Shown here piece after piece: positions 1-64,000 of a stretch of 64,000 bases of DNA. Source of the stretch: Saprospiraceae bacterium (GTDB lineage Bacteria; Bacteroidota; Bacteroidia; Chitinophagales; Saprospiraceae); the NCBI GenBank assembly GCA_028282725.1, contig JANQHF010000125.1, positions 34,089 through 98,088 on the forward strand. Direction: 5' to 3'. Position numbers and translations under genes: made by a program. Position 1 is the stretch's first letter. Each line of letters begins with the position of its first letter. The notes beneath the pieces were generated by a model, which was not told where the DNA came from, did not search any database, and worked only from the letters and a program-made list of their open reading frames with translations.

Positions 1-6
1 AAAATA

Positions 7-46
7 AAAATGGCTTGTCGAGATCCGGCAAGCCATTTTTTATTAG
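7..46 (+). terminator. Intrinsic terminator in front of trpE
   Basis: A hairpin with stem AATGGCTTG/CAAGCCATT is followed directly by a run of T and lies seven bases before the trpE start codon. It could be the terminator of an upstream gene or the terminator half of a trp leader attenuator. The leader region lies outside the window, so I cannot look for a Trp-rich leader peptide or an antiterminator. Confidence 0.65.
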
Positions 47-52
47 TGATAT

Positions 53-1423
53 ATGAAGTACAGAACTGATTATGTGAAATTGTTGAGTGACCGGCACACC
101 CTCGTAGGTCTTTACCTCAAGCTCAGAGATTGTTACAACAGTGTCATGTTGCTGGAAACGTCGACCTATGCAACCAAAGAGGACAGCCTTTCTTTCATCG
201 TATTCAATATTCAAAACACCATTCAACTACGCAATGGACAACTTGACATTGATGGTCATGTCAAATCCTCCTTTGATATCAGGAAAGAAATGAAGGATTT
301 TATGGGTCGTTTTGAATTTGAGGCGGCTGAAGAAGTACGTGATTATTCAGCGATCCTAGGTTATTCCGGTTATGACAGTGTTCAGTTTTTCGAAAACATC
401 AGTTTTAGGGATGAAAAAATGAGTGAGGATATCCCCTCGCTCAGGTACGATTTTTTCAGACATATGATCGTTTTTGATCATTTCCATGAGCAGATGTACC
501 TCATTGATCACGTGCCGGAAGGAGGAGATTCACACATAACATCGATCCTGAAAGTCATCAACAACAATGATTTTCAAACTTTCAATTTTGAGTTGATCGG
601 AACCGGTCATAGCAATATGACAGATGACGAATACATGGATATGGTCACCAGGGGAAAGCAGCATTGTCAAAGAGGAGATGTATTTCAAATTGTCCTTGCC
701 AGGAAGTTTTACCAGCAATACAAAGGTGATGACTTCAATGTATACCGCGCCTTGAGATCGATTAATCCAAGTCCATATCTCTTCTATTTTGACTACAATG
801 ACTACCGTATTTTTGGTTCATCACCGGAAGCTCAGCTCGTCGTCAAAAATCGAATTGCAGAAATTCATCCCATTGCAGGCACATTCCGACGGACAGGAGA
901 AGAAGAAACCGATACGGCCCTGGCCAGGGAATTACTCTCTGATCCCAAGGAGAATGCCGAACACGTAATGCTGGTAGATTTGGCTCGTAATGACTTGAGT
1001 ATCAGCACCAAAAATGTCACAGTCGCTAACTATAAGGAGGTGCAATATTTCAGTCATGTCATCCACCTGGTTTCTAAGGTTACCGGTACGATGAAACCGG
1101 ATGTCAATACGTATGACGTTTTTGCTGACACCTTCCCGGCAGGCACCCTATCAGGAGCTCCCAAGTATAAGGCGATGGAGCTGATCAATACCTATGAAAA
1201 AGATGCACGTTCATTTTATGGAGGGGGTATCGGACTTTTGTTTTTTAACGGAGATCTGAATCATGCCATCATGATCAGGACCTTCTTAAGTAAGAGGAAT
1301 ACCTTGCTCAGACAGGCAGGAGCTGGTATTGTTATCGATTCGAACGAAGAAAAGGAATTACAAGAAGTGAATAATAAATTAGCGGCGCTCAGGACTGCCC
1401 TGACCCTGGCAGAAAAAATATAA
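53..1423 (+). CDS. trpE: Anthranilate synthase component I
   Basis: This chorismate-using subunit makes anthranilate with TrpG, the first step of tryptophan synthesis. The 456-residue length fits short Bacteroidota TrpE proteins. The C-terminal chorismate-binding domain shows the signatures IHPIAGTFRRTGEEE (about residue 275) and FPAGTLSGAPKYKAME (about 360), with a closing QAGAGIVIDSN segment. It is the first gene of an uninterrupted seven-gene trp operon, and trpG starts seven bases after its stop codon. A terminator-like hairpin just upstream may mean attenuation control, but the leader is not in the window. Confidence 0.95.
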   Translation: MKYRTDYVKLLSDRHTLVGLYLKLRDCYNSVMLLETSTYATKEDSLSFIVFNIQNTIQLRNGQLDIDGHVKSSFDIRKEMKDFMGRFEFEAAEEVRDYSAILGYSGYDSVQFFENISFRDEKMSEDIPSLRYDFFRHMIVFDHFHEQMYLIDHVPEGGDSHITSILKVINNNDFQTFNFELIGTGHSNMTDDEYMDMVTRGKQHCQRGDVFQIVLARKFYQQYKGDDFNVYRALRSINPSPYLFYFDYNDYRIFGSSPEAQLVVKNRIAEIHPIAGTFRRTGEEETDTALARELLSDPKENAEHVMLVDLARNDLSISTKNVTVANYKEVQYFSHVIHLVSKVTGTMKPDVNTYDVFADTFPAGTLSGAPKYKAMELINTYEKDARSFYGGGIGLLFFNGDLNHAIMIRTFLSKRNTLLRQAGAGIVIDSNEEKELQEVNNKLAALRTALTLAEKI

Positions 1424-1430
1424 CATCGTC

Positions 1431-2000
1431 ATGAATAAGATCCTGGTTATCGACAACTATGACTCATTTACTTACAATCTGGTACACATGATTGAGGCGA
1501 TAAGAGGACATGCTGTTGCGGTCTGGAGAAATGATCAGATTGATTATGATACCATTCAGAATTATGAATACATCATTTTATCACCTGGTCCCGGAATACC
1601 TGAAGAAGCCGGTGATTTACTCAGTATCGTCCAACAATATAGCCAACGAGTGAAAATGCTTGGTGTTTGTTTGGGCCACCAGGCGATCGGGGAGGCTTAC
1701 GGGGCTGAGCTGCAAAACCTCAGCAAGGTATATCACGGAGTTTCAACCACCATGATCAGGCGTGGTTCTTCTTCGTTGCTTGAAGGCCTGGACGATCGCT
1801 TTGATGGAGGACGGTACCACTCCTGGGTCATCAGGAAAAATACGCTGCCTGAGGAATTTGCAGTGACCTCAACGGATGAACACGGTGAGATCATGAGTTT
1901 CAGACACAGGAATCATGACTTGTATGGAGTTCAATTTCACCCGGAATCCATTCTGACACCGATGGGTGAAAGGATATTAATGAACTTTTTGAATTTGTAG
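1431..2000 (+). CDS. trpG: Anthranilate synthase component II (glutamine amidotransferase)
   Basis: This class I glutamine amidotransferase supplies ammonia to TrpE. The nucleophile motif GVCLGHQAIGEA (Cys near residue 79) and the His-Glu pair in VQFHPESILTP near residue 168 are present, as is the LSPGPGIPEEAG oxyanion loop. Its 189-residue length is normal for a stand-alone TrpG, so it is not fused to TrpD as in some bacteria. Its stop codon lies only three bases before trpD. Confidence 0.95.
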   Translation: MNKILVIDNYDSFTYNLVHMIEAIRGHAVAVWRNDQIDYDTIQNYEYIILSPGPGIPEEAGDLLSIVQQYSQRVKMLGVCLGHQAIGEAYGAELQNLSKVYHGVSTTMIRRGSSSLLEGLDDRFDGGRYHSWVIRKNTLPEEFAVTSTDEHGEIMSFRHRNHDLYGVQFHPESILTPMGERILMNFLNL

Positions 2001-2003
2001 TCG

Positions 2004-2993
2004 ATGAAAGAAATTTTAGAGCGACTAACCAATCATGAGATCTTATCGAGATCAGAGTGTGCGGACACCTTAAAAGGAATTACTGAAGGGAAATTCAACG
2101 ATGCCCGGATTGCCGCTTTTATGACAGCATTCCGGATGCGGGGTATACGATCCGAAGAATTGAATGGATTCAGAGATGCTCTGATGGAACTATGCATCAA
2201 AGTGGACGTACGGGGAATGCCTTCCATAGATGTTTGCGGAACCGGGGGCGATGGTAAGAATACGTTCAACATTTCGACCCTTTCGGCCCTCGTAGTCGCA
2301 GGCGCCGGACATAAAGTCGTGAAACACGGGAACAAGAGCGTTTCTTCTAAATGTGGTTCATCTGATGTGCTGCAGAGTCTTGGGTATGAATTCACAAATA
2401 ATGAAGATGAACTTCTCGATCAACTGGATCGAACAAATCTATGCTTTTTACATGCTCCGCTATTTCATCCCGCTTTGAAATCCGTGGGATCGATTAGAAA
2501 AAATCTGGGAATCAAAACATTCTTTAATATGTTGGGTCCCCTGGTAAATCCATGTTCACCTTCTCACCAGATGGTGGGTGTTTTCAGTCTGAAGTTGATG
2601 AGGCTTTATCATGAAATTTTTGATGACCTTGGGCACAAATATGCAATCGTCCACGGTTTGAATGGATTTGATGAAATTTCTCTGACGGATGAAACCAAAG
2701 TGGTCTCTTCCAACAATGGGACGTACTTATTCCGGTCAGGAGATCTTGGCTTGCCCGTTTATCAATTGGACGATTTATATGGTGGAAGTACAGTGGATGA
2801 ATCCAGGGAAATACTTCTGAACGTGCTGAACAATGAAGCTTCGGAAGCACAGACCAATGTCGTCCTGGCCAACAGTGCGCTGGCCATTGATTGCTTCAAT
2901 GAGGAACCGGACCTGGAGGGAAGTTTTGCTGCTGCAAAAGAGAGCCTTGAGAGTGGAAGAGCACTTTCTGTTTTAAAAAGTCTTATGAAATAA
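2004..2993 (+). CDS. trpD: Anthranilate phosphoribosyltransferase
   Basis: This enzyme transfers phosphoribose from PRPP to anthranilate. The PRPP loop DVCGTGGDGKNTFNIST (near residue 75) and the following VVKHGNKSVSSKCGSSDVL segment are diagnostic, and the anthranilate-site sequence FFNMLGPLVNP is present near residue 172. The length of 329 residues is family-typical. It is packed three bases after trpG and six bases before trpC, consistent with one transcript. Confidence 0.95.
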   Translation: MKEILERLTNHEILSRSECADTLKGITEGKFNDARIAAFMTAFRMRGIRSEELNGFRDALMELCIKVDVRGMPSIDVCGTGGDGKNTFNISTLSALVVAGAGHKVVKHGNKSVSSKCGSSDVLQSLGYEFTNNEDELLDQLDRTNLCFLHAPLFHPALKSVGSIRKNLGIKTFFNMLGPLVNPCSPSHQMVGVFSLKLMRLYHEIFDDLGHKYAIVHGLNGFDEISLTDETKVVSSNNGTYLFRSGDLGLPVYQLDDLYGGSTVDESREILLNVLNNEASEAQTNVVLANSALAIDCFNEEPDLEGSFAAAKESLESGRALSVLKSLMK

Positions 2994-2999
2994 AGGAAG

Positions 3000-3809
3000 A
3001 TGTCAACTCATATCCTGGATAAGATCGTAGCTCATAAACGAAAGGAAGTAGAAAACCGTAAGTTGGCCATTCCCTTCAGTGCATTGGAACAATCCGGTAT
3101 GATGGACAGAACGTGTAATTCATACGTGAATGCCCTGTCCGTAAGAAGTTCGAGTGGTGTTATAGCTGAATTCAAGAGGAAAAGTCCATCAGTAGATGAT
3201 ATAAATCTGACTGCAGATCCAAAAGATATAGTTAAAGGTTACCAGGAAGCCGGGGCAAATGCAGTCTCTATTCTGACAGATGAAGTTTTTTTCGGAGGAC
3301 GAGATGAATTTATTCAATCGGTGAGAACTCTTCATCCTGATTTACCCATCCTGAGAAAGGAGTTCATCATCGACGAATATCAAATCCTCGAATCCAAGGC
3401 CATTGGAGCAGACATGGTCCTGCTGATCTGTGAGATACTTTCAAAAGAAGAAATACTTCGATTTACCAGGTTTGCACATTCATTGGACATGGAAGTCTTA
3501 CTTGAGCTTCACAGTAAATCTGAAATCTATAAGTGTAATGAATGGATATCTATAATTGGGGTAAACAATCGTGATCTGAAGACCTTCACGGTCAATTACG
3601 AACGATCCAAGGATCTATACGATCTACTACCTGTGGATATTCCGAAAATTGCAGAAAGTGGTCTCAAAGATCCGGATACATGTGTCATGTTATACCAGCA
3701 TGGTTTTAAAGGATTTTTGATTGGAGAACAATTTATGAAACACGAGGATCCGGGACTGGCTTGTAAAGAATTCATTTTTGATTTTATCATTAAACGCCAG
3801 GTGATATGA
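3000..3809 (+). CDS. trpC: Indole-3-glycerol phosphate synthase
   Basis: This is a TIM-barrel enzyme closing the indole ring from CdRP. Seen motifs are IAEFKRKSPS (near residue 55), LRKEFIIDEYQI (near 120), IIGVNNRDLKTF (near 180) and AESGLKDP (near 215), which carry the catalytic Lys and Glu residues. At 269 residues it is a monofunctional TrpC, not a TrpC-TrpF fusion. Its TGA stop overlaps the trpF start by four bases (ATGA), indicating translational coupling and also showing that TGA is a stop in this part of the window. Confidence 0.94.
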   Translation: MSTHILDKIVAHKRKEVENRKLAIPFSALEQSGMMDRTCNSYVNALSVRSSSGVIAEFKRKSPSVDDINLTADPKDIVKGYQEAGANAVSILTDEVFFGGRDEFIQSVRTLHPDLPILRKEFIIDEYQILESKAIGADMVLLICEILSKEEILRFTRFAHSLDMEVLLELHSKSEIYKCNEWISIIGVNNRDLKTFTVNYERSKDLYDLLPVDIPKIAESGLKDPDTCVMLYQHGFKGFLIGEQFMKHEDPGLACKEFIFDFIIKRQVI

Positions 3810-4408
3810 TCATTAAAGTTTGCGGAATCAAAGACCGGGACAATCATGATCGATTGTGCCGGCTTGAAGTAGACATGATCGGAATCAACTTTTATCCTCC
3901 TTCTTCGAGGTATATCGGGCAGCAACGGATCAGCAAGGAATCTGACCAAAAAAGAGTCGGCGTATTTGTCAATAAGTCTCCATCTGAAATCCTGGAAAAT
4001 GCGGAACGTCATCACCTGGATTATGCTCAATTGCATGGTGATGAAAATCCAAGGAGTGCCAGAGAAACTCAAAAATATATACGGGTCATCAAGGTATTCA
4101 GGGTAGATGATACATTCGACTGGCAGACAACAGATGAATTTGGGTTTGCCGATTACTTTTTATTTGACACCCGTACAGATCTGTATGGAGGTTCGGGCCG
4201 GAAGTTTAAATGGAACTCGCTGGAACAGTATCGCGGGAATACACCATTTTTGTTAAGTGGCGGAATCGGGCCTGCCGATGTTGATCCCATTCTGAACATT
4301 GATCACCCTAAATTCATTGGAATTGATATCAACAGTAAATTTGAGACCGAAGCCGGAATTAAAGATGTCCATCTCATCGACCGGTTTGTAAAAAAGATCA
4401 GAAATTAG
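3806..4408 (+). CDS. trpF: Phosphoribosylanthranilate isomerase
   Basis: This small TIM barrel isomerises PRA to CdRP. The N-terminal IIKVCGIKDRDN carries the catalytic Cys, and FDTRTDLYGGSGRKF near residue 115 carries the catalytic Asp; LLSGGIGPADV is the phosphate-binding loop. The length of 200 residues is normal. Its start overlaps the trpC stop by four bases and it ends three bases before trpB. Confidence 0.93.
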   Translation: MIIKVCGIKDRDNHDRLCRLEVDMIGINFYPPSSRYIGQQRISKESDQKRVGVFVNKSPSEILENAERHHLDYAQLHGDENPRSARETQKYIRVIKVFRVDDTFDWQTTDEFGFADYFLFDTRTDLYGGSGRKFKWNSLEQYRGNTPFLLSGGIGPADVDPILNIDHPKFIGIDINSKFETEAGIKDVHLIDRFVKKIRN

Positions 4409-4411
4409 AAA

Positions 4412-5620
4412 ATGTCGTATTCAGTTAATGAACAAGGCTTTTACGGAGAATTTGGGGGTGCTTTCATCCCAGAAATGTTGCATGCCAACATCGAACACTT
4501 GTCTAAGAATTACCTGAAGATCATCCGGGAAGCTGAATTCAGGGAGCAATTTGACGCCTTGCTCAAAGACTTTGTGGGCAGGCCCACTCCACTCTATCAT
4601 GCCAAAAGGCTTTCACAGCGATACAACACGAAGATTTACCTGAAGCGGGAGGATCTCAATCATACGGGTGCTCATAAGATCAACAATACGATCGGCCAGA
4701 TCTTACTCGCACGGAAATTGGGCAAAAAGAGAATCATCGCTGAAACGGGTGCCGGTCAGCATGGTGTTGCTACCGCTACGGTCTGTGCGCTGATGGGCGT
4801 ACAATGCATAGTCTACATGGGAAAGACCGATATAGCCCGGCAGGCACCCAATGTTGCCCGGATGCGCATGCTGGGTGCCGAGGTGCGACCCGCATTGAGT
4901 GGCAGCCAGACTTTGAAGGATGCCACCAATGAAGCGATACGGGATTGGATCAACAATCCTTCCGATACCCATTACATCATTGGATCTGTTGTAGGCCCTC
5001 ATCCTTATCCTGATATGGTTGCCAGATTTCAATCCGTGATCAGCGAGGAAATGCGCTGGCAACTCCAGGAGCACGAAGGCAGAGAATATCCGGACATAAT
5101 CATTGCCTGCGTTGGAGGAGGAAGTAATGCAGCCGGGGCATTTTATCACTATCTGGAAGATGACCGGGTGTGTCTGATAGCCGTTGAGGCGGCAGGACTG
5201 GGCATTGATTCCGGCGCATCTGCCGCAACGTCCTTATTGGGTACCAAGGGAATCATTCATGGATCGAAGACACTCCTGATGCAGACCGAAGACGGACAGA
5301 TCGTCGAACCATATTCAATTTCTGCCGGCTTGGATTATCCGGGCATAGGCCCTCAACATGCTCACCTGATCCAATCCGGCAGAGCACAGGTCCTCCATGC
5401 AACAGACCAGGAGGCTTTGGATGCAGCCTTGGAATTGGCACGTATTGAGGGCATCATTCCTGCGCTTGAGACAGCTCATGCTCTGGCTGTTCTCGATAAG
5501 TTGGAGTTCAAGGAAGATGAAATAGTCGTGATTAATCTCAGCGGCCGGGGAGATAAGGATCTGGCAGCGTATATCGAATACCTGGAAAATCCTTCCGGGA
5601 GACACAAGAGCGATCATTGA
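4412..5620 (+). CDS. trpB: Tryptophan synthase beta chain
   Basis: This PLP enzyme joins indole and serine to make tryptophan. The PLP lysine lies in LNHTGAHKINN near residue 88, the phosphate-binding CVGGGSNAAG near residue 230, and the ETGAGQHGVA active-site loop near residue 110. The length is 402 residues, typical of the TrpB1 class that partners TrpA. The trpA start follows one base after its stop codon. Confidence 0.96.
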   Translation: MSYSVNEQGFYGEFGGAFIPEMLHANIEHLSKNYLKIIREAEFREQFDALLKDFVGRPTPLYHAKRLSQRYNTKIYLKREDLNHTGAHKINNTIGQILLARKLGKKRIIAETGAGQHGVATATVCALMGVQCIVYMGKTDIARQAPNVARMRMLGAEVRPALSGSQTLKDATNEAIRDWINNPSDTHYIIGSVVGPHPYPDMVARFQSVISEEMRWQLQEHEGREYPDIIIACVGGGSNAAGAFYHYLEDDRVCLIAVEAAGLGIDSGASAATSLLGTKGIIHGSKTLLMQTEDGQIVEPYSISAGLDYPGIGPQHAHLIQSGRAQVLHATDQEALDAALELARIEGIIPALETAHALAVLDKLEFKEDEIVVINLSGRGDKDLAAYIEYLENPSGRHKSDH

Positions 5621-5621
5621 A

Positions 5622-6392
5622 ATGAATCGAGTCAAACACCTTTTTGACAAAAAGGACAGGGATATCCTGAATGTATACTTTACAGCCGGTCATCCGCAGC
5701 TCGATGATACGGTCGATATCATCCGGCAACTCTCGCATGAAGGTGTGGATCTGGTCGAGGTTGGTATGCCTTATTCTGATCCGTTGGCTGATGGGAAGAC
5801 TATTCAAAACAGCAGCCAGAAAGCATTGGAAAACGGGATGAAACTGGATATTCTGTTTGCTCAGATCAAAGAAGCGCGGGAGTACACAAATATTCCGATC
5901 ATATTGATGGGCTACTATAATCAGATGATTCAATATGGAGAAGCAGCCTTCCTGGAAAAGGCGAAAGAAGTCGGTGTCGATGGCATGATTATCCCTGATT
6001 TACCGATGGAAATCTATGTACAGGCCTATCGCAATCTGTTTGAAGAACTGGGTCTGACCATAAGCTTTCTCATCACTCCCGAAACGTCAGAAGAGCGAAT
6101 CAGACAAGCAGACAAGTTGAGCAGCGGGTTTATCTACGTTGTCTCCAAATCGAGTATTACCGGTACTTCAGGAGCTATATCAGGCGAACAGGAAGAATAT
6201 TTCAATCGACTCGAGGCTATGAATCTTGATTCTCCTACCTTAATTGGCTTTGGTATTTACGATCAATCCGGTTACAATACTGCATGCCGGCATGCAAACG
6301 GGGCCATCATTGGCAGCGCATTCATCAGGGCTCTTGAGAGCGACGGCAAGCTATCAGATAAAATCGTAAGTTTTCTCTCCGGCATCAGGTAG
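5622..6392 (+). CDS. trpA: Tryptophan synthase alpha chain
   Basis: This TIM-barrel enzyme cleaves indole-3-glycerol phosphate and passes indole to TrpB. The signature LVEVGMPYSDPLADGKTIQ near residue 44 includes the catalytic Glu, and DGMIIPDLPMEI near 125 holds the catalytic Asp. The C-terminal phosphate site reads GFGIYDQSG and IIGSAFIR. It closes the trp operon at 256 residues. The next gene follows after seven bases and may be co-transcribed. Confidence 0.95.
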   Translation: MNRVKHLFDKKDRDILNVYFTAGHPQLDDTVDIIRQLSHEGVDLVEVGMPYSDPLADGKTIQNSSQKALENGMKLDILFAQIKEAREYTNIPIILMGYYNQMIQYGEAAFLEKAKEVGVDGMIIPDLPMEIYVQAYRNLFEELGLTISFLITPETSEERIRQADKLSSGFIYVVSKSSITGTSGAISGEQEEYFNRLEAMNLDSPTLIGFGIYDQSGYNTACRHANGAIIGSAFIRALESDGKLSDKIVSFLSGIR

Positions 6393-6399
6393 AACATTG

Positions 6400-6861
6400 A
6401 TGAACGCAGATATCCATGGCAGCAGAGCTTATTCTTATCCGGTCAAAGACGTATATGACTGCATCCTGCAGTTGCCCGGTATCGTCGAAAATTTTGCCGT
6501 GGTTGAACGAGTCGATCAAACCAGGGAAGATGAATATCAATTTGTCTTCAACCTCGATATTGGTATGCTCAGGGGAAATTATACCGGGAATCTATATGTC
6601 ACCGAAAAAAGACCGAACGAATACTTGCATCTGAGGGCAACCCACAAGAGTGGATTGGGCCGGCTACTGGCTAGTCTGAAGGTCCGGATCCATGCCCTTT
6701 CCGGGGAATCTTCGGAACTCAACCTGGACGGATCCATAGAAGTCAAAGGAATGGTGCGTTTTATGGGTCGGAAGTATTTAAAGACAGGTGTGGCTACTGG
6801 AGTGGAAATTGTTTTTAATTTTTTGGAGCAACAGTTGGGGCTCAATCGTCCGGAGACGTGA
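6400..6861 (+). CDS. SRPBCC/CoxG-like protein
   Basis: A 153-residue protein that looks like a single SRPBCC (START-like) fold of the CoxG type: an N-terminal strand-helix segment with a VKDVYDCILQLPGIVENF helix pair, antiparallel strands, and a long C-terminal helix ending in VEIVFNFLEQQL. CoxG relatives bind hydrophobic ligands or take part in membrane recruitment, but a specific role cannot be assigned. I chose the ATG at 6400 over a TTG three bases earlier. It is on the same strand as trpA, seven bases downstream, so it may ride on the trp transcript without belonging to the pathway. Confidence 0.75.
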   Translation: MNADIHGSRAYSYPVKDVYDCILQLPGIVENFAVVERVDQTREDEYQFVFNLDIGMLRGNYTGNLYVTEKRPNEYLHLRATHKSGLGRLLASLKVRIHALSGESSELNLDGSIEVKGMVRFMGRKYLKTGVATGVEIVFNFLEQQLGLNRPET

Positions 6862-7192
6862 TTATCGTCTTTCCGAAAACTGGACAAGGGGTTTAAACCT
6901 CTTTTTAATTTGAACTTTCTTATTATAGATTCATATGTCTTCTTGTTACTTTTTCCCTGACGATGAATGTCGGGGTCCATGACATTCGCATGAACCATTA
7001 AGAAAAAGCACATCCAAGGAGTTTTAACCCCTTGATGTCGAATGAATGTGATAAAGCAAATTGAATGTGAATAATCTCACTTTTTCAGGGCACTCCCACT
7101 CATGACTCTAAAGGGGATTTGACTCCTGGATTCTGTCAATGGGCTAAAGCCCATTGGAGGTGATTGATTCAAAGGGGTTAAAACCCATTTCA
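6862..7192. repeat. Cluster of short REP-like palindromes
   Basis: No gene is visible in these 331 bases. Several short palindromes built on GGGGTTTAAACC, GGAGTTTTAACCCC, AATGGGCTAAAGCCCATT and GGGGTTAAAACCC occur near 6888, 7015, 7142 and 7174. The first is followed by five T and could end the trp transcript. The similarity among units suggests a REP-type interspersed repeat with a GGGGTTAAAACCCC-like core. Confidence 0.55.
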
Positions 7193-7918
7193 TCACAACT
7201 CCCTGATCCAAATATTTCTGTACTTCACCGGATTGCCATGATCCTGTAGTTGGATCGGACCATCACCGTGTGCCGGATTTTGAGGTAGGCCAATGAAAGG
7301 TGTTGTTCCTTTCAATTCATAGTGATTTTGGATGACAACACCATTGTGAAGAACGGTAATTGTCCCTGATGCCACCTTGATCCCATCGGCATTAAACCTG
7401 GGTGCTTTGAATATAATGTCGTATTTCTGCCATTCGCCCGGTGCTTTCATGGCATTGACCAGGGGCATGCTTTGCTTGTATATGGATCCTGCCTGCCCAT
7501 TGGAATAGGTACGGTTGTTATAACTATCCAATACCTGGACTTCATATTTATTTTGCAGGAATACTCCGCTGTTTCCTCTACCCTGCCCTTCACCAACGAT
7601 TTCTGTTGGGGCACTCCATTCGACGTGTAGCTGGCAATCGCCAAAATTTTCTTTCGTGAAAATCGGACCTGTCCCCCTGACTACAGTCATGGTGCCATCT
7701 GAGACGTTCCATTTGACAGCGCTTCCATCACCGTGCTGCCAGGCATCGGCATTTGTTCCATCAAACAATACGATGGCATCCGAGGGAACTTCATCTTCAT
7801 TGAAAGTAATGTGCCTTGGTTCGGGCTCCCAGACTTCGGTGGCGACGGGGTCTGTGATTTGGGCGTTGATTGTGGCTGCAAATAGCAACGGGACGATAGA
7901 ACAAACGATTGATTTCAT
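7193..7918 (-). CDS. Secreted DUF1080 (3-keto-disaccharide hydrolase-like) protein
   Basis: A 241-residue protein with a signal peptide ending ...FAATINAQ. The body matches the DUF1080/LamG-like jelly-roll family: IVLFDGTNADAWQHGDG near residue 48, GRGNSGVFLQNKYEVQVLDS near 115 and IQLQDHGNPVKYRNIWIREL at the C terminus. Members of this family include 3-keto-glycoside hydrolases acting on oxidised disaccharides in the periplasm. It stands alone on the minus strand. The fold assignment is firm; the substrate is inferred from the family only. Confidence 0.87.
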   Translation of the reverse strand: MKSIVCSIVPLLFAATINAQITDPVATEVWEPEPRHITFNEDEVPSDAIVLFDGTNADAWQHGDGSAVKWNVSDGTMTVVRGTGPIFTKENFGDCQLHVEWSAPTEIVGEGQGRGNSGVFLQNKYEVQVLDSYNNRTYSNGQAGSIYKQSMPLVNAMKAPGEWQKYDIIFKAPRFNADGIKVASGTITVLHNGVVIQNHYELKGTTPFIGLPQNPAHGDGPIQLQDHGNPVKYRNIWIREL

Positions 7919-8508
7919 TTCTCTTTTATTGATTTTGCAATATAGAAAAATGAGAAATTTAATCTGCAGAAATATTCATAGTCGCCTCTCTGATTTCCAC
8001 TCGGGTACTTTTCTATATCGTCCGGGCGCATGAGCATATTTATCAATTCCAATTGGGCAAGCACTATATGCGGATCATTGAAAATGTATGATTGGGTCTA
8101 TACCTTCCTTTTCAATTCGTAGGGTGATGATCAATCGGCGTTTCATAAGCCTATGATCCATGTCACTATTTCAATGCATCATTCGATTCCTTCACTCTTT
8201 GAACCTTCGTGATCCCTTCAAGTTCAAAAAGCTTTTTATTCGAACAAGACTTTCAAAATAAACCGATATTTCTAATAATGAAAGGGATTCCTCGGACGAA
8301 AGGCGTTCTTATTGTCCCGGGCGTTTCCCTGGAGTCAGATAAAATTGTGAAATCGCTGCGCTTCACTTTTCATTTCATCATTCGTGGAGCCTACGGGATT
8401 ATCAGAAATGATCCCGGGCGTTTCCCTGGAGTCAGATGATATGATGAATTCACTCCGTGAACATCTCCTTTCAGCGTATACACTATTGAGCAAGCTCAAG
8501 CATATATC
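7919..8508. other. Intergenic region with direct repeat and tRNA-like scrap
   Basis: There is no convincing gene here. A 26-base direct repeat beginning TCCCGGGCGTTTCCCTGGAG occupies 8315-8340 and 8412-8437. Between the copies, at about 8386-8400, a 15-base piece identical to the 3' end of the tRNA fragment downstream (GGAGCCTACGGGATT in plus orientation) is preceded by a CATCATT-like sequence also found before the real fragment. This looks like debris of earlier integration or excision at the same tRNA. Confidence 0.5.
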
Positions 8509-8538
8509 CTCAAATGAAAATAGCCCTTACGGGCTATT
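8509..8538 (-). terminator. Terminator of the tRNA-Ala transcript
   Basis: Read on the minus strand, a perfect 8-bp hairpin AATAGCCC-GTAA-GGGCTATT is followed by TTCATTT. It lies 18 bases past the 3' end of the tRNA-Ala fragment, in the right orientation to terminate that tRNA. Confidence 0.75.
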
Positions 8539-8555
8539 CATCATATCATCATCTG

Positions 8556-8597
8556 TGGAGCCTACGGGATTCGAACCCGTGACCTCTTGACTGCCAG
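8556..8597 (-). tRNA. 3' half of tRNA-Ala(GGC), probable attachment site
   Basis: On the minus strand this 42-base segment reads from the anticodon loop CTGGCAG (anticodon GGC) through stem TCAAG, variable loop AGGTC, T arm ACGGG-TTCGAAT-CCCGT and acceptor strand AGGCTCC with discriminator A. The expected 5' stem CTTGA is missing: sequence before the loop reads TCTGC and cannot pair. The tRNA is therefore cut at the anticodon loop, a classic target of tyrosine integrases, and an integrase gene starts about 80 bases away. This is best read as one att end of the island; the rest of the tRNA is not found in the window. Confidence 0.8.
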
Positions 8598-8678
8598 GCA
8601 GATTCGCTTGACTTTTCGTGACATAACAGTATGATAATGTGGCAATAACATATTATTTAATTTTAATAAGTGTTTGTC

Positions 8679-9914
8679 ATGAACGTTTCGTTTGCCATCA
8701 GAATGGACAGATCTGTCCTACTTAAGAACAAAAAACATCCCATCGTTTTACAGGTCATTTTCGACAGAAAAGCCAGAAAGAAGCGCTTGGGAATTGAAGC
8801 CTCATCCGATCAGTGGAATTCGGAAGATCAAGAATTCAGAAAAGGAACCCATAACAGGGAAGAAAAAAATGCCTCTCTCATTAAGATATTGAGGAAAGCG
8901 GAGAAGATCTACAAGAAGCATTTCGACCAGAGACCATTCAGCTATGCAAGGTTTGTAGAACTATTTGACAGAGGAGAAATCACGGATATGAAAGTCAGGG
9001 ATTTTGCATTGCAGGTCTATAATGAAAAACTGAAGAAAGGTAGAATCAAGTCAGCCTATGACTACCAGGCTCTCGAAAGTGCCATAAGTAAGGTGCCGGA
9101 TAGTGAAATCTACCTTTCCGAAATGGATGAACAATGGCTCAATGATTTTGAAGATCACTTTGTAGCAAGAGGATGTAAGTGTTTTAATTACATGAAAGTA
9201 ATGAGGGCCCTGTACAATATGGCCATCAAAAAAAGGCTTGTCGACTTCAAATTAAATCCATTTGAGAATCAGCTTAATCCATATGGTTACCAGGTTGGGA
9301 AGCTAAGAAAAAACAAGTCGAAGTTTGATAACAACGGAAAGATTGAAGACCTATCAGAGAAGCAACTACTGAAACTATTTAACTACACTCCTTACAGTGA
9401 AGTGGAGGAAAAGTATCTGGACATCTGGTTTCTCAGCTATTATTTGTTCGGCGTGAACTTCAAGGATTTGGCCTTGATGGAAATGAAACAGATCAGAGAA
9501 GATGTTTGGTATTATAACAGATCCAAAACGAATATTCGTTTGGATTCAGGTAAACCAATCCTGCCCGAGGCAAGAAAAATCATCAATAAGTACTACGACC
9601 CAACAAGGAAATATGTCCTTGACATCTTGGATGGTTATGATGATGATCCTGAGAAGATGACAAAAAGACTGAGTCATTATACCGGTCATCTTCGGAAGTG
9701 CTTTGTCAGAATCTCTAAGAAGCTCGAATTCAACGGATATTTTACGATTTATTCGGCCCGCTATACAGCCGCGACTAGAGCCTTGAACAAAGGAGCAGAC
9801 ACAAATTCCGTGAGACTTCTAATGGATCATACTCAGTTAACAACGACTAATAAGTATGTAAAAAGAGGGATGAATGATTTGATATTGGAGTCAATGGAAT
9901 TGTTGAGGATATAA
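8679..9914 (+). CDS. Tyrosine-type integrase of the island (Bacteroidetes type)
   Basis: A site-specific recombinase of about 411 residues. The N-terminal arm-binding domain (FAIRMDRSVLLKNKKHPIVL...) and SAM-like core-binding domain are those usual in Bacteroidota integrative elements. In the catalytic domain, YSARYTAATRALNKG holds the box II Arg, LLMDHTQL replaces the usual LGH, and the Tyr nucleophile is in TTTNKYVKRG near the C terminus. The first catalytic Arg region is poorly conserved to the eye. I chose ATG 8679 over a GTG at 8670. It sits directly inside the broken tRNA-Ala, so it probably inserted the island there. Confidence 0.88.
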   Translation: MNVSFAIRMDRSVLLKNKKHPIVLQVIFDRKARKKRLGIEASSDQWNSEDQEFRKGTHNREEKNASLIKILRKAEKIYKKHFDQRPFSYARFVELFDRGEITDMKVRDFALQVYNEKLKKGRIKSAYDYQALESAISKVPDSEIYLSEMDEQWLNDFEDHFVARGCKCFNYMKVMRALYNMAIKKRLVDFKLNPFENQLNPYGYQVGKLRKNKSKFDNNGKIEDLSEKQLLKLFNYTPYSEVEEKYLDIWFLSYYLFGVNFKDLALMEMKQIREDVWYYNRSKTNIRLDSGKPILPEARKIINKYYDPTRKYVLDILDGYDDDPEKMTKRLSHYTGHLRKCFVRISKKLEFNGYFTIYSARYTAATRALNKGADTNSVRLLMDHTQLTTTNKYVKRGMNDLILESMELLRI

Positions 9915-10093
9915 TGTTTAAAAAGACTTCTTAAAATAGTTCAATAAGTCAAACATCTGTCTTGGCAAATGTCAAAAACAACTATTTGAAGATATGCTAA
10001 TATGTGATGTACTTAATAGTGGGTAGTTAATTTTGAGTATATTTTGTGTAATACAATTTATTGTTTTCGATTTCACGTTGATATTTACTACTT

Positions 10094-10101
10094 TAATTTT
10101 G
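10094..10101 (+). promoter_or_regulatory. Candidate Bacteroidota -7 box
   Basis: TAATTTTG matches the Bacteroidota TAnnTTTG -7 consensus, 24 bases before the ATG of the membrane protein gene. A TTG lies at 10078-10080, but the 13-base spacing is shorter than the usual range, so this is only a candidate. Confidence 0.25.
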
Positions 10102-10124
10102 GAACAAATTCCAATTATCACTGC

Positions 10125-11546
10125 ATGGATATTCTCGAGATTTTCATTGGATTGTCATTTGTATATGTATTACTCAGCCTTTTTGCCTCCATTCTCCAGG
10201 AACTAATAAGCAGTATATTTTCACTTCGAGGGAGAATTCTGATTCATGCACTATCCAAGTTATTGGAATTTGAAGAAATTGAAGAAAGAATACTTTTCAA
10301 GAGATACCTAAGACACGAAAACTCGGCATATAAAAAACTGATCAGTCATAATCTATGGATCAAGCGATTTCCGTCATACCTGAGTAGAGATCAATTAGTC
10401 TCTATACTCCAAGAAATGCTAGTGGCCAAAGAGAGCCTTCGAAAACGCTATTTAAAAAAGATAGCACCAGAGGGAGGATTTCAGCCGGTGAATATTACAA
10501 ATATAGAATTAGAAAATAAGATTAAGGATGAGCTGATGCCTAAATCGGAAGATGCTAATCTTCGTTATATTCCTCTGAGCGATGGCCAATCTCCAAATTT
10601 AAAATGGGATAAAAAGGATATTATATTCTGGCGTTGGATTTATATATCCCTGGCAAAACCTATATCGCAATGGATTAGAAGAAAAAATAGTAATACATAT
10701 TTCATTGCACGGAATCTCGGTGTGATTGACTATAAGATCAATAATATTAATCAGACAAAACTTCGAAATGCAATAGAAGAATTAAGGCGAGAGATTGATC
10801 CACACGAGAGATCCTTAGAAAGTGATTTGACAAAAAGCAAAGAAGACCTCTTTGTTATATATGACGACTTTATGAATAGGGCTCACGGTTGGTTTAAACG
10901 CCGAATACAAGTCCATTTGATTTTTATTGGATTCTTTATGGCGTTCTTCTCTAATGCTGATACAATATCTCTTTTCAAAAAATTGCAAAATGACCCTCTT
11001 GCCAGAACTGAAGTTGTCAAACTGGCTGAAGTTTTTGTTGAGAATGACGGGATAACATCATATGAATTAACCGAGGAAGATGCCCAAAACATCCAAAGAA
11101 TTCAGTCCAAACTGACAAAGTTGCTAGACCAAGAGATAAGCGGAGTAAGACCATTATTGGGATTAGGCTGGGACTATGACAATATCAATGCTTCAATTAA
11201 GAAAAGAAGTCAAATGACTGAGAACTACCTTTTTGGACTTTATAACGTAATCGCATATCCATTCCGCCTTATATATGAAGTATCAGATGAAATAGACGTC
11301 AGTGAGGAATCATTTAAATGGATCGGCTTTCTTTTAACAGCATTAGCAATTTCACTTGGAGCGAATTTCTGGTTTGACCTTTTGAAACTTCTAATCAATA
11401 TCAGAAATACAGGTAAAAGACCAGAGAAACTATCTGGAAATACACCTATTTCGGATGGTATGACACCTTCATCAACAGTCATAGGTGGGAAAGGCACCAT
11501 AATCATTAGAGAGGAGTCAGGAGGTAATGAAAAAATTGTGGGATGA
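10125..11546 (+). CDS. Multi-pass membrane protein, first gene of a five-gene unit
   Basis: A 473-residue protein of unrecognised family. The N terminus is a membrane helix (LEIFIGLSFVYVLLSLFASI) followed by QELISSIFSLRGRIL, a pattern I associate with uncharacterised bacterial membrane proteins. A second hydrophobic helix is near residue 270 (HLIFIGFFMAFFSNAD) and a third near 405 (WIGFLLTALAISLGANFWF). The long loops are charged and helical. I chose ATG 10125 because it begins right at the first membrane helix, whereas the upstream reading frame is non-hydrophobic and lacks similarity. Its TGA stop overlaps the protease gene by four bases, so the two are translated together. Confidence 0.75.
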   Translation: MDILEIFIGLSFVYVLLSLFASILQELISSIFSLRGRILIHALSKLLEFEEIEERILFKRYLRHENSAYKKLISHNLWIKRFPSYLSRDQLVSILQEMLVAKESLRKRYLKKIAPEGGFQPVNITNIELENKIKDELMPKSEDANLRYIPLSDGQSPNLKWDKKDIIFWRWIYISLAKPISQWIRRKNSNTYFIARNLGVIDYKINNINQTKLRNAIEELRREIDPHERSLESDLTKSKEDLFVIYDDFMNRAHGWFKRRIQVHLIFIGFFMAFFSNADTISLFKKLQNDPLARTEVVKLAEVFVENDGITSYELTEEDAQNIQRIQSKLTKLLDQEISGVRPLLGLGWDYDNINASIKKRSQMTENYLFGLYNVIAYPFRLIYEVSDEIDVSEESFKWIGFLLTALAISLGANFWFDLLKLLINIRNTGKRPEKLSGNTPISDGMTPSSTVIGGKGTIIIREESGGNEKIVG

Positions 11547-12709
11547 GAGAAATCACGTTCCTTGAAGATACATGGATCCGCACCAGTATTGCAAACGATA
11601 CACTATTGGATAATGACTTCAACAAACACGTCTTAGGATTCATTAGGAAAGGAAAGACAATTAAAGTCAAGGATGGAACTCATCGCAGTAATATAAGAAT
11701 TACCGACAGAGTCAATAATTTCTCCATCACTTCAGATAGATGGTTTACTGATCAAAATGGATGGTATTATTGGTATGGAAGTACTTCCGAGGGCTACCAA
11801 GAGATCATAAGTCAATTTACCTCAGAAAGTAATGAATTAAACAAATGGCCTGATAGCTTTTGGAATAACTTCTCATATATAGAAAATGCCGAAAAGATTA
11901 ATTGGGCATTGGAAAGATTAGACATTGTAAACAACTTTTGGACCGAGGGTATTAGAGGAAACGACATACGGATCGCCATATTAGATGATGGAATAAGAGG
12001 AAACAACAAAAATCTAAACGTTGTCAAAGAATCAAATTATGGTTTTCCACAGTATAATCATGGCACTAAATGCGCAAATCTAATAGGTGGAAAAGGTATT
12101 GCTGGTGTATTTGGTATTGCACCAGAATCACAAATTTTATCGTATTGTATTTCACACGATAACAACTCCATACCGAACATTAATAGAGTCAATCTAGCAC
12201 TTAATGAAGCCATTGAGGATGAAGTTAATATCATCAATATGAGCTTTTATATTTCTGAGAAAAATCAGTTTCTAAATTCACCCCAGTATAACTTAATGAA
12301 GACGCTCATATCTAAGGCACACGCAAAGGGAATACTTTGCATTTCTTCATTCGGAAACACTCCGTACAGGCGAAAATATTATCCTTCATGTTTTGAAGAT
12401 TGCCTGTCTATAGGAGGATATGATACACAAGGCCAACCACTTAAAAAAATGCCAAAGAACGATAGCCTGGACTTTCTATCTCCTGGTGAGAACCTACGTG
12501 TACATCTCGGCGACAGTGATAACTCTTTTTTCGGAGAAACGAGCGCCTCTAGTGCGTTTACAAGCGGAATAATGGCATTAATCATTCAAAGATCAGGATT
12601 AAAATCTCATAAAGTAATGAACCTGATAAGAACAACTAATAATGGCGATAACTCAGGTTACATAAATTTAACAATTGATTATTTAAAATCGAAAAAGCTA
12701 TTGCAATGA
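11543..12709 (+). CDS. Subtilisin-like (S8) serine protease without signal peptide
   Basis: The 388-residue protein carries the three S8 motifs in order: Asp in IRIAILDDGIRGN (about residue 148), His in YNHGTKCANLIGG (about 173) and Ser in FGETSASSAFTSGIMAL (about 334), where GETSAS replaces the usual GTSMAxP. No signal peptide is visible, so it probably acts in the cytoplasm or reaches a partner another way. About 130 residues precede the catalytic domain, including a region with WYYWYGST that may be an SH3-like or recognition domain. It overlaps both the upstream membrane gene and the downstream secreted-protein gene by four bases (ATGA at both ends). Confidence 0.87.
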   Translation: MREITFLEDTWIRTSIANDTLLDNDFNKHVLGFIRKGKTIKVKDGTHRSNIRITDRVNNFSITSDRWFTDQNGWYYWYGSTSEGYQEIISQFTSESNELNKWPDSFWNNFSYIENAEKINWALERLDIVNNFWTEGIRGNDIRIAILDDGIRGNNKNLNVVKESNYGFPQYNHGTKCANLIGGKGIAGVFGIAPESQILSYCISHDNNSIPNINRVNLALNEAIEDEVNIINMSFYISEKNQFLNSPQYNLMKTLISKAHAKGILCISSFGNTPYRRKYYPSCFEDCLSIGGYDTQGQPLKKMPKNDSLDFLSPGENLRVHLGDSDNSFFGETSASSAFTSGIMALIIQRSGLKSHKVMNLIRTTNNGDNSGYINLTIDYLKSKKLLQ

Positions 12710-14658
12710 AAACAATCTTAATTACATCAATACTTTTTATCTGGTGTCAATTACTAGTCTCACAATCGCAGTCATTTCTTGAAGATGTTAAGAAGATTAA
12801 GAGCATCTATGATATATATGGCACCTTAGATTATAGAGCAATGACGACTACTGAGAAAGATAATCTATTTAAGATTTTCAAGAAATATAGTAATAAGACG
12901 ACCCAAGACGAGCTGGCGAATGAATACGGTACAAATGAATACTTTACCAACAATGGATTACTCGAAGACATGCCCGCTGGATTAGCGAGTATATCAACAG
13001 TTCCGTCATTACCAGGTGCCAATAGCCCTCCAACACCGTTTGTTTCAAATCTTATATGGGGAGCAACCGACTTTCTGGTTAAGAGAACCAAAGAAGAGCT
13101 AAAAATTACATTCTTCGATAAGTTCTCGAAAAAGGTCCAAGAATCTCCAGAACTCTCAACTCTTTTCAGCAATACATCCCAAACTCTTTCAGGAATAGGA
13201 GATGACGTATACAATTATCGTCTTTTTCTAACCACGTTACAAACCTCATTTCGGACTGATCTGGAAGGATTACCCAATTCTTTTGCCAACTACGTAGAAA
13301 CAAATACCACTGCTTTTGAACCACAGGAAAGAGCATTTATCGCTGATCTGTTACAAGGCTCACAAAAATTTATCGATAACGGGGTAAATGGAGAATCAAT
13401 CATATCAATTATTTCATTCCTAGCAGAGGAATCAAGGAATGAAATTTCTGCTGGCAACATTACAACTGCCAATTTGAAATTATGGAACATACGAAACTCC
13501 GTGGTTCTAGTAAATATTGCGGTTGCAGCACTGTTGGAAAATAGCAATACCATCAATTTTATCGAATTGGATCACCTGGAAGCAGTGATTTCTGATCCCG
13601 TCGCATCAGACTTCTTCTTCGGTCTGTTGTATCAAAAACTTATAACTGATGAAGTCGAGTTGGGGGCTACACCCACATCCGTCGCCCATCTACTACGCAC
13701 CAACATTGCACCACCATCTGATAGTACCAAGAAGAGAAATGTTCTTGTATCATTGCGAAGCATTGTCCAACATGGAAATCTAATCGACGATATTCAGAAA
13801 GACTTACAAGACCTTTCATCATATCCTAAGCAATCCTTACAGCGGACAAACAAGCATTACGAATTCATCAATGCCATATCCACCATAATGAAGAATTTGA
13901 TAGATGTCTTCGTTGAAGATGATGCAATCAAGCAGAATATTAGGGGTGGTATTGACATATTTGGCAGTGCAAGTAGAATACCTCTTGGGATCAAGCGAAA
14001 GCAATACACATCCGCAATCGTCGACGCGATTACTGTACTTGAGTATGCAATTAAATCAGATAGCAGTGGCATCGCGAAACGACTCCGAACATACGGAACT
14101 TTCATAGCTTCCATTGCCCAGGCTACGGATGCCGATGAAATTAGTTCGGTTATTGATAATTATGCACTTCCGGTAGGAAGTTATATCGACAAGCGAGTTG
14201 ACAAATCGAATGTGGCACTTAATGCCTACGTCGGCCCATGGATCGGTTTCGAAAGAGCGAAGGCAAAAGATATTACTTCATTGGAGGGCTCAGACTTCAG
14301 TGCAGCATTGACAGCACCTATCGGAGTCGCTTTTTCTGGTTCTGGTAAAAATAGCAAACACTCCTTTACCGCGTTTCCCTTTCTCCTAGATCTTGGAGCA
14401 CCTGTTGCATTCAGATTTGGAAACGAGAATTTAGAAGACTTGGCTAATATTGAATGGGAAAACATCGTCTCACCAGGACTACAGCTTTCATGGGGTATTC
14501 CTAAGTTATTTTCGATAAGCGGCGCATTTCAATGGGGACCTCGTCTCAGGAAAGTCACCAATGAAGATTTAGAAATCGACGAGGTCAAATCTATACGGTT
14601 TGGCTTAAGTTTTACTGTTGATTTGCCTGTCGCTACAATTAGCAGAAAATCACATTGA
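12706..14658 (+). CDS. Large secreted protein with barrel-like C terminus
   Basis: A 650-residue protein with a clear signal peptide (ILITSILFIWCQLLVSQSQS). The body is mostly helical and rich in Ser, Thr and Asn, with no recognisable enzyme motif. The last 130 residues alternate hydrophobic and polar residues in beta-strand-like segments (YVGPWIGFERAK, GLQLSWGIPKLFSISGAFQW, IRFGLSFTVDLPVAT), suggesting an outer-membrane strand region or barrel. Its start overlaps the protease stop by four bases, so the protease and this protein are made from one message. A role as protease substrate or outer-membrane partner is inference. Confidence 0.75.
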   Translation: MKTILITSILFIWCQLLVSQSQSFLEDVKKIKSIYDIYGTLDYRAMTTTEKDNLFKIFKKYSNKTTQDELANEYGTNEYFTNNGLLEDMPAGLASISTVPSLPGANSPPTPFVSNLIWGATDFLVKRTKEELKITFFDKFSKKVQESPELSTLFSNTSQTLSGIGDDVYNYRLFLTTLQTSFRTDLEGLPNSFANYVETNTTAFEPQERAFIADLLQGSQKFIDNGVNGESIISIISFLAEESRNEISAGNITTANLKLWNIRNSVVLVNIAVAALLENSNTINFIELDHLEAVISDPVASDFFFGLLYQKLITDEVELGATPTSVAHLLRTNIAPPSDSTKKRNVLVSLRSIVQHGNLIDDIQKDLQDLSSYPKQSLQRTNKHYEFINAISTIMKNLIDVFVEDDAIKQNIRGGIDIFGSASRIPLGIKRKQYTSAIVDAITVLEYAIKSDSSGIAKRLRTYGTFIASIAQATDADEISSVIDNYALPVGSYIDKRVDKSNVALNAYVGPWIGFERAKAKDITSLEGSDFSAALTAPIGVAFSGSGKNSKHSFTAFPFLLDLGAPVAFRFGNENLEDLANIEWENIVSPGLQLSWGIPKLFSISGAFQWGPRLRKVTNEDLEIDEVKSIRFGLSFTVDLPVATISRKSH

Positions 14659-14711
14659 CCTTGTAGATGATCATAGGTATTGCTTTATTTATTTAACTGA
14701 AATTAATCACC

Positions 14712-15665
14712 ATGTCAGACTCAATAAGCAAAAAAGAAGCGAATATTATTCGTATTCTTCGTATAATCATTTTTGTAGTCGGCATTATACTCTTGGGATT
14801 TATCGCAGGATGGATTGTGGATGATCTAATCCGAGATACGCTCATCCCAGAAATACCATTTAAGAGCAATGACGTAAAAAAGACTATAGCAGGTCTTTTC
14901 ATTGCTTTGACTGGATATAGCTTAAGAAGGCTACTTATTGATGATATTGATGATTTAATTCGATACCTCGGAATAAAGGACTTAAAAGAGAAGATCAGAG
15001 TTCCCGGCAATACGACCGAAAATCAAGTCTCAGGTAATGGAATGGTATTTAAACTTCTGGATCTACCCCGATTTACATCTTACTATTTGATGATACTCTC
15101 TATTCCGGTAGGTTTACTTGCGGCTACAGAACTATTTGGGAAAGAATCCGATCAAACAATCAAACCTGTGTACGCTTTTTCATTGAATGACCGATCCATG
15201 GCAGTAGATGATCTGTCCAGCTTCAAATTGTACCTTACTTTTGAGAATAAGGTAACGACCTTAGAACCTAACCGTGATCAGGCACAAATAGCGCTATTGC
15301 GCAATACAATTCTGGCTACATCATCTTGTATTCAAGACAAAAGTGACACCATTGAATATAAGATCGTAGGATATGCAAGCAACCCAGGAACTCCTAATGA
15401 AAACATTGAACTCGCGGAGAAGCGATCATTATACGTTCAAAATCTTATACAACAGATTATCAGCAAAGATGACTATCTAAGTGCTTTCAAAGACAATATT
15501 ATTATTAATTCCAAAGAATGGGAGCTTGAAGATTACGACCTCATGAATCGCTTGAAATTTGATGAAACAAGTGGTGAAACCCGTGGTTTGGGAAAAAGCA
15601 GTAGTGCAGAGTATTATAATCGACGAGCTGAAATATTTATTGTGAGATTAGGCAATTGTCAATAA
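14712..15665 (+). CDS. Membrane protein with OmpA-like C-terminal domain
   Basis: A 317-residue protein with hydrophobic helices near residues 15-37, 57-75 and 128-146, then a periplasmic part. Residues about 190-260 resemble the OmpA/MotB peptidoglycan-binding fold: KIVGYASNPGTPNENIELAEKR followed by a long helix, and the closing NRRAEIFIVRLG fits the family's NRRVEI ending. Such domains anchor membrane machines to the cell wall. It lies 53 bases after the large secreted-protein gene and 9 bases before the next small membrane gene. Confidence 0.72.
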   Translation: MSDSISKKEANIIRILRIIIFVVGIILLGFIAGWIVDDLIRDTLIPEIPFKSNDVKKTIAGLFIALTGYSLRRLLIDDIDDLIRYLGIKDLKEKIRVPGNTTENQVSGNGMVFKLLDLPRFTSYYLMILSIPVGLLAATELFGKESDQTIKPVYAFSLNDRSMAVDDLSSFKLYLTFENKVTTLEPNRDQAQIALLRNTILATSSCIQDKSDTIEYKIVGYASNPGTPNENIELAEKRSLYVQNLIQQIISKDDYLSAFKDNIIINSKEWELEDYDLMNRLKFDETSGETRGLGKSSSAEYYNRRAEIFIVRLGNCQ

Positions 15666-15674
15666 ATCAGGACC

Positions 15675-16145
15675 ATGGCAGAATGGGCAAATCAAGACAA
15701 GTTTTGGGCAGAGACGATACGAAATGTTTTGATCACAGCCGTAGGTGGCTACTTGGCTATCATGTACTTTAAACCTCATGAAAACCTGAGCAAAAAGAGA
15801 ATGGAAATGAGGGTCGCAGTCATCGATAATTACTTAGAGAGTTCCTACAAGTATACTTCGGCAATGTACGATGTGATCATCAATGAAAAAGACTTCAAAG
15901 ACATCCAAAAAGAGCTGGATCAATATCGCTCAGACAGTAATATCTTACAAGTCTACTTTCAGAACGATCCTGATATTACTTCCCAAAAGATTTATGTCGA
16001 CACCTTGGTCAATCGGTTATATAACAATATTCGGTACTCTCGCCTTTCACAGGAAACCTTAAAGCAGCTGAGAACCGAGGTAAAAAAAGAACACAATAAA
16101 GTTGGTCATATGGCACTGACATCCTTAAATTTTTTTGAGAAATAA
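15675..16145 (+). CDS. Small single-pass membrane protein
   Basis: A 156-residue protein with one membrane helix near residues 16-32 (NVLITAVGGYLAIMYF) and a charged, largely helical remainder. I do not recognise the family. It is the last gene of the five-gene plus-strand unit and ends four bases before the convergent lipoprotein gene on the other strand. Confidence 0.65.
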   Translation: MAEWANQDKFWAETIRNVLITAVGGYLAIMYFKPHENLSKKRMEMRVAVIDNYLESSYKYTSAMYDVIINEKDFKDIQKELDQYRSDSNILQVYFQNDPDITSQKIYVDTLVNRLYNNIRYSRLSQETLKQLRTEVKKEHNKVGHMALTSLNFFEK

Positions 16146-16149
16146 AAAA

Positions 16150-16737
16150 TTAATCTTCCCAGCTCCATCGATTGATTCCCGTACCCCAAATCTCATCCCT
16201 GAAAGTAATCGTCCATGGCAAGTCATCACGTAATGTAATATTGGTTTCTGACGGGCTAAACACGAGATGTATATTTCGATATTCTGTCAGACCATGTGTG
16301 TTTTCATATTGAGTTAAGACTGGGTTCAAAGTTCCTGATGGTGTTTGAAGAGACCAATAGTCTTTCAGCCGAAAGTTAAGCATCTGCTGACGTGAATCGT
16401 ACGCATCGAATGTTTCGATGGAGCTATAAGTCACATCCCCGGCAGCCTTTTCAGGGTTCGGAGCGATGGTAAAGAGGAAATGGAGATTGGGAGAATAATA
16501 ATTAAGTAGACTGTCAAAGTCAGGATGTGTCATATATTCTGTTTCAGACATCGCGAGATAGGAGGCAGGTAAATATTTGAGAGTGAAAATGAAAGGGCCC
16601 GCCTTTCGTATCTTTATAAATCCATGATCTGGATCTGATAAGTACTGTCGATATGATTTTATGTCCTGCGGGTAAGATGGTTTACAATGGCTAAAACCTA
16701 TAGTCACCACTATTAATAATGGCAAATACTTAATCAT
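16150..16737 (-). CDS. Putative lipoprotein
   Basis: A 195-residue protein with a short hydrophobic leader and a lipobox-like GFSHC at about residue 18, so it is probably an outer- or inner-membrane lipoprotein. The rest has beta-rich segments (FIFTLKYLPASYL, TLRDDLPWTITFRDEIWG) but no known domain. I chose ATG 16737; a GTG lies six bases earlier. It overlaps the Skp-like gene by eight bases and is the last gene of a minus-strand operon. Confidence 0.68.
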   Translation of the reverse strand: MIKYLPLLIVVTIGFSHCKPSYPQDIKSYRQYLSDPDHGFIKIRKAGPFIFTLKYLPASYLAMSETEYMTHPDFDSLLNYYSPNLHFLFTIAPNPEKAAGDVTYSSIETFDAYDSRQQMLNFRLKDYWSLQTPSGTLNPVLTQYENTHGLTEYRNIHLVFSPSETNITLRDDLPWTITFRDEIWGTGINRWSWED

Positions 16738-17230
16738 ACTCACCAGTCATGTAATATTCATTCAGTGCCACTTGCAGCTCTTGAGTAATATCATGCTTTG
16801 CCTTCCCATATAGCAAACTTCCGTCTGATGTAGTGCCCATGATAAAATCATAGCCTTCACGTTCTCCATATAGCTCTATGAAGTTATTAATCTGGTCGAG
16901 GACCGCTTTTGTCATCTTGGAGTCTTCTTCTTGTGCTAATTGCTGAACCTCCAGGTTGTAGCGATCGAAGTTTTGTTGTAGCGATTGTAATTGAGCTTGC
17001 GGGAGATCCCGTTGGATGGCTTGTTGGAGATCTGACCGAAGAGTGTCGAGGTTAGCCATCCACTGTTGTTGTTTAATTCTGAAAGCTTGTTTAGCTTCTT
17101 TCATGCCGGCATATTCGTTCACTAAGGTATCGGAGACTACATAAGCTATTTTCGGTTTGCTAGAGAGCAGTAAAGAAACAACAACAATTGACGCTATAAT
17201 GGTAAAAATTATAATTACTTGATTTTTCAT
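16730..17230 (-). CDS. OmpH/Skp-family periplasmic chaperone-like protein
   Basis: A 166-residue protein with an N-terminal membrane anchor (VIIIFTIIASIVVVSLLL) instead of a cleaved signal. After it come KIAYVVSDTLVNEYAGMKEA, a long charged coiled coil, and the family-typical end YDFIMGTTSDGSLLYGKAKHDIT, a close match to Skp/OmpH proteins of Bacteroidota. Skp is a tentacle-shaped chaperone for outer-membrane proteins. Being anchored and in an accessory operon with a lipoprotein, this copy may serve a dedicated client. ATG 17230 is preferred because it begins right at the anchor. Confidence 0.8.
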   Translation of the reverse strand: MKNQVIIIFTIIASIVVVSLLLSSKPKIAYVVSDTLVNEYAGMKEAKQAFRIKQQQWMANLDTLRSDLQQAIQRDLPQAQLQSLQQNFDRYNLEVQQLAQEEDSKMTKAVLDQINNFIELYGEREGYDFIMGTTSDGSLLYGKAKHDITQELQVALNEYYMTGEYD

Positions 17231-17232
17231 AA

Positions 17233-18027
17233 TCAAACTTCCCAGACAACGCTCAAAATGTTTTTGTAGGCCTTGGTGACAATACAATACTCATAAAAAT
17301 CAGTGTCACTTTGGTCGTAATTTATTTCGAACCAAGTGGATTTCTTTATTGATTGCCGTAATTCTGACTTCTTATAAATAGGCTCGTAATTTTCATCTAT
17401 ATATTCAAGCGCTACTGAATCTTCTGGAGGTGGAAGTTTGGTCAGACTTTTAATAAAAACTCTTAAATCACTCGACTTTTTCCAATACTTAACCCTACCA
17501 TCGAAAATATGAAATAACGCCATCGGATAAAGATTCAAATCAAAATACTTAAATGCAACAGAAGTGATACTCGTTTGAAAGCGATCTGCTAGACGACTCA
17601 GTAGTTCTGGACTCAGAGGCTCTTTAGAAGCTTCATGATAAAAGAGATCTCTTGGCATCAAGTATTCAGATGCAAATTGATTGGCTTCATACTCTTGAAT
17701 CCCTCTCTTTAATTTTTTTTCCATATTGTTGAACCAGAACAGACTTGTACTATCATCATGGACACTAGCTCCTTTATGCATTTCTAAATGGCCTAGTTCA
17801 TGAGCTAATGCGAACCTTCTACGTCCTTCGTAGTGGATATTGGAGTTTATATAAACAGTACTAATTGTTTTACCGTGAACGATTCTGCCATCTGTATTGC
17901 CCATCGGTAGGTATTTTACAAATCCTCCTCTTCCTAAAATTACCTCTTCAAGATCAATTTCTGATGGATCGGAGATGCCTATTTCCTCTCTCAATGTAAT
18001 AGCCGCAAGTTGTCCTTTATTTATCAT
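17233..18027 (-). CDS. ImmA/IrrE-family zinc metallopeptidase
   Basis: A 264-residue protein whose HExxH motif lies in RRFALAHELGHLEMHKG near residue 75, the hallmark of ImmA/IrrE peptidases. These usually cut a repressor and so induce mobile-element or stress genes. EYEANQFASEYLMPRDLF near residue 115 supplies the third zinc ligand. It overlaps the upstream gene by 11 bases and lies two bases before the Skp-like gene. The presumed target could be the sigma-like or the 137-residue protein of the same operon; this is inference. Confidence 0.88.
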   Translation of the reverse strand: MINKGQLAAITLREEIGISDPSEIDLEEVILGRGGFVKYLPMGNTDGRIVHGKTISTVYINSNIHYEGRRRFALAHELGHLEMHKGASVHDDSTSLFWFNNMEKKLKRGIQEYEANQFASEYLMPRDLFYHEASKEPLSPELLSRLADRFQTSITSVAFKYFDLNLYPMALFHIFDGRVKYWKKSSDLRVFIKSLTKLPPPEDSVALEYIDENYEPIYKKSELRQSIKKSTWFEINYDQSDTDFYEYCIVTKAYKNILSVVWEV

Positions 18028-18430
18028 TCAACTCCTGGTCAAGTTTATCCAAGATTTTGGTCAAATTTACTTGCTCCAGAATATTAATCATTTCTTCTTC
18101 AGTCATCTTCTCAAAATTTCTATAATTTACCAATAAGCCCTCTTGTTCCACTAGTTTCTTGAATATAGGAAAAACCTTCCCCTTATGTTTTTGATTGAGA
18201 TCGGCCATTAGTCCAATTGCCCGAGGTAAAGAAATAATATTTTCTAAGTCCCTTTTACGTAATGAAGCTCTCCCCTTAAAAAGCAGCTTCTTATAAAGTT
18301 TGTTGTACTTTTCTTTTTGACCTGCATAGTCTTCGTCAAATTTATGAGCACTTGACTTACTGTAGTCTTTTTCTATATAAGCATTGAAAAGTGCAGTATC
18401 AATCTTTTCTAAGAAGTCTCTATTGCTCAT
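18017..18430 (-). CDS. Uncharacterised helical protein of the ImmA operon
   Basis: A 137-residue, highly charged and helical protein with no motif that I recognise. Both ends overlap its neighbours by 11 bases, so it is firmly part of the operon between the sigma-like gene and the ImmA-like gene. ImmA genes are commonly paired with the protein they cleave, which makes this a candidate regulator or antitoxin-like partner, but no helix-turn-helix is evident. Confidence 0.65.
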   Translation of the reverse strand: MSNRDFLEKIDTALFNAYIEKDYSKSSAHKFDEDYAGQKEKYNKLYKKLLFKGRASLRKRDLENIISLPRAIGLMADLNQKHKGKVFPIFKKLVEQEGLLVNYRNFEKMTEEEMINILEQVNLTKILDKLDQELNDK

Positions 18431-18983
18431 ACGAATGATTATTTATTATTTCTCTTATCAATGGTAGCTTCTTATCTAGTTTTTCATTGGCGCGATAGAC
18501 CTTTTGTACATCGATTCCCCAGAATTCTGCAATTTCACGGGGCTTGTCCATTTCATCAAGCATTGATCTTAAAACCATTTCTTCATTTTCATCAATAGGG
18601 TATTTGTGTTTTTTGAGTTCCTCAATTATCAATTCTATAAGATACTCTGTTTTATCTTGATCGGTTTCTTTGTTAGCCTCAATGACTTCAACATCAATGT
18701 TTGAATCTACGTCAAGATATTTAAATCCATGTTGTTTATTATAAGAATGCACTAAACTCTTTACACTTCGAAAAAGGAATCGCCGGAATGTAATTCGTTT
18801 ATTCCAGTTCCTATCTCCAGTGACTACTTTCTCCAATACATCTTCAACGATCTTCTCAGCATCAACTATATTATTGCCTTTAATCCTGTTCTGAGCATAC
18901 CGTACAAGATTTTGGAAGAGCACATCAAATTGAACTGACTCAAGTTCTGCCAAAGCTTCTTCAAGAGAGGCGAAATCACTCAT
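18420..18983 (-). CDS. Sigma-70-like (ECF-type) regulator
   Basis: A 187-residue protein with two helical blocks arranged as in ECF sigma factors. The first contains FQNLVRYAQNRIKGN and FRRFLFRSVKSLVHSYNKQ, resembling region 2. The second, after an acidic linker, reads LRSMLDEMDKPREIAEFWGIDVQKVYRANEKLDKK (shown here in two parts: MDKPREIAEFWGIDVQ and KVYRANEKL), resembling region 4 with a helix-turn-helix. It is first in a five-gene minus-strand operon and is divergent from the CBASS operon, whose start lies 75 bases away, so it might regulate either. Confidence 0.65.
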   Translation of the reverse strand: MSDFASLEEALAELESVQFDVLFQNLVRYAQNRIKGNNIVDAEKIVEDVLEKVVTGDRNWNKRITFRRFLFRSVKSLVHSYNKQHGFKYLDVDSNIDVEVIEANKETDQDKTEYLIELIIEELKKHKYPIDENEEMVLRSMLDEMDKPREIAEFWGIDVQKVYRANEKLDKKLPLIREIINNHSYEQ

Positions 18984-19058
18984 TTTATATAAATAGCTCT
19001 TTTTCCTAAAATTTTTCCTGGAGTCACGTAAAAAAAGTATGAAGGAGAGCTAATTAAA

Positions 19059-20156
19059 GTGAGGCCACTATTAAATGAGCTTATGGAACATACATTTTAC
19101 AAAAATCAAGTAACACAGGAAATTACAAGTGAAACTTCAATGAATATACCAAAACATTGCGAATTTAAGATACTTTCTATCGATGGAGGGGGTATAAAAG
19201 GTCTATATGCTGCAAGATTACTGGCTCAAATCGAAGAGCACACCCAGTCACTTATAGGTGATCAATTTGACATGCTATGTGGAACGTCTACCGGGGGGCT
19301 AATAACATTGGCCGTAACCAAAGGTATTCCTTGCAAAGAGGTAGCCAGATTTTATGAAGAGCATGGGCCATTGATCTTTCCGTTTGAGAATAGCAATAAA
19401 CGTATGTTTCGAAAATTGCGACAGATGCTTTGGGGCTCTAAATATCAAAATGGCGCTCTTATCCAAGCCATAAAGGAACTGGTTAACGATTACGAAACTA
19501 TGAATGCCTGCAATCACATAATGTGTATTCCCGCATATAACCTGACAGCAGGACAACCCAAAGTCTTCAAAAAGCCATTTGCTCAATACCATGTTGATGG
19601 AAGGCATAAGATCATCGATGTTGCTCTCGCAACATCAGCAGCACCAACGTATCTGCCAGCGGTGAAAATTGAAGGTGAACTGTATGTGGATGGCGGCATA
19701 TTCAGCAATGATCCAAGTATGATCGGTTACACTGAAGCGATGGATCACTTTATCGGCAAAACAAACCCCTGTGATAAGGGAATAGAGTATTCGACAATAT
19801 CCATGTTGTCTATCGGCCTCCCCGTAGAGCCACAAGGTGAAGTACCCGATATCTCGACTGATCAAGGGTTCATGCAATGGCGAGAAAAACTCATTCTTAA
19901 GGCGACGTCAGGAATGGATTTCATTACTCGGTATCAAGTCGAAAAACTCATTATGCTCGGTGGTGGCAAATATTTTAGATTGGAACCTCCCCAGCTGAAC
20001 TCAAAACAATTGGATATTCTCCAAATGGATAATACTTCTAAGAATACAATAAGCATGCTGAATATGTATGGTCAAAGATTAGGCGATCATTACACAAGTA
20101 GTGCATGGTCAGAAATAGAGCACTTTTTTCTAAATTATAAAACATTAAATTTTTAA
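19059..20156 (+). CDS. capV: CBASS effector, patatin-like phospholipase
   Basis: A 365-residue patatin phospholipase. The glycine-rich oxyanion loop is LSIDGGGIKGLY (residues about 39-50), the nucleophile elbow is CGTSTGG (Ser near 77) and the catalytic Asp is in YVDGGIFSNDP near 217. In CBASS such enzymes degrade membrane phospholipid when activated by a cyclic oligonucleotide, causing infected cells to abort. The gene is followed four bases later by the nucleotidyltransferase. The GTG start has an AAGGAGAG upstream; ATGs at codons 9 and 28 are alternatives. Confidence 0.9.
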   Translation: MRPLLNELMEHTFYKNQVTQEITSETSMNIPKHCEFKILSIDGGGIKGLYAARLLAQIEEHTQSLIGDQFDMLCGTSTGGLITLAVTKGIPCKEVARFYEEHGPLIFPFENSNKRMFRKLRQMLWGSKYQNGALIQAIKELVNDYETMNACNHIMCIPAYNLTAGQPKVFKKPFAQYHVDGRHKIIDVALATSAAPTYLPAVKIEGELYVDGGIFSNDPSMIGYTEAMDHFIGKTNPCDKGIEYSTISMLSIGLPVEPQGEVPDISTDQGFMQWREKLILKATSGMDFITRYQVEKLIMLGGGKYFRLEPPQLNSKQLDILQMDNTSKNTISMLNMYGQRLGDHYTSSAWSEIEHFFLNYKTLNF

Positions 20157-20160
20157 TCCC

Positions 20161-21102
20161 ATGGCAAATTGTAATAAACAGTTTAAGGATTTTGATAGCA
20201 GTATTTCAATTCCCGATTCCAAAGTCAAAAAAATGAATGACTCCAGGGAATCAGCTCGAGCCAAAATCAAAAAATGGTTCGCTGAGCACCGTCCCGATTA
20301 TCCGATTAGTTTTTGGATTCAAGGAAGTCATAAAAATTCATTGAATATTCGAACCAAAGATGATGACTGCGACCAAGATGACGGCATTTATGTCGATCGC
20401 GATCCGGAGAATAGTGTCGATGGAACGACACTTCAAACTTGGATATTGATGGCCGTAAGTGATATCACTACAGAGGTGCCGGAGCATAAGAAGAGATGTA
20501 TTCGGAATTTTTACAAACCGTATAACCTGGGTTCCTTTCATATTGACTATCCATCTTATTACAAAACCGATCTTATGGCTCATCCAATGCTCACAGTTAA
20601 AGACGGTGAACTTGAAGAAAGTGATCCTGAGGAGTTCACAAATTGGTTGACTGGAGTTACAGATGACAAAGGGCAATTAAGACGCCTGATCCGTTATTTA
20701 AAGGCTTGGTGCGATAACATGGATCAGGAAATGCCAAATGGTCTTACCATGACTGTTTTGGCATGTAACAATTATGTCCCAGCTGATGGACGAGATGACA
20801 AGGCAATCTATTATACTTTACGAGCAATTCAGACTTCGCTCAATGCCAATTGGAGTTGTATCATGCCTTCGACACCTTTTGATGATTTACTGGCAGGTTC
20901 CACTTCACGATTTAAACAACAATTCATGGAAGCATTAAGTAGCCTTATTGTGGATGGCAGGAAGGCTCTCGACCATGAATCAAAGCAACAAGCATCGAAA
21001 CTATGGAGAAAGCATTTAGGAGATCGATTCCCTATAGCACCTGGTAATAAAGCAGCATTAGGCGCATTAGTAGGAAGTAATCGTCCATACTATGACTTCT
21101 AA
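20161..21102 (+). CDS. CBASS cGAS/DncV-like nucleotidyltransferase (CD-NTase)
   Basis: A 313-residue cyclic-nucleotide synthase. The nucleotidyltransferase helix motif WIQGSHKNSLN (Gly55-Ser56) is followed by the metal-binding acidic cluster DCDQDDGIYVD near residues 69-79, and a third acidic site lies in HIDYPSYYKTDLM near residue 133. This arrangement is that of the CD-NTases that make the second messenger activating CapV upon phage infection. The C terminus is ...VGSNRPYYDF, where systems with an E2 partner attach the enzyme through its end. It overlaps the E2-like gene by 11 bases. Confidence 0.9.
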   Translation: MANCNKQFKDFDSSISIPDSKVKKMNDSRESARAKIKKWFAEHRPDYPISFWIQGSHKNSLNIRTKDDDCDQDDGIYVDRDPENSVDGTTLQTWILMAVSDITTEVPEHKKRCIRNFYKPYNLGSFHIDYPSYYKTDLMAHPMLTVKDGELEESDPEEFTNWLTGVTDDKGQLRRLIRYLKAWCDNMDQEMPNGLTMTVLACNNYVPADGRDDKAIYYTLRAIQTSLNANWSCIMPSTPFDDLLAGSTSRFKQQFMEALSSLIVDGRKALDHESKQQASKLWRKHLGDRFPIAPGNKAALGALVGSNRPYYDF

Positions 21103-21718
21103 AGAAAGGTTCATTCGAGATTTTAAAACTGCGCATAAAGCTTATCCTTATATTAAAGGAAGGATATTAGAAGAATGGCCGGAATATCCATATTATGTCG
21201 AAGGTGACTTTCCAATTATTGATTCAGAAGGAACAGATTGGGGAACATATTCGGCGACTATTCATTTTCACAAAACTTATCCTAAAGGCTTTGCACTCCT
21301 TAAAGATCGTTCTAAAATCTTCCCTTGGAACTTGGATTGGCACATGGACGAAAAGTCCGGTTTGTGCTGCGTCTGCAGCCCTCTTAAGAATATTGAAAAG
21401 TCGATGACAAAGATTTCGGTTTTAGAGTTCATCCAAGACTACACACTTCCTTTTTATGCTAACCAAGTTTACAAAAAACAATTTGGACGCTATAAAAATG
21501 GAGAGTATGCACACCATAATGAGGGGAGGTGGCAGGCTTTAGAAGAAGAGTTTGATACAAAAGACAGGAATGAGATTAGACGAATATTGCGATCAATGCC
21601 AAAAAGAAGAAGGCGGAAAGATCCTTGCTTTTGTGGATCGGGTCGTCCATTTAACAAATGTCATCAGCATCGTATAAGGTATTTAGAGGTTATTGCTTCT
21701 CATATGAACCTGGCCTAA
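21092..21718 (+). CDS. CBASS E2-like conjugation protein with SEC-C zinc tail
   Basis: A 208-residue protein. Residues about 1-150 resemble the E2-only (ubiquitin-conjugating-like) proteins of short type II CBASS: YSATIHFHKTYP, then the presumed catalytic Cys in WHMDEKSGLCCVCSP (near residues 90-95), then VLEFIQDYTLPFYANQVYKK. There is no E1 or JAB domain or gene nearby. The C-terminal RKDPCFCGSGRPFNKCHQH is a SEC-C zinc-binding motif, an unusual but known appendage. In these systems E2 attaches to the CD-NTase C terminus and boosts signalling. Confidence 0.85.
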   Translation: MTSKERFIRDFKTAHKAYPYIKGRILEEWPEYPYYVEGDFPIIDSEGTDWGTYSATIHFHKTYPKGFALLKDRSKIFPWNLDWHMDEKSGLCCVCSPLKNIEKSMTKISVLEFIQDYTLPFYANQVYKKQFGRYKNGEYAHHNEGRWQALEEEFDTKDRNEIRRILRSMPKRRRRKDPCFCGSGRPFNKCHQHRIRYLEVIASHMNLA

Positions 21719-21744
21719 TTTTTTTTGGATCAAGCTTCCTATTG

Positions 21745-24700
21745 CTATTTATTTTTTTCTGTAGCAATCTTTTGAATTTTTAGACTCCTATTATTCATAT
21801 CAACGTCTTTTCCATATGTTCGTGAATCACGTTCAAATTTTTTACCCTGATCAAGATCTTCCAAAGATCCATCAGGCATTCTTCTAGGCATTTTAATACT
21901 ACCTTTTTTTTCACCAAGGTGTACAAATTCATGGAGGATCGTTGATTCAAAGTATTCGACAACTTCCTGTTGTTCAGCACTACTCAAATCTGTACGACCT
22001 AATAGATCAACAATTTCGTCATTTATGTGCACTATTCCGTTAGTTTCCATTATATCACCGTTCATATATATGGATCCAGATGTTTCAGCATTACTAGGCA
22101 AAATTTCCCCATATTTATTCGGCTTCGCATCCTTGCCTGGTTCAATTCTGTTGATGCCATTTATTGGATCGAAATCATAATAATTCGCTAAATCCGCAAC
22201 TATCAATTGCGGGCCATTTTCATTATCTAAAGCCCAAACAACCTGTTCTTGAGTAAGACCGCTGTACTCCTCAATGGCCTGTAGGAATTCCGAGTCTTTA
22301 GGGAGTGACATTATTTTTGTTCTCAAATTACTTAAAGCAGATTTCAGAATTTTCAACTGAGTTTCTGTTGCTTGAATTTCGAAATTCCCATCTCTATCAT
22401 AATAAAGAATAGGATTTCTTAAACCATATGCATACGGCGATATGCTCGATTTACTACTTTCCAAAATATCGCGACTTTGCCAATTTGCTATACGTGAATA
22501 ATAAAACCTATCATCGAAATCTAATACACTATTGGTAGAATTGAATTCAGAATCATACCTATTCCCGTTGAATGAATTAGTAGAATGGGACAAAGAATAT
22601 CTTCCCTTTTGATTACTACCAAAGGGATAGTATTCTTGAATTTGATTGGATTCTATTGTAAGAAGACCAGAAAGACTATATTTCAAATCGTATATGATTA
22701 GTCTCACATTTTCCAAATGATCATGCAATTCATACATCTTATCATTGACCTTTCTATTCCCAATATTTGATGTAATTCCAAATATCTCAGGATCAAGCGG
22801 ATCAAAAAATGAAAAAGCCAATGTATCCTGAATCAGATTCCCCACCCGCTCAAAACCATATATGGGTATTTCCTTCTGAATAATATTAAAGGCACCATTA
22901 TCCTCCTCCAATTTATAAATAGAAAGAATATTGCCACTCGCATCCTTGAGATAGTAAGTATACGTCTCTTCCTGATTGGAATCTTCATAGTATTTCAAAA
23001 TGCGATTACCTCCGGCATCATAATCAAAGGATAACAAGGAATTATCTGATTTTGAGACCTTATCTAACTTACCCATCAGGTTCCAGCCCATGAATAGGTC
23101 TGGTTCATTGGGATCCGTGGACATTTCAGTTTCCAGGTTGCCAATGGCATCGTATGTGTATCTTCTGGTTTTTTCAATGTCTCCGTCATATGGACTGAAT
23201 CCCGACAAAAAAGCAAAATCGGTAATGCTGTCTAATTGATTGTTAGGATAGGTACTGTTTATATTATAAGAGTAACCCATTTTATCCATGACCTGGTCTC
23301 CATTCACCTCATAAGCATTTCGTCTCAGATCCAGGATATTGCCATTGGCATCGTAGCGATACTCACTGTCATAGTCGTCAGTAGCTTGCCACCCTGCATC
23401 CTCAAAGAAGAAATCACTTTTCACTAATCGATTGAGCTCGTCATAATTGAATTGTCTGTTGGTCCACACCGGATACTTGAAGTCCGGATGCAGGCTTTGG
23501 TCTACGAAAGAGTTAGATGACCATTGCGTAATATTGCCATTATACAGATCGCGATGCGTATTGGTTGTGCCATGGAATGTTCCGAATTCAAATGGTGATC
23601 CCGGCTTCACAAAGTCATCCTGGAAGTATGTCAGGGCAGAAGCAAAGACATCTTTAGGGATCTGACTATTTCCTACTCCATCCTGGCCCGGATCTTTATG
23701 AGCTTCTCTTGTTGGGTGATTGATACTCTTGAGCCAGCCTTGTATGGTGTATACAAAGTCGATACCCTGGAGTCGGTCTTCTCCTATAAGAGTTCTCTTT
23801 AATGGGCCATGCGTATAGTATTCGTAACGGGCGTCTCGATCCCAAAGCAAACCATCCCGACTTGTCTCGACTTGGGTGATGCGATTGTCTTCGTCATAGG
23901 CATACCGATGAAAGAATTGATCCACCCTGCCCTTCATATAGTCCATTTCCACAACCTTGTTACTGATGAGATCATAGTCATAGTCGATGCGAAACTGTCT
24001 TACATCTTTCGCAACTGGTAGTGAGGGCATTACATCCTGAATCAAAGTAGAGACATTGCCATGCACATTATAGCTATAGATCGTGGTGACCTGATCTTCA
24101 GGCGTACTTAGATTACCATCTTTATCGGTGTATGAGTAACTCACACGATTCTGTAAATAGGTCTGAATCAATCCTCCACTCAAAGGATTTGGGTAGGCCT
24201 TAGAATAGACGGTGATGACTCTTTCGGATAATTGGTGCTGTACTTCATTGGGGAAGTTTTCATCATCGACAATAGCAGGATCTTCTAAATTTGACCACAC
24301 CAATGCATCCAGATCACACCTTCCTACTTCAGTGATCCTGCCTAAATAGTCGTAGTGCGTATACGCGAAGGTACCATTGGCTCGTTGCTTGGCATTTTGA
24401 GAAAAACGCAGCTGACCCTTGTCATCATAAATAAACTCAGTAACACCTCCATCCGGACTGTACTGCCAAATGAGTTGTTTTAGGGTATTATATCTGTATT
24501 GCGTCTTATAAGTATGATTCGAGTGATCCAACCTCGAAGTGTTACTTTCGTCCACTCCTTCCGGAGGAACTGTCTGAACCAGATTACCGGCCCGATCATA
24601 GAAGTACAAGGTATAATGGTAATGGCCCAACTCATAGGACAGGGAAAAGGTATCCCTGATATTGACCGGATCGAGGCAGGCGGTTTGATAAGCATTTTCG

Positions 24701-24768
24701 TACGCCGCTATATGAACATTCTTACATTCCTCAACCTGACCCCAAAGAAATGATGCTGTATACGTCAA
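21745..24768 (-). CDS. RHS-repeat protein, C-terminal part with HExxH tip
   Basis: A 1007-codon frame that starts on a TTG overlapping the stop of the upstream RHS frame. It begins in mid-domain and continues the usual Bacteroidota RHS pattern HYHYTLYFYDRAGNLVQTVPPEGV and many YD repeats (YDANGNILDLRR, YDAIGNLETEM). The RHS core is closed by FYYSRIANWQSRDILESS and SPYAYGLRNPILYYDRDGN. The last about 210 residues differ and contain STILHEFVHLGE, an HExxH zinc-peptidase motif typical of polymorphic-toxin tips. It is most likely the second half of one gene with the 24765-28391 frame. Confidence 0.82.
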   Translation of the reverse strand: MTYTASFLWGQVEECKNVHIAAYENAYQTACLDPVNIRDTFSLSYELGHYHYTLYFYDRAGNLVQTVPPEGVDESNTSRLDHSNHTYKTQYRYNTLKQLIWQYSPDGGVTEFIYDDKGQLRFSQNAKQRANGTFAYTHYDYLGRITEVGRCDLDALVWSNLEDPAIVDDENFPNEVQHQLSERVITVYSKAYPNPLSGGLIQTYLQNRVSYSYTDKDGNLSTPEDQVTTIYSYNVHGNVSTLIQDVMPSLPVAKDVRQFRIDYDYDLISNKVVEMDYMKGRVDQFFHRYAYDEDNRITQVETSRDGLLWDRDARYEYYTHGPLKRTLIGEDRLQGIDFVYTIQGWLKSINHPTREAHKDPGQDGVGNSQIPKDVFASALTYFQDDFVKPGSPFEFGTFHGTTNTHRDLYNGNITQWSSNSFVDQSLHPDFKYPVWTNRQFNYDELNRLVKSDFFFEDAGWQATDDYDSEYRYDANGNILDLRRNAYEVNGDQVMDKMGYSYNINSTYPNNQLDSITDFAFLSGFSPYDGDIEKTRRYTYDAIGNLETEMSTDPNEPDLFMGWNLMGKLDKVSKSDNSLLSFDYDAGGNRILKYYEDSNQEETYTYYLKDASGNILSIYKLEEDNGAFNIIQKEIPIYGFERVGNLIQDTLAFSFFDPLDPEIFGITSNIGNRKVNDKMYELHDHLENVRLIIYDLKYSLSGLLTIESNQIQEYYPFGSNQKGRYSLSHSTNSFNGNRYDSEFNSTNSVLDFDDRFYYSRIANWQSRDILESSKSSISPYAYGLRNPILYYDRDGNFEIQATETQLKILKSALSNLRTKIMSLPKDSEFLQAIEEYSGLTQEQVVWALDNENGPQLIVADLANYYDFDPINGINRIEPGKDAKPNKYGEILPSNAETSGSIYMNGDIMETNGIVHINDEIVDLLGRTDLSSAEQQEVVEYFESTILHEFVHLGEKKGSIKMPRRMPDGSLEDLDQGKKFERDSRTYGKDVDMNNRSLKIQKIATEKNK

Positions 24769-27700
24769 GTCTGCTCCTCACAAGTGTATGGCTCGAACAC
24801 ATGATCAACAGTATCAATTTCAATTGGGAAATACCGAATACACACTTTCGAACAACTCTTAGGTGGATATTGGCACAGGTTGCAAGTAGTTACTCTGACA
24901 GAGGCCGACCCTGATGGACTTTGTTGACCTTTGCTATGGAATCTGATCTCGCATCGTTCCATATGAAAAAAACCAATCGAATCCCAGGGTACCACCAATG
25001 AGCCACCAAAACAATCGTCTGCTATTTGCGGATCAAAAAGATCCAGATAATAAGTCAGATCAATTGTTCCTTGGATTGGAATGATTGAGGCTGCTAATTC
25101 GGTCTGATAGACTTGGTTTAAATAGTCGATGAGCATCATTGCATATTGCGCAGGAGTCATTTGACCAGGCGTTCCAGGTGAAGGAACACTTTCGTATCCG
25201 GCAGGACAAGAACCCCCAGTTAAGACCTCAACATCAAAGGCATAGTACATGGCTTTGATGATATCAACTATTCCCGTCGTATCGATTCCTGTCATAACAC
25301 CATTATCAAAGATCGTGTCCAACGGAGAGCACATATCCTGGCAATGTGCGACCAGGTTATTTGCCTGGCAATATATCTCACTCATTGGTATGCAGCCGGC
25401 ACAAGTATCAACCAGGATATTGAGTTCCTGCTCATAATGGTAGATCAGGCTGGCGACATATGAATCGAATCTGTCTTCGCACTGACTCAGACAACTGTCC
25501 TGAATCACTGCACTGATATCTCCTATGGCATCAGAAACATGATCGATATTACCTGAAAAAATGTGCAGAGTACACAGATAAAAAGAATCCCACTTAGCAG
25601 ATGACCAGTTGACAGCAGTCCAATCTATTTGCGGAGGATTGGTTCCTGGTATTTGAGTTGCTTTTCCGTCATTGATATAAATCTCTTCACACTTGCTGGG
25701 GTTGACCGGATCGTACTCATAGTATCCATATGCATGCGACAGAAAACCTTTTGGATCGGCTCCATTGCCGGTATGGGCTACTTGTGAAAATGGGGGATTC
25801 GCCCACCTATAGCCCGTACAATTGAGGAAAACAGTCTTCAAATCAGGCATGGCAAGGGGAAGGCCATTCAGATTTGCAGAAGTGGTCGCAATACTTTCCC
25901 AGTTCTGAACAGCATTGACCCAACAGTCACAAATATCTTGCTCATTATAACCGACTACGTCGATCATATAATGAAGCATGTCATTGAATTGACCCGTGTT
26001 ATAACCAAGTAAGTATTCAAGACTCGTTGTATTCGGATCATCGGAAACAACACTTGAATTTGCTGGATATATCTCGTCAAAATAAGCTTCGTAGTCTCTT
26101 GCTTCTATCGGACAGTCTGGGCATCGGATGATGGGCAGCTCAAATGAGCAACAGGCTGAAGAGAAGTTGAAGAAGGTAGCTTGTGGGTCCAAACCATGGT
26201 TTGTTTCCAGGTAATTGTATAGGTCTTCGGTCTCTCCAGCATCAAGATAATCGGTGATCGTTGTCCACAGCGCATCATAATGTATTGTAGTGTCGATATA
26301 AGAGGCTATACTATCGAGCGCTTGGCTAAGGTAGGTATCACCTGATGGTGACGTAATGGGATCGATGGAACTCGGATTGACATTATTCACTTGTATTCTC
26401 CTCTCAATCAAAAATGTTCCTGGTCCTAAGGGATAAGTCTTTTGCCAAAAAGTATCAATTGGATTGGTACATATATCGGGAGGCAAAATCAGGCTGTCTA
26501 ATTTGGGAAATTGGACGTCATACGGATTATCAACTCTCTTGATTGCAAAGTTGATTTTATAATCACATGTCATACATTGCATCCCGCATAATGAATCGAT
26601 CATCGCCGGATCGATCAGGTAATCAATTGTTACACTCGTAGGTTCACTGAATGCAACTGTCTTGGAAGAGAGAAGACAATGATCACCACAACTTACATTG
26701 CCGGAAATAGTATCACGTACCATAAAACTATTTCGGGAGTCCAACGGGTCATGGTGCATCTGATTATCGCTCGCAGAAAGACAAGTGGCAATTGTCTGTC
26801 CATCTTTAGTTTGATAGGACACTGTAGTTGTTCGATTAGGGTCTACCGTGATCATCTTGATTACAGAAGTATCAATTGGAGCTTCATCTGCAAAAATTCG
26901 AATGAGTTCAGTACTAGATACGCCAGAGTAGTAATACTTGGTAGTATGGTCTTCAGTGTTATCTGACGTAATCCTTAGTGGATGACCCACACCACTGCTT
27001 TGCTTGACTCTATTCATCCCATCTCCATAGAACAAGGTCCTGGTGTACGCAAAACCTTCAGAACTGGGTATAGATAGATCACTGCCATTGTCATAATAAT
27101 CTATAATGCGACCACCTGTAAATTCATTAGGATCGATCGAAGTAAGATCATCATCAAAGTGAATACTGGAATACTGCACCCCATTTTGTTTGGCCATATC
27201 AGGGACATAGCCCAGGTGATTCTGATTCTGTATGGGTGCATATATGGACGACAGAGCAGGTCGACCGCTGAAATCGAGACCTGTGTGATTTGCTACGATA
27301 CTGCCATGGGAAAAGAGATGTCGCTGATGCTGACGTACTTGCTGAAGACCATTCGCATAGGTCATCTCTTCGGATACCTTGATCTTACCATTCAATTTTC
27401 TTTCTGCTTCAGAAAACTGTCTGCTGTAGATCCAATTTAGGTCCTCGTCAAACTGTTGATATTGAAATAAGTATGGTACCGGAGTAGTAATATCGATCGG
27501 CAAAGGTTGTGGATGACTTTGAGCAAAAGCCCATATATTTTGGTCCGACCATTCGCCCCAGTTTTGACTATTAGCATAACTACCAGGATAGTAATCGCCT
27601 ATTGCCCGGACTCTCCAGAGGTAGTATCCACTCCCTTCTGAAACTGTAAGCCTAATGGAGGGACTGCTGCTTTGCGTCTCTATGGTCAATGCATGGGACC

Positions 27701-28391
27701 AGTCTATTTCTGCAATTATATTACCTGCAGGTGGATTCGGGTCCATACTTTCCAATTTTAATAATTGGAATTCATAGTTAGGTGTACAATCACAAGATGA
27801 GGACCATTTGAATTCTACAGGATTACTATTCACTAGGCTGGGAAATTGATCCAGAGTCACTACTATGTCTCGGACATCAAAGACCTCTTCAAACTCGTAG
27901 TATACTTCCATGCTGAGGGTGTTTTGAAGAGTCGAGATTAGACCTGCTGAAGTGAGATTAGAAATCTCATACTGGATATGGTCTGAAAAGTAGAAGTAAC
28001 AAATATTGGGATACTCGACTACCCATAATTGTTCTGGTTGATACTGGCCAATATGAAGTTGTTGAGATTCACTGAAAAAATCCTGCCCCCCTTGTTGTAC
28101 TCTCACCTTTAAATCAAATGTGAGATCCCAGTTTAAGTTACTGTGTATATAATCATCACCCATCTTCAAATGGATGTACATTTTAACTTTTCGTAGTCTA
28201 CTTCCACAGGTATTATCTTGAAGTAGTGCCATTGCATTGTTAACATTAGATCCTATCGTAATTGAAGTAGAGTTTAGATCACTCCAATTAAATGAATCGA
28301 GATCTTTATCCATGCAGGAATAAGTACTCTGGGCAGACATGACGATACTTAGATTCAACATCATTATAATTTGCCATATACATTTAACCAT
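24765..28391 (-). CDS. RHS-family protein, N-terminal part (split gene)
   Basis: A 1208-residue frame with signal peptide (MVKCIWQIIMMLNLSIVMSAQ). It contains a fibronectin-like region, then the family segment FSEAERKLNGKIKVSEEMTY... and FGYTRTL-type repeats, and a Cys-rich part (CGMQCMTC, CQDMCSPLD) before the YD-repeat region. The frame stops at TGA just where its sequence should continue into the YD repeats of the next frame; joining needs one -1 frame change near 24768-24781. The start chosen is ATG 28391, which gives the signal peptide and overlaps the YceI-like stop by eight bases. Confidence 0.8.
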   Translation of the reverse strand: MVKCIWQIIMMLNLSIVMSAQSTYSCMDKDLDSFNWSDLNSTSITIGSNVNNAMALLQDNTCGSRLRKVKMYIHLKMGDDYIHSNLNWDLTFDLKVRVQQGGQDFFSESQQLHIGQYQPEQLWVVEYPNICYFYFSDHIQYEISNLTSAGLISTLQNTLSMEVYYEFEEVFDVRDIVVTLDQFPSLVNSNPVEFKWSSSCDCTPNYEFQLLKLESMDPNPPAGNIIAEIDWSHALTIETQSSSPSIRLTVSEGSGYYLWRVRAIGDYYPGSYANSQNWGEWSDQNIWAFAQSHPQPLPIDITTPVPYLFQYQQFDEDLNWIYSRQFSEAERKLNGKIKVSEEMTYANGLQQVRQHQRHLFSHGSIVANHTGLDFSGRPALSSIYAPIQNQNHLGYVPDMAKQNGVQYSSIHFDDDLTSIDPNEFTGGRIIDYYDNGSDLSIPSSEGFAYTRTLFYGDGMNRVKQSSGVGHPLRITSDNTEDHTTKYYYSGVSSTELIRIFADEAPIDTSVIKMITVDPNRTTTVSYQTKDGQTIATCLSASDNQMHHDPLDSRNSFMVRDTISGNVSCGDHCLLSSKTVAFSEPTSVTIDYLIDPAMIDSLCGMQCMTCDYKINFAIKRVDNPYDVQFPKLDSLILPPDICTNPIDTFWQKTYPLGPGTFLIERRIQVNNVNPSSIDPITSPSGDTYLSQALDSIASYIDTTIHYDALWTTITDYLDAGETEDLYNYLETNHGLDPQATFFNFSSACCSFELPIIRCPDCPIEARDYEAYFDEIYPANSSVVSDDPNTTSLEYLLGYNTGQFNDMLHYMIDVVGYNEQDICDCWVNAVQNWESIATTSANLNGLPLAMPDLKTVFLNCTGYRWANPPFSQVAHTGNGADPKGFLSHAYGYYEYDPVNPSKCEEIYINDGKATQIPGTNPPQIDWTAVNWSSAKWDSFYLCTLHIFSGNIDHVSDAIGDISAVIQDSCLSQCEDRFDSYVASLIYHYEQELNILVDTCAGCIPMSEIYCQANNLVAHCQDMCSPLDTIFDNGVMTGIDTTGIVDIIKAMYYAFDVEVLTGGSCPAGYESVPSPGTPGQMTPAQYAMMLIDYLNQVYQTELAASIIPIQGTIDLTYYLDLFDPQIADDCFGGSLVVPWDSIGFFHMERCEIRFHSKGQQSPSGSASVRVTTCNLCQYPPKSCSKVCIRYFPIEIDTVDHVFEPYTCEEQT

Positions 28392-28953
28392 CTCGTCTGT
28401 TTCTTTGAGTGGGAAGTAATGACACCACCAATTCAACATGAATAATGCTTGATAGAGCATCACTCAATATTGTTGGAATGGTTACACCATGATTTTTTAA
28501 ATCAATGATTGTCGACAACTTAGCAGAAACACTTCCATCGATATTTTTTTCAATTTGTATTTCATCCTTGAGAGCTTGAGATATTCCATTGATACTGAAT
28601 TTCCCATCAATAGTGACACTCTTTTTGTTATCTAATTTCCGCGAAGATCGGTTGATTAATTTGCCAGAAAAAAGTATTGATGGATTACGTCTTATATCGA
28701 TAAGGGTCTTTGATAGATTCCTAAGGATTAGATCATTTTCAAATTTCAAACTACTAATTTCGCTCGAAAACTTCACTTCTGATGATCTTTCATCTACAGT
28801 GCAAGTTATTTTATTCGAAGTTGCAATTATCGTATCTACAATTCCATAAGCATGAACGATTAATTTACCTTTGGTTGCTGTGTATGTTTGAGCATTTATA
28901 GTTTCGCTGCTAAAAAGGACCGTGACAAATAATATGTATGCATAATTGTTCAT
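28384..28953 (-). CDS. Secreted YceI-like protein
   Basis: A 189-residue protein with a signal peptide ending ...SSETINAQ. The remaining sequence has the look of a YceI lipocalin-like fold: strand-rich, with IDIRRNPSILFSGKL, DGKFSINGISQALKDEIQIE and a closing VHVEL-type strand. YceI proteins bind isoprenoid-like lipids in the periplasm. Here it sits inside the SpvB/RHS operon, overlapping the upstream gene by four bases and the RHS gene by eight, so it probably supports secretion or folding of the giants. Confidence 0.7.
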   Translation of the reverse strand: MNNYAYILFVTVLFSSETINAQTYTATKGKLIVHAYGIVDTIIATSNKITCTVDERSSEVKFSSEISSLKFENDLILRNLSKTLIDIRRNPSILFSGKLINRSSRKLDNKKSVTIDGKFSINGISQALKDEIQIEKNIDGSVSAKLSTIIDLKNHGVTIPTILSDALSSIIHVELVVSLLPTQRNRRDG

Positions 28954-29675
28954 CTTCCACGCTGATCTCTAATTATAAATTGTTTATACTTCCCGGTAAG
29001 GCCTCCTTGTCCATCTCCATATTTTTCAAGAAAGTCGATCGGTTGCTTCCGCCCTTTATAGTTTAAATCGAAATCATGAAATACGAGATGTGTAAATTCT
29101 ACATTCCCTCTTGCCCCCATCTGGAGTTCCATCTCCATCATGTACTTCCGATTCCAATCGATCAAGAATCTGGCTCGAAGAACATTAAAAATTGAAACAG
29201 CACCTTTCAATGGATTTAGTGAAATAGTAAATAAAACTTGATCGTCACTAGCGCAAGTAGAAACTTCATAATATTGAAAAAGACTGTCCATCATCGCAAG
29301 TGCATATTGATTTCTTAGGGACTCTTGATATCCTTTACCCATACCAGTGACATTCACAATCTCCTCATTATGCCTCACCGCCGCGGTATAGTCGGAAGTG
29401 CTGTAGACAGATACAAAGTCATTTTCAACCATCATTTTGTCATAAGTCATCCACATTTGAACTCGCTGTTTATTAGATTGATTTGCAGCACTTCTCAACG
29501 TTGAGTTTACAGTGTAGTCCATATGAACTGTCCTATCCATCGGCATATCCAGACTTAGCGCATGATGCTCATTCCATAGTTGTTTCAACTTATCAGCACA
29601 ATGACTATGTGATTGACTTTCTATTTCACCTGCCAAAAAGACAAGTAGGATTAATATGTAACGTATCCTTACCAT
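28950..29675 (-). CDS. Secreted protein of unknown function in the RHS operon
   Basis: A 241-residue protein with a signal peptide (MVRIRYILILLVFLAGEIESQS). The body is of unknown family; it has an N-terminal helical part, then strands such as DQVLFTISLNPLKGAVSIFN and EFTHLVFHDFDLNYKGRK. It overlaps the SpvB-like gene by seven bases and the YceI-like gene by four, so all four are translated from one message. Conserved small secreted genes in such operons often assist the large proteins, but this is inference. Confidence 0.65.
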   Translation of the reverse strand: MVRIRYILILLVFLAGEIESQSHSHCADKLKQLWNEHHALSLDMPMDRTVHMDYTVNSTLRSAANQSNKQRVQMWMTYDKMMVENDFVSVYSTSDYTAAVRHNEEIVNVTGMGKGYQESLRNQYALAMMDSLFQYYEVSTCASDDQVLFTISLNPLKGAVSIFNVLRARFLIDWNRKYMMEMELQMGARGNVEFTHLVFHDFDLNYKGRKQPIDFLEKYGDGQGGLTGKYKQFIIRDQRGR

Positions 29676-32600
29676 TTTGCGATTTCAGGTGTATAATATT
29701 GAGTCTCTTGTACGGTCTTATATCCTCTTTCTGTTTCGATAACTTTTCGCACGAGCTTTCCTTCTCTATTGTATTGGTACACTAAACCAAAGTGTTGATC
29801 ATCAAGAGATGAAAGGAGCCGATAATTATTCGGATCATAGACATAACATGTCATTTGTGACTCCGTCGGTTGAAATCGTACATCATCAATTCTAATTTCC
29901 GGCCAAGGATCATTTTGACTTGAAAATTGCGATGGCACAACGTCCTCAAATGTGATCTTTGGGAAAATAGCAGTTCCAGTGGTTACAGATGCAAACGAAG
30001 AAGGTGCTACTTGGCATTCGTATAATGTCCACTCACCTGTTCGTGCTACGAAGCTATAAGGCAATACTGCAATGGATGTTCCACCAATATCAAGATACAT
30101 GCTCCCAAAGCTTCTTGAAGGATCATCCGATCTTACTTTGACCCACACTTTAGAAACGAGTCCCTGATTCTTGATCTCATCGGATACCACTAAATCGCTG
30201 CTCTGATAATAAGACCTGACTGGCTGCCCTATTGTCAAATCCAATGGCAGCAACAGAGAATAACTCCCAGAATGCGCTCCGGCCTCGACTATGCCATTTG
30301 TCGTATGTACTGTATGGCAATCTTCAAATAATTGAAAATCATCGTCGCGATAATTGACTTCGAAACTTTCAAAGCTCACGTTATTGTATCCTGCATTATT
30401 TGCAACTAGATATGGTAAGTTGTCATAGTAGCCATACTTTGCACTACTCTTGACACCTCTGATATCCTGTTCTTCAATTGCTTGTCCATGAGGCGAATAC
30501 AAATTGACTTGATTCGTTTTTAACCATTTATCCGGATTGTTATTGGTCAAGTCCTGCCAATCAAAAATCATAAATTCTTTGTACACCCCGGCATCATGAT
30601 AATTACGATTGTTATCGTCCGACGATACGAGCGGATGGTCATTCCCATGAAATATATCTTCTCGATATACATAACTACCATCCACTCGCCATTTGCCTTT
30701 TGCACCTAATTCATAATCTGTCAATCCTGAGGAATTCGTAAGGTAGCAATTTGGGGGTCGCCAGTTATCTGAGTAGGTTACTGAAGAAGCATTTATTACA
30801 CCGTTGATGACCGGCTTTCGGTCGAATGACTCACAGAAGGGACACATCGTAATTCTTTGACCATCTTCACCACCTGAAGGATGAAAGATTAACGTACCTG
30901 TAGCAGGATGTATAGAAAAGATATCAGACGAATTAATATTTCCTCCTTGTTGTACTTCAGCCCTTCTTCGAATCCTAAAACAACAAGTACGATCTCCACA
31001 TCTTATTGTGACTTTCGTCTGCTCTAAAATGGTGCCTGAAATTTGATTTTCTAATTCAATATTTAGAGTCGAACAAGTACGGCATCCTTGACTTCGGTCA
31101 CCATCCCTTGTGCAGTCACTATTTGAGTTAAATTCGAAAGTGAGATTATTAGGCGTGAAAGTGAATGATGTATTATTGACATTACTATTTATGGCATTGG
31201 ACAAAAAGTCTGCAAAAGCTTGACGTTCAGCAAGATTTGCTGTAGGAACAGTAATAAAATCTACATTAATTTCATCTCCGTATACTGTTAATGTTCCAGC
31301 ATCTTCGTGAAGTCGGTTGGCTTTTCCACTTCTTATGACTTCGATATCCAGACTGGCATTAAATGGACTATTAGAAGATAATGAATGATGGGATACCTGA
31401 ACAGTGTTGCCTGATATACCCGATATGAAGGCAAGCCGGTGTCCTTGTTGTATTAGGTCTCCAACACTTAGTACATCTGTATTTGCATCAAATGTATTTC
31501 CCGAAGAATTTGAAATATTTACCTTTCTTCCTTCATTAAAAGCCCGTTGACCGAGATTCGGGTATTCATCGGCACCGGCAAAAGCGTATGACAGATATGT
31601 TCCGTGATGATTAGATGATTGCTCGAGGTCCAACCCTCGATATCCATCATATGTTCTTGTCAAAAGAGCTCTTCCATTCTCTTTACTAAAAGCTAGATTC
31701 TCGACGGTAGAGTATACACCATCTTGAAAGGACTTTACGGATTTTGTAATGGCCGGATATGATGTGATTTTAGTGGAGACATGCGTGTGTAATTTGCTTT
31801 CATTATATGAAGCCGATGGGACGGCAGTTGCAAACGGTAAAGCGATTAAGCCAAAAAATCCAAGAGAACCATCTCCTTCTATATTAAAGTCGTCATTGAT
31901 ATCCTCAGTTACTCGCCCTTCTAATAAGAGTTCTACTTCTTTACCAACAGTTTCATATGTGATATCATCCATATCCACCCCGTTGCTAATAGGTATCTTT
32001 TCACCAGGTTGGTAGTATGTATATTCTTGAGAAGAAGTAAGTGCAACTTTGTTTAGATCATACATCCAGGCATAATTGCCGGTATAAGTAGCGCTGCGCT
32101 TGGGCTTTCCATTGAATTCAGTATTAATGAAATGGAAACCCTGACTCATCCACAGGTTAGATTTTTGATAATCAAACAACCCTGACGGTATATTCATCCA
32201 CTCTTTGTGTAACTCTTTAATCTGTGTTTTATCAAATCCTTTCTTCCAGCCTATATGTGCGTACTTTTTATCAAAAGGATAGTCATATGAAGTAAAGAAT
32301 TCATTTATGGTGAATCCAGGATTGGTTCTACCTCTGTGAATATTAGTCTTGTATACCCGTCTATACCCAATTGATGGTGACGGCAATATGGATTCACCGA
32401 TGGGACCTTCAAAGTTATCAAGGTCTCTACCCGCAATTGCTTTTTCTAACCAACCTTGATCTGTTCTTTTCTGCAAATTAACTGTGAGCGCACATTCTTC
32501 TCTGATCGTTGCGGGTTCATTGGTTGCTACACCAGAGCTAGAGATTTTTTTGGTGATTGGATCTTCAATTTGATAATGATATTCATTTCCAAAAAGGACT

Positions 32601-35600
32601 TCTTCACCAAGTGAATTGTCATACATCATGAGCCGCTTCACTCTAATCCCACCCCCTTTTTTAGGTCTTAGTAAGGGAATCCTCAAGTAAGAGTGCTGGT
32701 GACTAATTGCTAAACAATTAATAGCGTTTCCTGAAAATGTACTTCCTACAAATCCTAAAAGCTGTAGAGCAACATCTTTCGCACTGAGGCTTCCATCCAT
32801 GCCATCAGAAGACGGATTACAACTTCCTACTGGCGGAATATTTCCTCCTCGTTCCACTTTTACATAATCCCTACAAACATGTATAGGAAGACTATGATCC
32901 GCGTTTTTAAGTTGAATGAAAATTTTCCCTCCAAGTACACCTACGTTTTCCACTGTAGCATATCCCTTAATATACTCTGATTGACAATTTGTCAAACTCG
33001 GATTGCTTCCAATCAACGCATATAAAAATTTGAAATAAATCTTTTCTTCCTTGTCTATTAACTCTTTTCTAATGATATCTGCTTGTTCAAGCAATTCATC
33101 CGGCGTCATAGGTCCGAGATCCTCATTTATGTCTAGGAAAAATGTATCTCCATTATGAGCGCCACTTTCTAACCTGACCATTGCCATGGCTCTGCGATCC
33201 TGGACATACAAATAATCCTTTTGTTCATACTGTACGTGAATTTCGCCGCCAGAAGGAAGTTTGATTACCTTCAATTGCCAGGCGGCAGGATCAAAAGCCG
33301 CCGGATTTTGATCAATCCAATTTCTAAGATTGCTATGTCTCGTATCACCGTTTGACTGATAATTACCCCAGGGGTCTAGTGCAAACTTGGAGTAAACTGG
33401 ATTTTGTCCGGTAGTTGAAGTCATGCTTAGCGTAGTGTAGGGACTTGGATAATTTTGGCTTGGGTAATTATAGTGGAAAATGTAGGGTGAAATCTTCGCC
33501 GAATTGACTCCCTCATATTCTGTATATACTGCCTTAAGCGTGAGTTTACCTTGATTGGTCCCAGTGCTATTGGGTAAGTCAGACATCAGCTCATAATCTA
33601 GATTATTGTATTCGTATTTAAAAGTTATTGTTTGTAGCAGGTGAGGAGACTGATTATTCATGACAGGCTTAGCATATAACCGAATCGCATCAAGTTTCTT
33701 AAGTTTTTTTAGGTTTGAAATATTAGGATTCCTCTCCGAGTCTGCAATGTTTTCAGGAGGCGCCTCTCTTCCATCCTCTCTATCGCTTATATCGAAGACA
33801 GCAAAATGCGTCTTTGTTTCAACGGTATCTAAATAGCAAATTTCTTTTTCTCCTGCCGTATAGGATGCTAAATCATCCCTTTCGTTAGAAAGACTATTTC
33901 GATTGTATAGAAATCCGGTGTAAGGTATTCTCCAACGATACCAGGATCCATCGGTCTTGTCAGATGATCCATGGACTTGTTTATATGTGAATCTTGTCCA
34001 AGAGCCAATATCATCTTTACTTGGGCCATTGAAAGTCCGATCTATGTAATCCGGAGATGTTATTGATGTGAGAAGGTATGTGGTTGCATATGGAGTCAAA
34101 GATTCTTGACCGGTCTTTATCCTGATATTCGATGCTTCCGTATCAGCGTATAAAAGATAATTTGACTCAATATTTGATGCCGGTACATTTTTGAAACCAT
34201 ACTGAAGACTAACTTCATTTCTTGAATAGACTGGAAGACCAAAAGTGTATGTCATACCATCTTCATTGGTCGTTATGAATTCGCCTATTTGATCCTTTAT
34301 TTCAGTTGTGCTGCGATCTATAAGATTTTTGATTTGACCATCTTTTGAGTAAGAGGCAAATGAATAGTCACCTCCGACCATCATCTCTTCATTCGTATGG
34401 TAACCTATGTAAGTTGATCTTCCCGAACGTTGGCTAACTTGCGTGGGATTGTAATCAGAATATCCAGCGAATTCCTCAAAAGATAATGTGTTTGGCAATT
34501 TTGTCCCCGCATCAAATGCAGCTTCCTGAGCAATATCACTACTGCCAAAGTGAAAATCCCCGCCAAGGTCATTTTTGAAACGAAATGTATAAGCTTCATC
34601 GGAATCTCCTCGGGAATTAAATCTATTACCATTGGGCACCCAGGATTTAACAGACAATTCATGAAGACCTGAACCCATATCGGCGCCAACACCATTGTTA
34701 AGGCCTGTTTGAAATTCTAAACTTAGATTGGTTATACCGGTAGCGCTATAGGTCCTTGTAGGAAAAAAATGTCCGGCATTTTTTGCGCGTGGTCTGAAGC
34801 TTCCTCCGAGCCCTTCACCGGTCAAAGAGTAATTATCAACATTACTAAATGGTACAGATAAAAAGAGATCTCTTTTCGAGTATGGAGCTTCTTGTTCCGA
34901 ATAATAATCTAAGGCTTTATTACTGTCATTTGGATCAACTTCTCCGCTGTATAGATAGCCATAAGAACTTACTGTCTTAGAATCAACCGGATTTTGGGAA
35001 TTAAAAGAGCCAAAGAATCCAAATTGTGGCCCAACCGGGACGCCGCTTACCATGGATTCTATAGAACCAGATATATTAAATGCACTACCGACATATGACG
35101 ATACTGAAGTCGATTTCATCGAATAATTTCTGGATAACAATCCATAGCTACTTCCAAGGTTTGACATAGATGTCAGACCTCCGAATTTGCCAGTGAATTC
35201 CATTTTACTTTTTTCCTGCTCTTGTTGATCTCCCTCTTCTTCTTTCTCTTCGGGTTCTTCTTCATAATTGTTCGCTTCCTCCTCCTCTTCTGGTTCGACT
35301 TTATTCTTTTCTAAATTGATCGAAGGGCTAATATTGTAAGAGAAACTACCCAAACCGTCATTTACAGAATAACCCAGGCTACCAACACCTTTGACACTGA
35401 ATCCTAATCCTGCGACATAACCAAAGCCTTTATAATTGTTGTATCGAATGGAAGCATTGAGTCCCAAAGTAATTGGTGAATCTTCTCCGAAAATCTCAAT
35501 GTTGCCAATGTCTCCTCCGACTGTGGCCGTCCAATTATTTGGTACGTCATTATACGTGGTGACCGGAGCACCTTTATGATCGTCTGCATATCCTTTCTTT

Positions 35601-35935
35601 CCTCGATTTATAGCACCAGGATTCAGTGTCCATCCGTAACCTACCCAAGATGCTTCTTCCTCGGGTGATGAACCACTATGGTATGAAAGAGATAAAGGAT
35701 AACCACTTCCCTCAGGCCCAGGGATTTCCAGAAGCGGTAGGTTGTATGTAAAGTCGCCCGTGAATTCATTGACCATGTTTGTTGTGGAAACTGGCTCAAA
35801 GCTTGAGAATTCTGGAGATGAAGGACCACCTGTTAAGGCAAAACATTTTTGTATTGAAACAGGATCAACTAGTAACAAGAAGATTAAGACAATTGTAAAT
35901 AATCTACGGATAAGAGGCTTTCTCAGTTGATTCAT
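29669..35935 (-). CDS. Giant SpvB/TcB-like secreted protein
   Basis: A 2088-residue protein with a signal peptide. It opens with the repeated Bacteroidota SpvB-like motif VNEFTGDFTYNLPLLEIPGP, then LSLSYHSGSSPEEEASWVGYGW and LNPGAINRG. Later parts include long Tyr-rich beta segments as in insecticidal-toxin TcB/SpvB proteins, a Cys-rich stretch (CRTCSTLNIELENQ, CGDRTCCFRIRRR) and a closing RHS-like YDPNNYRLLSSLDDQHFG. A highly acidic low-complexity insert near residues 215-250 (EEEEEANNYEEEPEEKEEEG) is odd. It precedes four further genes in one operon. By analogy with TcB/TcC it could form a cocoon with the downstream RHS protein. Confidence 0.85.
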   Translation of the reverse strand: MNQLRKPLIRRLFTIVLIFLLLVDPVSIQKCFALTGGPSSPEFSSFEPVSTTNMVNEFTGDFTYNLPLLEIPGPEGSGYPLSLSYHSGSSPEEEASWVGYGWTLNPGAINRGKKGYADDHKGAPVTTYNDVPNNWTATVGGDIGNIEIFGEDSPITLGLNASIRYNNYKGFGYVAGLGFSVKGVGSLGYSVNDGLGSFSYNISPSINLEKNKVEPEEEEEANNYEEEPEEKEEEGDQQEQEKSKMEFTGKFGGLTSMSNLGSSYGLLSRNYSMKSTSVSSYVGSAFNISGSIESMVSGVPVGPQFGFFGSFNSQNPVDSKTVSSYGYLYSGEVDPNDSNKALDYYSEQEAPYSKRDLFLSVPFSNVDNYSLTGEGLGGSFRPRAKNAGHFFPTRTYSATGITNLSLEFQTGLNNGVGADMGSGLHELSVKSWVPNGNRFNSRGDSDEAYTFRFKNDLGGDFHFGSSDIAQEAAFDAGTKLPNTLSFEEFAGYSDYNPTQVSQRSGRSTYIGYHTNEEMMVGGDYSFASYSKDGQIKNLIDRSTTEIKDQIGEFITTNEDGMTYTFGLPVYSRNEVSLQYGFKNVPASNIESNYLLYADTEASNIRIKTGQESLTPYATTYLLTSITSPDYIDRTFNGPSKDDIGSWTRFTYKQVHGSSDKTDGSWYRWRIPYTGFLYNRNSLSNERDDLASYTAGEKEICYLDTVETKTHFAVFDISDREDGREAPPENIADSERNPNISNLKKLKKLDAIRLYAKPVMNNQSPHLLQTITFKYEYNNLDYELMSDLPNSTGTNQGKLTLKAVYTEYEGVNSAKISPYIFHYNYPSQNYPSPYTTLSMTSTTGQNPVYSKFALDPWGNYQSNGDTRHSNLRNWIDQNPAAFDPAAWQLKVIKLPSGGEIHVQYEQKDYLYVQDRRAMAMVRLESGAHNGDTFFLDINEDLGPMTPDELLEQADIIRKELIDKEEKIYFKFLYALIGSNPSLTNCQSEYIKGYATVENVGVLGGKIFIQLKNADHSLPIHVCRDYVKVERGGNIPPVGSCNPSSDGMDGSLSAKDVALQLLGFVGSTFSGNAINCLAISHQHSYLRIPLLRPKKGGGIRVKRLMMYDNSLGEEVLFGNEYHYQIEDPITKKISSSGVATNEPATIREECALTVNLQKRTDQGWLEKAIAGRDLDNFEGPIGESILPSPSIGYRRVYKTNIHRGRTNPGFTINEFFTSYDYPFDKKYAHIGWKKGFDKTQIKELHKEWMNIPSGLFDYQKSNLWMSQGFHFINTEFNGKPKRSATYTGNYAWMYDLNKVALTSSQEYTYYQPGEKIPISNGVDMDDITYETVGKEVELLLEGRVTEDINDDFNIEGDGSLGFFGLIALPFATAVPSASYNESKLHTHVSTKITSYPAITKSVKSFQDGVYSTVENLAFSKENGRALLTRTYDGYRGLDLEQSSNHHGTYLSYAFAGADEYPNLGQRAFNEGRKVNISNSSGNTFDANTDVLSVGDLIQQGHRLAFISGISGNTVQVSHHSLSSNSPFNASLDIEVIRSGKANRLHEDAGTLTVYGDEINVDFITVPTANLAERQAFADFLSNAINSNVNNTSFTFTPNNLTFEFNSNSDCTRDGDRSQGCRTCSTLNIELENQISGTILEQTKVTIRCGDRTCCFRIRRRAEVQQGGNINSSDIFSIHPATGTLIFHPSGGEDGQRITMCPFCESFDRKPVINGVINASSVTYSDNWRPPNCYLTNSSGLTDYELGAKGKWRVDGSYVYREDIFHGNDHPLVSSDDNNRNYHDAGVYKEFMIFDWQDLTNNNPDKWLKTNQVNLYSPHGQAIEEQDIRGVKSSAKYGYYDNLPYLVANNAGYNNVSFESFEVNYRDDDFQLFEDCHTVHTTNGIVEAGAHSGSYSLLLPLDLTIGQPVRSYYQSSDLVVSDEIKNQGLVSKVWVKVRSDDPSRSFGSMYLDIGGTSIAVLPYSFVARTGEWTLYECQVAPSSFASVTTGTAIFPKITFEDVVPSQFSSQNDPWPEIRIDDVRFQPTESQMTCYVYDPNNYRLLSSLDDQHFGLVYQYNREGKLVRKVIETERGYKTVQETQYYTPEIAKW

Positions 35936-36415
35936 ACTAAAACATATAGACACTACCAATGCGTCTAAAAGTTATAAACCATATTAAAATATGAAATGAA
36001 ATTTACTATGGAGAGAATATTAAGTCATTGTCCAATAAATACTTAAAATTAAGTAGTCAATTTACGGGATAATAAGTTTTGCTTAGTTGAGAATTGCATT
36101 GGTGAACCGACGAAAATTTTTTTCTTACCATTACTTTGAGAAGCTGTACCTCAAAATATTTTTTAGCAAAGAAAAGTATAATAAGATCGACCCTTAGGTC
36201 TTTTACAATTATCTTCAATTAATCGCTCGAATGAAATCATATGAATTCTCCTTTTAGTCGTTTCTGTCATTAAAAAAATTAAAGCCTATTAATCGAATAA
36301 TTTTTATAAGATTGACTGAAAAGTGTGTCTTAGAAGAGACGATTGGTAGTTTAACAACTCTTCAAAGAAATGGGAAATATTGATAGGATAAAGTCAAATT
36401 GTGGCAATACAAAAG
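35936..36415. other. Gene-free region upstream of the SpvB-like gene
   Basis: About 480 AT-rich bases between the SpvB-like gene and the ATP-grasp gene, both on the minus strand. It must hold the promoter of the SpvB/RHS operon and the end of the ATP-grasp transcript. I see no clear terminator, RNA gene or conserved box. Confidence 0.6.
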
Positions 36416-37336
36416 TCAACTTCTATCCAAAATATAATTAATAACAGCACGACCCACAGCTTGTTGAGTGGACAATTCATATGGAATAAATGTTGGTACA
36501 GGATTCATTTCTAGGCAGTACCAATTAGAATCAGAGTCAATCTTGAAATCCAAACCAGAGAGAACTAAGTTATCCATTGTCGTGGCTTGATGACATAGTA
36601 TCTCCAACTTCTTGGGAAGCTGACATATTGAGTAATTATCTCGATTTTGCGAAAATCGGTAATCAACCGAATTCGAATCAATCCTCGTAGGGAAAACTTG
36701 ACCGTTGATCACATGCACTCTGCAATCGTCCCCTTCGATATATTCCTGTACAACCACAGGTGGGCTACCTTTCCTAACCTTCGATAAAAAATTCTCATCT
36801 ACCATTTTAACATGAGATCTCAACCCAGAGCACGACTTAAAGATTGCCCCAAAGGAACATCTTTTCTTAAATTCAATAATTTCATTCGCATCATTCGTTA
36901 CTATCCATTTGGGAACTTTAAATCCCATTGATGACAGCCATCTCATCTGATAAGGCTTCGAACAGTTCGACAGCCCAGATTTCGGACTATTTACCACAGG
37001 GATAGATAATGAATTTAAGAAATATTTAATTCCCAATCTTCTCTCACGTATCGCGATTTGATTGTGTAATGATGATAAAGTTGTGCCTTTAAATTTGGGG
37101 CTGCTATTTAGCCTAACGAAGAAACCAGCAATACTTCTGATAGATATTGTCTTAGAAGACATCGAAATATGCCCTTGATTTATATCATTATCCTGGTATT
37201 CCAATATCCACTCATGCCCAAACTCTTCTTCTTCAAAAAGAATTGTAGGAATCGAAGATTGATCACAAAGCCATTTAATATACGTGAGTGTTAAATCTTC
37301 AGTATCACCAATTAATCCAATAATTTTTGACCTCAT
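36416..37336 (-). CDS. RimK/MvdD-like ATP-grasp ligase
   Basis: A 306-residue protein with the order pre-ATP-grasp domain then ATP-grasp ligase. Visible are the PVVNSPKSGLSNCSKPYQM joint (MvdC/D and RimK proteins have VxN...K.xQ here), GAIFKSCSG (nucleotide Lys), VVVQEYIEGDDCRVHVI and the magnesium-binding end WYCLEMNPVPTF. Such enzymes form amide or ester bonds on peptides or modify proteins. Its start overlaps the upstream gene by about 30 bases and it uses a TGA stop in normal reading. Confidence 0.85.
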   Translation of the reverse strand: MRSKIIGLIGDTEDLTLTYIKWLCDQSSIPTILFEEEEFGHEWILEYQDNDINQGHISMSSKTISIRSIAGFFVRLNSSPKFKGTTLSSLHNQIAIRERRLGIKYFLNSLSIPVVNSPKSGLSNCSKPYQMRWLSSMGFKVPKWIVTNDANEIIEFKKRCSFGAIFKSCSGLRSHVKMVDENFLSKVRKGSPPVVVQEYIEGDDCRVHVINGQVFPTRIDSNSVDYRFSQNRDNYSICQLPKKLEILCHQATTMDNLVLSGLDFKIDSDSNWYCLEMNPVPTFIPYELSTQQAVGRAVINYILDRS

Positions 37337-38060
37337 TTTCTATTTCAAAAATTACTTTTGATTGCATAGCAGAATCTCGGATATCCGGAAATGGATTAAA
37401 TGTAAATATTTCATTATTTTCAGTTGTTTCAACACATCCATAGTTAATATTAATACCGTTGAGGAACTCGATAACGGATAAAATATCTTTGTTTTCTGGC
37501 CCTGCTATCACTTTGTTCTTAATGAAAAATGTTTTGTAACAAACTCGAAATTTCTCGTAACCCAATCCTAGATATCTTATAAGGGACTTATCAGTAAGTG
37601 TATTTGTTTTCGTCGTGCTAAAATTATAGTAATTATGCTTTCCAGTATCAGCATAGACTAACCCAAAATTTAAATTAGACAGTGAATACCCATTTTCCAA
37701 TAGTACATTTCTCCAGTAACTCCAAGAATCTCCACGAAATAAAGCTGCAGCAGAAAACCTATTCAGCATCCTTAGACTTTTACAATTCATAAAATCTAAT
37801 AATACGGCTTTCATTTCAAGATTGCAAAATTCCTGATCAACAGCAACGAACGATTCTGCAAGACTTTCATTAGGAGATGTCAGATAAATGAATCCATCAA
37901 GTTTGAATCCATTCATTGTTATCTTATCTCCTTTTATTGTTATGGTCTGATCCGCAAGATGATGTGGTCGTATGTGAATCGAGTTAATAAAGATTGAATC
38001 TCTCAAAAAAATATCTAGTGTATCAGATAAGACTAATACATTTATTTTGTTATGATTCAA
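37305..38060 (-). CDS. ATP-grasp partner protein, no catalytic core
   Basis: A 251-residue protein whose order of elements resembles the pre-ATP-grasp half of a RimK-like ligase: a leading VLVLSDTLDIFLRDS strand-turn, then DGFIYLTSPNESLAESF, then LRMLNRFSAAALF, comparable to the VxNrp joint. The later part lacks the glycine loop and the acidic magnesium site, so catalysis is unlikely. The only plausible start at the correct end is a TTG. It lies between the 108-residue gene and the ATP-grasp gene and overlaps the latter, which suggests a helper subunit, as with ligase pairs in peptide maturation. I cannot name the family. Confidence 0.6.
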   Translation of the reverse strand: MNHNKINVLVLSDTLDIFLRDSIFINSIHIRPHHLADQTITIKGDKITMNGFKLDGFIYLTSPNESLAESFVAVDQEFCNLEMKAVLLDFMNCKSLRMLNRFSAAALFRGDSWSYWRNVLLENGYSLSNLNFGLVYADTGKHNYYNFSTTKTNTLTDKSLIRYLGLGYEKFRVCYKTFFIKNKVIAGPENKDILSVIEFLNGININYGCVETTENNEIFTFNPFPDIRDSAMQSKVIFEIENEVKNYWINW

Positions 38061-38083
38061 CTTTATTTTTTTCTTATAGAACG

Positions 38084-38410
38084 TTAACCTCGGAAATTAT
38101 CCTTTTTTAGCTGTAGTGCGACGTCTTTTACAAACCTATCATAAAATGCCGGATCTCTAATCAGGTCGATCGTCCTTTCGAATTCAAGTTCTTTTTTCTT
38201 CTTTTCCCCTCTCAGCCTGTCGAGTAGGATTGCAACAGGAATCTTACCTAATGGAGGTTCTATTTCAAGTTCAACCTTTTTCTTTTCTGGGAATACTTCA
38301 ATAAGTCTTAAGTTGTTTGAACCCAGTGCTGAAATAAAATCAGCAGCGGATATTTCATCAAGAGTTTTTGATCCTAATTCTTCTAATTGTATTGATGCTT
38401 TCTTTTCCAT
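38084..38410 (-). CDS. Small charged protein, possible precursor of the ATP-grasp cluster
   Basis: A 108-residue protein rich in Lys and Glu with no Cys and no double-glycine leader. The N-terminal half (QLEELGSKTLDEISAADFIS) could be a recognition leader, and the middle (KVELEIEPPLGKIPVAILLD) is strand-like. As the first gene of the minus-strand ATP-grasp cluster it is the natural candidate for the modified substrate, but this is inference from position only. It is translated in the standard code and ends in TAA. Confidence 0.55.
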   Translation of the reverse strand: MEKKASIQLEELGSKTLDEISAADFISALGSNNLRLIEVFPEKKKVELEIEPPLGKIPVAILLDRLRGEKKKKELEFERTIDLIRDPAFYDRFVKDVALQLKKDNFRG

Positions 38411-38698
38411 AATTAAATTAATTATAAGGAAGGAATTTAAATTAATCGTTAAATAGACGCAAGTAATTATATCATAATACTTAATTTTAAGTAGGCAAAA
38501 ATGAGTAGTAACATGGTCGAATTCTTCTTTTTGAGTATTATTCCTTTTTTATTCTTTGACAATTGACACATGTAGACATATACACTACTGTCAATTTCTT
38601 GCAGGGAGGACACTTGGCATACTAGACATCTACCCGAATAGATGTTTTTGGTCTTGACATTAATAATCATCTAGATAAAAAGGAGAGGCTACTGACGT
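38411..38698. other. Left boundary region of the recoded segment
   Basis: About 290 gene-poor bases separate the standard-code minus-strand cluster from the first TGA=Gly gene. AAAAGGAGAGG at about 38677-38688 is a good ribosome binding site for the ATG at 38699. The junction between the two codes must lie here, but no inverted repeat or target duplication is obvious. A nine-base AAGGAAGGA appears both here (near 38427) and near 43628, too short to mean much. Confidence 0.5.
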
Positions 38699-39799
38699 AT
38701 GCCTTGTTCATTTATTCATTTACCTACCATCATGAACAAGGATAATTTTGCGATTGCAATGGAATATATGAAGTTCTTAGAGGAGATCAGGGGGCTGTCC
38801 AAGAGTTCGATTTGTACTAAGAAGTTGCACTTACGTCGTTTTGTCGATTTTATCTGATCGAAGGAATTGAATTCGCTGAATATCAACGAGATCTGTGCTT
38901 TTGTTGGGTTTCTTAAAAACTTAGACAGATGATTTCACTCAAGGTATCACTATACTGGTGAAGGAAAGCTTTCATTGATTACCGTGCAGAACTACATGAG
39001 CACCATCAGGCATTTTTTTAAGTGGACCAATTCAATGGGATACACATATAAGGTCGATCCAAACCTGATTCAATCACCGAGGACGACAAGGACTAAAATT
39101 GATCCATTAAACAATGATGAACTACAGGGAATACTGAGTGCCCCGTTTAGGTTCGAATATAGGGAGGACACAAAATATCGTAACGCATTGTTAATTCATG
39201 TGTGATATTATATGGGACTTAGGATCACCGAGGCTATTAACCTTTCCTTCAAGGATTTATTATCACCCTGTCAGGAGGTAACAGTACTTTGAAAGGGTAA
39301 AAGAAAAAGGACGCTGTACATACCAAATACAATTCAGGATTTGGCAAAAGAGTATCAAAGAATAAGACAGTCGACCTCATTAATTCCCATTCAGCAGACG
39401 TCTTGTAACGGTAAACCTTATGTGAGATATTGCAAGGTCACTGATCTTAATCCTCATCTGCCTTTTGTGAGCCTGGATACGGTGAAATATGGCAAACTCA
39501 TGAAAGGAGCATCTACCAGTGCCTTTTTCAGAAAATATGAAAAGGCATTGTGACTCGAAAATAGAATTACATATCATAGGCTCAGACATACTTTTTGAAG
39601 GCATTTGCTGAATAAGGGAATTGACTTATATACGATCGGACAAATGCTTGGTCACCAAACCATTTATGCCACTCAATACTACTTGCATGCTGATCACGAA
39701 AAGGTTCGTAATGCGCAGAAATCACTTTTCGATTTTGGGCAATTTAGTAATTCATGAATGACAAAGGATCCCATCGTTCAACAATATGTCAATGAGTAA
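38699..39799 (+). CDS. Xer-like tyrosine recombinase in the TGA=Gly code
   Basis: Read normally this is broken by TGA codons at 38855, 38930, 39203, 39290, 39551, 39596 and 39755, yet the frame has no TAA or TAG for 366 codons. With TGA as Gly it is a full XerC/D-type recombinase: SAM-like N domain (ITVQNYMSTIRHFFKWTNS), catalytic Arg in YYMGLRITEAINL, the beta-hairpin Lys in VLGKGKRKRTLYIP (first Gly is TGA), box II HRLRHTFGRHLL (Gly is TGA), LGHQT, and the Tyr in TQYYLHAD. The GKGxKxR motif almost demands Gly. TGG codons also occur (FFKWTNS), so TGA is not Trp. About a third of its Gly codons are TGA. Confidence 0.92.
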
Positions 39800-40289
39800 C
39801 AGATAGTATTATCTTTTTATCCGAAACAAATGTTAGAGGAGAAAATGGCTAGTAGATAAGTATATTCAATAGGCCATTTAATAATAATAGTTATTACGAT
39901 GAAATTCCCTTGTATTTATATCAATCTCTCTTATAAGGATGACAGTCGTCCCACCTAAGGGATATGAAGAAAGTTACCAACTGCATTTTCTATGAAATTA
40001 AAACAAGGGAGCTCAAAAAGATTGAACGTATTAAGACTGTCGCCGAAGACATTTACAAATATTGTCCGAGGCTGTCAGATGAATTATGCTGTGCTTGCCT
40101 AGAAGAGAAAAAAGAGAGAATGCAATTACTTCTTTCAAATTGGGGCGACTTCCGTCGCCTTTTTTAATTCAAGGTATACGTTAGTAGCAACAGAAGACGG
40201 GCTTTTATTTTTTCACAAAGTTATCATGCGTTGTAGACATCCATGTTAGTTTGAAAAGCTGTGCTTTATTCTTTTACAAAAATTTGACA
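39800..40289. other. Gap in the recoded segment with a possible tiny ORF
   Basis: No long frame is open here under either code. A 67-codon ATG frame at 39964-40167 has a Cys cluster (CPRLSDELCCACLEEKK) and an AAGGGATATG-type start context, but it runs through the terminator at 40144-40165, which makes it doubtful. No tRNA with a UCA anticodon, which TGA=Gly reading would need, is seen. Confidence 0.45.
40144..40165 (+). terminator. Intrinsic terminator inside the recoded segment
   Basis: A perfect 6-bp GC-rich stem GGCGAC-TTCC-GTCGCC is followed by six T. It could end transcription from the recombinase gene before the mobilisation genes begin. Confidence 0.7.
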
Positions 40290-40451
40290 ATGTATCTATT
40301 CGAACTCATTGACCAGGCAGAAGAATTTCAAGCTCATCTATGACCAATGACCAAGGTATTCATACAAAGTGAACAAGAACATCTTATCGAGGTATTTCGC
40401 CTTAAGTCAATCACCGATGAATTAGGTACTCGTTTCGTCATCGTCGAGTAG
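40290..40451 (+). CDS. Short recoded frame, possibly the 5' part of the next one
   Basis: A 53-codon frame starting with ATG (MYLFELIDQAEEFQAHL) with one internal TGA at 40341 and ending at TAG 40449-40451. The same frame stays open after the TAG into the next small gene. Either these are two little genes or one gene broken by a TAG. Function is unknown. Confidence 0.4.
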
Positions 40452-40472
40452 TTTTATTTAATAAAGAAGCTG

Positions 40473-40808
40473 ATGCAACAGCAGTGTAAAATCCATTTTG
40501 TCGGTGGTTATCACGTCAATTTACCTTGAGAATTATTCCCGGAGATTATCGAGTCCATTCGTCACGGAAAGTCAAACTTTGAACATGACGGCCAACTCTT
40601 CAATTTGAATCAATATGAGCACATCAGTTTAGAGAGTGCTCAGACTGAAGTGGAAAGGTATATCGATACCCAGTCTCCCGAAATTAAAGAGCAACTATTA
40701 TTGATTAAAAAGATGAGAGTTAAGAAGTATCCGTATAAAAGACCATTTGCAAATGTTGAGCATGTGGATCAATTCATAAAAGAGATTAAGAAGTGAAAGT
40801 TCCATTAA
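40473..40808 (+). CDS. Small recoded protein of unknown function
   Basis: In the TGA=Gly code this is a 111-residue protein with TGA at 40527 and 40794 and a TAA stop. Sequences such as KIHFVGGYHVNLPGELFPEI and KEQLLLIKKMRVKKYPYKRP look like a real globular protein, but I do not recognise it. In standard code the middle would be cut at LNQYEH, leaving a 63-residue remnant. It precedes the VirD4-like gene by about 100 bases. Confidence 0.5.
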
Positions 40809-40907
40809 TCCTTCTATTAAAAGGTCGTACCATGTGGAAGTGAAATGCCTGTAGCTATATAGCTTTCGATAGAGAGACCATACTGCATTTATATCGTATT
40901 TAATGGA

Positions 40908-42335
40908 ATGCGCACACGGCGGTATCGAATTAAGCGGATTACGAAGAGGGTCTATTGGTTTTTCGAAAGGATGCTCTTTGTCAGGCTAAAATGGTATTGT
41001 GTCTTAAGGATGTTGTATCTGTTTAATGCTATACCAAAGAGATACAGATGTAGTCATATGTACATAACTGGAAAAACAGGTTCATGAAAAAGCAGTTGGC
41101 TTGAACAGTGGGTGTATGCCCTGCGACGGACGAGCAGACGTAGCCATGATTCTTGTGTCATTTTCTTGGATCCACATGGCGATACGGTTCAAAGAATTAG
41201 AAGATTTGATCTGGCAAAGAAGGTTAAATCGAGACTGGTATATCTAGATCCAGTGCTTATGAAGTGACATACTCCTACCATCAATCCATTAGAATGCCGG
41301 GAAAAGGACGGCTATCGTATTGAATTACAGGCACAACAGCTATTGAGGGCTTTTGAAGAAATGATGCCAGAAGCACATTTTACCAATCACATGAGGGCAT
41401 TACTGAAACCATGTCTTTATACTTTGATGACATTAAGCGATGCCTCGTTGGTTGACCTTCAACAGCTAATAACCGGTGGCGATAAAAGACTCATGGAACT
41501 CGGAAGAAAAAGTAGAGTTGGGTCTTACAGAAAGTTCTTTAGACAAGAATTTGACAACCCCAATTACCGCATGACAAAAGGCAGCCTATACACAAAGCTC
41601 CAGAGCTTGCTGAATTCCCAAATCTTTATGCAAATGTGTGTTGGTAAAAGCACTGTGAATCTCGAGCAGTGCATCAGATGAGGGAAGATTGTTTTGTTCA
41701 ATTTGAGTAAGGGGGCCATCGGCGAAGAAGTATGTGAGACTATCGGCAGATTTATCATTGCGCAAGTCAAGAGCATTGCCTTTAAGAGAACGAATTTACC
41801 TGAATGAAGAAGGAAAAAAATCTTCCTAATCATAGATGAAGCGGATACCTTTGTCAAGGGAGATAGCTTAAACGTGATACTAAAAGAAACCAGGAAATAT
41901 GGACTCTATTTGATCCTCGCAACGCAAAATCTTATAGATGGGAAAGGACAATCAAGACTCAAGAATAACTTATTGAATAACACTCATGTCAAAGTCATTG
42001 GAACGAATGGCTTTCGCACCATCAAACGTTTTAGCCAGGAAATCGGGATACATCATAAAAGACTACTAAAATTGCCATTGCACTTCTTCTGGATACATTA
42101 TGGTACTAAAGGAAAGTTAGTTCGTACGGCCAACGTCTTTTTCCCTGGAAGCCCCGTATTAGCGAGAAAATCTGAGGTCTTAAAACAAACAAATTATCTC
42201 ATTTATAAGTCAGGATACTATAAACCAATTCTACAAAGTCAATTGGACATCAAAGATACTCTGGACGATTATCCTTATGATCGGCATGATCGTATTCAGA
42301 ATCATGAAAAACCTCTTCCAAAATTTAGTTACTAG
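40908..42335 (+). CDS. VirD4/HerA-like DNA-transfer ATPase in the TGA=Gly code
   Basis: A 475-codon frame with four internal TGA codons (41085, 41265, 41679, 41805), no TAA or TAG, ending at TAG. The Walker A motif reads HMYITGKTGSGKSSWLEQ, and its essential second Gly of GSGKS is TGA at 41085. Then come VIFLDPHGDTVQRI, LDPVLMKGHTPTINPLE (Gly is TGA), GKIVLFNLSKGAIGEE preceded by a TGA Gly, the Walker B IFLIIDEADTFV, and LILATQNL. This is the architecture of conjugative coupling/HerA-type ATPases. The ATG at 40908 is plausible; the frame is open a little further upstream. Confidence 0.92.
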
Positions 42336-42341
42336 ATAAAC

Positions 42342-43190
42342 ATGAAATGAAATCGTGATGTACAAGCCCGGATAATGGAGCAATTGTGGATATATAAATA
42401 CCTTTCTGTAGGTCAATTTGAGTATGCCGGTTGGCCTTTGAGCAGAAAGTCATTGTACGAAAACCTTAGAAGGCTTAGGGAGAAATGTCTTATTAGAACT
42501 GAATCTTTTCGCTATGGACCGTGAATAGGTAAAAAGGAAGACATACATTACTTGTCTGTCAAATGATGAAAATTCTTATCGGATGGATATTGAATAGAGT
42601 GGATGAGAAATGCTCCGAAAAACTGGCCCGTTCATCTCACTGATCAGTACGAACATAGAAAGATGACGATCAATGTTCATATATCTCTAAGACAAGCCTT
42701 GTGACAATCCAAATTTCCTGTCATTCGATATTACAATTACTTCGATCGTATCAAATCACCCCAAACTTGACGTTATGCGTGTTCTACGAAATTGGACTGG
42801 AATGATACTTCCATTAAACCAGACTCGATTTTCCTAATCTGAAGTTGAGAAAGTCAATACCTATTCTGTCTTGAATTACACAGAGAATACAGAGTCAAGA
42901 GAATCCTGAAACAATTGAAAGTCTATGGTCACTTGTTGGCTAACGGAACCCCGGCACTGAAATTTGGAATCCAAAAGAGTGCCCGTATTCTGACGGTTTT
43001 TGAAAAGGAAAGTACTTTAAGAAGTTCGTACGAGCAGATGAAATCTGATCCGTTCTATGAGTTTTTGAAAGGCTACTTCCTTTTCAAATCATACAATCAA
43101 CTATTAAGGGAGCCAGTAAATAATTGGATCGATCTAAATGGAACGAGATGCTCCCTATTTCTAACAAACAAAAATTGAATCAATGAATAA
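42342..43190 (+). CDS. Replication-relaxation-like protein in the TGA=Gly code
   Basis: A 282-codon frame containing ten TGA (42348, 42522, 42564, 42567, 42591, 42702, 42768, 42840, 42846, 43176), no TAA or TAG, ending in TAA. Read as Gly, it matches the replication-relaxation family: an N-terminal winged-helix part (EQLWIYKYLSVGQFEYAGW, then SLYENLRRLREKCLI), IHYLSVKGGKFLSDG, and the nuclease-like PDSIFLIGSGESQYLFCLEL with VKRILKQLKVYGHL. These proteins accompany plasmid mobilisation genes. It starts seven bases after the VirD4-like stop and overlaps the RadC start by eight bases. Confidence 0.88.
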
Positions 43191-43629
43191 GACTATCCCC
43201 AAAGTTGAAGTGTCCTTTCGTCCTAATAGAAATCTATCCGAACGGGTTTACTTAAAGTCGAGCGATGAAGTTTATAAAGTAGCAATCGATACATGGAATT
43301 TGGATACGATTGAACTGTTTGAGGAGTTTATGGCCGTTTATCTGGATAGGAGAAATGGAATCATCGGTATCAGAGAGATTAGTCGTGGAGGAACTGCAGG
43401 TACTGTCGTTGATATCAAAATTGTGATTAGCATCGCTATTGCTTGCAATGCCTCTGGTCTGATTCTCCTTCATAATCATCCTTCAGGGATGACAAGTCCA
43501 TCTCACCAGGACATATCTCTGACAGACAAAATCAAAGCTGCCGCTCAGCTCTTTGATATTAATCTGTTAGATCATCTCATTATTACACGTGAGACGTATT
43601 ATTCTTTTACGGATAATGGACACATTTAA
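43183..43629 (+). CDS. radC: RadC-like JAB-domain protein
   Basis: A 148-residue protein with the JAB/RadC metal motif LILLHNHPSGMTSPSHQD near residue 95 and the family end LLDHLIITRETYYSFTDNG. RadC-like proteins are very frequent in Bacteroidota mobile elements, but their role is unclear. It contains no TGA, so it reads the same in both codes. Its ATG overlaps the TAA of the recoded gene before it, which argues that it belongs to the recoded operon. A terminator follows directly. Confidence 0.85.
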   Translation: MNKTIPKVEVSFRPNRNLSERVYLKSSDEVYKVAIDTWNLDTIELFEEFMAVYLDRRNGIIGIREISRGGTAGTVVDIKIVISIAIACNASGLILLHNHPSGMTSPSHQDISLTDKIKAAAQLFDINLLDHLIITRETYYSFTDNGHI

Positions 43630-43634
43630 GGAAG

Positions 43635-43662
43635 GAGCACAGTATTCTGTGCCCTTTTTATT
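43635..43662 (+). terminator. Terminator after the RadC-like gene
   Basis: A hairpin with stem GCACAG-TATT-CTGTGC plus flanking pairs is followed by CCTTTTTATTTT. It ends the plus-strand recoded operon, 20 bases before the convergent DUF1566-like gene. Confidence 0.75.
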
Positions 43663-43680
43663 TTATCCACGAAGGAATGA

Positions 43681-44628
43681 TTAAAACTGTCGTATGGCCC
43701 TTACCGCTCCAAGTTGATCTTTTGATGTCAAATTTGTTCCAGCAAAGTGGAATCTATAGTAAATCGCAAATGCCGGAGCAGTATGTTCCGTACTGGACCA
43801 ATAGAAAGTGGCATTGTTATCCGCGAGAAACCCATTGGTCATGTTATCACCATCAGAATCGAGAATTTTACTCAAAATGGGAGCAGCTATGTATAAATGA
43901 TTCAATTCCCATATTGAAGGAAGATACCAATCATTGTAACCATCGAAAGAGTAATCATCACACAGTTTTGCCGCATACGGAGTACCTCCATTGTTTCCTA
44001 CAGCACTAACGATCTTTGTAGTATTGGAAAGTCCGTCATAATATTCTGTCCGATCTCCATTTCCTAAATTGGGCACATCGGTCCCAATACCGCCCCATTC
44101 CACATCGCCCGACAAATTGTCCAATGAGGCTATTAAGCCATTATTCCCATCATTCCAGACAGCAAATACGATTCCGCCACCAAATAACTCACCTATGTAA
44201 TGTCCACTACTGTTGCCAGAAGGTATAATTACATGACCACCATCAGACAGGAAAATAGTATCGCTGGATATGCTTAAAAATTGTAGCTCATTGGTATCGC
44301 TACTATCCTGTAAGAAAGGATTCATGTCAACACTTAAAAGACTATTCGTGAGTGACAGCGAATCATTGGTCAATACTAAGTCCTGCAATTCATTGGTGGG
44401 ATCTCCATCCACCTCATCAAGAGTTGAAAAATCGAGCAAAACCCAGTTATTACCGTTCCATCCTTCGAAATGAGAGCCATTCCATCGAATGGTACCGGGT
44501 GAAGGGATGGGATCATCATTATTGGCCACGATTATGGCACCCTCAATTACGAGTTTTTCGTCTTGGGCCTGAAGAGAGATGGGAAAGAAAATAAATAAAC
44601 CGAAAAAAGGAATAACTGTCTTTAGCAC
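43681..44628 (-). CDS. Secreted Lcl/DUF1566-like protein
   Basis: A 315-residue protein with a signal peptide (MLKTVIPFFGLFIFFPISLQAQ). The C-terminal 150 residues show the Lcl/DUF1566 pattern: HYIGELFGGGIVFAVWNDG, then AAKLCDDYSFDGYNDWYLPS, then ATFYWSSTEHTAPAFAIYY, the same order as in surface adhesin or sulfatase-like folds of this family. The N-terminal half has GTIRWNGSHFEGWNGNNWV, a module often found in Bacteroidota tail-fibre-like surface proteins. This marks the return to ordinary standard-code Bacteroidota sequence. Confidence 0.8.
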   Translation of the reverse strand: MLKTVIPFFGLFIFFPISLQAQDEKLVIEGAIIVANNDDPIPSPGTIRWNGSHFEGWNGNNWVLLDFSTLDEVDGDPTNELQDLVLTNDSLSLTNSLLSVDMNPFLQDSSDTNELQFLSISSDTIFLSDGGHVIIPSGNSSGHYIGELFGGGIVFAVWNDGNNGLIASLDNLSGDVEWGGIGTDVPNLGNGDRTEYYDGLSNTTKIVSAVGNNGGTPYAAKLCDDYSFDGYNDWYLPSIWELNHLYIAAPILSKILDSDGDNMTNGFLADNNATFYWSSTEHTAPAFAIYYRFHFAGTNLTSKDQLGAVRAIRQF

Positions 44629-44873
44629 GGATTGGATCGATTTGACCCAAAATTATATATAGTGTGACATCCCGAAAATAAACTTAAAAAATTCACATTG
44701 AATCAAAAAGAAAAACTTTTAATACAAATTATGACCTCATTTTTCATGCTAACCAATTACGTTGAACCATAACTAATAATAGTGCCATAGAATTACCTAG
44801 AGCTACGATTGTTATCCGAAAATAGCTCTCATTTGAATTTCTACAATGAATCATTTATGAATCAGGAACATCT
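44629..44873. other. Short gene-free region
   Basis: About 245 AT-rich bases between two minus-strand genes. It should carry the promoter of the secreted DUF1566-like gene. I see no RNA gene, terminator or repeat. Confidence 0.5.
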
Positions 44874-46202
44874 TTAGACAATAGGGGCGTTTAATTTAAT
44901 GCCACTATTCTCCTGAATAATTTCGTCACTTATATACTTAACTTTGCCATAAGGGCTTACAGAAAAGTATACAGTATATAAGTTCCCAATGTATAATGCG
45001 GTGGCCTTACAAAGATAATCACCATTATTAGTGACTTGAGAAATGGAAGTCATTGAAATATGTTTCATAAGTCCTGTATTGACCTCTCCAACAATATTTG
45101 GGTCATCAATACTTTCAATAAGATAAAAAGGAATATGATCTCTCCGATTGAAAAAGGTGAAAAACCGGAGGTAATCAAGAACATTAATTTCATCTATAAC
45201 ATGAAGCCAATCCATTGACAAAAATTGGACCTCTCCAGTGAGCCTATACATTGAACCATTCATATCTAAAATATAATAAACCCGATAATTGCCTGAAGAC
45301 CATGACTCATCAAAAACTTGCAATAAAATCAGACCAGAGCACCAAGGTAATGATATCGCAGAAATCTCAGTTGATTTGTAATTAAGCCTTAATGTCCCGT
45401 CAATAGTATTATTAAATAGATGTGAAAAAAGGCTACTTTCAATTGGTGACCACTCATAGTTAAATAAACTTCCGTTTGCAGATGATAATTCACAACTCTC
45501 TGTAATTGAAGTGAACAACTCATTTGGGACATTCGACTTTTGCTTTATAAATGCAATAGCCTCATTACCCAAAATGGTTATTGAGCCATCCTTGTTGACC
45601 TCGAAATTACATATATATATGGTATAATTAAAATATGTAATGGCACTGCATTCAAACTTGATCTGATCATAATTATTTTCTAAAAAGGCAGGCCTAGCTG
45701 TACCACCCACAATGTTTGTATCGATTAATCCAAAATGGAGATTTAAAATTTCAGCATCCTCTTTTGACTCTAAGAACGCCCATTCTTTACCAGGGCCGTC
45801 TAAAAAGAAACAAAAGAATTTTAAATAGTCTATTACATTGAATGCACAAATCTTGACCTTACACTCTTTATTGTACATATTTATTACACCAGCAGAAGAA
45901 TTGTCTAATCTAAATAATCTTCCGTTCGACATAAGAAGACCAAAGTAATTTGATTTAGTAAAATTTTCTTCGCTGCCAGTCAGTCGTAATAAAAGTAATT
46001 CATCATACCAATTCAAAGTAATTGCAAATACTCTAATTATAGACATATCTACTTGATCATCATTGAGAAGATATTTTATATACTCTTCACTTATCAAGAG
46101 TCGGTCTACTTCAAGCCAAGGATACTTCCACACACTTCCTTTACCTATCGGTATCTCGTATTTTGAAGATAATATATTATAAAGGGATTCGCTCTTACTC
46201 AT
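44874..46202 (-). CDS. Unknown protein with internal duplication
   Basis: A 442-residue protein with no signal peptide and no known motif. The sequence is an internal duplication: a unit of about 160 residues occurs near residues 60-220 and again near 275-435, as shown by NVIDYLKFFCFFLDGPGKEW aligned with NVLDYLRFFTFFNRRDHIPF, and FRLDNSSAGVINMY with YRLTGEVQFLSMDW. Each unit seems to be a strand-rich fold. It lies 76 bases before the TM protein gene on the same strand. Confidence 0.65.
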   Translation of the reverse strand: MSKSESLYNILSSKYEIPIGKGSVWKYPWLEVDRLLISEEYIKYLLNDDQVDMSIIRVFAITLNWYDELLLLRLTGSEENFTKSNYFGLLMSNGRLFRLDNSSAGVINMYNKECKVKICAFNVIDYLKFFCFFLDGPGKEWAFLESKEDAEILNLHFGLIDTNIVGGTARPAFLENNYDQIKFECSAITYFNYTIYICNFEVNKDGSITILGNEAIAFIKQKSNVPNELFTSITESCELSSANGSLFNYEWSPIESSLFSHLFNNTIDGTLRLNYKSTEISAISLPWCSGLILLQVFDESWSSGNYRVYYILDMNGSMYRLTGEVQFLSMDWLHVIDEINVLDYLRFFTFFNRRDHIPFYLIESIDDPNIVGEVNTGLMKHISMTSISQVTNNGDYLCKATALYIGNLYTVYFSVSPYGKVKYISDEIIQENSGIKLNAPIV

Positions 46203-46278
46203 TTGTTAAATTCTAAATAGAAATATGATAAGAATATTCTTATTACACCTTACTAGTTAAGTTTATTGTAAAATAGAA

Positions 46279-47505
46279 CTATTTTCGACGATAATATTTC
46301 AGAATAAAGATGATTATGATTATAAAAAGCAAAACTGACATACTTATCATGGCCTTTCCATTTGAGAATTTGAAATAGTTGGATAAGAATTGATTGCCAT
46401 CATAAAATATACTAATTAGACTAAGAACAGTAAGTGCAAAAAGAATGTTACGAATCATAATTTCCTCTTTCTCACGTATTAGCAGATCGATGCGCACAAT
46501 TCTCTCTTCTAATAAAGCCAACTCTTCATTTACCTCTTGAGCCCCGATCATTTTCTGATATATCATATTTGGAAGGAAGTTATTCGATATTCTGTAAAAT
46601 GAATGAGTATTTTTATGGTTTAAAAAATCATTTCTAATATCCTTTGCAGTTTCGAGGTTTTGCATTGCATTCGACAACCTAGAGTTTGTATAATTCAAAT
46701 AATATCTCATATATAAAGTATAGACATATATGAAAGTGTATTCATTCTCCCATATATCATATAAATCAAATTGTTCCAAATTGAATGAAATACGAACAAA
46801 AGAATCAAAGAGACATAATGCTTTCCAATTCTCAAAAGCATCTATTGAGTTTTCCATCAATGTTTCTTTAAAGAAGGACTTTGATGGTGAGAAAAAGTGT
46901 CCTCCTTTTGAATTTCCAATTTTCTGGAAGGTCCCGAGGTCGAACAACATTTGATTAACTTTAGTCATTTTCCATTCCGAACTAAGATCGACTAATGTAT
47001 ATACCTTAAGACTGGAGTTAAGTTTTCTCCATAAATTTAAGTCAGATGTAAAGTGTTTGATGATTTTCTCTTCTATTAAAGTAGAAAACGATTCGAGGGT
47101 TGAATTTGGTTGTTTCTTTGTGACCTGGCGTAAATAATTGCTTATCATCGAAAGATCTGACAAGCTTTTTGTATTTATCGACGTCTTTATTGAAAAGATA
47201 GCTATTCTGTCCTCAAAGAGATATACAATGATCCCTTCGATTTTGACTTTGATATTCCTGCTGAATTCCAATGGTACATTCACATCGGGTATTTCATTCT
47301 TGAGATATCGCAACTGTCTATTGAATGATCTCTCAGAGAATTGATCTAACCAATTTGAATAGTACTTTTGCTCTAAATACTTCTTATTTTTCTCTATAAA
47401 ATCATATTTAACAAAATTCTTCGCGAGATTCGTTGACTTTAAATAAGTATCTTCATACTTAAAGACTCCAAATAATATAATTATTGACTTATTAACTATA
47501 TTCAT
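46279..47505 (-). CDS. Unknown protein with two C-terminal membrane helices
   Basis: A 408-residue protein. The first about 340 residues are charged and soluble, with no recognisable enzyme motif; the end has two membrane helices (IRNILFALTVLSLISIFY and MISMSVLLFIIIIIFILKYY), so the soluble part is tethered to the membrane. I chose ATG 47505 over a TTG at 47511. It lies between the HEPN-NACHT-WD40 gene and the duplicated unknown protein, all on the minus strand, and could be a membrane effector of that system. Confidence 0.6.
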   Translation of the reverse strand: MNIVNKSIIILFGVFKYEDTYLKSTNLAKNFVKYDFIEKNKKYLEQKYYSNWLDQFSERSFNRQLRYLKNEIPDVNVPLEFSRNIKVKIEGIIVYLFEDRIAIFSIKTSINTKSLSDLSMISNYLRQVTKKQPNSTLESFSTLIEEKIIKHFTSDLNLWRKLNSSLKVYTLVDLSSEWKMTKVNQMLFDLGTFQKIGNSKGGHFFSPSKSFFKETLMENSIDAFENWKALCLFDSFVRISFNLEQFDLYDIWENEYTFIYVYTLYMRYYLNYTNSRLSNAMQNLETAKDIRNDFLNHKNTHSFYRISNNFLPNMIYQKMIGAQEVNEELALLEERIVRIDLLIREKEEIMIRNILFALTVLSLISIFYDGNQFLSNYFKFSNGKAMISMSVLLFIIIIIFILKYYRRK

Positions 47506-47548
47506 TCCCAATCCGAATTATTTGATTATTGAATAAAATGTTATTTGA

Positions 47549-50500
47549 TTAAAATTTTGCTCCGTACATTTTCATTCTTCTGATATCATTAAGGTCAAGA
47601 TAAGATTCCTTATGTAAGTTTTTAAAACTTGATTTTTGCACAGTAAGACCTGAAATAATTTCTAGATCATTAATGCATTGACCAGTATTAAAATTCCATT
47701 CATACACTTTACAATCGTTTGAAGCTAATAATACTTTGTCCTCTCTCGGATGGAATTTAATTGTTAAAAAAGAATCACTTTTCATACTAATTTTGTTGGT
47801 ATACTGTTCTTTTTCAATATCCCATATTATTATCTCTCCATTATTTGATGATAAAACCTTGGTTCCTTCACTATTAATATCAATATATCCCTTACCTTCT
47901 ATGGTTTTGTTATTTTCCAAATTATCTAAATCCACCACGTGTAATTCATCATTGGAGTAATTAAAGACTATTCGATTTTTGAGCGGACTATACGCAAACA
48001 TCAGGGACACACTATGATCCACTTCAAATACCTTAATGCAATTCCCTGACTCTAAATTCCATATTCTAATAGTTTTATCATTGGCACTTGAGACGGCTAG
48101 TTTACCGTCAATACTGTATTTGATAGTTAGGACGTTATATTTATGAGTAGTTCCTTTTTCTCCAGAATCAGGCATTTGATGCCCTACAAGTTCTCGAATG
48201 CATTTGCCGCTGTCCAAATTCCACTCTTTTATTACTCCATTACTTGATCCAGAAAGAGCTTTATTTTCTTTGGGGTGATAATCTAAGCACCATGTCATGT
48301 ATTGGTTGACAATGGTTTGTATGCATATTCCAGAGTTCAAATCCCACTCCTTGATTTCTCCATCGTAGGTTGATGATAATACTTTATTTTCAAACGGATG
48401 ATAGCACGCGTAATACACGAACATTCGATGTCCACTCAAGACTTGTGAGCAAGTGCCAGTTGACATGTCCCATTCAATGAGAGAATAATCATCAGACGTT
48501 GTAATAGCTTTCTTACCCGTAGGATCATAGAATGCCTTAATTCTAAATGAACTCTCGTCCTGATAGCCCTTTATTAACCGTTCGACGTCACCTGATATTA
48601 AATTGTATTCCTTCAAAGACCCAGCGTACAGACTTACAAGAGCTCGATTACCTGTAGGATTATATCTGATCCGTAAGTATGGGTCGTACAATCCCCCTGA
48701 TATGGATTGTATACATAAACCAGTTTCTAAACTCCATTCCTCTATTGTCCTATTATTGAAAGAGCACGATATTACTTTCTTACTAATTGGATGATAGTCA
48801 GCATCAGTTATTTTCGAACCTGGAGTTATAGATATTATGGTTCTACCATTAATTATATCCCAAACCCTAATTTCCTCTGAGTCATAAGCCATTAATTTGT
48901 TACCGAAAGGATGAAAAACAATTCGTTGAACTTTACCTTTTAAATCAGACAAAGAATGTAAGAGTCTACCTGTAGTAAAATCCCAAATATAAATATTTGA
49001 TTCATGTGAATAAGCGCTTATAGTATTGTCATAATTATAACTCACATCTCTCAAATAAGACCATAAAGAAATAGAATATGATTTTATACTTTGCCGAGTC
49101 TTTAAATTCCAATACGAAATGAACTTAGCATTTTGCGAAATTACTACATTAGGATCACCGCTGTATTTAACCTTATAAAAATCTCCTTTTATATCGCACG
49201 AACAAAGTCCAGTATCCAAGTCCATTTCTACAATACTTCGATCAGATGGATTAATACAAATGATCTGGTTACCATTCGGGTGATATTGGAATGTTCTTAT
49301 TGGTTTTCTAATCTTAAATGAAAAGAATTGATTACTTGTAAAAAGACTTTTATCAAAATTTACTCCTTTATGCTGAGGCATGTAAAGCTTTGCGTTAACA
49401 AAATTCAATTTCCTCAAATCTAAATTACTTAAATCGCTTCCGCTCAATACTCCTCGTATATTTTTCCAGATTTCAATTATATTCCATACTGTATTACCTA
49501 ATTTAATTTCATCGAATACTCCTCTACATTGATCAAGTGATTTAGAAAGATTAGTATGCTTATTTATTCCCTTTAATTCTTTATGTGCCGAAGAATCAAG
49601 TTTAATAATCGGTCTATTGTAATGTTCTCCTTCTAATTCTCCTAAATACTTTATAATATTTATATCTAAAAAATGATCCTTCAGAACATTAGGAATTTCC
49701 TTATAATAATTACTCAGTTTCAATTGATTTTGAATGTGCCTCGCAGTATAGTAGTCTCTAAAGTTTTGGTGCAGAAATCTATACTCATTGTTTTCCTCAA
49801 CTAAGAGACTTAAATTGTTGCATAGTATATCTTTTATGATAATTCGAAAATTTAGTCGTCTATTTTGATTCAACCAAAAATCGCAATCTAACCCATGATC
49901 TTCAAACTGAGGAAAAACCGTGTTAAATCGGTCACTAGAAAACGTCTTAAATGATTGTGGTAATATTTCATTCTGGAGAAACCTTCTGGAAATATAAAAC
50001 ATTCCTTTATACCACATTTCATAAGCTATTATTGGGAGGATGTGCTTCACAGTTAACTGGTAGACCGTTTCTATTTCCGGATCATTCCCATACAGTCTAT
50101 TAATTTTTATCCATTGTCCAACCTCAAAATTCCAAAGCAATTCTCCTGCAGTTTCCGCTATTGATAGATAATAATTCTTAAAATATTTATTTGAAGAGTA
50201 CTCTATTGGAAGCTGTGACGTATTTTTGAAAATGGTTAACATCATGGGATTTTTGAGCAACTGGGCTAAATTCTTTTTTTGTGGAACAGGTTTTTCTAGA
50301 TATTCCTGAATCTGAATCTCAGAAAGCTCCTCCAGTTGCATGTTCGTAAAGCTTTCTGTAGCTTTATAATTGGACAAACTGTGTCGTGAGCTTATAAGAA
50401 TTTGAACACCTTTTCTAACTGATAAATTTTCTATCTGGGTGAGTAATCTATTGGGTTTTTGAGTAATTTCGTTGAAACCGTCTAATAAGAAAATAACAGA

Positions 50501-51979
50501 AGGCGAGTGAATATCATTATTCTCTTTTGATGAGTTTAATATTGATAACAGAATATTCTTTTCTTCCGAATTAAGATCCTTTTTGCCTAGGTACATTTCC
50601 GAAATATAGTTTTGAATGAAATTCTCTCTTTCATTCTGTGGGGTTTCATTATATTCATTTAAGGGTATATAAATAGGAATAGCGCAAGGTGAATTATCGT
50701 AGCTAACATATTTTTCCCATAATCTTAAAATGGATACGGTCTTTCCCATACCAGCTGATCCTAATAATATGCAATGTTGACGATCTGTATTCCATAAGTA
50801 GTCCAAACTATCTTCAAGAAATAGTACTTTAGTTCCTAGTACTACTTTATTTTTAATAAATTGATTGTTAACGTTGGGAATAATAAGATCACTTATTTTG
50901 AGATGACGAAATCGCTGAGATCGCAATTCTTTATAGAATGAACGCGAAGCATCAATAGTGAGAATTACAGGAGCTGATTTTAGTTTGCTATGTTTTATTT
51001 GATCGTACCAAGTTGCCAATTTCACTCTATTTGATTGTGAATAGTCAATACTCTTTCCAAGTAGTGTAAATTCCGGTTTATAGGAATCGAAATATTTTGC
51101 CCAAATGGTTACTCGATTTAAATCGTCTTCCTTCCATTTTTTCATCTCTGAGAATAAGAAGTGGTTACAGGTTTTATGATTTATAGTAAATAATAATGGA
51201 TTGAGTCGAATGGCATTACTTATCTTATATTCTGATTTTGAAATTGGGCTTAGTTTGCACCAATATAAATTATTGACGTCTAATTGAACTTCTGAATAAT
51301 AATCTGTTTGGAAACCAAATGAATTGGATTCTGCAATTAGATCACATTCATATAAAAAAAGTGATTCACAAAATTCACTTTCATCTGAAACTATATATAT
51401 AACACCATAATTATTAAGAAAAACAAGGGAATCCAAGAAAGATTGTATGATATCCTTATTATCTTTAAACATTTGGAGAAACATGTATTGATCCTCAAGA
51501 ATTTTGGATTTATTATTAACAAGGGCCAAATGCTCTTTGAAGGTACCTTCATATATTCCCTTGGAATGAGCTATCCGCTTGCGTAGGTTATTCAGCGGAA
51601 TCCAAAAACTTGTTTCAAGCTTTTTGCGCTTCTCAAACATGGAAAATATCTCTGGAAGTATTCCAACTTTTTTGAAATCATTATTACTAAAGACTTCTCT
51701 AAATATTGCCCACCAATTTCCAGATGTCAGTGGTTTTTGAAATATCTGGATTATCTGTTTTTCGAGAGATTTGTTTTTGGACACAAATCTATTATCTAAC
51801 AAGTGAAAATATGTGCATATTGAAACGGTACCAAGAAATTGGTTTAGAGTATCGAAAAAAAACAAATAGCGTTGTATTAAATCAAATGAATCTTCCTTGG
51901 ATAATGCTTTCATTAACTCTTTGAACGATACTGATATACACGTAGGGGTTAAACTTTCTGGCTTTGAGTTCTTATCCAT
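47549..51979 (-). CDS. HEPN-NACHT-WD40 protein, NLR-like
   Basis: A 1476-residue STAND-type protein. The N-terminal domain contains NLRKRIAHSKG near residue 140, an RxxxxH motif of HEPN type. The NACHT ATPase has Walker A LLGSAGMGKTVSILRLWEKY near 405 and Walker B VIFLLDGFNEITQ near 495, then SSRHSL. After a helical part and a short pentapeptide-like stretch (SGSDLSNLDLRKLNFVNAKL), about a dozen WD40-like repeats run from near residue 900 to 1460 (IRVWDI, IIEWDM, EIKEWDLNSG). HEPN domains are often RNases in defence; the WD propeller would be the sensor. Confidence 0.85.
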   Translation of the reverse strand: MDKNSKPESLTPTCISVSFKELMKALSKEDSFDLIQRYLFFFDTLNQFLGTVSICTYFHLLDNRFVSKNKSLEKQIIQIFQKPLTSGNWWAIFREVFSNNDFKKVGILPEIFSMFEKRKKLETSFWIPLNNLRKRIAHSKGIYEGTFKEHLALVNNKSKILEDQYMFLQMFKDNKDIIQSFLDSLVFLNNYGVIYIVSDESEFCESLFLYECDLIAESNSFGFQTDYYSEVQLDVNNLYWCKLSPISKSEYKISNAIRLNPLLFTINHKTCNHFLFSEMKKWKEDDLNRVTIWAKYFDSYKPEFTLLGKSIDYSQSNRVKLATWYDQIKHSKLKSAPVILTIDASRSFYKELRSQRFRHLKISDLIIPNVNNQFIKNKVVLGTKVLFLEDSLDYLWNTDRQHCILLGSAGMGKTVSILRLWEKYVSYDNSPCAIPIYIPLNEYNETPQNERENFIQNYISEMYLGKKDLNSEEKNILLSILNSSKENNDIHSPSVIFLLDGFNEITQKPNRLLTQIENLSVRKGVQILISSRHSLSNYKATESFTNMQLEELSEIQIQEYLEKPVPQKKNLAQLLKNPMMLTIFKNTSQLPIEYSSNKYFKNYYLSIAETAGELLWNFEVGQWIKINRLYGNDPEIETVYQLTVKHILPIIAYEMWYKGMFYISRRFLQNEILPQSFKTFSSDRFNTVFPQFEDHGLDCDFWLNQNRRLNFRIIIKDILCNNLSLLVEENNEYRFLHQNFRDYYTARHIQNQLKLSNYYKEIPNVLKDHFLDINIIKYLGELEGEHYNRPIIKLDSSAHKELKGINKHTNLSKSLDQCRGVFDEIKLGNTVWNIIEIWKNIRGVLSGSDLSNLDLRKLNFVNAKLYMPQHKGVNFDKSLFTSNQFFSFKIRKPIRTFQYHPNGNQIICINPSDRSIVEMDLDTGLCSCDIKGDFYKVKYSGDPNVVISQNAKFISYWNLKTRQSIKSYSISLWSYLRDVSYNYDNTISAYSHESNIYIWDFTTGRLLHSLSDLKGKVQRIVFHPFGNKLMAYDSEEIRVWDIINGRTIISITPGSKITDADYHPISKKVISCSFNNRTIEEWSLETGLCIQSISGGLYDPYLRIRYNPTGNRALVSLYAGSLKEYNLISGDVERLIKGYQDESSFRIKAFYDPTGKKAITTSDDYSLIEWDMSTGTCSQVLSGHRMFVYYACYHPFENKVLSSTYDGEIKEWDLNSGICIQTIVNQYMTWCLDYHPKENKALSGSSNGVIKEWNLDSGKCIRELVGHQMPDSGEKGTTHKYNVLTIKYSIDGKLAVSSANDKTIRIWNLESGNCIKVFEVDHSVSLMFAYSPLKNRIVFNYSNDELHVVDLDNLENNKTIEGKGYIDINSEGTKVLSSNNGEIIIWDIEKEQYTNKISMKSDSFLTIKFHPREDKVLLASNDCKVYEWNFNTGQCINDLEIISGLTVQKSSFKNLHKESYLDLNDIRRMKMYGAKF

Positions 51980-52295
51980 GAATTATTTGATATTTAATCT
52001 GGTTATTATAGAATTAAGGGCAATTGTATCTAACCCATTGATGTATATTCAATGTCCTTTAAAATAATTTCATTTCGTTCTATTGAATATAATAAAGTTA
52101 GAATAGTTTCATTAATATTATCGTGTTTATTATTTCGTTCATTTTTGTTGTTCATAAATCGTCTTCAATTGTTCCCAGAATTAACTAAATAATATTTCTT
52201 GCCTTGTAGACTCACTTGCATTTATGACCCAGAATATATAAAAGTGGGTCAGTTCTATATTCATAGAACGACTTTACTTCATCAACATCATTATC
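51980..52295. promoter_or_regulatory. Inverted repeats upstream of the tyrosine recombinase
   Basis: This gene-free stretch lies between divergent genes. Two perfect inverted repeats stand side by side: TGACCCA/TGGGTCA at 52225-52231 and 52245-52251, and GTTCTA/TAGAAC at 52252-52257 and 52264-52269. They end 26 bases before the recombinase ATG, so they could be an operator or a recombination site of that enzyme. Confidence 0.45.
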
Positions 52296-52877
52296 ATGAG
52301 TTATCAACCTATGAGCCTATTCGGGCAATGTGGAAGTCGTAAGTATTTGACACCGTCCGAAAGAGAAGTTTTTGCCACGGAAGCACGCAAGAAAGACCCG
52401 AAGACCAAATCTTTATGTTTGATTCTGCTATGGACCGGTATCAGGATCTCAGAGGCTCTCAATCTAAAAGCATCTAACGTGGATCTTAATCAGAAATTGA
52501 TCACTATAGAGAGTCTGAAGAAAAGAAAAAGAGGAGTTTATAGACAGGTTCCCATATCAGATGAGCTTGCATCAGAACTGAAAAGATCCTTACCTCTTCT
52601 AAGTCAACCGTATAATGAAGGCTCGATTTGGTCTTTTTCAAGACGTACAGCGAGTCGTCGTATTAAATCTGTAATGAAAGCATGCGATATCTCAGGTATT
52701 CATGCTTGTCCTAAAGGCCTTCGTCATTCATTCGCAGTATATAGCGTATTAAAGGGAATCCCACTTGTTCTTCTGAAGAAATGGATGGGTCATGCTTATT
52801 TGCAAACAACCGAGATATATCTCAATATCATTGGAAATGAGGAAAGGAGTATCGCTCAAAAACTGTGGTCTAGTTAA
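52296..52877 (+). CDS. Catalytic-domain-only tyrosine recombinase
   Basis: A 193-residue protein that is essentially only the catalytic half of a tyrosine recombinase; the SAM-like N-terminal domain is missing. It has the box I Arg in WTGIRISEALNL, the hairpin Lys region KKRKRGVYRQVPIS, box II KGLRHSFAVYS, MGHAY and the Tyr in TTEIYLNI. Such short recombinases are common on plasmids and islands, where they resolve or invert DNA. It uses the standard code. Confidence 0.82.
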   Translation: MSYQPMSLFGQCGSRKYLTPSEREVFATEARKKDPKTKSLCLILLWTGIRISEALNLKASNVDLNQKLITIESLKKRKRGVYRQVPISDELASELKRSLPLLSQPYNEGSIWSFSRRTASRRIKSVMKACDISGIHACPKGLRHSFAVYSVLKGIPLVLLKKWMGHAYLQTTEIYLNIIGNEERSIAQKLWSS

Positions 52878-53078
52878 TTCGAAGTTGAATGAGACAGAAT
52901 TATATATAGTGTCTAATGTCGTATTAATATTCCATCTTGAACAACATTTTGGTATTGTAGACGAAATATTACTTCCTACACGATTATCAAAGCAACAGCA
53001 AAGAATATTCAATTGAATTACGTCTCAATCGATAATCTCTTACAAATTGACCAATGATATTATTTTTTTCATAATTTA

Positions 53079-54605
53079 ATGAAGAATTATTATCGGTGCA
53101 TGCGAGAATATAACCCTCAAACAAAATACCAAGTCGTTACAATGCTTGATATAGTAAACTCGACTGGCATGCAAGCAGAAGGGTGGACTAAAGTCCAATT
53201 TCACGATACATGTTACTCTATAAGTGCTAAGAACAAAGGAAAGGTCGCAAACAATGCAGGTGACGGTAGCCTTGTTTTGTTTGAAAATGCTATGAATGCA
53301 ATCGAATTTGCGATAGAAGTGCAGTCCATTTTTATCAATAAATTCAACATAAATGTAAGGATTGGTATTAGCTCAGGAGAGATTGAAATCATTGATATTG
53401 GTAATGACATCATATACTCCGGAATGCCTATCAATCATGCTTCAAGGATTGAGTCAATGGGGGTAGCTGGAAGTATACTTATTGCAGGCAAAGTAAAAAA
53501 TGACGTTGAGAAAGAAGGTGTTGAAAGTGTATACATAGGAGATTTTTATTTCAAAGGAGTCGATTTTGACACAGATGTATTTGCCGTAATTGCTGAAGAC
53601 ATCCATATTCCTCATAAATCAGATCATATAGTAAAAAAAGATCTCGAGAAAAGTTTTCTATTGTGGTGTTTTTCTATCAACAAAAAAATAATTTTTACAT
53701 CTATCAGTTTTATTGCATTGCTATTTCTAATATTTCAGATTTACGACTTGGTATCATTTCTACCGCAAATAATAGCTGAATATCGTTATAATATAATTTA
53801 TAGAAATTTTGGATACGTATCAAACATTGGAATCCCACTTTTAGCTATTTTCTATCTGAATGATATGAAATCTAAATTTTATTGCAAGGATAACAACAAG
53901 TCTTCGATTGCAAATTTGATCAAGGTTGATAGTTCAGAATTAGATAAGTTGTATAAAAGAGCAAATAATGGTATCAATGAGTTTTTAACTTATTTCAAAT
54001 TCGCGTGGTTTGCTTTTTTTATGCTATACGTTGTTCTCCTTTTGGATTTTTACATACAGTCAGATATATACGTAATTGCATCACATTTTTTGAATAATAT
54101 TTCCGCGTTGTTCATTTTAATTTGTGCCATAATTCTGACATACAGACCCCCTGATACCCAGAATAGTCAAGTAGATAAGAAAGCAGTTATAACAATTTCC
54201 ACAATGGTTATAATTGTAAGTGCTGTAGAGATTTTGTTATTTACGTTTTCTTCAGATTTATTTGATAATCTTCAATTCACATTTGATATTATCAGCGGTT
54301 CTTTTAGTGCAATATGCTTAGGATTACTATCGGCTAGAATAGATAGTTCGTTGTTGAAAACAGAACAATGGATCGTGGTTGGTCTCATATCTTATGTGGC
54401 GATTCAACCTTTATTTGCTTTTCTTGATAGTAGTCAGTTATTAGGTCCAATTCTAATAAATTTTGCCCTATTTGGAAAATCCCTTTTACTGCTTTATATA
54501 ATTTGGATTTTCGAAACGAAGAGGATGCTCTATTTCTTTTTGAATATTAATCAAATAACCCATCGTCTTGAACGAAAGTGGAATGAAATTCAATATAAAT
54601 TGTAA
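53079..54605 (+). CDS. Class III nucleotide cyclase with membrane C terminus
   Basis: A 508-residue protein. Residues about 15-185 form a class III cyclase domain: the first metal Asp in VVTMLDIVNSTGMQ, the second in NNAGDGSLVLFEN, then VRIGISSGEI, and the catalytic Asn/Arg in PINHASRIE. The Lys usually in front of GDG (KxxGDG) is Asn here, so the substrate preference may not be adenosine. The C-terminal half is multi-pass membrane (several stretches such as FTSISFIALLFLIFQIYDLV). The next gene, ten bases on, probably belongs with it. Confidence 0.82.
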   Translation: MKNYYRCMREYNPQTKYQVVTMLDIVNSTGMQAEGWTKVQFHDTCYSISAKNKGKVANNAGDGSLVLFENAMNAIEFAIEVQSIFINKFNINVRIGISSGEIEIIDIGNDIIYSGMPINHASRIESMGVAGSILIAGKVKNDVEKEGVESVYIGDFYFKGVDFDTDVFAVIAEDIHIPHKSDHIVKKDLEKSFLLWCFSINKKIIFTSISFIALLFLIFQIYDLVSFLPQIIAEYRYNIIYRNFGYVSNIGIPLLAIFYLNDMKSKFYCKDNNKSSIANLIKVDSSELDKLYKRANNGINEFLTYFKFAWFAFFMLYVVLLLDFYIQSDIYVIASHFLNNISALFILICAIILTYRPPDTQNSQVDKKAVITISTMVIIVSAVEILLFTFSSDLFDNLQFTFDIISGSFSAICLGLLSARIDSSLLKTEQWIVVGLISYVAIQPLFAFLDSSQLLGPILINFALFGKSLLLLYIIWIFETKRMLYFFLNINQITHRLERKWNEIQYKL

Positions 54606-54615
54606 TTATTAAGTT

Positions 54616-55218
54616 ATGACATTCAGCAGCAAGATATTCTATTTTTTATGTGTCAGCTTTGTTATTTTATTAACATTGTCACTAATCCTGAAAGATAGAA
54701 TAAGAAGCATATCAAACCCTGATTTTTCATTAGTACTTCACGGCTATTATTTAGACAGCTGTGATGATAGCAGAGACACAATACAGAAAGAAGTTCACTA
54801 TATAAATTTTGAGAAATCAAGAAAATTTGGCCTGGATATTCCATTTAATGGAATTGTCAAGGCAGATAAGGAAAACTGTGCCAATTTCGATAGTACTAAA
54901 CTGAAAACATGGAGCTTAAAAGGATATAAGTCAAGTAGTTTTATTTTCATAGCATACTCATCGAATGATCTAGTTAATACTGGCATAGGGAATATAGTCC
55001 TAGGAAAACAAAGCGACCATTGGATGGGCTATTGGATAGGCGAAGATTCCAATAAGTCCGGGCAAATACGTAAATGTCCGTATTTCGCTAGTAGCCAGAA
55101 AAACCAGGATTTAGCTGAAGTATGGAAGTATTTTAAAATGGACTCATGTGTAACAATATTTCCGAATGAAGTCGTTTTATCGAAGAGCAAAACGAAAGTT
55201 AGCGATGAACAACTTTAA
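54616..55218 (+). CDS. Partner protein of the cyclase, single membrane anchor
   Basis: A 200-residue protein with an N-terminal membrane helix (FYFLCVSFVILLTLSLIL) and a globular part, DFSLVLHGYYLDSCDD then DHWMGYWIGEDSNKSG. I do not recognise the family. It starts ten bases after the cyclase stop, so they are probably one unit. Confidence 0.65.
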   Translation: MTFSSKIFYFLCVSFVILLTLSLILKDRIRSISNPDFSLVLHGYYLDSCDDSRDTIQKEVHYINFEKSRKFGLDIPFNGIVKADKENCANFDSTKLKTWSLKGYKSSSFIFIAYSSNDLVNTGIGNIVLGKQSDHWMGYWIGEDSNKSGQIRKCPYFASSQKNQDLAEVWKYFKMDSCVTIFPNEVVLSKSKTKVSDEQL

Positions 55219-55290
55219 TGTCCAAATATATGAATACTCTTTTTTATCTTGTAGTAGGATTTCTACTGTACCAAGTAATGCATATTTAAT

Positions 55291-56268
55291 ATGCATATTC
55301 TTGTAACAGGTTGCGCCGGTTTCATCGGTTTTCATGTCTGTGACATGTTACTTCAGAAGGGACATGAGATTACCGGAATTGACAACTTTGAAAACAATTA
55401 TTCTGTTTTCGAGAAAGAACAGAATATTGAAGATTTAGAAAGGTATTCTGATTTTTATTTTAAAAAGCTGGATATTCTTAATTATCAAGCACTTCGTGAA
55501 ATTTTGATAAATAACTATGATTTAGTTATTCATTTAGCTGGACTACCAGGAGTCAGAGAATCTATCTTAAAATCTAATCAATATATTCAATCAAATGTAA
55601 TTGGTACGAATAATTTAATTAGTGGGTTGATAAATACGAAGACTCGAAACATAATATTTGCTTCTTCATCCTCGGTATATGGAAACAATCCATATCTCCA
55701 AAAAGCCAAAGAAAATATTATAACAAAACCTCTTTCTCCATATGGTGTAACAAAATTGGCGTGTGAAAATTTATTGTACTCCTATTATAAGTCTTATGAT
55801 TTTAATGTGATAATCAAAAGATTTCATTCCGTATATGGCCCAAGAATGAGACCAGATCTTGTAATTAGAAAATTCTTGTTTAATGTTGAAAATGATAATC
55901 CAATTATTATATATGGACATGGGGATAGTAGCCGGGACTATACGTATATTGGAGATGTAACAAAAAGTTTTGAAGGATCTATATCACTTCTAAATCAAGA
56001 TTTAAATATTTATAAAACGTATAACATCTGCAGCGGTCGATCTATTTCTATAACTAAAATAATTGATGAAATACGGTCTATTTGTTACAAGAATCCAATA
56101 ATTAAATATAAACAATCTAATTTAATGGAATCTTTGCACACATTGGGGGATTATAAAAAAGCTGAAAGAGAATTGGGTTATTATCCATCGATGTCGATTC
56201 GAAAAGGAATTGAAGAAACTTATAAATGGATTAGAAATAATGCATATTCTAATTCAATGAAATTATAA
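55291..56268 (+). CDS. NAD-dependent sugar epimerase/dehydratase
   Basis: A 325-residue extended SDR enzyme. The NAD motif GCAGFIGFHV is at the N terminus, FASSSSVYG and SPYGVTKLACENL (YxxxK near residue 153) give the active site, and RFHSVYGPRMRPDL is the sugar-binding segment of UDP-glucuronate 4-epimerase-like proteins. It makes an activated sugar for surface polysaccharide. It converges on the LbH gene with a two-base gap. Confidence 0.87.
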   Translation: MHILVTGCAGFIGFHVCDMLLQKGHEITGIDNFENNYSVFEKEQNIEDLERYSDFYFKKLDILNYQALREILINNYDLVIHLAGLPGVRESILKSNQYIQSNVIGTNNLISGLINTKTRNIIFASSSSVYGNNPYLQKAKENIITKPLSPYGVTKLACENLLYSYYKSYDFNVIIKRFHSVYGPRMRPDLVIRKFLFNVENDNPIIIYGHGDSSRDYTYIGDVTKSFEGSISLLNQDLNIYKTYNICSGRSISITKIIDEIRSICYKNPIIKYKQSNLMESLHTLGDYKKAERELGYYPSMSIRKGIEETYKWIRNNAYSNSMKL

Positions 56269-56269
56269 T

Positions 56270-57406
56270 TTAATTAAACAATAGCATGTCACCTGTGAAG
56301 AACTGATAAACCTTGAATATTTGACAATTATCTGTTATAATTGGAATAAAGAGGCGCCAAAGATTCAAGAGAAACAATAGAGCCCAAAAACTGACAAAGT
56401 ATTTAATTAGTATAATCATATATTTCGAGGAAGATTTAAGCTTTAATGGAAGAGGATGCTCAGTGGCTAGTTCATTAATACGTGTTATTGGTTTTATGTG
56501 CCAATCTAATTCTATTTTCTTTAGTGGTTCTTTCCATCGATCTAAATAATATTTGCCAATTTGGTTTACTCTCATCCAAATGATGCAAAATATCATTCCA
56601 AAGATTGTAACAAGTAAATTAATTTTGAGGTCGGTTGAAAATGATGTTACGAAAACTAGCATGGCCCCATTAATCGTCAAAAAGACATTGTTGCGAGTCC
56701 AAAATCTATCAGCCTCTTTGTCCCAAGTCTGCATTATTGCCGCCCATACATGTTCCTCTTGATCTAATTCATTCTGAGTCTTGTTCTCTTTTGTACTTTT
56801 TACTACTTCTCCTGGATTTATAATAGATAAAGGTGTGATAACTCTTCCTGGCATAACTTTAACACCTATTCCTATTTGTACATCATCACCAATGATGCAT
56901 CCCCCTTTTACACTTCCTTCATAGTTATTTTCTTCAAATCGAAAGTTTACATTCTGATTATCAAATCTTCTAACTGCTGAAATGAAACCAGCTCCAATAT
57001 TAGCTCTATTGCCAATTATTGAGTTACCTATGTAACCAAAATGGTAAAATCGAACAGAATTTAGTAAAACGGATCCTTTGATTTCAGTACATTGCCTGAT
57101 CTGACAGTTTTCACCGATATAAGTACCAGAACGTAAATAGCAATTGGGACCGATCGTCGATCCTCTTCCAATGAAAGCTGGTCCTTCTATGACAACATTT
57201 CCAATAAAATTAACATTATCTTCTATGAATACATTTCCAGTAATAATAAGATTAGGATTTTGAAGGTACTTTTGGTCGAGTACAAACTCGTCATAGGTTT
57301 CAATAAGTTTCTCTATATCATTTTCAAGAATTGTTTGATCGGTCAAAGGAATATAATTGGCAAAATTAGAGAACCAATCCTCATCTTGTATTAGACGTTC
57401 TAACAT
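56270..57406 (-). CDS. Left-handed beta-helix transferase-like protein with membrane tail
   Basis: A 378-residue protein. Residues about 40-200 are hexapeptide repeats of a left-handed beta helix (NVVIEGPAFIGRGSTIGPN, GYIGNSIIGNRANIGAGF, CIIGDDVQIGIGVKVMPG), as in sugar-nucleotide acyltransferases or pyrophosphorylases. The rest has a soluble linker with ADRFWTRNNVFLTINGAML and three to four membrane helices. The catalytic nucleotidyltransferase domain usually found in front is absent. It overlaps the glycosyltransferase gene by seven bases. Confidence 0.8.
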   Translation of the reverse strand: MLERLIQDEDWFSNFANYIPLTDQTILENDIEKLIETYDEFVLDQKYLQNPNLIITGNVFIEDNVNFIGNVVIEGPAFIGRGSTIGPNCYLRSGTYIGENCQIRQCTEIKGSVLLNSVRFYHFGYIGNSIIGNRANIGAGFISAVRRFDNQNVNFRFEENNYEGSVKGGCIIGDDVQIGIGVKVMPGRVITPLSIINPGEVVKSTKENKTQNELDQEEHVWAAIMQTWDKEADRFWTRNNVFLTINGAMLVFVTSFSTDLKINLLVTIFGMIFCIIWMRVNQIGKYYLDRWKEPLKKIELDWHIKPITRINELATEHPLPLKLKSSSKYMIILIKYFVSFWALLFLLNLWRLFIPIITDNCQIFKVYQFFTGDMLLFN

Positions 57407-58530
57407 ACATTCAATGTTTTCTTGAAGAGATCAAGATTCTGTTCATATCTTCTTTTTTGCGAGTACTTATCTTTAATAAATCTTTTCAAATCTCTGATTT
57501 GTTCTATGTAATCTTCAGGGTTATATAAATATTCAACAACTTTTTGAACCATTAAGTCCTTATTGAATTTTTCCACTAATATGTTTTGATGATATTTTCG
57601 GGGAATCATTTCACCTATGAATCCAACATCATATGAGAATATTTTGGTCTCCGACAGAATAGCTTCTTTCAAAGCTCCGGGGCTTGCTTCATATTTTTTA
57701 GATACGCATAACAAAACATCTGTGATCTTAAGCCAATTCATTGGTGTTTCAGTCAAACCTACAAATAGAGTGTTGCCAATCGCATAAAACCCTTCCACTG
57801 TGCTTTTAAGTTCTAAATTTTTAGAGATTGCAATTTCTTCTAGGAGGATAGAGTCAATTTTGCCAATTATTATTCCTGAAACATTTATTATTTGGGTTTT
57901 AAGACTTTCGATTATATCGATAAAGTCTTCATAGCCTTTATACCTTCTGACAGAACCAAGTGCTACGATAAGTTTATTATGCTTAGGCAGTTGTTCAATT
58001 AAATTGATATCATCTGTATTTTCATTTCTGGGATCAATACTTTGTAGAATTACCCACAACCGTCTTTCAAATTCCCTACCTAATGACTTTAGCAGAAAAT
58101 TTTTCCCTTTATCAGATATGGTTACGATTGCGTGAACGTTAATCTTTTTAAGCACCGTCAAAACCTTCGGCATTATTTCTCCACTTATGCCATGATAAGC
58201 AATAACTATCGGTTTTTCTTTAAATATTATCGGCAGGTATATCAAAGCATTTATATGGCAATAAATGATGTTTATACTGTTTTTAGAAACGATGGATTCA
58301 ATAATTTCTGGCTCTTGTATAAATGGTTCGATTAAAGTGAATTTGTCTTTCTTTATTTTTTTTCGATAAATAACTGACGTTTGATCGAGATCATCATACC
58401 GATATAATGTCATAGCAAAATGTCCATCGCTTAGTAAATCTCGCTTAAGGAGTTCCATTTGTATTCCTGAGCCTCCTGAATAAGGAGATTCGTTAACCGT
58501 AATGAATAGAACACGAAACATCTTCATCAT
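57400..58530 (-). CDS. Family 4-like glycosyltransferase
   Basis: A 376-residue GT-B enzyme. The N-terminal VNESPYSGGSGIQMELLKRD is the acceptor domain; VALGSVRRYKGYEDFIDIIE is the start of the donor domain, and SKKYEASPGALKEAILSETK near residue 285 is the EX7E-type nucleotide-sugar site. It should transfer a sugar in surface polysaccharide synthesis. The start is one of two nearby ATGs. It starts one base after the SGNH hydrolase stop. Confidence 0.83.
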   Translation of the reverse strand: MMKMFRVLFITVNESPYSGGSGIQMELLKRDLLSDGHFAMTLYRYDDLDQTSVIYRKKIKKDKFTLIEPFIQEPEIIESIVSKNSINIIYCHINALIYLPIIFKEKPIVIAYHGISGEIMPKVLTVLKKINVHAIVTISDKGKNFLLKSLGREFERRLWVILQSIDPRNENTDDINLIEQLPKHNKLIVALGSVRRYKGYEDFIDIIESLKTQIINVSGIIIGKIDSILLEEIAISKNLELKSTVEGFYAIGNTLFVGLTETPMNWLKITDVLLCVSKKYEASPGALKEAILSETKIFSYDVGFIGEMIPRKYHQNILVEKFNKDLMVQKVVEYLYNPEDYIEQIRDLKRFIKDKYSQKRRYEQNLDLFKKTLNVC

Positions 58531-58531
58531 C

Positions 58532-59185
58532 TTAGTCCAGACCTTCTATTATTGACTTGTATAGCTCGAAATGCCCCAAATCAGATGGATGAAGACCATC
58601 TGAAAGAAGATTTGGACGATTATTCAGACTTGGTGCTTTTATGACTTTAACTCCTAAATTCTTTGCTGTCTCTATGATAGCTTGGTTAAACTTCTTTATA
58701 TTTTCGTTACTATAATACTTATCTGGTTTATAAGGGGAGGTAAGTGACTCATTTACATAAGTAAGTTCTACAATGTAAATTTTCACAGATCGATTTTGAC
58801 TTCTGACCCTCTGTGCAAAATTTGAGAGTCCATCTTTAAAATTGTCAAGGGAAACTTCAAAACCACCTAAAGAAGGTCTATAGCGGCTATCATTAATACC
58901 TACTCCTAAGATGACTATATCATATTTTTCTTTAAGTAAGTCATTAAGTCTTGAATTAACCGCTTCGATATTGTCACCGCCAACACCACTTATAATAAAT
59001 TTGGATTGATCATACCTTTCTTTTAACAGATATGCCCACCCATTTTGCAATTCTGATGCTCCTGTACCTTTAACAAAGCTATCACCCACTATAAGATAAG
59101 TTTTCTTTTTATTCATCATTTTGTCAATCAAATAACCTGTAAAGACAATTAATATTAATAATATATAGATATTTTTTAGACTCAC
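58532..59185 (-). CDS. SGNH/GDSL hydrolase with N-terminal membrane anchor
   Basis: A 217-residue protein with a short membrane anchor (IYILLILIVFTGYLI), then the SGNH blocks: IVGDSFVKGTG (Ser), GVGGDN (Gly), LGVGINDSR (Asn) and SDGLHPSDLGHFELY (Asp/His). It is probably an O-acetyl or glycan esterase acting on the polysaccharide made by the neighbouring genes. It is the first gene of the minus-strand triple. Confidence 0.85.
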   Translation of the reverse strand: MSLKNIYILLILIVFTGYLIDKMMNKKKTYLIVGDSFVKGTGASELQNGWAYLLKERYDQSKFIISGVGGDNIEAVNSRLNDLLKEKYDIVILGVGINDSRYRPSLGGFEVSLDNFKDGLSNFAQRVRSQNRSVKIYIVELTYVNESLTSPYKPDKYYSNENIKKFNQAIIETAKNLGVKVIKAPSLNNRPNLLSDGLHPSDLGHFELYKSIIEGLD

Positions 59186-59807
59186 TCAACACAATATCAA
59201 TAAAATGATTGATAATCTGAATTACTTATTTATGTAATTAGTAGAGGCCGTATAAAAATTCAAGGACGAAGAATATTTGCCAAAACGATAAATTCCGAAA
59301 ATACTGGAATGAACAGGAGAATTTTCAATATGAAAAAAAAAATAAAAACAAATGAAATCTGCTAATCTAATAATGTCGCACCAAAATCTGTATAGTCTCA
59401 TATGGGAGAAACCTCTTAAACATCTTTCCAAAGAATTAGAAATTGATTCAAAAAGACTGAAACAGAAATGTTTGGACTATCTCATTCCATTACCAGAAGT
59501 AGGCCACTGGGTTAAATTATCATTTGGTAAAGAGGTTGATAAAAAACCCCTTCCGGCTCATCCCGAACTAGACCTTATTGAGATTAATCTTTCTTCCTTG
59601 AAAGAAGAGCTTGAAGAACACATTCTATCCCGTCTTTCCAAAAGAACTAAAGAGATTAAAGATCAATTTCCTCAAGCCATTTTAGTGCCGGAGAGACTCA
59701 CAAATCCTGACAACTTGATAATGTATAATGGCGCACCTTTGACCCCCCGATTGGCGCAAGCTGACCCCCTAATGTAGAAGTGGATTTCAAAAATAATAAA
59801 ACGGAGT

Positions 59808-60131
59808 TTAAGAACTTCTTCTCAGACTCTTTCCTTTCAGTTCGATTCTTGAAGCTTTAGCAGTGAGATGGTCCATAATAGCATCTGCGATAGTTGGATC
59901 TTCCAGGTATTCATACCATGCTTTGATGGGCAACTGAGAAGCGATGATGGTTGCATTTTTGCCGTACCGGTCTTCAAGGATCTGCAGGATTGCCAGTTTT
60001 ACTTCATGGGTCAGTGGTTGTAATCCAAAGTCATCAATGATGACCAGCTTTGCCTTAGCTATACGATTGATCCATTTGATAAATGTGCCTTCGACCTTGG
60101 CTACGGCGAGTTGCTCACAAAGTCGGTTCAT
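59808..60131 (-). pseudogene. istB: IstB fragment (C-terminal half)
   Basis: The last 107 residues of an IS21 helper ATPase: IAKAKLVIIDDFGLQPLTHE (Walker B), ILEDRYGKNATIIASQLPIK and ASRIELKGKSLRRSS. The Walker A motif and N-terminal domain are missing. The reading frame continues upstream from GYRTLYFNMNRL to the TAA that ends the istA fragment. Confidence 0.85.
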
Positions 60132-60158
60132 GTTGAAGTATAGGGTTCGGTATCCCGA

Positions 60159-60944
60159 TTAGACTAAGGAAACGTGTCTTTCTACGCTGGCTTTGTCTTT
60201 GGGTTTGCCAACCCTGGTTGCCTCTAATTCAATACCATAGTAAGAGGGCAGTTGCGTACATAGCTCGTTAAAAGTTGGTTCATATCGATCCGCCTTTTTG
60301 ACAAAACTCTTCATGTTGTCACTTTGCAAAACTTTCGGCAATCCACCCAGGTATAAGAGGGCTTGATTAATCCCGTGGATGAAGTCTTCCTGTTTCTGAG
60401 AGGCAAGGGCAATGGCAAAAGTATACCCGGAATAGGGCATCGTACAGACCAGAACTTCGGCATACTTTTCCTGTCCGTCTGACCGATCGAACCAGGGTAT
60501 TTTCTTGCCGGCAAAATCTACGCTGAGGCGGTAGGCAGCTTTGTGATTCTGGCGGATGGTCACATTTTGCCTTGCCTTAAAAGCGGATATCTTTCTACAA
60601 AACCTGCTGTAGGAAAAACCATCAGGATGTTCATTGATATATTCTTCCCACAACAGCTGTCGTGAAACACCTACTCGACCCAGTTCAGCTACAATCCGGG
60701 GCATTCTTTGCTGAAGTAATTCATCGCGATATACTTCCCGTCTTCCGGGTTGATGCCTTAATGAAGAGGAATTGATTTTTACATTTTCATCATTAGACCT
60801 CAGTTCAGCTATACGACTCAGATACTTCTTAACCGTGTTCTTTGAAACACCAACCAACCGGGCAATCTTCTTTTTGAGTACGCCTTTTCGGTAATATTCA
60901 TGTATCAGTTTAATCTTGTCCATCCGAAGTGGTTTATATGCCAT
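60159..60944 (-). pseudogene. istA: IstA fragment (N-terminal half)
   Basis: The first half of an IS21 transposase: helix-turn-helix LIHEYYRKGVLKKKIARLVG, then a DDE core with first catalytic Asp in YRLSVDFAGKKIPWF and second in VLQSDNMKSFVKK. The last catalytic Glu is in the KDKASVERHV end, after which an in-frame TAA joins to the istB fragment. IstA is usually about 500 residues; only 261 are left. Confidence 0.87.
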
Positions 60945-61830
60945 GTCTCGAGGTTTAATTCGAGATCAAGCATCTCATTTATCCACTTCTTATCGTAAAA
61001 ATTGACCCTAAATATCACAGGGGTCAGCTTGCGCCATTTAGGGGGTCACATAAATCGCCAATCAGGGGGTCAGCTTCGCCATTTGACAATAATAAGGGCT
61101 CGATCATCTCTTTCAAATCAAAAAACCTACAGTTCTGGTGCAATAGAACAAAAGGTTAATACAGCAAGCAATTGCTTGACAATTGAAGTTAGAAAAGAAA
61201 ACATCTCCAGGGCATTAAGGTTCTTTAACTCATTTATCAAACTCATAAGGATGAGAGGACATTCGCTTGAACTGACAAATAGAGGAACAACATTATCTGT
61301 TTTTGGTCAACAGTACCAGATCAAGATCTTTGAACAAGGCAACCGGGTTGTGGTCACCGAGGGAGGCTGGACTCGATCAGTAATAAAACCAAATGGTACA
61401 CTTTCTTTAAAGTTACTTCACCCTATAATAAAAAGGAGTGGAGGGATGGCTATGCTAAACTGGAAAAGCAACTTGCCAGGATAGTGGCAGGCTGCGAAAT
61501 CCGTGCTGAAAATGACAACAAGAAGGATAAGGAAATAGAAGAATATTGGGAGGAACAAAGAAAGATCAGAGCTATTGAAGAGAGGCTGGTTGCAGAGCAA
61601 GAATGGGAATTGAAGAAAGTCGAAATCCTAAAATCTCATGCTGAACAATGGCATACATCAATTCAAATTGAGCAGTTCATTGATGCAGTTGAATCTAAAT
61701 CTCGAAGTAAAAACGATGGCTCCAAGATCTAGATGATTGGCTATTCTGGGCAAAGAATCAACAAAAGAAAATTGGTCCCATTTCTGATAATTTACACATT
61801 TTCTTGCAAGAATATAAGTTCAAAGGATAG

Positions 61831-62215
61831 ACACTGATTACTCGGATAATTGAAGAACAAGGCCGCCTCCATTTTTTGTTTTTGTCTTGACTTAATCGCT
61901 TATATCAGTATTATTAAATCAGAACTATGGATCGACTCAGATTATAGTTCAAGGTTAGAATAATCTCTTACCTGATAATCTATGGGCTGGGTGCGACTCT
62001 TGGTTTGTATAGAAGCAAGCGACTGCATCCGGCTTCATATCATTATCGCGGCATAAAAGATTGCTACCATTACCAACAACAATTCTCCAGTAGTTAATCT
62101 CAATGAACTCTTTTTATAATATCATCTATTCGACATTTTAAATCTATTACAGAATAAAAAAGAATAGACGGCCTTGCCATAAATATTTGCATACTCAAAT
62201 ATTTTCAGAATATTG
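61831..62215. other. Gene-free region
   Basis: About 385 bases between the dead mobile-element gene and the coiled-coil gene. I see no convincing ORF, RNA gene or terminator. Confidence 0.5.
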
Positions 62216-63889
62216 TTACATATTTTCAATATTTCGAGCCCACCTTGTTAACCATCCACCGCTATTTTGAGCTTTTTGAAGAGCAATAAAATGTTCCTGC
62301 TTATTCATAAACATTCGATGGTTTAACCGAGCATTTTCGAGAGCGTCATTTTTATGTTGTTCAAACGAGGACCTTTCTTGTGCGAACAATTGCCGAGTCA
62401 TATTTATATCTCGTTTTTTGTGATCCAACTCTTGGGAATACATTTGTTGAGTCCTATCCATGTCTGTTTTCCTATGGGATAGTTCCTGAGAGTATAATTG
62501 CTGCATTCTATCCATATCGCCTTTCTGATGCCTGAGCTCTTGCAAGTTCATTTTATGCTCACTGTTCTTTTCTTGCCATAGAACTTCGATACCTTTTCTC
62601 TGAAGAGCGAGATCTTTCAGTGCAATAAATTGGTCATCGGAGAAACTTTTAATTTTTAGCATGGAAGCTCCCACAGAGTTGGCTAATTCTCCTTCTTTGA
62701 CAGCAACTTGATCCATAGTTGATCGTAATTTTCGTTCAATTTCACGTGACTCTTGTTTGTGTTGAATATGTAGATTATTCACTTTGTTAAGTAGTTGTTG
62801 TCCGTCAACGTTTTGCCTTCGTGCTTCTATAGCCAGACTTTGACATTGATTCACATATTGTTGATTCTTGACATAGAATTTTTCGAGCTCATTCAGGATC
62901 TGACCTTGCTGACTATCAAGTCGTAATACTTCTTGACCAAACTGTAATTTCATATCCGATATGTTTTCTCTTACTTCCCGAAAACCACTAATAGTCTTAA
63001 ACTCCAAATCTTTAAGGTTAGTAAAGATAGAAGAAGAGAGTTCCGTAAACTTGGCTTGCGTTTGAGCGTCCATGACTGCTAGACGATCTCCAATAGCACG
63101 ATAGTCGGATTGTCTTCTTTCTTGTTCTAGTTCGAGTTGATGTAAGAGCGTATAGTCAGATTTCTCTCTTTCGAATTTTTCTTTTTGTAGATCAGACTTA
63201 AATTCGAAAGCCATATTTTTCATCTCGCTTCTGATATCCACGTTTTCTGACTTAATCTCAAGTGCACTATGCTTGGCAGCTAAGACATGTTCATTCGCCT
63301 TGGATACTTTTTGATCCACATCCAGCAAGAATTGACTTTTTTGTATCTCTTCTTTCTCTTTCTCAATAGACTCTCTTGCTTTTTTCATTTCGAAGAAGTC
63401 ATCTTTCTCTGAACTATCGAAACTGAATATGTTATCAACAATGATCTCTTTCTCTCTTCTCAGCTGTTCGGACATTCGTTCCTTTGTTTCGCTCACGAAC
63501 GCTCCTGCCTTATTCTGGTATTCTTTATGAAGTTTTAGTTCTATCTCCGATGTTTTCTGAGCAATTATTAGATCAAGTTTTGTGCGTTCTGACTCCAACT
63601 CTTTCTCTCTTTTCTTGAGATCGACTTCTTTGTCATGGATTAATTCTTGTTCAAGAAGTAATTCTTCATTTTGTGTTTTGAGCTCGTCGAGTTTCTTTTC
63701 TGTATCGATTAAGTTTACATAAGCAGTGGTTTTTTTAAGCCTTCTATTAACATATATAAGGGCGCTGAAAAGTGTAATGAGAGAGTAAAAAAATACGATC
63801 AATGTAATCCCATTAGATACTTTTTCAGGCTCTTGAAATGGGGCCAGAAAAACTGATAATAAAAGGGTTAAGAGAGTAAATCCTAACAT
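62216..63889 (-). CDS. Membrane-anchored coiled-coil protein with 18-residue repeats
   Basis: A 557-residue protein with two N-terminal membrane helices (LGFTLLTLLLSVFLAPF and GITLIVFFYSLITLFSALIY) and then a nearly continuous coiled coil rich in Lys, Glu and Gln. Near residues 455-510 an 18-residue unit occurs three times in tandem (consensus DMDRMQQLYSQELSHRKT). No enzyme motif is visible. It could be a structural or tethering protein. I chose ATG 63889 over the TTG just before it. Confidence 0.7.
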   Translation of the reverse strand: MLGFTLLTLLLSVFLAPFQEPEKVSNGITLIVFFYSLITLFSALIYVNRRLKKTTAYVNLIDTEKKLDELKTQNEELLLEQELIHDKEVDLKKREKELESERTKLDLIIAQKTSEIELKLHKEYQNKAGAFVSETKERMSEQLRREKEIIVDNIFSFDSSEKDDFFEMKKARESIEKEKEEIQKSQFLLDVDQKVSKANEHVLAAKHSALEIKSENVDIRSEMKNMAFEFKSDLQKEKFEREKSDYTLLHQLELEQERRQSDYRAIGDRLAVMDAQTQAKFTELSSSIFTNLKDLEFKTISGFREVRENISDMKLQFGQEVLRLDSQQGQILNELEKFYVKNQQYVNQCQSLAIEARRQNVDGQQLLNKVNNLHIQHKQESREIERKLRSTMDQVAVKEGELANSVGASMLKIKSFSDDQFIALKDLALQRKGIEVLWQEKNSEHKMNLQELRHQKGDMDRMQQLYSQELSHRKTDMDRTQQMYSQELDHKKRDINMTRQLFAQERSSFEQHKNDALENARLNHRMFMNKQEHFIALQKAQNSGGWLTRWARNIENM

Positions 63890-64000
63890 CAAGAGAACCT
63901 TGAATATTTTTATGGTTCTTTCACTTCGAGTATTCTTAGATTTAGCTTACAATACACGACAAAAAAGTGATCTAAAGAATAAATGCCATGCGTAATGTGT
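63890..64000. other. Window edge
   Basis: The last 110 bases are AT-rich and carry the upstream region of the coiled-coil gene. No other feature is visible before the window ends. Confidence 0.4.

Follow-up and report, generated by a model that had tools for sequence, protein, structure and literature searches.

In the Absconditabacteria, as reported in PMC8629427, TGA specifies glycine and both CGA and CGG specify tryptophan, and in some Gracilibacteria, according to the same text, only CGG reads as tryptophan. The elements described here appear to share both reassignments of the Absconditabacteria code (NCBI code 25 for TGA), and in the same genes; they differ in lying inside genomes that use TGA as a stop in their own genes and keep release factor RF2. 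Alternatively coded phages and prophages of standard-coded hosts, as discussed in PMC10746230, likewise carry a foreign code and combine standard-coded with recoded genes. The present elements differ from them in three respects: no phage structural gene was named by Pfam in the scanned frames, no tRNA was found (one tRNA-Val aside), and two sense codons seem to be reassigned besides the stop. Phages compatible with both codes may infect code-25 as well as standard-code bacteria and thus likewise traffic between two code groups, but they are described as avoiding in-frame TGA, whereas the elements here are full of it (PMC10746230). The cryptic plasmid pM02_c5 (JX194159.1, uncultured bacterium) also encodes a VirD4-like ATPase (30.5%), Rep, ParA, a resolvase and a toxin-antitoxin system; unlike the elements here it is a circular plasmid with genes annotated in the standard code. 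Plasmid and phage searches yielded remote relatives only, viral contigs contained no homologue of the element family, and the portion of the literature searched, preprints aside, held no earlier report of such elements.

The window analyzed here is a stretch of 64,000 nucleotides from a Saprospiraceae contig, and a segment within it is probably a plasmid-like mobile element in which TGA encodes glycine and CGA and CGG likely encode tryptophan. It is likely inserted in the chromosome of a Bacteroidota (Saprospirales-type) host, which would be unable to translate it. Its genes all lie on the plus strand. The first, at 38699..39799 (366 codons, 7 TGA read as glycine), encodes a tyrosine recombinase matching Pfam Phage_integrase with 90.4 bits when TGA is read as Gly, as compared to 89.1 for Ser, 88.0 for Cys, 83.9 for Trp and 82.2 for Arg. 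Its closest protein, P0199 (50%), has W where Gly is conserved and is, for that reason, taken to be a misread TGA=Gly gene itself. A gene of unknown function at 40473..40808 (111 codons, 2 TGA) occupies the same position as its homologue at 7179-7523 of the related element L051 (36% identity over 104 residues, E=1e-23). It precedes a T4SS coupling-protein-like (TrwB/VirD4) ATPase at 40908..42335 (475 codons, 4 TGA), for which TrwB_AAD_bind scored 44.6 bits with TGA as Gly and 36.9 with TGA as Trp, one TGA being the Walker A glycine (KTGS-TGA-KSS). The replication-relaxation-like protein at 42342..43190 (282 codons, 10 TGA) had no Pfam match itself; it scored 195 bits against a profile built from 10 standard-coded counterparts, and its recoded counterpart in L086 matched PF13814 (Replic_Relax) at 29.9 bits. 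The counts and coordinates of the 366-, 475- and 282-codon frames, including the lack of TAA and TAG, had been given correctly in the preliminary description, which overlooked the frame at 40473..40808. The last gene, a RadC/JAB protein at 43183..43629 (148 codons; PF04002, 126.2 bits), is standard-coded, with 0 TGA and 8 GGN codons, and shares 8 bp with the recoded frame upstream. The left boundary of the insert lies within 38411..38698 or slightly outside, and the right one within 43630..43680 or farther, the next gene being located at 43681-44628 on the minus strand. A search for attachment sites at the edges gave only short direct repeats, e.g., one of 10 bp (38425 / 43627), and the comparison for an empty insertion site yielded no informative relative. 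The site-specific recombinase is of the tyrosine type in the window and of the serine type in L051 and L168. Pfam scans turned up neither phage structural or terminase genes nor relaxase or mating-pair genes in the frames covered; the coupling-protein-like ATPase and Rep3/Replic_Relax proteins were the only related components.

The four recoded frames comprise 1234 codons with 23 TGA, 0 TAA and 0 TAG, as compared to 24, 39 and 24, respectively, expected from base composition; the probability that all 23 stops are TGA, 1.4e-13, overstates the case because the frames were chosen for being open. The reading of TGA as glycine was upheld by profile alignments and Pfam scores. For nine frames, 48 of 53 TGA could be aligned to profiles derived from standard-coded homologues, where Gly obtained the best residue score (+7.6 nats), followed by Lys (+2.1). 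Twelve TGA columns have a leading residue (>=0.35) in these homologues, namely Gly in 9, Ala in 2 and Leu in 1, and the remaining columns are mostly variable; Trp leads in none of the 12, and the refuting outcome named in the preliminary description did not arise. The Pfam scores of related proteins pointed the same way for a DNA methylase (157.9 bits for G, 150.4 for S, 147.3 for C, 142.6 for R, 140.7 for W) and a resolvase (88.5 for G, 75.4 for W), separated the readings weakly for DUF4215 (35.8 for G, 33.0 for R) and failed to separate them for PemK (47.1 for G, 47.4 for R, 47.5 for S). Comparison of the copies from G919, G1128 and G1305 gave as TGA partners TGA 41, GGN 28, Ser 9 and other codons 15. 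These data show that TGA is read as glycine; TGA=Trp was ruled out by profile columns, Pfam scores and codon partners in related copies. The nearest ATPases in protein databases, P0001-P0015, contain 2.3-5.6% Trp, also at the Walker A glycines, which indicates that they are TGA genes misread by a gene caller using TGA=Trp. In the host TGA is a stop, as had been claimed: among 35 ORFs of >=200 aa outside the element, 18 terminate in TAA, 11 in TGA and 6 in TAG.

Moreover, CGA and CGG behave as tryptophan codons. In the G919, G1128 and G1305 comparison, their partners other than CGA/CGG were TGG (11), Gln (4), Tyr (2) and TGA (1) with no other Arg codon, while AGR/CGY codons were paired with R (232) and K (52) and never with CGR. 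In the ATPases of the window, L051 and L146, Trp-bearing columns, as defined by P0001-P0015, were met by 8 of 15 CGA/CGG codons and by 1 of 79 other Arg codons (p=4.8e-7). Of the 8 CGA/CGG codons in the window ATPase, 5 could be aligned, and 3 of the 5 fall on Trp-bearing columns, as compared to 0 of 34 for other Arg codons (p=0.001); its general Pfam score drops from 44.6 to 40.1 when they are read as Trp. Score changes for five other proteins were +10.9, +5.3, +0.6, +0.5 and -0.1, and in ArdC of G227 both W of the PWxxxW motif are CGA (105.2 bits with Trp, 94.3 otherwise). The codon alignments thus show tryptophan-like behaviour in the related elements, and the family alignment makes the same meaning likely for the window element. 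The preliminary description had named the code of Absconditabacteria or Gracilibacteria; TGA=Gly is common to both lineages, and the Trp-like behaviour of CGA as well as CGG, found in the window clade and in the G227 and g217 elements, favours the Absconditabacteria over the Gracilibacteria at large, since PMC8629427 gives CGG alone as Trp for some Gracilibacteria. That another code-25 lineage such as Gracilibacteria served as donor, at least for some elements, is unlikely, and what speaks for it beyond the common TGA=Gly comes from L084 and L086, whose ATPases lie elsewhere in the tree and whose CGA/CGG codons gave no Trp signal (2 usable codons).

The window element also mixes codes: RadC, and further genes in relatives, are standard-coded among recoded ones. 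Trees were built for ATPase and RadC, and in the latter the window protein falls in a clade (100/98) with RadC of L051, of the host's own contig C2 and P0083. RadC of L051 terminates at TGATGA and starts approximately 20 bases after a recoded frame, and one gene found in three elements has 34 GGN and 0 TGA. Furthermore, codon comparisons of the G919, G1128 and G1305 copies (three species, one genus) in the Absconditabacteria code gave dN/dS of 0.08-0.16 in 8 of 10 pairs, with 2 pairs saturated and the pairs overlapping, and show purifying selection between these three related copies. Intact frames under such selection, together with a gene-by-gene split of the two codes like that described for recoded phages in PMC10746230, would also fit elements native to Bacteroidota in which TGA (and CGR) is decoded via a special tRNA. 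The decoding machinery makes this improbable, slightly more so than a Gracilibacteria donor. The element stretches of 10 carriers contained no tRNA except one tRNA-Val(GAC) in L147. Host tRNAs were checked in two of the 10 carriers: G000 had no UCA anticodon (34 of 35 matches were read by ARAGORN, and the weak 35th reads TCG by eye), nor was one present in 30 of 31 matches of G208. RF2 was sought in 8 of the 10 carriers and found in all 8. The presence of RF2 and the lack of UCA tRNA in G000 and G208 imply a host outside the code-25 organisms, and a TGA suppressor alone would be insufficient since host Arg tRNAs (anticodons ACG and TCG) would read CGA/CGG.

ATPase homologues were surveyed with a profile search that tolerates stops and tallies every one of them (E<=1e-100); since no more than the top 3 or 4 candidates were scored in each genome, the numbers of recoded copies given here are minimum values. 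Of 33 distinct copies in Bacteroidota genomes, at least 8 have 4-13 TGA, one has a single TGA, one a single TAG and 23 none. The 8 recoded copies, from 8 species of two families, total 61 TGA and no internal TAA/TAG; the lone TAA tallied in G250 is the terminal stop, the single TGA of G373 lies upstream of the probable start and was discarded, and G574 (1 TGA) was left out of the recoded set. When other recoded genes are included, at least 10 separate Bacteroidota genomes carry recoded DNA, on contigs of 34-577 kb. In related loci, lists of TGA-only frames contained many antisense shadows, TAA-only frames appeared too, and frames were used only if backed by homology or motif; a tally of 205 TGA without any TAA/TAG over 27 frames is true by construction and was excluded as evidence. 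The claim that DNA of a code-25-type organism resides within a Bacteroidota genome is supported by these findings. Its alternative, short Absconditabacteria contigs misjoined into Bacteroidota contigs by assembly or binning, could draw on the draft state of most genomes involved, on the short contigs (1.8-16 kb) of P0001-P0015 and on Absconditabacteria contamination found in other assemblies by the authors of Codetta (PMC8629427). Such a chimera is nonetheless very unlikely: the element type recurs in two families and at least 8 species, on contigs of 49-362 kb in which it is surrounded by standard-coded genes, and a Bacteroidota-type RadC shares 8 bp with a recoded frame in the window and trails one by about 20 bases in L051. 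The reading as ordinary pseudogenes, with TGA by chance the most frequent stop, has nothing beyond the presence of stops in its favour; it is refuted by 61 TGA with zero internal TAA/TAG in 8 copies, Gly at TGA and dN/dS of about 0.1, and retains practically no probability.

For the integrated, foreign-coded mobile element favoured here, the donor is assigned from the code alone, and we infer donor, entry route and a two-host cycle as follows. The element would live and be expressed in an Absconditabacteria-type cell and enter Bacteroidota by cell contact, perhaps using its own coupling ATPase. In Bacteroidota the recoded genes for the recombinase, the ATPase and the relaxation-like protein would be silent and the standard-coded RadC would be made. 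Insertion there would require a recombinase supplied by the donor cell or by the host. Alternation between two kinds of host appears likely because standard-coded genes that lack internal TGA can be read in either code, and both sets of genes are under selection. We tentatively suggest, with rather less confidence than for the element itself, a class of two-host, two-code mobile elements, each written partly in the Absconditabacteria code and partly in the standard one. Both parts would be kept by selection while the element cycles between Absconditabacteria epibionts and the Bacteroidota cells that carry them, silent in one and active in the other; the code itself would be the switch, and decoding genes would be dispensable.

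Divergence in genetic code is often regarded as a barrier that shuts a lineage off from gene exchange. Intact DNA in an Absconditabacteria-like code in many Bacteroidota genomes suggests that the code wall would block reading, not DNA. To our knowledge, few host pairs have been described for Absconditabacteria-type cells, and the elements may mark, by code alone, which bacteria such cells touch. Gene callers split such genes at TGA, and relatives with Trp in place of Gly have entered protein databases, as in P0001-P0015.

Three plus-strand frames of the element in the Saprospiraceae contig contain 7, 4 and 10 in-frame TGA codons and no TAA or TAG, as stated in the preliminary description, and TGA is indeed a stop in host genes, where it terminates 11 of 35 long ORFs outside the element. 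An additional recoded frame (40473-40808, 2 TGA) has a homologue at the same place in a second recoded element, L051 (36% over 104 residues, E = 1e-23), and the four frames combined comprise 1234 codons with 23 TGA, 0 TAA and 0 TAG. Translation with TGA as glycine identified a tyrosine recombinase and a TrwB/VirD4-like ATPase, whose Walker A glycine is encoded by TGA, followed by a replication-relaxation-like gene (195 bits against 10 standard-coded counterparts; Replic_Relax was named in one recoded relative) and by RadC (43183-43629, no TGA), which shares 8 bases with the last recoded frame. The exact RadC protein (P0079) occurs on three contigs in the database, the longest of 98,088 bases, a length that matches the end of the host contig; the remaining two could be independent assemblies.

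Glycine, the reading proposed initially for TGA, ranked first in a Codetta-like test of 48 of the 53 TGA (+7.6 nats, then Lys with +2.1), a margin that is modest because many columns are variable; the 12 TGA columns with a leading residue (at least 0.35) had Gly in 9, Ala in 2 and Leu in 1. The Phage_integrase score dropped when TGA was read as W, R, C or S instead of glycine, as did the ATPase Pfam score with W. Comparison of close copies is a sharper test: related elements of three genomes from one genus of a second Bacteroidota family (G919, G1128 and G1305) have about 5 to 9.5 kb in common (69-86% identity) within sequence contexts that mostly differ, and GGN was the commonest partner of TGA there besides TGA itself (TGA 41, GGN 28, Ser 9, other 15, with Trp once). 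CGA and CGG, which behaved alike and are likely read as Trp, were paired in these copies, besides with each other, with TGG (11), Gln (4), Tyr (2) and TGA (1); no pairing with AGR or CGY occurred, and the partners of AGR and CGY were Arg (232) and Lys (52). Relatives of the ATPases from the window, L051 and a further recoded locus, L146, carry Trp at 8 of 15 CGA/CGG columns versus 1 of 79 other Arg columns. In the ArdC of genome G227, the Trp reading restored the protein's PWxxxW motif, with a gain of 10.9 bits; as counter-evidence, it lowered the general Pfam score of the window ATPase by 4.5 bits. PMC8629427 gives the Absconditabacteria code as TGA=Gly with CGA/CGG=Trp.

The closest database matches of the ATPase, P0001-P0015 (44-52% identity), have Trp at glycine positions, those of Walker A included, and contain 2.3-5.6% Trp overall, as compared to at most 1.3% in P0016-P0020 and P0022-P0059 (fragment P0021, 3.2%; P0016 has 1.1%, yet one Trp inside Walker A). 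P0001-P0015 are TGA=Gly genes that a gene caller assuming TGA=Trp has mistranslated; the closest integrase, P0199, displays the same Trp-for-Gly pattern. Public protein sets contain P0001-P0015 and P0199 in this translation, and a simple Trp/Gly ratio filter might reveal more. In a tree of 62 ATPases, which excludes copies discovered later, the window and L051 copies fall into one clade with P0001-P0015 (support 100/100), and recoded copies from L084 and L086 at two separate places among standard-coded ones.

Recurrence was surveyed by a stop-counting profile scan, in which a recoded ATPase had at least 4 TGA. Such ATPases were detected within the host's family in 5 of 398 genomes (Saprospirales bacterium GYS_P2D, G021, G250, G520 and the window's host), in 4 of 396 in an earlier order-level scan, in 2 of 395 phylum-wide (G919 and the window's host) and in 3 of 296 of G919's family (G919, G1128 and G1305), these counts being lower bounds because just 3 or 4 candidates were scored per genome. 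G021 and G520 carry recoded and standard-coded ATPases together on one contig; alongside a standard-coded ATPase, G382 has a recoded C5 methylase and G227 recoded DUF4215, Rep3, ArdC and RadC (the latter with 6 TGA). Since recoded genes recur in independent genomes, the assembly chimera considered at the outset is very unlikely. About 8 kb from the main GYS_P2D element, a 310-codon frame (L083, 2336-3265, minus strand; 11 TGA, no TAA/TAG, no Pfam match) is possibly a second, separate recoded insert, and a 1216-codon frame of G1305 (contig C34, L178, 7975-11622, minus strand; 28 TGA) specifies a recoded protein of very large size, possibly one of the cell surface.

Two codes are found inside one element. 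The window and L051 copies of RadC form one clade with the RadC of the host's own contig C2 and P0083 (support 100/98, some long branches), their CGA/CGG codons lie at columns that are variable or rich in Arg/Lys, and the L051 copy terminates in TGATGA. In the three elements of the second family, one gene, about 200 codons long, contains 34 GGN in total and no TGA, and TGA makes up a fifth to half of the Gly codons of its recoded neighbours. With dN/dS of 0.06-0.16 for two standard-coded genes and 0.08-0.16 for recoded genes read in their own code (8 of 10 pairs measurable), purifying selection acts on both kinds of gene.

RF2 is encoded by all 8 hosts tested, which comprise every carrier other than G1128 and G1305. 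No UCA anticodon was present among the 34 of 35 tRNA matches of the window's host read by ARAGORN (the weak 35th is TCG by eye) or among 30 of 31 matches read in GYS_P2D, and the stretches fetched around the elements held no tRNA genes except tRNA-Val(GAC) in L147 and, in L085 and L087, two of host type. The window's host also has Arg tRNAs that would read CGA/CGG. Given these results, Bacteroidota probably do not produce the proteins that the recoded genes encode. We infer a donor, route and two-host cycle as follows: the element would be expressed in an Absconditabacterium-type epibiont cell, then enter Bacteroidota and insert, remaining silent there except for its standard-coded genes. Vampirococcus lugosii, as described in PMC8080830, is an Absconditabacterium living as an epibiont that feeds on gammaproteobacteria, and such close contact offers occasion for DNA transfer. 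That both codes have been kept under selection suggests repeated passage of the element through both kinds of host. According to PMC10746230, phages and prophages that use a foreign code are already known from standard-code hosts and often carry decoding genes; our literature search found no earlier description of elements such as those seen here.

Adjoining the insert, the window holds a pair of genes of ATP-grasp-like or companion type plus one short gene of 108 aa (36416-38410), by eye resembling a peptide-modification cluster, and next to the second recoded element lies what by eye resembles a CBASS-type defence operon with patatin-like, CD-NTase-like and E2-like genes (L051, 11447-14143). 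A standard-coded RadC gene and, opposite to it, a HerA/T4CP-like ATPase are located on host contig C2 (L050, 6968-7516 and 7646-8833) and may represent a standard-coded cousin element within the same host.
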